22,511 nucleotides of DNA, from the IMG/VR virus record IMGVR_UViG_3300025168_000735, positions 1 to 22,511 of that record, one strand, 5' to 3'. Below, piece after piece: positions 1 through 22,511 of this stretch; positions within the stretch are counted from its first letter, which is position 1, and every line of letters begins with the position of its first letter. The translations under genes were made by a program, and so were the position numbers. The DNA comes from a virus. The notes beneath the pieces are model-generated. The model was not told where the DNA came from, ran no database searches, and saw only the letters and a program-made list of their open reading frames with translations.

Positions 1-3000
1 TTTTCTGTTTTTTCGTTAGTTATTTGCTTAGCTTCTGCGGTATCAAGGCTTTCTATATTGTATTTATTTGGGTCAAGCCCTGCTGCTGTGTATATTTCAG
101 CTTGTCTTTGTTTAAGACGTCCTAAAAACGTGCTAACTTCTCCTGAAGACTCTTTGTATTCATTAAAAAGAGAAATAGCACCTGTTCTTTTAGTATCACT
201 TTCTTCTCTATATCTACCTGGAAAAACTAAATTAGCTAAACCAGGTGTAGCCGCATCTTTAACGGCTTGAAGTAATGCGTCGGCGTCAACCCCACTGTCT
301 TTAGTTACGTCTGGATTAAACTTTAATAAATCTAATATTAAACCAGAATTTTCATCAACTAAATTTTGGCCAGCTATAATATCTCCGTCTTTAGCTTTTT
401 GTACTAACTCCTTATTTCTAGAGGCTTGCTCCAGAGATTCTACCGCTCTTTTACTAGCTTTAGCTGAACTTTCTGAGTTTTTATTTTTAGTTTGTTTGCT
501 TAGCTCTAAATCTATATCACTAACAAGATTTTTTTCTGCTGAAATAATTAACTCAGTTCCTACTTCTAGGTCTTGACCTCCTGTCTTATTTAACTGCTTA
601 AGCTGCTTTAGCGTTATGTCTGGGAATTTTTCGGCTACATCTTCTATAGTTTCTCCTTCTTGAACTATGTAGGTATTATTGACTTCTAAATCATCATCAA
701 CAAGAGCTCCTTTAGCTCCTTCTAATCTTACTTTGTTTTCAGCTGCTGACCAGCCTTTACCAGCGTCAGTAGAATTATTGTAAGCTACTATAAAATCAAA
801 AACATCTTTCCCAGTGTTAAATCTTAAATTTAAAGGTTGTTTGTTTGTTGGGTTTTTTAAGAAGTTTGATATTTTTGTACCTATGTTTTTATACCAAACC
901 TCTTGCTTTGGGTTATATTGGATATCGCCGCTAGAAAGATATTCACTCATTAAAGGTATAACTTCAGACCAAGTATTTTCTGCTGAATAATTGTCATCGT
1001 TAACGTATGACTGGAATTTGCTTAAAAACTTAGCTCCTCCGCTTATTTCTTTGTTATTAAGAAACTCTAGCATTAAAGATTTACCAAACTTAATAGCAAG
1101 TTCTGGATTTCCTTTAAGAGCTTGTTCCCAAAAAGGATGCAATGTTTCATGCTTGCCAGTAGTATAAACGTTATCTTCTGCAGATACTTGATCGTTTATT
1201 AATATAACTTTTTTCGTTACGCCATTTTCTTCAAATTCTAAAGATTGACCATAACCCACGTCTTCAATAACCTTTCCTCCTTTAGCTATAATTTCTGCTT
1301 TTTTAGCGTCTATTTCTTCTTGACTACCAAAAGGAAGAAACTCAACATCCATATCAGCAGCTTTAGCTTTTGATCCTTTTCTAGAAATAGATTTTTCAAG
1401 CTCTGGTTTTACTATTTCGGCCAAAGCCTCTCTTTTGTTTTCTATTTTTATATCAATATTTTCATGGAAAGCTTTATCCATAGTTTTTTTCCTATTTTGA
1501 AGATCTGCAATATCTTGCAAAATCATAGAGGACTTTAAAAGAGATTCCGGGGAAACAAAATTTGGTATGTTTGGTGATTGATTAATTATAGCTCTAACTT
1601 GTGCCATAATTTCAGAAGATTGTTGCTGAGTAATTTCACCGTTTTTAACTAAATTGTCTAAAGACTTTTTAGTATCAGCAGGGTTTTGACCCATCATAAA
1701 TAAACTAGAATTTAGCTGGCTATAATTATTAGTGCTACCTGGCATTTTAATATTTGTAGCAGCACCAGAAACTGCCATAGAAATAGTTACTGTTGTGGCT
1801 AAATCACTAGTTGTAAATTCTGCATCTAAAACATCTACGCCAAGCTGTTGGTTTATGTTTTCATTTATTACTAAGCTTGTAACAGCTTCTTGCCCTGTTT
1901 CTTCAACAATTTCACCTCCTGCTGCTTTTACAGTATTAAAAGTTCCTGCTTTTGTAGGTAAGTAACTTTTAAATATTTCTCCCCAAGATTTTTTATTCCC
2001 TGGTTTAGTAAACTGCGTTACGGCGTTTTTAACTGTTTGTTTAAAATTAACTGTTTTTTGAAAAGCATTAAAATATTTTTCAGTTGGACTAAATATGCCA
2101 GCGGCTCCATATAATATACTTGTTTGAGCTGCAGCTTGATCAGATAATTCACCAGCTTCTTTTTCGCTACGACCAGCCGCTATTAGTTGTTGATAAGTAT
2201 CTAATTTACCTTGAGCATAGCCTAGTCCACTCCAATACAACATACCGTCTAACCTTGCTTGCGGTAGTTTTACTATGTTTCTAATTCCTACTTTTCTTAA
2301 AAGCCCGGTAGCTCTACCTATTCCTTTTGTTCCAAAAATATCAACAGCTAGCCCGGTTAAAGCACCGGCAGCAGTAGTTGTAGAAGCGGATCCGCTAAAA
2401 GAAGTAGTTGTTTTGTTACTTCCTTTTACAATGTCCATCACTTTATCTTCGGTTCCAGGAACTAAAATATCTTGGTCTAAAGCGGGTGTATTAGTTTCTG
2501 CTTCGTATAAAACGCCGTCTTCTAAAACATACTCTGTTCCTGCTATTGTGGATGTTTTTCCGCTTACAAAGGGTTTTTTTACCATTCCTAGTTCTTGAGC
2601 GTCACCTTCAGCTTCTTGAATCATGGAAAAACGTGTATCAAAGTTAAGAATATCTGATAAAATTAAATGACCGAATTGCTGAGCTCTAGATAATACATTA
2701 TCTTCCATGCTTATCATTGTTTCGTATAAAAATCCGTTCCAACCTCCTTTTTTTTGTACTTCTGCTATTCTTTCAGTTCTAGCAGCTTCTGTTTTATCAT
2801 TTACAGCTTTTAATTGTGGAAAAAAATTATCTAAGTAAACTCCAATTTTTTCATAATCTAATGAATCAAAGCTAGTAAACCCTTCTTCATTCCAACTTAA
2901 TTCTGAAATTAAAGATCTAGCTTTGGCTCTTTTAACAACTATGTTTGTGATTCCTTTAAATTTATCAGGGTTTAAAGAAGCGTAACCATCTAAAATCTTA

Positions 3001-4298
3001 TTATCTTCCATTTGTTTATTTTCAAGTAAAAAATTACTTAAATATGTAGATAATCTTCTTTGTCTAGCGACTTCTGCTTTTTGCAAAGTTTGAAAATTAA
3101 ATCCAGCACCACCTCCTGACAAATTATCATAAGCCTCGCTGGCTTTATCATAAATATTTTGGTGTTTGCCTAGAGCAACTCCATGAACTCCAAAGTTACC
3201 CGCTAGTACATTATTAAGAAGGTCTTTAGATAAATCGTTTTTATTTAAGTAACCAATAAACTTTTTAGTTAATTCAGGCCCTAATGCTTCAGCTAAAAAA
3301 GAATCTTTGTCTACTAATCCAAAAGAATCTTTTATGTAATACTGTTCTTGCATTACTTGATCTGATTGGTTACTTTCTTTGTCATAATTAAAATCAGAAT
3401 AATATCCTGGGGTATATTGCTCTTGCTGCATTCCCATGGAGTTTTTTTCAAGTCGTTCCTTTAAATTTTTATTTCTATTATAAAAACCACCGCTATTATC
3501 GTTTTTTAAAACCTCAAATTTACTTTTTGGATTGATATCAACATTTTTATTTTTTTCTTTCCAATAATTATCTATTTTTTCTTGAAACTCGTTGTATTCT
3601 TCACGTTGTTTGTTTAGTTCTCGTATTTTTTCATTTTGCTTTTGAATTTTATAAGCATTTTTTCCAGCTTCTTCTGACATAAAACCTAATTCAGATAAAA
3701 TACCAACCATTTGATTTTGTAATACATCACTTTTTGGTTTATTTTTTATTCTTTCAGATTGATTTATCCAATCAGTATCATTAGGACCTTTAAAGAAAAA
3801 TTCTCTTGTTTTTTCTTTTTTGTCATTTTCAACTATTTCATATTTGTATTCGTAGTTGCCTTTCCCTTTTTTAATTTCACCAGGAATAAAATCTACATCA
3901 CCATACAATTCTTTTTTACTAGCTTTAAGATCCCTTGTCATTTCATTTAAAGGTTTTACTGAAAGATCTATGTCAAGTTTTCCAATAACCCCGGGTTCTT
4001 TAGGTGGGCTTATTATATCTTTTTGCCAACCAAAAAGAATGCTATTATCAGGTTTGTTTAATGATATATTCAATGCTAAATCCCCAGAACTTAAACTTTC
4101 GGACACGCCATCTGTTGTCCCTGTTGCAGGTGCATCCGTCTCCACAGCAGGGTTTATCTTTACTTCTTCCTCAACTACTGCTTGTTGAACAGTTTCTTGA
4201 GCAGGCTCATTTTTTTTCTTCCAAGATTTAGTTAGAGCAATTTTTTCAGCTACAGATATATCTGAGCTTAAAGTTTGTACGTATTCTAATAATGTCAT
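1..4298 (-). CDS. Giant virion protein with HExxH metallopeptidase motif and LysM domain (C-terminus beyond window)
   Basis: An open frame runs from an ATG at 4298 to the left edge (1432 codons) with no stop seen, so the C-terminus is missing. Residues 1-80 are acidic and probably disordered; about 190-270 are charged and helical. Around 640-740 are Gly/Ala-rich stretches (such as AAGALTGLAVDIFG) that could touch membranes. HETLH at 1050-1054 (nt 1137-1151) matches the HExxH zinc-peptidase signature, and SEVIPLMSEYL further on could supply a third acidic ligand. Residues 1210-1253 (nt 540-671), beginning YIVQEGETIEDVAEKFPDI, form a recognisable LysM peptidoglycan-binding domain. Residues from 1297 (ELVQKAKDGD...) are helical and faintly resemble sigma-70 region 2. 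Position after the ejection-protein-like gene and the great length suggest an internal protein injected with the DNA. The peptidase role is inferred from the motif. The start lies 5 bases after the previous stop. Confidence 0.88.
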   Translation of the reverse strand, partial: MTLLEYVQTLSSDISVAEKIALTKSWKKKNEPAQETVQQAVVEEEVKINPAVETDAPATGTTDGVSESLSSGDLALNISLNKPDNSILFGWQKDIISPPKEPGVIGKLDIDLSVKPLNEMTRDLKASKKELYGDVDFIPGEIKKGKGNYEYKYEIVENDKKEKTREFFFKGPNDTDWINQSERIKNKPKSDVLQNQMVGILSELGFMSEEAGKNAYKIQKQNEKIRELNKQREEYNEFQEKIDNYWKEKNKNVDINPKSKFEVLKNDNSGGFYNRNKNLKERLEKNSMGMQQEQYTPGYYSDFNYDKESNQSDQVMQEQYYIKDSFGLVDKDSFLAEALGPELTKKFIGYLNKNDLSKDLLNNVLAGNFGVHGVALGKHQNIYDKASEAYDNLSGGGAGFNFQTLQKAEVARQRRLSTYLSNFLLENKQMEDNKILDGYASLNPDKFKGITNIVVKRAKARSLISELSWNEEGFTSFDSLDYEKIGVYLDNFFPQLKAVNDKTEAARTERIAEVQKKGGWNGFLYETMISMEDNVLSRAQQFGHLILSDILNFDTRFSMIQEAEGDAQELGMVKKPFVSGKTSTIAGTEYVLEDGVLYEAETNTPALDQDILVPGTEDKVMDIVKGSNKTTTSFSGSASTTTAAGALTGLAVDIFGTKGIGRATGLLRKVGIRNIVKLPQARLDGMLYWSGLGYAQGKLDTYQQLIAAGRSEKEAGELSDQAAAQTSILYGAAGIFSPTEKYFNAFQKTVNFKQTVKNAVTQFTKPGNKKSWGEIFKSYLPTKAGTFNTVKAAGGEIVEETGQEAVTSLVINENINQQLGVDVLDAEFTTSDLATTVTISMAVSGAATNIKMPGSTNNYSQLNSSLFMMGQNPADTKKSLDNLVKNGEITQQQSSEIMAQVRAIINQSPNIPNFVSPESLLKSSMILQDIADLQNRKKTMDKAFHENIDIKIENKREALAEIVKPELEKSISRKGSKAKAADMDVEFLPFGSQEEIDAKKAEIIAKGGKVIEDVGYGQSLEFEENGVTKKVILINDQVSAEDNVYTTGKHETLHPFWEQALKGNPELAIKFGKSLMLEFLNNKEISGGAKFLSKFQSYVNDDNYSAENTWSEVIPLMSEYLSSGDIQYNPKQEVWYKNIGTKISNFLKNPTNKQPLNLRFNTGKDVFDFIVAYNNSTDAGKGWSAAENKVRLEGAKGALVDDDLEVNNTYIVQEGETIEDVAEKFPDITLKQLKQLNKTGGQDLEVGTELIISAEKNLVSDIDLELSKQTKNKNSESSAKASKRAVESLEQASRNKELVQKAKDGDIIAGQNLVDENSGLILDLLKFNPDVTKDSGVDADALLQAVKDAATPGLANLVFPGRYREESDTKRTGAISLFNEYKESSGEVSTFLGRLKQRQAEIYTAAGLDPNKYNIESLDTAEAKQITNEKTE

Positions 4299-4303
4299 TT
4301 AAT

Positions 4304-5410
4304 TTAATTTAAGTTGTTATCATCTAAAAACTTTTGAGCATCTGCTTGTTTAGCTTGAGCTAAATCAAATACAGCTATATCTTCTTCTACTATAGGCGCT
4401 TGATTTGTTATAAATTGTTTTAAATAATTTTCCATAAAATACTCTTTATATTTTGTTTGAAATAAAACTTTTTTATCTTGCTGCAAAGGCAAATCAAATT
4501 CATAGCTCCAGCTATCGTCATTTGTTAATTTAGATATATATACATTCCATGCTGCAACCGCCATTTGTTCTGAAGACATTAACCCTTCAACTTCTGCGTT
4601 TACAAAAGGATTTATTTTCTGGCTTATTTTTTCCATGTTAAACTTAAGAATGTTTTTACCTTTGCCATCTCCTAAATCTATAATTTCATAATCAAAAGAA
4701 CCGTCAGAATTTTTTAATATAAACTCTTCGCTAATTTTAGCTTGGGAGTTTAGTTTGCCGTCTTCGCTAATCATTTCTTGAGCAAATAAGCCAATTTCTG
4801 TAAGAAGTATATCCATTTCTTTATCTATAGCCGGTGTAGAAGCAATAAGCATAGTTTCTGAATCAATCAATGCTTGCAAAGATACACTGTTAATAATCAA
4901 TGGATTTTCTAATTGAATACTAAAACGAGAATCATAAGGATCTGGAACAGATTCCATAAAAGCTGGTCCTGTAAAATAAATTTCTTGGGATCCATTTTCA
5001 AGTAAAGTTAAAGAAACATTATATCCGTCGGTTTTAGAAAAACCTGGTCTTCCGTTCATTAAGCTATTAGCAACTTTATATCTAAAGTCATTATTTAAAT
5101 CAAAATTATCTTCTTCTGTTATCATTAATTGAGACATAAGCAAGCTTAAAAAATCTAAAGATGACTGAGGCGCTTCTTCTAAACGTTTTAATTGAGCTAA
5201 TTCAATTGAACAATACTCTGATTGACACTTGTTTGTTTCAATTGCAATTTTTATTTTAGCATACACTTTACCCATGTTTCTATAAGCATTGTCTAATAGC
5301 TGAAAATTAAAATCTCGTGGTGATGAAATATACTTTTGGTCATAAGCAATAGAATCACTTTGATTGAATTGTTTTAAAAAAGTATTTTGAAGTAAATTAT
5401 TGTTTTCCAT
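4304..5410 (-). CDS. Conserved phage structural protein of unknown function (368 aa)
   Basis: I chose the ATG at 5410 (MENNNLLQNTFLKQF...), 13 bases after the stop of the upstream gene. The frame stays open to an ATG at 5452, but that start would overlap the upstream gene by 29 bases and add a poorly phage-like MVLPAVYFLKLKTK. The protein is soluble, acidic and mixed alpha/beta, with no signal peptide or membrane segment. Visible landmarks are two nearby cysteines (NKCQSEYCS), a likely conserved block NSLMNGRPGFSKTDGYNVSLTLLENGSQ (split here as NSLMNGRPGF and GYNVSLTLLENGSQEIYF), and TGPAFMESVPDP. From memory, similar proteins follow the ejection-type gene in marine phage contigs, but I cannot name the family. 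Its place between two putative internal proteins suggests a virion or tail-internal role. Confidence 0.82.
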   Translation of the reverse strand: MENNNLLQNTFLKQFNQSDSIAYDQKYISSPRDFNFQLLDNAYRNMGKVYAKIKIAIETNKCQSEYCSIELAQLKRLEEAPQSSLDFLSLLMSQLMITEEDNFDLNNDFRYKVANSLMNGRPGFSKTDGYNVSLTLLENGSQEIYFTGPAFMESVPDPYDSRFSIQLENPLIINSVSLQALIDSETMLIASTPAIDKEMDILLTEIGLFAQEMISEDGKLNSQAKISEEFILKNSDGSFDYEIIDLGDGKGKNILKFNMEKISQKINPFVNAEVEGLMSSEQMAVAAWNVYISKLTNDDSWSYEFDLPLQQDKKVLFQTKYKEYFMENYLKQFITNQAPIVEEDIAVFDLAQAKQADAQKFLDDNNLN

Positions 5411-5423
5411 TTTTGTTTTAAGT

Positions 5424-6140
5424 TTAAGAAAATAAACCGCCGGCAATACCACCTAAGCTGCTAATTGTACCGGTTAATGCGCTTGTTTGATCCGCTGAAG
5501 CTTGAGCTGCAGCCGCCTTAGAGGCTCCTAGCAAACTAGCTGTTCTATCCAGTTCTTGCATTTCTCTGTTTTCTCTTTGACCAAATACAAATTGTTTTCC
5601 TGCAGCATCTAGTCCTTGCATTCTTTGACCTTCTGATATTTGAATACCTTGTTGGCGTTTAGCTTCTGCTAATTTAGCTTGCTCCATCTGAGCTTCTCCG
5701 GCTGCTCTTTTGTCTTCATTAGATTTTTCTTGTTGCTCTATGCTAGCACTAACTCCTTGCTTAGCCTGTAATGCAGCTTGAGCCAATGCTGTAGCTCCTC
5801 CAGCTCCACCGCCTGTTGCTCTTATTGTATCTAATGTATTTGCTAAAGCAATGTCTGATTGCTCTACTTTCATTTCGGCTGCTTTTGTAGCCACTGATAA
5901 GTTTGCCATAGGGTTACTAATTCTGCTAGACAAATCTGTAGCTAAATCAGCTAAATTGCTTGCTCCAGCATAGGGATTTATAATTGCCTGTCTGCTATTT
6001 TCAAGCGAACTTAATTTTCTTTTAAGTCTACGTGTTTCTTTAGCTGCATCCTCAGCTCGTTTTCTTGCTGCGCTTCCTCCGATAAGGCCGCCTATTATTG
6101 AAGCACCTCCTCCAATAATTGCTGATGTTAATCCTACCAT
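5424..6140 (-). CDS. Small Gly/Ala-rich internal virion (ejection-like) protein
   Basis: 238 residues. The N-terminus (SAIIGGGASIIGGLIGG, about 5-22) is a glycine-zipper-like hydrophobic segment that could insert in a membrane. It is followed by a basic, helical stretch (ARKRAEDAAKETRRLKRKL) and a long Ala/Gln/Glu-rich helical region (about 85-215), then a second Gly-rich end (GTISSLGGIAGGLFS). This layout, size and position after the tail nozzle genes resemble the small internal core or ejection proteins of podoviruses (T7 gp14 type), which form part of the trans-envelope DNA channel. NLADLATDL and the block ANTLDTIRATGGGAGGATAL look like family-conserved motifs, from memory. Sequence similarity to T7 gp14 itself is not visible, so the role is by analogy. 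Confidence 0.8.
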   Translation of the reverse strand: MVGLTSAIIGGGASIIGGLIGGSAARKRAEDAAKETRRLKRKLSSLENSRQAIINPYAGASNLADLATDLSSRISNPMANLSVATKAAEMKVEQSDIALANTLDTIRATGGGAGGATALAQAALQAKQGVSASIEQQEKSNEDKRAAGEAQMEQAKLAEAKRQQGIQISEGQRMQGLDAAGKQFVFGQRENREMQELDRTASLLGASKAAAAQASADQTSALTGTISSLGGIAGGLFS

Positions 6141-6164
6141 TTTCTTATATTTTTATTTTTCATA

Positions 6165-7454
6165 TTAATATGAAGATTCTTTGTAATTAGTTGAAATAGC
6201 AAATAACTCGTTGCTATCTGATGTGGAAGTATTAGCTGCTTGCATAGTAACAGTTGCAAAAAACCCTTTAACACCTGATACAGAACTTCCAAAAATAACC
6301 TCACCTTGAGCAGAAGGTTCGATGTTTATTAAATCTGCAAAATATTTATCTTCTTTTTGTTTAAATTCATTTTTAAGCAAGCTAGCTTCCATGTCTGCTA
6401 ACGTAAGAGGCATACTAAATGGAGCAATAGCTCTTGCTGATGTTGTAGCAACCCCTCTAACAGTAGAGGTCTTAAATTGTGTTACAGACCAATTTGGCGC
6501 TCCCTCGTAATTTATAGTTTGAAAGTTTTTAATTACTGAAGGATTTGAATTAAATATACTTGTAACCGTACTAACGTATTGAGTATTATAAAAGTTAGCT
6601 CTGTTTACATTATTACTATAATGCTGATATAGATTACCTGTTTTACTTTCAATTGAAAAGAAATTGTTTTGAATACTAAACATATTGCTAGGGATATAAC
6701 TATATCTACTAGTCCATCCATTAATACTTTCATCAAAGCTAAGAGTGCTTGATACTCCTGCTTGTGGCTGTAAAGAAAGTGTGTAGCACTTGTTGTGAAT
6801 ATCATAGCCGCCTAAAGCTTCTCCTCCGCCTAAAGCTCCTAGTTGATCTCTAAAATAATCAACCATTCCATAGTTAGATATTTCTGTTATTCCGTCTTTA
6901 GATAATCTTAATACAGATCCTTGTCTAACATCTGTAAAATATTTTTGATAACCATATACCGCAAAGCTTTCAGGATTAGTTGAAATACCGAATTCCCCAG
7001 CATATGGAGTTATTGCACCAATTACAACATTTGAAGTTGTTTGCATTGATTGCCCTTCCTGTGTGTATATAGCATCTTTATCTATTAAAGCTCTATTTAC
7101 TTTTCGCTCTTGAAATATAGTAAGGTTTGTATTTTCAGCATATAATTTTTGTATACTGCCTTTAGCAGGATCCACAGTCCTAGTTATATTTGAGCCAGAA
7201 GGAAACTGATTGGATTGATTAATACCAGTCCTAGAGTTAAATATTCCAGAGTATATAATAGAATTGCTTAAGGTTTGCTGAGAATTTTCATCAGAAACCA
7301 AAAACGCTCGAGGAGACAAGCCTGTTTGAGAATTATTATAACCCCCTCTTATTCTAGACTCTTCAACATACCAATTTCTAGTAGGAGCATTGCTTGCTGC
7401 TAATTTTTTTAATATGTAAGTATTGTAATATTTAACTTCTATTCTACCTGCCAT
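6165..7454 (-). CDS. Tail protein, possibly second beta-propeller subunit of the nozzle
   Basis: 429 residues, beta-rich, no signal peptide or transmembrane segment. Repeating short strands alternate with turns: LYAENTNLTIFQERKVNRAL (about 104-123), then FAVYGYQKYFTDVRQGSVLRL, GGYDIHNKCYTLSL, FDESINGWTSRYSY and FSIESKTGNLYQHY. Strings of 'measured value then object' strands like these are typical of the propeller-like nozzle/stabilization proteins of short-tailed phages (P22 gp10, crAss muzzle). It lies 41 bases downstream of the 1691-aa nozzle protein, so the two may build one structure that is a single longer chain in relatives. The N-terminus (MAGRIEVKYYNTYILKKL) is basic. Tail-fibre or receptor-binding roles remain possible; the propeller assignment is an inference. 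Confidence 0.7.
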   Translation of the reverse strand: MAGRIEVKYYNTYILKKLAASNAPTRNWYVEESRIRGGYNNSQTGLSPRAFLVSDENSQQTLSNSIIYSGIFNSRTGINQSNQFPSGSNITRTVDPAKGSIQKLYAENTNLTIFQERKVNRALIDKDAIYTQEGQSMQTTSNVVIGAITPYAGEFGISTNPESFAVYGYQKYFTDVRQGSVLRLSKDGITEISNYGMVDYFRDQLGALGGGEALGGYDIHNKCYTLSLQPQAGVSSTLSFDESINGWTSRYSYIPSNMFSIQNNFFSIESKTGNLYQHYSNNVNRANFYNTQYVSTVTSIFNSNPSVIKNFQTINYEGAPNWSVTQFKTSTVRGVATTSARAIAPFSMPLTLADMEASLLKNEFKQKEDKYFADLINIEPSAQGEVIFGSSVSGVKGFFATVTMQAANTSTSDSNELFAISTNYKESSY

Positions 7455-7495
7455 GTTATATTATTACTTGTTTTATTCTGTTTTTAAGGTTATTA

Positions 7496-10400
7496 TTAAA
7501 CGCAAGGCCCTACGTTTGGATTAGGGTTTTGTTGGTCTAAAGTCGTTAAACTTGGTGATTCTGGAATATTTGTAGGTGTAGCATCTGGAAGGGTGTGAGA
7601 ATAAAAAGGAAGTTTTGGGGTTGAGGCTGAACCAAATTGAAAACAATTATTGTTTGCTGGAATTCCGTCCCAGCCTGGTAAATCAGGAGAGTTTGCTCCT
7701 GCTGGTACACCGGCCGTGCCAAAAGTAGCGCCTCCGGTTATTGTGTGAGACCAAAACAATTGCACTTCAGCTCCAAAAACAGGAGCGAATCCTGGGGGAG
7801 AAGATGATGCTCCATTAGTAAGACTTCTAGCCCCTATGGCTGCGTTTGAGTTTTCATTACCAAGAATTTGCACAGCAAAATTAACAACCGCGCATTTTGT
7901 AAAATCATATACTTGAGCACCCGCGGAACATGCAGTTCCATCGTTTTTTTGGCCTGGTCTAACACCGGAATTAATAAGAGTATTATCAGTTGTAAAAGGA
8001 TCAAGGATAAATAAACTTCTTGTATGGGAGTCTCTATTTGGGTTAATGGTTGGCCCTTGATTTAAAGAACTAGTTTGAATAAAAGACTGATTAGTAATTG
8101 ACCCTTGATTTGTTAATTTTGATCCGTCAACAAATCGTCCTACACTATAATCTGTTCCAGCGGATTGCTGGGGACCGTTTACATTGTCAATTTCACCAAA
8201 CAAAACCTTCACGGAAGTTTGCGGGTTACCCCTATACTGTATTGGAATAGACAAATAAGCCCATATATAAACAATATTAGGTGTCCAATTTTGAATTTGT
8301 CCTATAAATCTAGGATAAGGAAAAGTCCCGGGAGTTGCGAAAAAGCTTCCCATTGCATTTGTCATAGATGTGTTTGATGGGCCACTTACAGGTAATGCTA
8401 CAAAACCTGTGCCTGTAGTATACGGGGCAAATACAACTTGTGTAGAAAGAAAAATATCTGCATCAACACCGTAATCAAACACAAGAGGAGTGCTCAAGCT
8501 TGCACCTAAATTATCTGTTAACTGCATAGTTACTTGATAAAAGTAACCTGTAGTATTCCCGTTATTATTTACTGATTTTAATTCAAATCCTAAAGAATTA
8601 CCTTGAAGCCCTTGGCTAGTCAGATCTAAAATAGTGTTTGTAGCTGCGTTTCCACTGCCTGGTGTGTTATCATATTGAATTATAGCTCCAGTATTTGTCG
8701 TAACTCTAATCGATACTACAGACCATCCAAATCCACCGCCAGTGTTAAAATTTCGTTGAAGAACACCGTTATCAATTGCGCCATTAAACCCACTAGGAGA
8801 AGTGGCGATTGTATAAATACTTGCATTAGTAGGAGTGGCTTGAACATTTAATGTGGTGGTAGAAGCAACAAAATAAGGATCTGAATTTGTTAACTGTAAT
8901 TCTATAGTTTGATCTGTTTGAGTTCCATCAGCTTGCGTAAATCTTACCGTTGCTATATATTTGCCGGCATAAGAAACTGAAAATGATTCTTCAACACCTG
9001 GCGCATCAGATCCCGCATAAAAGAATCCTAGTGTTTTTATAAAAAAGCTACCTGTTTGAGTTCCAGCTTCTAATTCAAATTGCGTGGTAGAACCAGTAGC
9101 GTAATTAATAGAATTTAAGTTTGTTGATTGAAAAGCAAAATTGAATACTGATACTAATGTAGCAGTAGTTGTGTTGTCAATTTGACCTTCTATTAACGGA
9201 AAGAAGTCAGGAGTAATTGTTGACCCGCTAGGAGTGTTTTCAGGAAAACTTGCTTGTGTAACTGATATTCCGCTTATACCAGTTCCTGTATTTAATATAT
9301 CGTAATTTAAATCAGATATTAAACCGGTTGTGGTTGCCTCGTAAAACAGCTCTAATTGAGAAATAAAAGGTGAGGTTTCATACACAGCTAGCCCCATGTT
9401 ATCCGCGTATGGATAATCGGCGGGAGGAAATAAATACAAACTTTCTGCAATACCTATCGATTTTTGTGTAGATATTTTAGCTACAAATGGTTTTGTATCA
9501 AAATCATAAATAGCATTTCTGTTTATGTTTACAGGTACAAGTTCATAATCTGCAGCTGACCCAGCCGCTGATGTATCTGTTAACACTGGAGGAAAAACAT
9601 CTTCAATAGTTCCAACTAAGTCAACGCTATCTGCAGATGATAAAGGATCAAATTGAGTTGTACGATATGAATTTGTTCCAATGGTCGCTTTAGTTGTATT
9701 AGTTACTCGTCCAAATAGTCTTATACTACTAGTAAATTGGTTTTGCAGCGGGCCTACTTCTGTCAAATTTCTAGGTATTTTATTTATGTTATCAGCAACA
9801 AGTGTTGTAAAAGCTGTCTCGCCTTGTTCTAAAGTAGAAGAAAGTATAGGATATCCATTTACAATGCCTGGAAGGTATACGTTATAATAATCTTGTTGCT
9901 GTTGTTTAACACCTACTTTGTAGCTATAAAACCCATCTACGTTTATAGTGTAAGTTGCGTATGTTCTAGGAAGCTCGTTTTGAGTTAAAGGGGTTTCTGG
10001 CCTACCTGTAGCAGTATTGTCAAATAAATATTTAGAAGCAACCTCTCCGTCTGTAAGTAATACAACAGACGTAACAGGAGATCCTACACTTGTAACAGAC
10101 TCTATTTCTACATAGTCCGTAAAAAGCCCAGCAAATGTTTTACCTAATTGAAAAAAGTTTTGATATGTAGTTGCAAAATTTGGAAACAAAGGATCTGCTG
10201 AAGTTGTAGAGCCTGTTTGATATTTATAATAATTTTGTGATGTAAAAAGTATTTGAAATTTAATAACAGTTCCTAAATCTGCACCGCCAGCAACCAACTT
10301 AACTTCAGGAGAACCTGCATTGTCAAGCAAAGTGTAATCCGTAGTTTCAGCTAATCTAATAAATCCATTGCCTGTATTTTTATACACAGTATAAGTATTG

Positions 10401-12571
10401 GCTCCACCTAAATCACTATACAGCAACCCTTGAAAAATAAAAATTGCTTGTGCAGCCGTAGCTGTTATAGATTGTGTAGATAAATCTCTAAAAAATATAG
10501 CTGGAATTGTGCCTGGAGGATTACCTGGCGGCTTTGGAATAGTATAATAATTACCTACGGCATACGCGCCTGGATAACCACTAACGTTATTGGCAAGCGG
10601 AGCTTCAGGTATAACATTATTAAACTCTAAAGATAAAGTATCTCCTGTCCACCCTTGAACATCAGAATTAAATCCAACCCCATTGTAATCGCTAAAAACA
10701 TTAGATCCCGGTTGAGGATTTCCTGATGAATCTAATAAGTTATCATAATTAGATAATATTATATCTGTTTGACGTCCAAACTTGTCAGCTAATACTATGC
10801 CTGCTTGATAATTTCTATTTTGCTTTAATGAATGCTGCGGGTACTCTGTAAAAGTTTGTTGAGTTTTATCTACAATTTCTGCATAATAATCTAAGCCTCT
10901 TTGTCCGCTTTTGCCTTCAATAAAATTACCGTACATGATTCTATTACCAGCCGTTTCTTGAGCTATAGCTCTTACGGGAACTTTATCAAAAACTCTAGTT
11001 GATTCAGAAGAAGGTAATGTTTTTACAGGTAAAGTAGATTGATAATCATATTGATATATGTTAGTGTTATTAAGATTATTTATAAAATCTTGATCTACAT
11101 TTATTGATTCTAAAACTTGATAAGCTAATTTATCAGATTCTTTAAAAATTATATCTATGCCTTTTACCTTATAGTCTGCTAGTATATCTAAACTAGGTAG
11201 TTCAATATTTAATATTGCGTTGTTAACAGAGTTTTGCATAAATTCAACTACAGTAGTTACGAATGCTTGTGTTTCATTATCATTTACAAACTGTCCTTCC
11301 TGTTCCGGTATAAATACATCTTGACTAAAAGGAGCAACAATAGAATACTCGTTATCATCAAATTTAAATCTATAACTAAATTTTACAAATTTATCTCTTA
11401 AATAATCAGGATCTCCATTCCATCCGTTATAATTAACATTTTTTATTAATCTAACAGAATAGCCATTTATATTTTTGTTTCCAATACCCGTGCTGCTGTC
11501 AATAGTAACTGCTTGGTCAGTGCTTTCCATTTTTACATAAGTACCCGTAAGATCGCCTACTGCGCCGTCTCTTGTCCAAAATCTAGCTGAATCTAATAAT
11601 CCTGCAAAGTTAGATGTGTCACTTATGTAGCCAGCAGGCAAAGCGTCAAAACCAGTAGTGTTGGTTCCAGGATTAGCTGACCAAAAATCTGTAGATTTTA
11701 ATGGTATTGCTGGGCTAGTGCCACCGCTTATTTGTAACCACTGGGCTGAAGTCATAACAGTAAAACCTACAGGAGCTAATTCTCGAACATCTTTTACGGC
11801 ATGACGATTGTATAATTTTCCATAAGTAACACCGTTGCCTAAAGAATAATCATAGTAACACCAGCAACCAGTACCAGCTGCGTCGTTAGCAATCCATTGT
11901 TGTTGCGTAATAGCTTGATTAATTTCATCTCCGTTTCTATAAACCGAAGTATCTAAATTAATTGAAGTTAAAGTTAAAGGTCCAATTTCTGTTTGCAAAG
12001 GATCGCTTGCATCAGACATGGTAGAAGGTTTTATACCTGTATTTGTAGATCTTAAATTTATAAAATCCGGAGCCTTGTAGGGCGCGAATTTAGCAACAGA
12101 TATTTGATCTTCTGTTTTATAATATTGATTATCACTTAAAGCTGTTGAAACATTTATTTTTCTAGGTTGATTTCTATTGTCGCTAAAAAAAAGTAAATCT
12201 TCTATTAAGCTAATAGAATTAATTCTACTATTGGTAGAAAAATTTAAAAAGTTTCCACTAACAAGTAAAGTAGAAGTTGTGCTGCCGGCATTATATTGAA
12301 GTATTTTTCCAAGACCAGTGTTATCTGTTGTAAAATAATAAGCTAAGTTATTAGTGTGATCTACATAAACACCCACTACTTCCTCGGTGCTATTAGATTC
12401 ACTAATCCTTAATTGATTACCTAATATAGCTTCTAATGCTCCAACATCACTATTCTCTGATCTAGAGACTGCTACATTTAAAGCGTCTCTGTATTCGTTG
12501 TTTGGAATAAGTCTATCGTCTAAATCTTTATTCATTTTAGACTTGATAAAACTGTTTTTAGCTTCTGCCAT
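7496..12571 (-). CDS. Tail nozzle / stabilization protein with inserted FISUMP domain and Ig-like C-terminal half
   Basis: 1691 residues, the largest complete gene here. The N-terminus (NSFIKSKMNKDLDDRLIPNN EYRDALNVAVSRSE, about 6-39, written here in two parts) resembles the start of P22 gp10-like/crAss muzzle proteins. Residues 60-145 show propeller-type strands (VVGVYVDHTNNLAYYFTT; ISLIEDLLFFSDNRNQPRKI). Residues about 203-379 are a FISUMP domain listed separately; the nozzle core resumes at DKFVKFSYRFKFDDNEYSIV (394-413). Residues 700-780 carry a small beta module also seen in the neighbouring connector proteins. From about 1090 to 1400 the chain is Thr/Ser/Asn-rich with Ig- or cadherin-like strands. 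The start follows the preceding stop by 6 bases, so it is co-transcribed with the two connector genes. Probable role: gating the tail channel and contacting the cell surface. Confidence 0.85.
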   Translation of the reverse strand: MAEAKNSFIKSKMNKDLDDRLIPNNEYRDALNVAVSRSENSDVGALEAILGNQLRISESNSTEEVVGVYVDHTNNLAYYFTTDNTGLGKILQYNAGSTTSTLLVSGNFLNFSTNSRINSISLIEDLLFFSDNRNQPRKINVSTALSDNQYYKTEDQISVAKFAPYKAPDFINLRSTNTGIKPSTMSDASDPLQTEIGPLTLTSINLDTSVYRNGDEINQAITQQQWIANDAAGTGCWCYYDYSLGNGVTYGKLYNRHAVKDVRELAPVGFTVMTSAQWLQISGGTSPAIPLKSTDFWSANPGTNTTGFDALPAGYISDTSNFAGLLDSARFWTRDGAVGDLTGTYVKMESTDQAVTIDSSTGIGNKNINGYSVRLIKNVNYNGWNGDPDYLRDKFVKFSYRFKFDDNEYSIVAPFSQDVFIPEQEGQFVNDNETQAFVTTVVEFMQNSVNNAILNIELPSLDILADYKVKGIDIIFKESDKLAYQVLESINVDQDFINNLNNTNIYQYDYQSTLPVKTLPSSESTRVFDKVPVRAIAQETAGNRIMYGNFIEGKSGQRGLDYYAEIVDKTQQTFTEYPQHSLKQNRNYQAGIVLADKFGRQTDIILSNYDNLLDSSGNPQPGSNVFSDYNGVGFNSDVQGWTGDTLSLEFNNVIPEAPLANNVSGYPGAYAVGNYYTIPKPPGNPPGTIPAIFFRDLSTQSITATAAQAIFIFQGLLYSDLGGANTYTVYKNTGNGFIRLAETTDYTLLDNAGSPEVKLVAGGADLGTVIKFQILFTSQNYYKYQTGSTTSADPLFPNFATTYQNFFQLGKTFAGLFTDYVEIESVTSVGSPVTSVVLLTDGEVASKYLFDNTATGRPETPLTQNELPRTYATYTINVDGFYSYKVGVKQQQQDYYNVYLPGIVNGYPILSSTLEQGETAFTTLVADNINKIPRNLTEVGPLQNQFTSSIRLFGRVTNTTKATIGTNSYRTTQFDPLSSADSVDLVGTIEDVFPPVLTDTSAAGSAADYELVPVNINRNAIYDFDTKPFVAKISTQKSIGIAESLYLFPPADYPYADNMGLAVYETSPFISQLELFYEATTTGLISDLNYDILNTGTGISGISVTQASFPENTPSGSTITPDFFPLIEGQIDNTTTATLVSVFNFAFQSTNLNSINYATGSTTQFELEAGTQTGSFFIKTLGFFYAGSDAPGVEESFSVSYAGKYIATVRFTQADGTQTDQTIELQLTNSDPYFVASTTTLNVQATPTNASIYTIATSPSGFNGAIDNGVLQRNFNTGGGFGWSVVSIRVTTNTGAIIQYDNTPGSGNAATNTILDLTSQGLQGNSLGFELKSVNNNGNTTGYFYQVTMQLTDNLGASLSTPLVFDYGVDADIFLSTQVVFAPYTTGTGFVALPVSGPSNTSMTNAMGSFFATPGTFPYPRFIGQIQNWTPNIVYIWAYLSIPIQYRGNPQTSVKVLFGEIDNVNGPQQSAGTDYSVGRFVDGSKLTNQGSITNQSFIQTSSLNQGPTINPNRDSHTRSLFILDPFTTDNTLINSGVRPGQKNDGTACSAGAQVYDFTKCAVVNFAVQILGNENSNAAIGARSLTNGASSSPPGFAPVFGAEVQLFWSHTITGGATFGTAGVPAGANSPDLPGWDGIPANNNCFQFGSASTPKLPFYSHTLPDATPTNIPESPSLTTLDQQNPNPNVGPCV
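11435..11965 (-). other. FISUMP (Fib_succ_major, PF09603-type) C-type-lectin-like domain inside the nozzle protein
   Basis: Residues about 203-379 of the 1691-aa protein match the FISUMP pattern in order: INLDTSVYRNGDEI, QQWIANDAAGTGCWCYYDY, YGKLYNRHAVKDVRELAP, VGFTVMTSAQW, LKSTDFW, TNTTGFDALPAGYI, ARFWTRD and the closing NGYSVRLIKN. The usual landmarks NLD..YRNGD, W/CYY, YGKLYN, LAP.G, T..W, GF.ALP.GY and SVR are all recognisable. In known proteins FISUMP domains are found mainly in secreted Bacteroidota/Fibrobacter proteins and share a C-type-lectin/FGE-like fold. Here the domain interrupts the nozzle core, whose strands continue at YLRDKFVKFSYRFKFDDNEY. I infer a surface-exposed binding role. 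Confidence 0.85.
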
Positions 12572-12577
12572 TTAATT

Positions 12578-13819
12578 TTAGTGTTTAATCCATTTAGATT
12601 TACCTCTCATAACTTGAACTATTTCATCAAGTTTAATATTTGATAATCTTATTTTAGCATTTCTAAGTTTAGCTCTTCTATCTTTTTGAAGTCTTTGTAC
12701 TAAATATTCTTGCTGACCAGATCTTGTTGAAATAATTGCATGAAGTATGCTTGCATATAAAGCGTCTTCAGCCATTTTAGGAATTCTTGTGTCTAAATCA
12801 TAAGCAAGTCCGTCTGATATGTATTCTAATACAATAAGTCTATTAACTAAATTGCTAGAAAAAGACATTTTGCCTTCTCTTTCGTTCATATTAAACCAGC
12901 CGTTTACTTGTGATATTTGTGGTTCAAGTCCGTATTGTCTACCCCAATTCCAAGATCCATCAAAGCCATAAGCGTTTCTAAATTCTTCTAGCTTATCAAT
13001 GCTATCAAAATTGTTGCCATTAATCAAATTATCATTTGCATTTTTCCATCTTTCTTCAGTGATAGAAGTTCCTTCTAAGTTATCTCCAAAATTATCATTT
13101 GTAGGAACACCGGCTTGATCTTGTATAGGCGTTTCATAAGGGCTTATAGTTAAATTGTTTGCAGGATATATAATTCTTTTTACGCCTAGGTTATCTATAT
13201 AAGAAACCCTAACGTAATTTACGTAGTCCTGCGGTAATATAACGCTTAAGCTAGCAGGTATATTTAATTCTTGCGAATGAACACTTTTTAGTGTATCGTA
13301 AGAAAACTCCTGTAAACTACGCTTAGCGTGGAATATAATGTCTGTTCTTTTTACATTGGGAATTAGCTTGTCAGCTCCAACGTATGCTACCAAGAAATTG
13401 TTTATAGCATCGTTTAATGTTAAATAGCTGTAGCCGCCATAGTTATCTTCTACGGCTTGGCCGTATGCTTTTTCCGATTCAGTTTGACCGTATTTACCTC
13501 CCGTTAATATTTTTAATTGAACAACAACATAAGTATTAATAGGTAGGCCTGTTAATGTTATAACATTGCCGTTAACCGTAAAAGCAGTAAGATATTCATT
13601 CCAGCTTTCTGGATTTGGCAATCCTGTTGCACTTGTATATACTTTAAAATTATTTAAAGCATAATTAGCGACTGATGGGTTCCAGTTTGCAAATATTAAA
13701 TCTGTATTAAACGTAGTTGTAAATTCCTGAGAAGCGGTCCCGTCGGACAAAAACTCTTGCGCTCCTTCGTAATATTGCTGATTTGTTTCGGTTATTAAAC
13801 CTCCATTAGGAATTGGCAT
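12578..13819 (-). CDS. Head-to-tail connector / ring protein 1 (adaptor)
   Basis: 413 residues. The core begins near residue 130: SYLTLNDAINNFLVAYVGAD and DIIFHAKRSLQEFSYDTLKS are helical blocks I recognise from connector/ring proteins of crAss-like and related Bacteroidota podophages. They are followed by a beta section, ILPQDYVNYVRVSYIDNLG. The C-terminal helices (MAEDALYASILHAIISTR, then basic LRNAKIRLSNIKLDEIVQVM) are also characteristic, the latter probably facing the portal or DNA. Residues 1-125 form an extra beta-rich module (for example AFTVNGNVITLTGL and VVVQLKIL) that is not part of the helical core. It sits 6 bases after the stop of the other connector gene and 6 bases before the nozzle gene, a tight translational unit. 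Role: joins the portal to the tail. Assignment rests on remembered family motifs. Confidence 0.78.
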   Translation of the reverse strand: MPIPNGGLITETNQQYYEGAQEFLSDGTASQEFTTTFNTDLIFANWNPSVANYALNNFKVYTSATGLPNPESWNEYLTAFTVNGNVITLTGLPINTYVVVQLKILTGGKYGQTESEKAYGQAVEDNYGGYSYLTLNDAINNFLVAYVGADKLIPNVKRTDIIFHAKRSLQEFSYDTLKSVHSQELNIPASLSVILPQDYVNYVRVSYIDNLGVKRIIYPANNLTISPYETPIQDQAGVPTNDNFGDNLEGTSITEERWKNANDNLINGNNFDSIDKLEEFRNAYGFDGSWNWGRQYGLEPQISQVNGWFNMNEREGKMSFSSNLVNRLIVLEYISDGLAYDLDTRIPKMAEDALYASILHAIISTRSGQQEYLVQRLQKDRRAKLRNAKIRLSNIKLDEIVQVMRGKSKWIKH

Positions 13820-13825
13820 ATTTTA

Positions 13826-14767
13826 TTAGCTTTTTGAATTAATATCAGATTGTTGTATATCTTGAGAAGCAATTTGTATTATAGTTGGATCTTCGATAAC
13901 AACTCCTGCGTATCTTAGTATTCTTATTATAACATTTGTTTGTTCTACAGGCGCTAGCTCAAAATTAACCGAAGTAGCGGGATCCCATATATAAGTGAAA
14001 TTAGTAGCTGCTTCAGAAGTAAAATTCCATGTAGGATTTGCTGGCTTCTTTATATATGTAGCTTGTACATTGAGACTTATAGTTTGCGGGTATATTATTA
14101 TTTTATTTTGTTCAAATAAATAAACAGGAAAGTTTTCACTTGGCTTGCTTATAGGCGATAAGTTTAACAGAGCAAATTTGTTTCTTTGTATAGGTTCTAC
14201 TTCTCTATCATTTTTGTACAGCACAGTGCCTAGTTTATAAAAATCTTGCGGATATAAAGTTATAACTATATTATTAGCAGCCCCCGTAGGTAACGAGCCC
14301 GCTGTTAAATTAAAAAATCCTCCGGTTATATTATAGTCAGTGTAAGGCACACCTAAGTAAGTAACTTCTACCAAACTGTCTTCAACTTGACTTTGAGTAA
14401 TGGTTGTTAATGGGAATCCTGTTTGAAGATTAACCGTGGAGATTAACTGAGTACCGCTAGCTGTCCCTGAAGATGTAGGCAGCGTAAAAAACGCTGGAGC
14501 TGGGTCAACTGCTGCATTATAAGTGCAAGCACCAATTTCTTTAAAAGCGTCAAGCTTTTCTTGTACCGATTTACGGCGATCAGCATATTCACTTTCATTT
14601 TGTGGCGCACGTAGTTGTTGATATATAGTTTGAAAATAACTATTTAGTATATCCAGTTGAACTTGAGTTGCTAATTTATTAAATTCATTAGGCGTTAAAT
14701 ACCCTCTTTGTTCTTTGTTTATTATTAACAAGACTGTTTTATAAACTTGATCTACGTTTATGGCCAT
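13826..14767 (-). CDS. Head-to-tail connector / ring protein 2
   Basis: 313 residues. The N-terminal helices VYKTVLLIINKEQRGYLTPNEFN and KLATQVQLDILNSYF (given as two blocks, the first spanning about residues 8-30) are the hallmark I recognise from a connector family of Bacteroidota podophages. Residues 130-172 form a small beta module (VEVTYLGVPYTDYNITGG, then IVITLYPQDF). The second half is beta-rich: LLNLSPISKPSENFPVYLFE, NKIIIYPQTISLNVQATYIK, ending in helices IIRILRYAGVVIEDPTIIQI. It is the first gene after the strong hairpin terminator at 14783-14820 and its start follows an A/T-only leader without a Shine-Dalgarno match. It heads the run of connector, connector, nozzle genes. Role: stacks below the portal to close the head. 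Family assignment is from motif memory. Confidence 0.76.
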   Translation of the reverse strand: MAINVDQVYKTVLLIINKEQRGYLTPNEFNKLATQVQLDILNSYFQTIYQQLRAPQNESEYADRRKSVQEKLDAFKEIGACTYNAAVDPAPAFFTLPTSSGTASGTQLISTVNLQTGFPLTTITQSQVEDSLVEVTYLGVPYTDYNITGGFFNLTAGSLPTGAANNIVITLYPQDFYKLGTVLYKNDREVEPIQRNKFALLNLSPISKPSENFPVYLFEQNKIIIYPQTISLNVQATYIKKPANPTWNFTSEAATNFTYIWDPATSVNFELAPVEQTNVIIRILRYAGVVIEDPTIIQIASQDIQQSDINSKS

Positions 14768-14782
14768 TATTTTTTATTTTTT

Positions 14783-14820
14783 ATACTAAAAAGGCGGCCG
14801 AAACCGCCTATGTATAGTAT
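14783..14820 (-). terminator. Intrinsic terminator after the 274-aa gene
   Basis: On the minus strand a GC-rich stem AGGCGG/CCGCCT (14804-14809 with 14792-14797) carries a UUCG-type loop and runs straight into TTTTT. A second outer stem ATACTA/TAGTAT (14815-14820 with 14783-14788) extends the structure. The + strand copy is not followed by a T run, so it points leftwards. It lies between the stop of the 274-aa gene and the start of the connector gene, so it would reduce read-through from the capsid segment into the tail genes. Confidence 0.8.
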
Positions 14821-14829
14821 TACTTGTTT

Positions 14830-15654
14830 TTATAGTTTTTTATCTATAGACTTGTAAATTTCTACTCCTTCATCTGTTTTTAAGAAAGCCGCAAACGCTG
14901 AGTAAGGGTTTTCGTCAAAAGGAACGTTCATTAATTTTCTACCAGTTGACGCCCATGCAAATGTGCGTTGGTCTTGTGATAGATTTATAATTCCAACTTC
15001 TTGCGCTCTAATAGCAAAGTTTCTTAGTTGCACATTTTCATCATTAGCTAGACTTATAAACAATGCTGGATTATTTCTAGCAAATAACAATAAATCTCTT
15101 TTAAGCTCTTTTGAACTCATAGAGTTTACAGCAGATCCTTTTTCAACTCTTAATATTGCTTCAGCATGATCTACGTCCATTGATCTAGCTGCGTTTAAAG
15201 CATCAATTTGTAAATCTAAAACGTCTAACTCGTCTTCTGCTTCTTCTACGGCACTAAACTCTTCGTAAATTTTGCCTTTTAAAGGATGATACAAAGACAA
15301 TAACTTTTGCAAGTTTTGTAAATTTTTAGTAACTGTCAATGAGCCATTTAAAAATCTAATATGCCCCATTGTAACTTCGCCTTTTTGTTCATCAACAAGA
15401 GGTGAGTCTTGATTAGTAGCGTATCTTATTTCTCTTTGTTTTCCAGTTTTTTCATCAAAGTAAAGTAAAGCATGTTTTCTTGTATGCCTACCTGGTATTG
15501 TTAATGTTAAAGGTGACTTATTACCTTTTAAATAATACACTCTATCTTTAATCTCCCACTCTGGTTTTGTAGGTTTTACTGGAGTAGCAACTTTTGTTAC
15601 CACTTCTTTTTGAGGTGCAACCTCAATAGCTTCTGCTTTAGCTTGTTTAGCCAT
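14830..15654 (-). CDS. Conserved phage protein next to the capsid gene, function unknown (274 aa)
   Basis: The N-terminus (1-35) is Lys/Ala/Val/Pro-rich and probably disordered. Residues 38-105 are beta-rich and basic: YYLKGNKSPLTLTIPGRHTR, LLYFDEKTGKQREIRYATNQ, SPLVDEQKGEVTMGHIRFLN, ending LTVTKNLQNLQKLLSLYHP. The rest is helical and acidic (EEFSAVEEAEDELDVLDLQI) and ends FAAFLKTDEGVEIYKSI. I have seen comparable proteins beside capsid genes in phage contigs but cannot give a function; a capsid-associated or decorating protein is a fair guess. It is flanked by hairpins on both sides and begins with a leader almost identical to that of the scaffold gene, which suggests its expression is set separately from the capsid gene. 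Confidence 0.8.
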   Translation of the reverse strand: MAKQAKAEAIEVAPQKEVVTKVATPVKPTKPEWEIKDRVYYLKGNKSPLTLTIPGRHTRKHALLYFDEKTGKQREIRYATNQDSPLVDEQKGEVTMGHIRFLNGSLTVTKNLQNLQKLLSLYHPLKGKIYEEFSAVEEAEDELDVLDLQIDALNAARSMDVDHAEAILRVEKGSAVNSMSSKELKRDLLLFARNNPALFISLANDENVQLRNFAIRAQEVGIINLSQDQRTFAWASTGRKLMNVPFDENPYSAFAAFLKTDEGVEIYKSIDKKL

Positions 15655-15676
15655 AATATAATAAAATTAAATAGTT
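15652..15676 (-). repeat. 25-base leader repeat, copy 1 (before the 274-aa gene)
   Basis: This A/T-only leader ends in the ATG of the 274-aa gene. It is identical at 24 of 25 positions to the leader of the scaffold gene at 18420-18444; the single difference is at the 13th base. Sequence outside the 25 bases differs. It may be a translation-initiation or promoter element, or a trace of duplication. Confidence 0.75.
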
Positions 15677-15690
15677 TATAAAAGTAATAA

Positions 15691-15717
15691 TTACCCCCGT
15701 CAGTACAACGAGGGTAA
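15691..15717 (-). terminator. Probable terminator/attenuator after the capsid gene
   Basis: On the minus strand the stem TTACCC-CGT pairs with ACG-GGGTAA around a 7-base loop, with one internal mismatch (15697 against 15711). It is followed by an uneven T-rich stretch (TTATTACTTTTA) rather than a clean T run. It lies 23 bases past the capsid stop and could limit transcription of downstream genes or protect the capsid mRNA end. Confidence 0.55.
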
Positions 15718-15740
15718 CAATTACATTAATGTTGAATCAA

Positions 15741-17219
15741 TTAGATTCCTTTGAATAATACAAAGTTGTTAGCAGCTTGAGTTACTAAACATCTTTCAGA
15801 TAGGAAGTTTACTTCCATAGCATCAAGAGTTGAAGTAAATGCACCACCAGCAGAACCAGTTAACCAAGACTTCATTCTTCTGTCGTCAGCCTGCGAAGCT
15901 CTATAACGTACGTGTAAGAATGGTCTACGGATATTAGTTCCTAATACTTGATCGTAAACTGTAGAAGTTCCAGCTGGTACTAATACACCTTCAATAGAAT
16001 TGATACCTACAATACCACCTCTTGTAGAAGCGTCATTTAAGTATTTCCAATCTGTTTTGTAAAAGTCATAAGAACCTCTTCTAAATCCTGAGAATCCAAG
16101 ATTTAAAGCCATTTCTTCAGAATTTTCAAATAATCCAAAAGCAGTACCTCCAGCAAATCCACCAGAAATAGAAGCTAACATATCGTCAAAATCAAGAGAT
16201 GTTTGTCTCTGTAAGAATAACATGTTTTCTTCAATTGCTCCTTGAGTATCTAAATTTTTAAGAATAGCATCAAATTCGTCAAGTCCAGCAGCAGCAGTAA
16301 ATCCTACTTCTACATTTCCACGAGTTTGAATAGCAGCAAATAAACCTTCAGTTCCTGGTAAAGCACCAACCGCTGGAGCACCACCACCTTGATTAAACTC
16401 ACCTTCTACCATTGCCATTTCTAAGTGATCTTCAAAACGTAATCTTGTTTCAGATTCAGCTTTTAAATACCACAAGTATCCAGATGTTCCGTCTTCAGTT
16501 GCAACTTCAACCCATCCAATTTGAGCCATATCAGATCCGTTGATTACAAATTGATCACGAATAATGATTGGTGAATTAGAATATTGAGTAAAAGAAGGAG
16601 TTATAGAAACTCTTGTATTAGCAGCTTGTACACCAGCTCCAGCAGCAGCACCGCCTAAGTTTGTACCTTTTGCGTAAGCAGAACCATACACAAATACTTT
16701 AAGTGTTGGAATTGCACCAAGTGCAACCGGGGGAGCGCCTGCAGCAACAAAGCCCGCGGCAACTAATCCAGTTCCAACAAAAGGAGCAACTGTAAATGCA
16801 CCAGCACCAGCGGTAGTATCACTAGCTGTTACTAAACATTTTTGTTCTGCACCAGTTACTGGATTTAACATAACTACTGTATCATTAATTGATACAACAT
16901 TAGTTACATTAGCAGCTAAAGTAATAACGTTTGTATTACCAGCATCTGCAGCAATACCATAACCAGTATAAGATACGTGCAGTCTGTTTTGCTCTGACCA
17001 AATTACTTGATCACTTGTCATTGGCATTTCAGCGCCAACCATTCTTAAAAAACCTGATAACGTACGATTTCCGTAACGCTCTACTTCAGATTCATATACC
17101 TCAGGAAGGTATTGTTGTGCAAAATCATTTGCACCATTGTTAAATTGCAGGTAGTTACTAGGCAGCAATTGTTGTGCTTGCGACGGTATTAAACTACCAA
17201 ATTGAGGAGTTAAACTCAT
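15741..17219 (-). CDS. Major capsid protein
   Basis: 492 residues. It follows the scaffold-like gene by 15 bases, in the usual portal-scaffold-capsid order. The N-arm is QLLPSNYLQFNNGANDFAQQ. A beta-rich, Ala/Gly-rich section at about 86-200 (VITLAANVTNVVSINDTVVM and later LKVFVYGSAYAKGT) looks like an insertion in the HK97 fold. The central helical part contains TRLRFEDHLEMAMVEGE, a probable spine helix, and DFDDMLASISGGF. The C-terminus RRPFLHVRYRASQADDRRMK, then LDAMEVNFLSERCLVTQAAN NFVLFKGI, resembles capsid proteins of crAss-like and other Bacteroidota podophages as I remember them. No protease gene is visible nearby. The start leader is A-rich with no Shine-Dalgarno match. Confidence 0.88.
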   Translation of the reverse strand: MSLTPQFGSLIPSQAQQLLPSNYLQFNNGANDFAQQYLPEVYESEVERYGNRTLSGFLRMVGAEMPMTSDQVIWSEQNRLHVSYTGYGIAADAGNTNVITLAANVTNVVSINDTVVMLNPVTGAEQKCLVTASDTTAGAGAFTVAPFVGTGLVAAGFVAAGAPPVALGAIPTLKVFVYGSAYAKGTNLGGAAAGAGVQAANTRVSITPSFTQYSNSPIIIRDQFVINGSDMAQIGWVEVATEDGTSGYLWYLKAESETRLRFEDHLEMAMVEGEFNQGGGAPAVGALPGTEGLFAAIQTRGNVEVGFTAAAGLDEFDAILKNLDTQGAIEENMLFLQRQTSLDFDDMLASISGGFAGGTAFGLFENSEEMALNLGFSGFRRGSYDFYKTDWKYLNDASTRGGIVGINSIEGVLVPAGTSTVYDQVLGTNIRRPFLHVRYRASQADDRRMKSWLTGSAGGAFTSTLDAMEVNFLSERCLVTQAANNFVLFKGI

Positions 17220-17234
17220 AATTGTTTGTTTTTT

Positions 17235-18422
17235 TTAGTTAAATTTTTTTGTTTTGATTTTTAGTTTTGTAGAATCAGCACCTGAAATTGCTTTAACTTT
17301 TAATCCGTTTACAAATACATCTCCTTGAGTAGATCTAGCTTTAGTACTACTTAAGTTTTTTGAGCTATTTACAACGTCTTTAACTGCATCAGCTTTTCCT
17401 TGCTCATAAAAATGAGCGGCAATCTTATCTACATTATCTGCAGCATACATAGCTTTGTGATAACCATCAACATCTTTAACATTGCCTGATTCGTCAAGGA
17501 ACTTCCCGACAAGGTTGTTAATATTTGATTGGCTTTCTGCAACTTTATCACGATTTTGAATGTTATACTTATAATTCTTTTCACCAACTTTAATATCGAA
17601 ACCTTCGAAATTATTGCTAAAATGATTTTTAGTACTTTCTTTAAATTGTGCGTGTTGTTGCTTAGCTGTTTCTTGCTGCTTGTTATATCGGTTAAAAAAG
17701 TCCGTGGCTTTTTGTTGGTCTTGAGTAACGCCCGGTCTCAACTTGATCTCGTCGTAATATTTACTCTTTGTTTCCTCTAAATAGTTTTTGGCTTTTGCAA
17801 CTTCTTCTTTAAACGCAATTCTTTTTTTGCGTGCATCTCTATCTTCGTCGATATCTTCATCAATAATAAAGTCTTCTAATAACATATCAATGTCTTCTCC
17901 TTCTAAATAAGGTTTTTCTTTTTTATAATACTCTTTAAGTAACGTAACTTCGTCAACTTTAGAGTAATCGGCGTTAAGCCTGGTATAGTCCTCTATTGTC
18001 CCACCTGTATCTTCCATAAAAGAAACTAGCTTTTCAATGTTTTCAGGTAAAGCTTTACCCAGAATTCTTTCGTCCTGTATTGCTTTTTCTACCTGAGCTT
18101 CAACTTTTTCAGTCTCTGTTACTTCTTTGATTGGAGAAAACCCTTCAACATCCTCGTCGGACTTTTGTACAGGTTCTCCCACCTCTGCGCTATCTCCGGA
18201 TGGTTTTTCCACAGATACTTCCTTTGTTTCTCCGATTTGAATGGCATCTTCTTTTGGTATTACCACCTTAGTAACTTCCGGAGCTTCTTCTTTTAAAGGC
18301 TCTTTAATTGTAACCTTTATAGGCTCGTCGCTGGGTGTTGTTAATTTTTTTGGAGTTTTCTTTTTAATTTTAAACTCACCTTCCTGTTTAACAGGTTCAT
18401 TTGTTTTTACTTCTTCTGACAT
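17235..18422 (-). CDS. Scaffold-like protein preceding the capsid gene
   Basis: 395 residues, highly charged, without hydrophobic segments. Residues 1-115 are Glu/Lys/Pro/Val-rich and likely disordered. About 118-230 are acidic helices (LLEDFIIDEDIDEDRDARKK, then EVAKAKNYLEETKSKYYDEI); about 235-275 are Gln/Lys-rich and coiled-coil-like (FFNRYNKQQETAKQQHAQF). The C-terminus is basic (TKLKIKTKKFN), as in many scaffolds that bind the capsid protein with a basic tail; a similar basic patch (FKIKKKTPKKL) lies near the N-terminus. Position between portal and capsid genes and the low complexity make a scaffolding role the best guess. Scaffold sequences diverge quickly, so this rests on position and composition. 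Its ATG ends a 25-base leader repeated before the 274-aa gene. Confidence 0.75.
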   Translation of the reverse strand: MSEEVKTNEPVKQEGEFKIKKKTPKKLTTPSDEPIKVTIKEPLKEEAPEVTKVVIPKEDAIQIGETKEVSVEKPSGDSAEVGEPVQKSDEDVEGFSPIKEVTETEKVEAQVEKAIQDERILGKALPENIEKLVSFMEDTGGTIEDYTRLNADYSKVDEVTLLKEYYKKEKPYLEGEDIDMLLEDFIIDEDIDEDRDARKKRIAFKEEVAKAKNYLEETKSKYYDEIKLRPGVTQDQQKATDFFNRYNKQQETAKQQHAQFKESTKNHFSNNFEGFDIKVGEKNYKYNIQNRDKVAESQSNINNLVGKFLDESGNVKDVDGYHKAMYAADNVDKIAAHFYEQGKADAVKDVVNSSKNLSSTKARSTQGDVFVNGLKVKAISGADSTKLKIKTKKFN

Positions 18423-18444
18423 AATATAATATAATTAAATAGTT
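18420..18444 (-). repeat. 25-base leader repeat, copy 2 (before the scaffold gene)
   Basis: A/T-rich leader ending in the scaffold start codon, 24 of 25 bases the same as 15652-15676. It fills nearly all of the 30-base gap between the portal stop and the scaffold start. No Shine-Dalgarno match is present in it. Confidence 0.75.
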
Positions 18445-18452
18445 ATTGCTTC

Positions 18453-20840
18453 CTACATGAAAGCTTGCATTCCCGTTTCGGGTTGTTGTTCAAAGTTTAT
18501 AGGTAAGCCATCGTTTTGTCTTTGACTTATTAGTTCACTTTGCTGTGAAGCTTCCATTTTACTTCGATTATCTTTACGATCTTCAATAGAACCTTCTTTT
18601 TGTTGTACCATTTGAACATCCATTTGTTTAAGTTGCATATCGTACTCAAATCTGGTTTGCATTTTTTGCGCTTCTAATTGCGCTGCAATTTCCATTCGCT
18701 GAATTTCCATTTGATTTTTAGATTGTTCAAATTGAACATTAGCTCCCATTAAAGCTTCTTGCTTTTGCACTTCAGCCATAGCTGTTTTCTCAGCAGTATC
18801 TGCTTGAGACTTTCCTTGCGCAGCAATGTTTGCTTGTTGATTAGCTTGTTCTTGTTTAGCTTTTTCTTTACGCTTTATTTTAAGCATTTGATTTGCTAGC
18901 TTAAGGTTTTTAATTTGCCTTAAATCAATAGCGTCCTCTAGATTAAGACTTCCTTGCTGTAAAGAAACTTGAATGTTATTTTCTAGTTGGGCTTCTTCTT
19001 CTTCGTCTGGTTCTAATTCTAAAAATATACCAAAGTCATGCAGGTTTAAATTAACTATCTCTTCTAAAGTTTTAATATTAAAAGTGGATATAGAATTTTG
19101 TAATGCGCTTTTAGTTAAAGGAAATTCTAACGCATCCGCTATTCTTAAAGAAACGTTTTCAGCTAATTTAAGAGTTATATAAAGCCCTGACTGGTTAATA
19201 TGCCTAGTAGCTACATTAGAGGCGTTAGCGGCTATCTTTTGAAGCCCTACAAGCGTTTGCTTGTCTGGAGTACTGCCGTCTCTAGCTTCGTTAAGCCCTG
19301 TTACATCACGTATCATTTGTAAATAGTATTGATACGTTTGAATCAAAGAACTAATTTTAGCCTGACCGTTTGAACTATTAAGTTCTTGTATTGGAACTTT
19401 GCCAGCATTCATATCTCCATCTTGAGTAAGTGATCGGCCAACTATAGAACCTGTTTGGAAATACATATTTAATGCCTCTGCTGGATTATAGTTTGTTCCA
19501 TTACCTAAATCAACTTCAGCTAATCCGTCCATATCTAAATATACACCATCTGGTACCATTCTAGACAGTACTTGCTGTAGCTTTAAATGTGTTAACTGAA
19601 TCATATCAGCAAATCCAATACACTTGCTTACAAGTGATTCGATACGTCCTTTGTACATTCTTGGCGCACATAAAGCATAATTCATTTCTACCTTAGTTGT
19701 ATCGGCTGTGGGTCTAGACATATTTTCTGCCAACTCCCACTTAACCATTTCATTTGAGCCTAAAACCTTAGCTCCTGTATATAGAACTTCAATAGATCTT
19801 GATACTCTTTCAAAGTTATCATTTTCCGGTGGGTTAAATGAATCAGGCTTTTCTAAAGCTTTCATCAATCCCTGTGGTGTTTCTTTTATTTTAAATACTT
19901 GATTGTGATAAGTCTTGTAATCAAAATATAAAACCTGGACTGTGTTTCGATCATAGTTACCCCAGCCGGTTATATATTGACTGTTACCAGGCATAGATTG
20001 AATTCTTTCTAATTCTTTTTCGCTAATATTTGGAAACTCTTTTTTAAGCTCAGGTATTGTTATAGATTTTACTTCACCTACATAATATACATCGTCAAAG
20101 TTTGGATCTTCAGTATAAGAATAAACAACATAAGCAGGATCTACATAATCAACTGTAATTCCTTCTGCTGCATTAAAGCTGGTTTTTGCTACTGCAATAC
20201 CTAACACGGTTAAATCCATGTTTAATCTTTTCCTTGTTAAGTCATATTTATTTTGAGCAAGCACGCTAGATATAGCTTCTTCTTCAGCTATTTCAATTGA
20301 CTGCTTATAACTTAATTGCATGTGTAATTCCAGTTCTTCTTTTGATTCAGGCACCACATCAATGTTCGGTGTTTGATACAAATTAATGCCTAATGTTTGT
20401 TGAAGACTATCTAAATATTCTTTAGCAACCATGTCTTCATAAAGCATGGAAGCATAATCAGTTCTTTTTCTTATAGAAGCAGGGTCTTGCGCGTATGCTT
20501 TTATATCATAAGCTTTAGCTGATATACCGTTAACTACTATGTCTACAAATTTAGATAAAATAGGCACAGGCTTCCAGTCTAAGTTTAAATAAGACAAATC
20601 ACCATTAATAGATAACTCATCTTTGTACTTTTGTATTGACTGCTCACCTCTAGCATATAATCTTAATTGGTGAAATTGATTCCAACTAGTTAAATATCTA
20701 TTACCGTTAGTTCGCCCTTGCCCAAACCATTCGTATTCTATGGCCTGCCCAACTTGCGTCCCGTATTTCAAGCTTGCTTTTTCCGCATCGCTAACTACTT
20801 GGCTTGGAAAAGCGCTATTGGTGTTAGTATATATACTCAT
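18453..20840 (-). CDS. Portal protein
   Basis: 795 residues, large for a portal and in the P22/crAss size range. The N-terminal half has the expected mix of helices and strands: WNQFHQLRLYARGEQSIQKY (about 53-72), the wing-like LDWKPVPILSKFVDIVVNGI, and a beta section ITVDYVDPAYVVYSYTEDPN. Around 500-560 RDVTGLNEARDGSTPDKQTL resembles the stem/crown-connecting region of podovirus portals. From 643 to about 775 the chain is Gln/Lys/Glu-rich and coiled-coil-like (MEIQRMEIAAQLEAQKMQTR), which could form a long barrel reaching into the head. The start codon directly abuts the terminase stop codon (TAA then ATG), so translation is probably coupled. Role: dodecameric DNA-entry ring and motor docking site. 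Confidence 0.88.
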   Translation of the reverse strand: MSIYTNTNSAFPSQVVSDAEKASLKYGTQVGQAIEYEWFGQGRTNGNRYLTSWNQFHQLRLYARGEQSIQKYKDELSINGDLSYLNLDWKPVPILSKFVDIVVNGISAKAYDIKAYAQDPASIRKRTDYASMLYEDMVAKEYLDSLQQTLGINLYQTPNIDVVPESKEELELHMQLSYKQSIEIAEEEAISSVLAQNKYDLTRKRLNMDLTVLGIAVAKTSFNAAEGITVDYVDPAYVVYSYTEDPNFDDVYYVGEVKSITIPELKKEFPNISEKELERIQSMPGNSQYITGWGNYDRNTVQVLYFDYKTYHNQVFKIKETPQGLMKALEKPDSFNPPENDNFERVSRSIEVLYTGAKVLGSNEMVKWELAENMSRPTADTTKVEMNYALCAPRMYKGRIESLVSKCIGFADMIQLTHLKLQQVLSRMVPDGVYLDMDGLAEVDLGNGTNYNPAEALNMYFQTGSIVGRSLTQDGDMNAGKVPIQELNSSNGQAKISSLIQTYQYYLQMIRDVTGLNEARDGSTPDKQTLVGLQKIAANASNVATRHINQSGLYITLKLAENVSLRIADALEFPLTKSALQNSISTFNIKTLEEIVNLNLHDFGIFLELEPDEEEEAQLENNIQVSLQQGSLNLEDAIDLRQIKNLKLANQMLKIKRKEKAKQEQANQQANIAAQGKSQADTAEKTAMAEVQKQEALMGANVQFEQSKNQMEIQRMEIAAQLEAQKMQTRFEYDMQLKQMDVQMVQQKEGSIEDRKDNRSKMEASQQSELISQRQNDGLPINFEQQPETGMQAFM

Positions 20841-22511
20841 TTAACTTATTATTTTTGATGTTGAACCTTTATTATCATATTTTTTAAAACCTAAGTCTAA
20901 TGCTTTTGGTTTTTGTCTAGGCGCTCCTGGGGCATATCTATGTTTATTGCAGGCCATTAATGCAAGCCCTGAACTAATAGATGCGTCATGCTTTGTTCTA
21001 TTATTAATATTAAATTTAGCCCAATCCTCTAAGGTTCTTTGGAAATATATATCTCCATATCCTGTTTCTTTTAAACCTACAAAGTCATTTATGTAAGTTT
21101 CAATTGCAGCTGCATGTGCTTGTTTTATATCTTCACTTGAATTAGGTATTCCGCCTAACTCTTTTTCTGTTACAGATAGCTTATTGTATTTTTTATCAGG
21201 TCTATTAATTGAATAGCCTCTATAGCCTCTACGTTTAAAATGATATAATAATCTTGGTTTATTGTTTTCTGCTAGTATCGGCATTCCGTAAAACACGCAA
21301 GCCATTAATACATCTTCAAAAAATATTTCAGCAGTTTGTGGTCTAGCTATGTATTCTAAAAAAAACATATTAGGCGGCACATCTTCCATTGAAAATTTAG
21401 TTAAACCGTGAAGAGATCCGTTGGATCCTCTGCCGTCAACAGTACCTGAAATATCGTATGGATCACAACCAAATGCTCCGCAATGCTCATTACCAGGATA
21501 ATTAGTGCCATTTTTTATATATCTTTTATTTTGTAAGCTTTCAGGCGGAACCCAAGTAACTAAAAATCTGCCGCTTTTATTTGGCACAAATATTACTTTA
21601 GTATCTTTTTCTGCATTTTCCCATTGAAAACTTCCTTTAGTTACTTTAATTGAGTTTTTAAGATCTTCATTAAAATCTATTTGCTCATATATTTTTGTTA
21701 AGTTAAATAAAGATTGTTTGGATTCATCTCTAAACGCATGCTTAGTTGTGCGTGGAAACTGTCTGTAAAATTCATTTAAACTGTCTTGATCAGATTTTAA
21801 GCCCTCCACCTCATTATCCCAATATTCTATAACACCTTGTGTTATTTTTGTTCCATGAGGGTCTTCAACTCCTTTTTTGGGTGTATTGAATACAGGTAAG
21901 CCATAAGAATCAATGTATCCTTCGTAGTTCCATTCCATAGGTATGAACAAAGAATAGAGTCCTGAGCGAGTCTGTCCATTGGCGTTTCTTTGTGTAACAT
22001 CTGAGTTGTCATAAAGCTTTTTAAAGTTTGCTCCTCCTTTGTCAAGTGAATTTGATGTTGATCCCATCATACACTTTCCAATAACTCTACTACCTAGTCT
22101 AAGGGTGGTTTTCGTAACACGCCAGTTGTTGAGGATGTTGTTGGGCCTTTCCCACTTCCCGCTCTCATCGTGGACGAGGAGCCTGAGCTTCTCCCCATCG
22201 TAGGCATTGTCGCCGGTATTCTTCCAGTCGATGGTTGTGTCAAGACCGGTAATTTCTTGTATTTTTTGATTGGCTTCCAGTTTTCTACGGGTAAATTTGG
22301 AGGCAGGGACTCTGTAGGCGAGCTCGGTCTTGGGCCTGTCCATACCGTCCTGGATCGGTTTGAAGAAGAATGGATAGTTAACGGATATTGGTACCACTTT
22401 ATCTGTGAACATCTTCTTAGCATCGGCACCAGATTTGGACAGTATGCCGTACCGTGAATCCGTGGATATTGTAGCAAGGTTGACCGATTCAGCTGAGGAC
22501 ATAAATGAAAA
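20841..22511 (-). CDS. terL: Terminase large subunit (N-terminus beyond window)
   Basis: An ATG at 22502 gives 553 residues, but the frame is open to the window end and the Walker A region is absent, so that ATG is probably internal and the gene starts outside. Visible landmarks: KSGADAKKMFTDKVVPI and PFFFKP from the ATPase core (numbering from that ATG), Walker B with catalytic Glu at LRLLVHDESGKW (106-117, D112/E113), and the coupling motif MMGSTSN (145-151). The nuclease half contains GAFGCDPYDISGTVDGRG, with a probable metal-binding Asp, and a middle strand NMFFLEYIARPQTAEIFFED. It cuts and pumps DNA into the head through the portal. The portal gene begins right after its stop. Codon use changes abruptly near 22100 (see findings). 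Confidence 0.92.
   Translation of the reverse strand, partial: FSFMSSAESVNLATISTDSRYGILSKSGADAKKMFTDKVVPISVNYPFFFKPIQDGMDRPKTELAYRVPASKFTRRKLEANQKIQEITGLDTTIDWKNTGDNAYDGEKLRLLVHDESGKWERPNNILNNWRVTKTTLRLGSRVIGKCMMGSTSNSLDKGGANFKKLYDNSDVTQRNANGQTRSGLYSLFIPMEWNYEGYIDSYGLPVFNTPKKGVEDPHGTKITQGVIEYWDNEVEGLKSDQDSLNEFYRQFPRTTKHAFRDESKQSLFNLTKIYEQIDFNEDLKNSIKVTKGSFQWENAEKDTKVIFVPNKSGRFLVTWVPPESLQNKRYIKNGTNYPGNEHCGAFGCDPYDISGTVDGRGSNGSLHGLTKFSMEDVPPNMFFLEYIARPQTAEIFFEDVLMACVFYGMPILAENNKPRLLYHFKRRGYRGYSINRPDKKYNKLSVTEKELGGIPNSSEDIKQAHAAAIETYINDFVGLKETGYGDIYFQRTLEDWAKFNINNRTKHDASISSGLALMACNKHRYAPGAPRQKPKALDLGFKKYDNKGSTSKIIS
22100..22511 (-). other. GC-rich segment with different codon use inside the terminase gene
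   Basis: My count gives about 49% G+C over 22081-22500 (up to 62% in 22141-22200), against roughly 35-43% in the next 250 bases and 27% at 21601-21660. Codons to the right of about 22100 favour C/G endings (AAC, ATC, CTC, ACC, AAG); to the left they favour AGA, CTA, AGT and TCA. The reading frame is unbroken. Spurious open frames on both strands appear here because of the composition. Confidence 0.75.

Follow-up and report, generated by a model that had tools for sequence, protein, structure and literature searches.

In crAss-like phages, fibres are usually credited with receptor recognition, and the muzzle is regarded as a gate. The muzzle is a single protein in crAss001, in Cellulophaga phage phi38:1 and in the Flavobacterium elemo phages. 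The crAss001 muzzle, gp44, spans 1371 aa and is devoid of FISUMP. Its Ig-like domain 1 (IG1) follows residue 163 and is set between propeller blades 2 and 3, insertions into the crass and IG2 domains account for variation in muzzle length, and the tip of the muzzle probably touches the cell (PMC10172136). FISUMP domains (Fib_succ_major; PF09603, TIGR02145) are known from Bacteroidota proteins, mostly secreted or lipoprotein-like, and are often C-terminal. To our knowledge, no ligand has been proven for the family. Lectin-like or Fib_succ_major modules also reside on the tails of crAss-like and Bacteroides phages with diversity-generating retroelements (DGRs), as C-terminal fibre domains or separate targets accompanied by a reverse transcriptase and a template repeat (PMC7290462, PMC12386605, PMC8143477).

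The window (the whole stretch of DNA analysed) is a 22.5-kb fragment of a virus record, in which terminase, portal, head and tail structural genes and then the muzzle follow one another on the reverse strand. The gene order after terminase and portal is identical in phi38:1 and elemo, whose structural proteins (gp97 in phi38:1) are the closest annotated muzzles, with an identity of about 32% across the N-terminal core, but have no insert at the site discussed below and are encoded by one ORF. The window differs from crAss001 in featuring FISUMP at the start of IG1 and two muzzle ORFs, from Bacteroidota in that the domain is internal to a virion protein, and from the DGR systems in that it is an internal muzzle domain and no DGR parts are present. 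A search of the open-access literature retrieved no paper that describes FISUMP in a phage muzzle.

Muzzle genes and the inserted domain

The features of the locus are listed in Table 1. The 1691-aa ORF matches phrog_14478 with its N-terminus. PF25729 is absent from this FISUMP-bearing ORF and sits on its 429-aa neighbour (33.8 bits, cut-off 27). On these profile matches, the two ORFs together are a crAss-type muzzle, a name better suited than the tail nozzle of the original prediction, although the ring-joining domain and propeller of muzzles do resemble the T7 nozzle (PMC10172136). The N-terminal part of an insert-poor muzzle family aligns with crAss001 gp44 residues 1-150 (hhalign probability 95%). 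Gene order suggests that the 413-aa product is a ring protein. The muzzle ORFs are separated by 41 bases. The C-terminal half is a separate ORF in 103 of the 104 loci in which it was found, and is fused in one (L141); the propeller would be completed in trans if both parts assemble. A 1432-aa protein at positions 3-4298, cut by the window edge, features a LysM domain at residues 1210-1252 and is possibly a virion-carried cell-wall protein.

Table 1. Features of the muzzle locus (positions in the window)
Feature	Position	Strand	Evidence
C-terminal muzzle half, separate 429-aa ORF	6165..7454	-	PF25729 crAss_MUZ_C; phrog_14478 positions 941-1307; phi38:1 gp97 residues 877-1199
N-terminal muzzle protein, 1691 aa, carries FISUMP	7496..12571	-	phrog_14478 9.4e-53; tblastn to structural proteins of phi38:1, elemo and Manatee Spring phages
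Core resuming after insert (IG1 region), ~residues 380-500, 'KFVKFSYRFKFDDNEYSIVAPFSQDVF'	11072..11434	-	Conservation; alignment to phi38:1 'RFLRFSYRYKYADGEVSAFSPF'
Whole inserted stretch relative to phi38:1-type muzzles, ~residues 175-386	11414..12049	-	Alignment with insert-free muzzles; gap lengths in 72 relatives
FISUMP (Fib_succ_major, PF09603), muzzle residues 202-377	11441..11968	-	Pfam 62.8 bits; TIGR02145 43.7 bits; AlphaFold
Residues 1-172, the N-terminal core with the ring-joining region and the first blades of the propeller	12056..12571	-	phrog_14478; hhalign; beta-propeller matches of the model
Virion structural protein, 413 aa, immediately upstream of the muzzle gene	12578..13819	-	phrog_13977

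The FISUMP identity proposed earlier was confirmed, both protein profiles scoring above their curated cut-offs (33.9 bits for PF09603, E 6.8e-17; 41.65 bits for TIGR02145 of NCBIfam). The PF09603 match is full-length (profile positions 9-187 of 187), reaches 67.2 bits on the DNA, and was obtained with all 34 sequences aligned over the segment. The landmarks W, GxLYN, AP.G, F, W and R are common to the window and the 22 bacterial copies aligned with it. The AlphaFold model of residues 190-388 is compact and confident (mean pLDDT 89.8, pTM 0.88), and FISUMP is confidently predicted to fold as a separate domain. Foldseek matched the model to those of other viral FISUMP domains (TM 0.78, E 4.9e-16), and to no PDB entry at E<=0.001. 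No relative emerged when solved structures were searched by sequence, whether with the window protein, with the FISUMP profiles or with the N-terminal profile, the one weak match being a designed propeller. A FISUMP profile led by bacterial copies is in register with Lcl_C/DUF1566 (hhalign probability 81%, E 1.2e-5 for one comparison); the window clade's own profile reaches only 11% probability against the same family, and the FISUMP family profile 3% against FGE-sulfatase. Since Lcl_C/DUF1566 is tied to the C-type lectin fold (PMC4159848), that fold, also part of the original prediction, is plausible for FISUMP; the profile alignment favours it indirectly, the Foldseek search of the PDB does not.

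The domain had been described as interrupting a core that continues on both sides, and the flanks (residues 1-172 and ~387-620) indeed align with the single muzzle proteins of phi38:1, elemo and Manatee Spring phages. In these, '...SLAKAPPLYPPTMVLG' and 'NNLLNRFLRFSYRYKYADGEVSAFSPF' are about 17 residues apart, against about 215 between the equal landmarks in the window. The inserted stretch is made up by a conserved linker (KPSTMSDASDP), FISUMP and a second linker (YNGWNGDP). Because IG1 begins after residue 163 in crAss001, and the profile alignment of insert-poor relatives to crAss001 ends at residue 150, just short of IG1, the insert is placed by analogy between blade 2 and the IG1 body, or just within IG1, as is the exact strand. 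The AlphaFold model of residues 1-640 is poor overall (pTM 0.38), and was therefore left unused for placing the domain on the muzzle; a fold search with it pointed only to beta-propellers.

Muzzles lacking FISUMP at the site carry there 37 to ~490 residues of varied, dissimilar sequence (72 relatives), and in sequence terms the site is an insertion hotspot. No known domain was detected by a Pfam scan of the inserts of seven such muzzles. Insertions of ~370 and ~490 residues, assigned to no Pfam family, are found in the equivalent loop of the L126 and L156 muzzles.

Distribution, divergence and possible role of FISUMP in muzzles

Muzzle relatives were collected by a whole-protein pattern search (76 loci), which favours carriers as some patterns derive from the FISUMP segment, and by a second one starting from the N-terminal core of a FISUMP-lacking relative (80 loci). 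Among the 149 muzzles featuring both core parts, FISUMP is present somewhere in 77 and missing in 72. In a phylogeny of the core with the insert left out, one group (support 90, not starred) unites 29 of the 30 FISUMP rows, among them the window, and no FISUMP-lacking row lies inside this clade of 29 distinct muzzles carrying FISUMP at the site. The segment is thus not integral to all homologous proteins, as it would be were the inserted-domain view wrong; every sampled member of one clade has it, and outside the clade it is absent at the site. The exception among the 30 rows, L152, branches outside the clade and has FISUMP near the C-terminus (residues 1165-1381; L152:9989-14284), which suggests a second gain at a different place. 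FISUMP distances track core distances (Mantel r 0.838, a value reached in 0 of 999 permutations). Because carriers form a single clade on the core tree and FISUMP tracks the core phylogeny, the data fit one old gain in the clade ancestor followed by vertical descent.

FISUMP divergence exceeds that of the flanks at every distance. The median dN/dS is 0.45 for FISUMP vs. 0.15-0.27 for the flanks (1088 non-independent pairs), the FISUMP median mainly reflecting distant pairs, in which synonymous sites are nearly saturated. Close pairs range from 0.04 to 0.27 in FISUMP, all well below 1, and hence give no evidence of diversifying selection. Conservation within the N-terminal region is highest in the post-insert core (dN/dS 0.15), and the variable stretches of FISUMP correspond to residues 270-300 and 334-366. 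The rate of FISUMP fits either relaxed constraint or mild diversification. The L017 and L047 muzzles are near-identical before FISUMP and strongly different through the domain and into part of IG1; the differences comprise every type of substitution, as homologous recombination would give.

On balance, FISUMP is probably a surface module, gained once, with a secreted Bacteroidota protein as the probable source, and most likely binding the host cell surface. The ancestor of this clade of crAss-like phages would have gained the domain at a point after propeller blade 2 and ahead of the IG1 body. Assuming a hexameric muzzle like that of crAss001, six copies would be on display, most likely binding a glycan or protein on the surface of the Bacteroidota host and assisting tail-tip docking ahead of muzzle opening. 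We infer host origin, outward display and ligand binding; receptor binding is the best reading of position and evolution taken together, and the placement of FISUMP relative to the membrane follows the crAss001 model. Alternatively, FISUMP may bind no ligand and act as a structural decoration, lending stability to the muzzle hexamer or to the hexamer's contacts with ring barrel or fibres. Its presence in every sampled clade member, its vertical inheritance and the purifying selection in all close pairs would suit such a role, but it is the fastest-evolving part of the N-terminal region, relatives carry very different sequences at the site, which argues against a fixed structural contact, and members of the FISUMP family are found mostly in secreted proteins. 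Stabilisation as the sole function is accordingly judged unlikely.

For the surface module, a tentative extension, which may well prove wrong, is that the loop at the IG1 start is a general display site on crAss-like tails, occupied by lineage-specific modules, with host-derived FISUMP recognising the host directly at the DNA-ejection gate. Were this true, FISUMP on the gate would couple host recognition with muzzle opening. An adhesin-like, host-type domain, carried clade-wide on the muzzle at a variable site, is a concrete candidate for the contact between tail tip and cell, and the muzzle is a setting in which the ligand of a poorly understood family could be found.

Origin of the domain and the retroelement question

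When 84,980 bacterial and archaeal species were scanned with the clade profile, 35 loci were returned, mainly from Bacteroidota. One of these, L162, is a FISUMP-bearing muzzle contig binned with an uncultured Flavobacteriaceae MAG, weak evidence of the host group or a binning artefact. In the larger FISUMP tree the bacterial copy closest to the muzzle group is, with moderate support, a signal-peptide protein of a Chitinophaga MAG, the contig of which looks like a bacterial chromosome. In a reduced, unrooted tree the muzzle copies lie on one side of a branch and the bacterial copies on the other, with a support (85) that is not decisive. Capture from a secreted protein of a Bacteroidota host is therefore likely, the closest bacterial relative being a signal-peptide protein on a chromosome-like contig and the muzzle copies grouping together; the suggestion of host capture made at the outset remains the likeliest reading. 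Transfer from phages to bacteria would be compatible with unrooted trees, but the matches on bacterial chromosomes are far more diverse and come from several phyla, and the phage copies at the site form one shallow group, which makes this direction very improbable.

The original prediction also raised the possibility of DGR involvement, in which a reverse transcriptase encoded elsewhere in the genome would diversify FISUMP. DGRs are known to target Fib_succ_major and DUF1566 domains, both in gut bacteria and in siphophages of Bacteroides (PMC4159848, PMC8143477), and DGR-bearing crAss-like phages exist, in which tail fibres are hit (PMC7290462, PMC12386605). Against this, no RVT_1 domain was found in 50 records of relatives, at least six of which measure 59-68 kb, the related complete genomes being 60-72.5 kb long, and no second copy of the FISUMP DNA, and hence no template repeat, in the window or 28 related loci. 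Neither hypervariation nor A bias was detected in FISUMP, among near-identical phages or in the divergent pair L017/L047: in the window, L002 and L003 about 2% of FISUMP residues differ, similar to the flanks, and the unbiased L017/L047 differences form a long tract that also takes in the flanking domain. FISUMP moreover sits in the first quarter of the muzzle protein. On these records and loci, DGR involvement is rejected as barely credible.

A glycine-rich stretch of ~60 additional residues, bearing GSGYT-type motifs, is present in the FISUMP domains of L017, L062 and L047; similar motifs are found in inserts of muzzles without FISUMP. FISUMP was also detected in non-muzzle proteins of seven other viral contigs (L197, L223, L224, L228, L229, L262 and L265), and the domain is therefore used elsewhere in viruses too.
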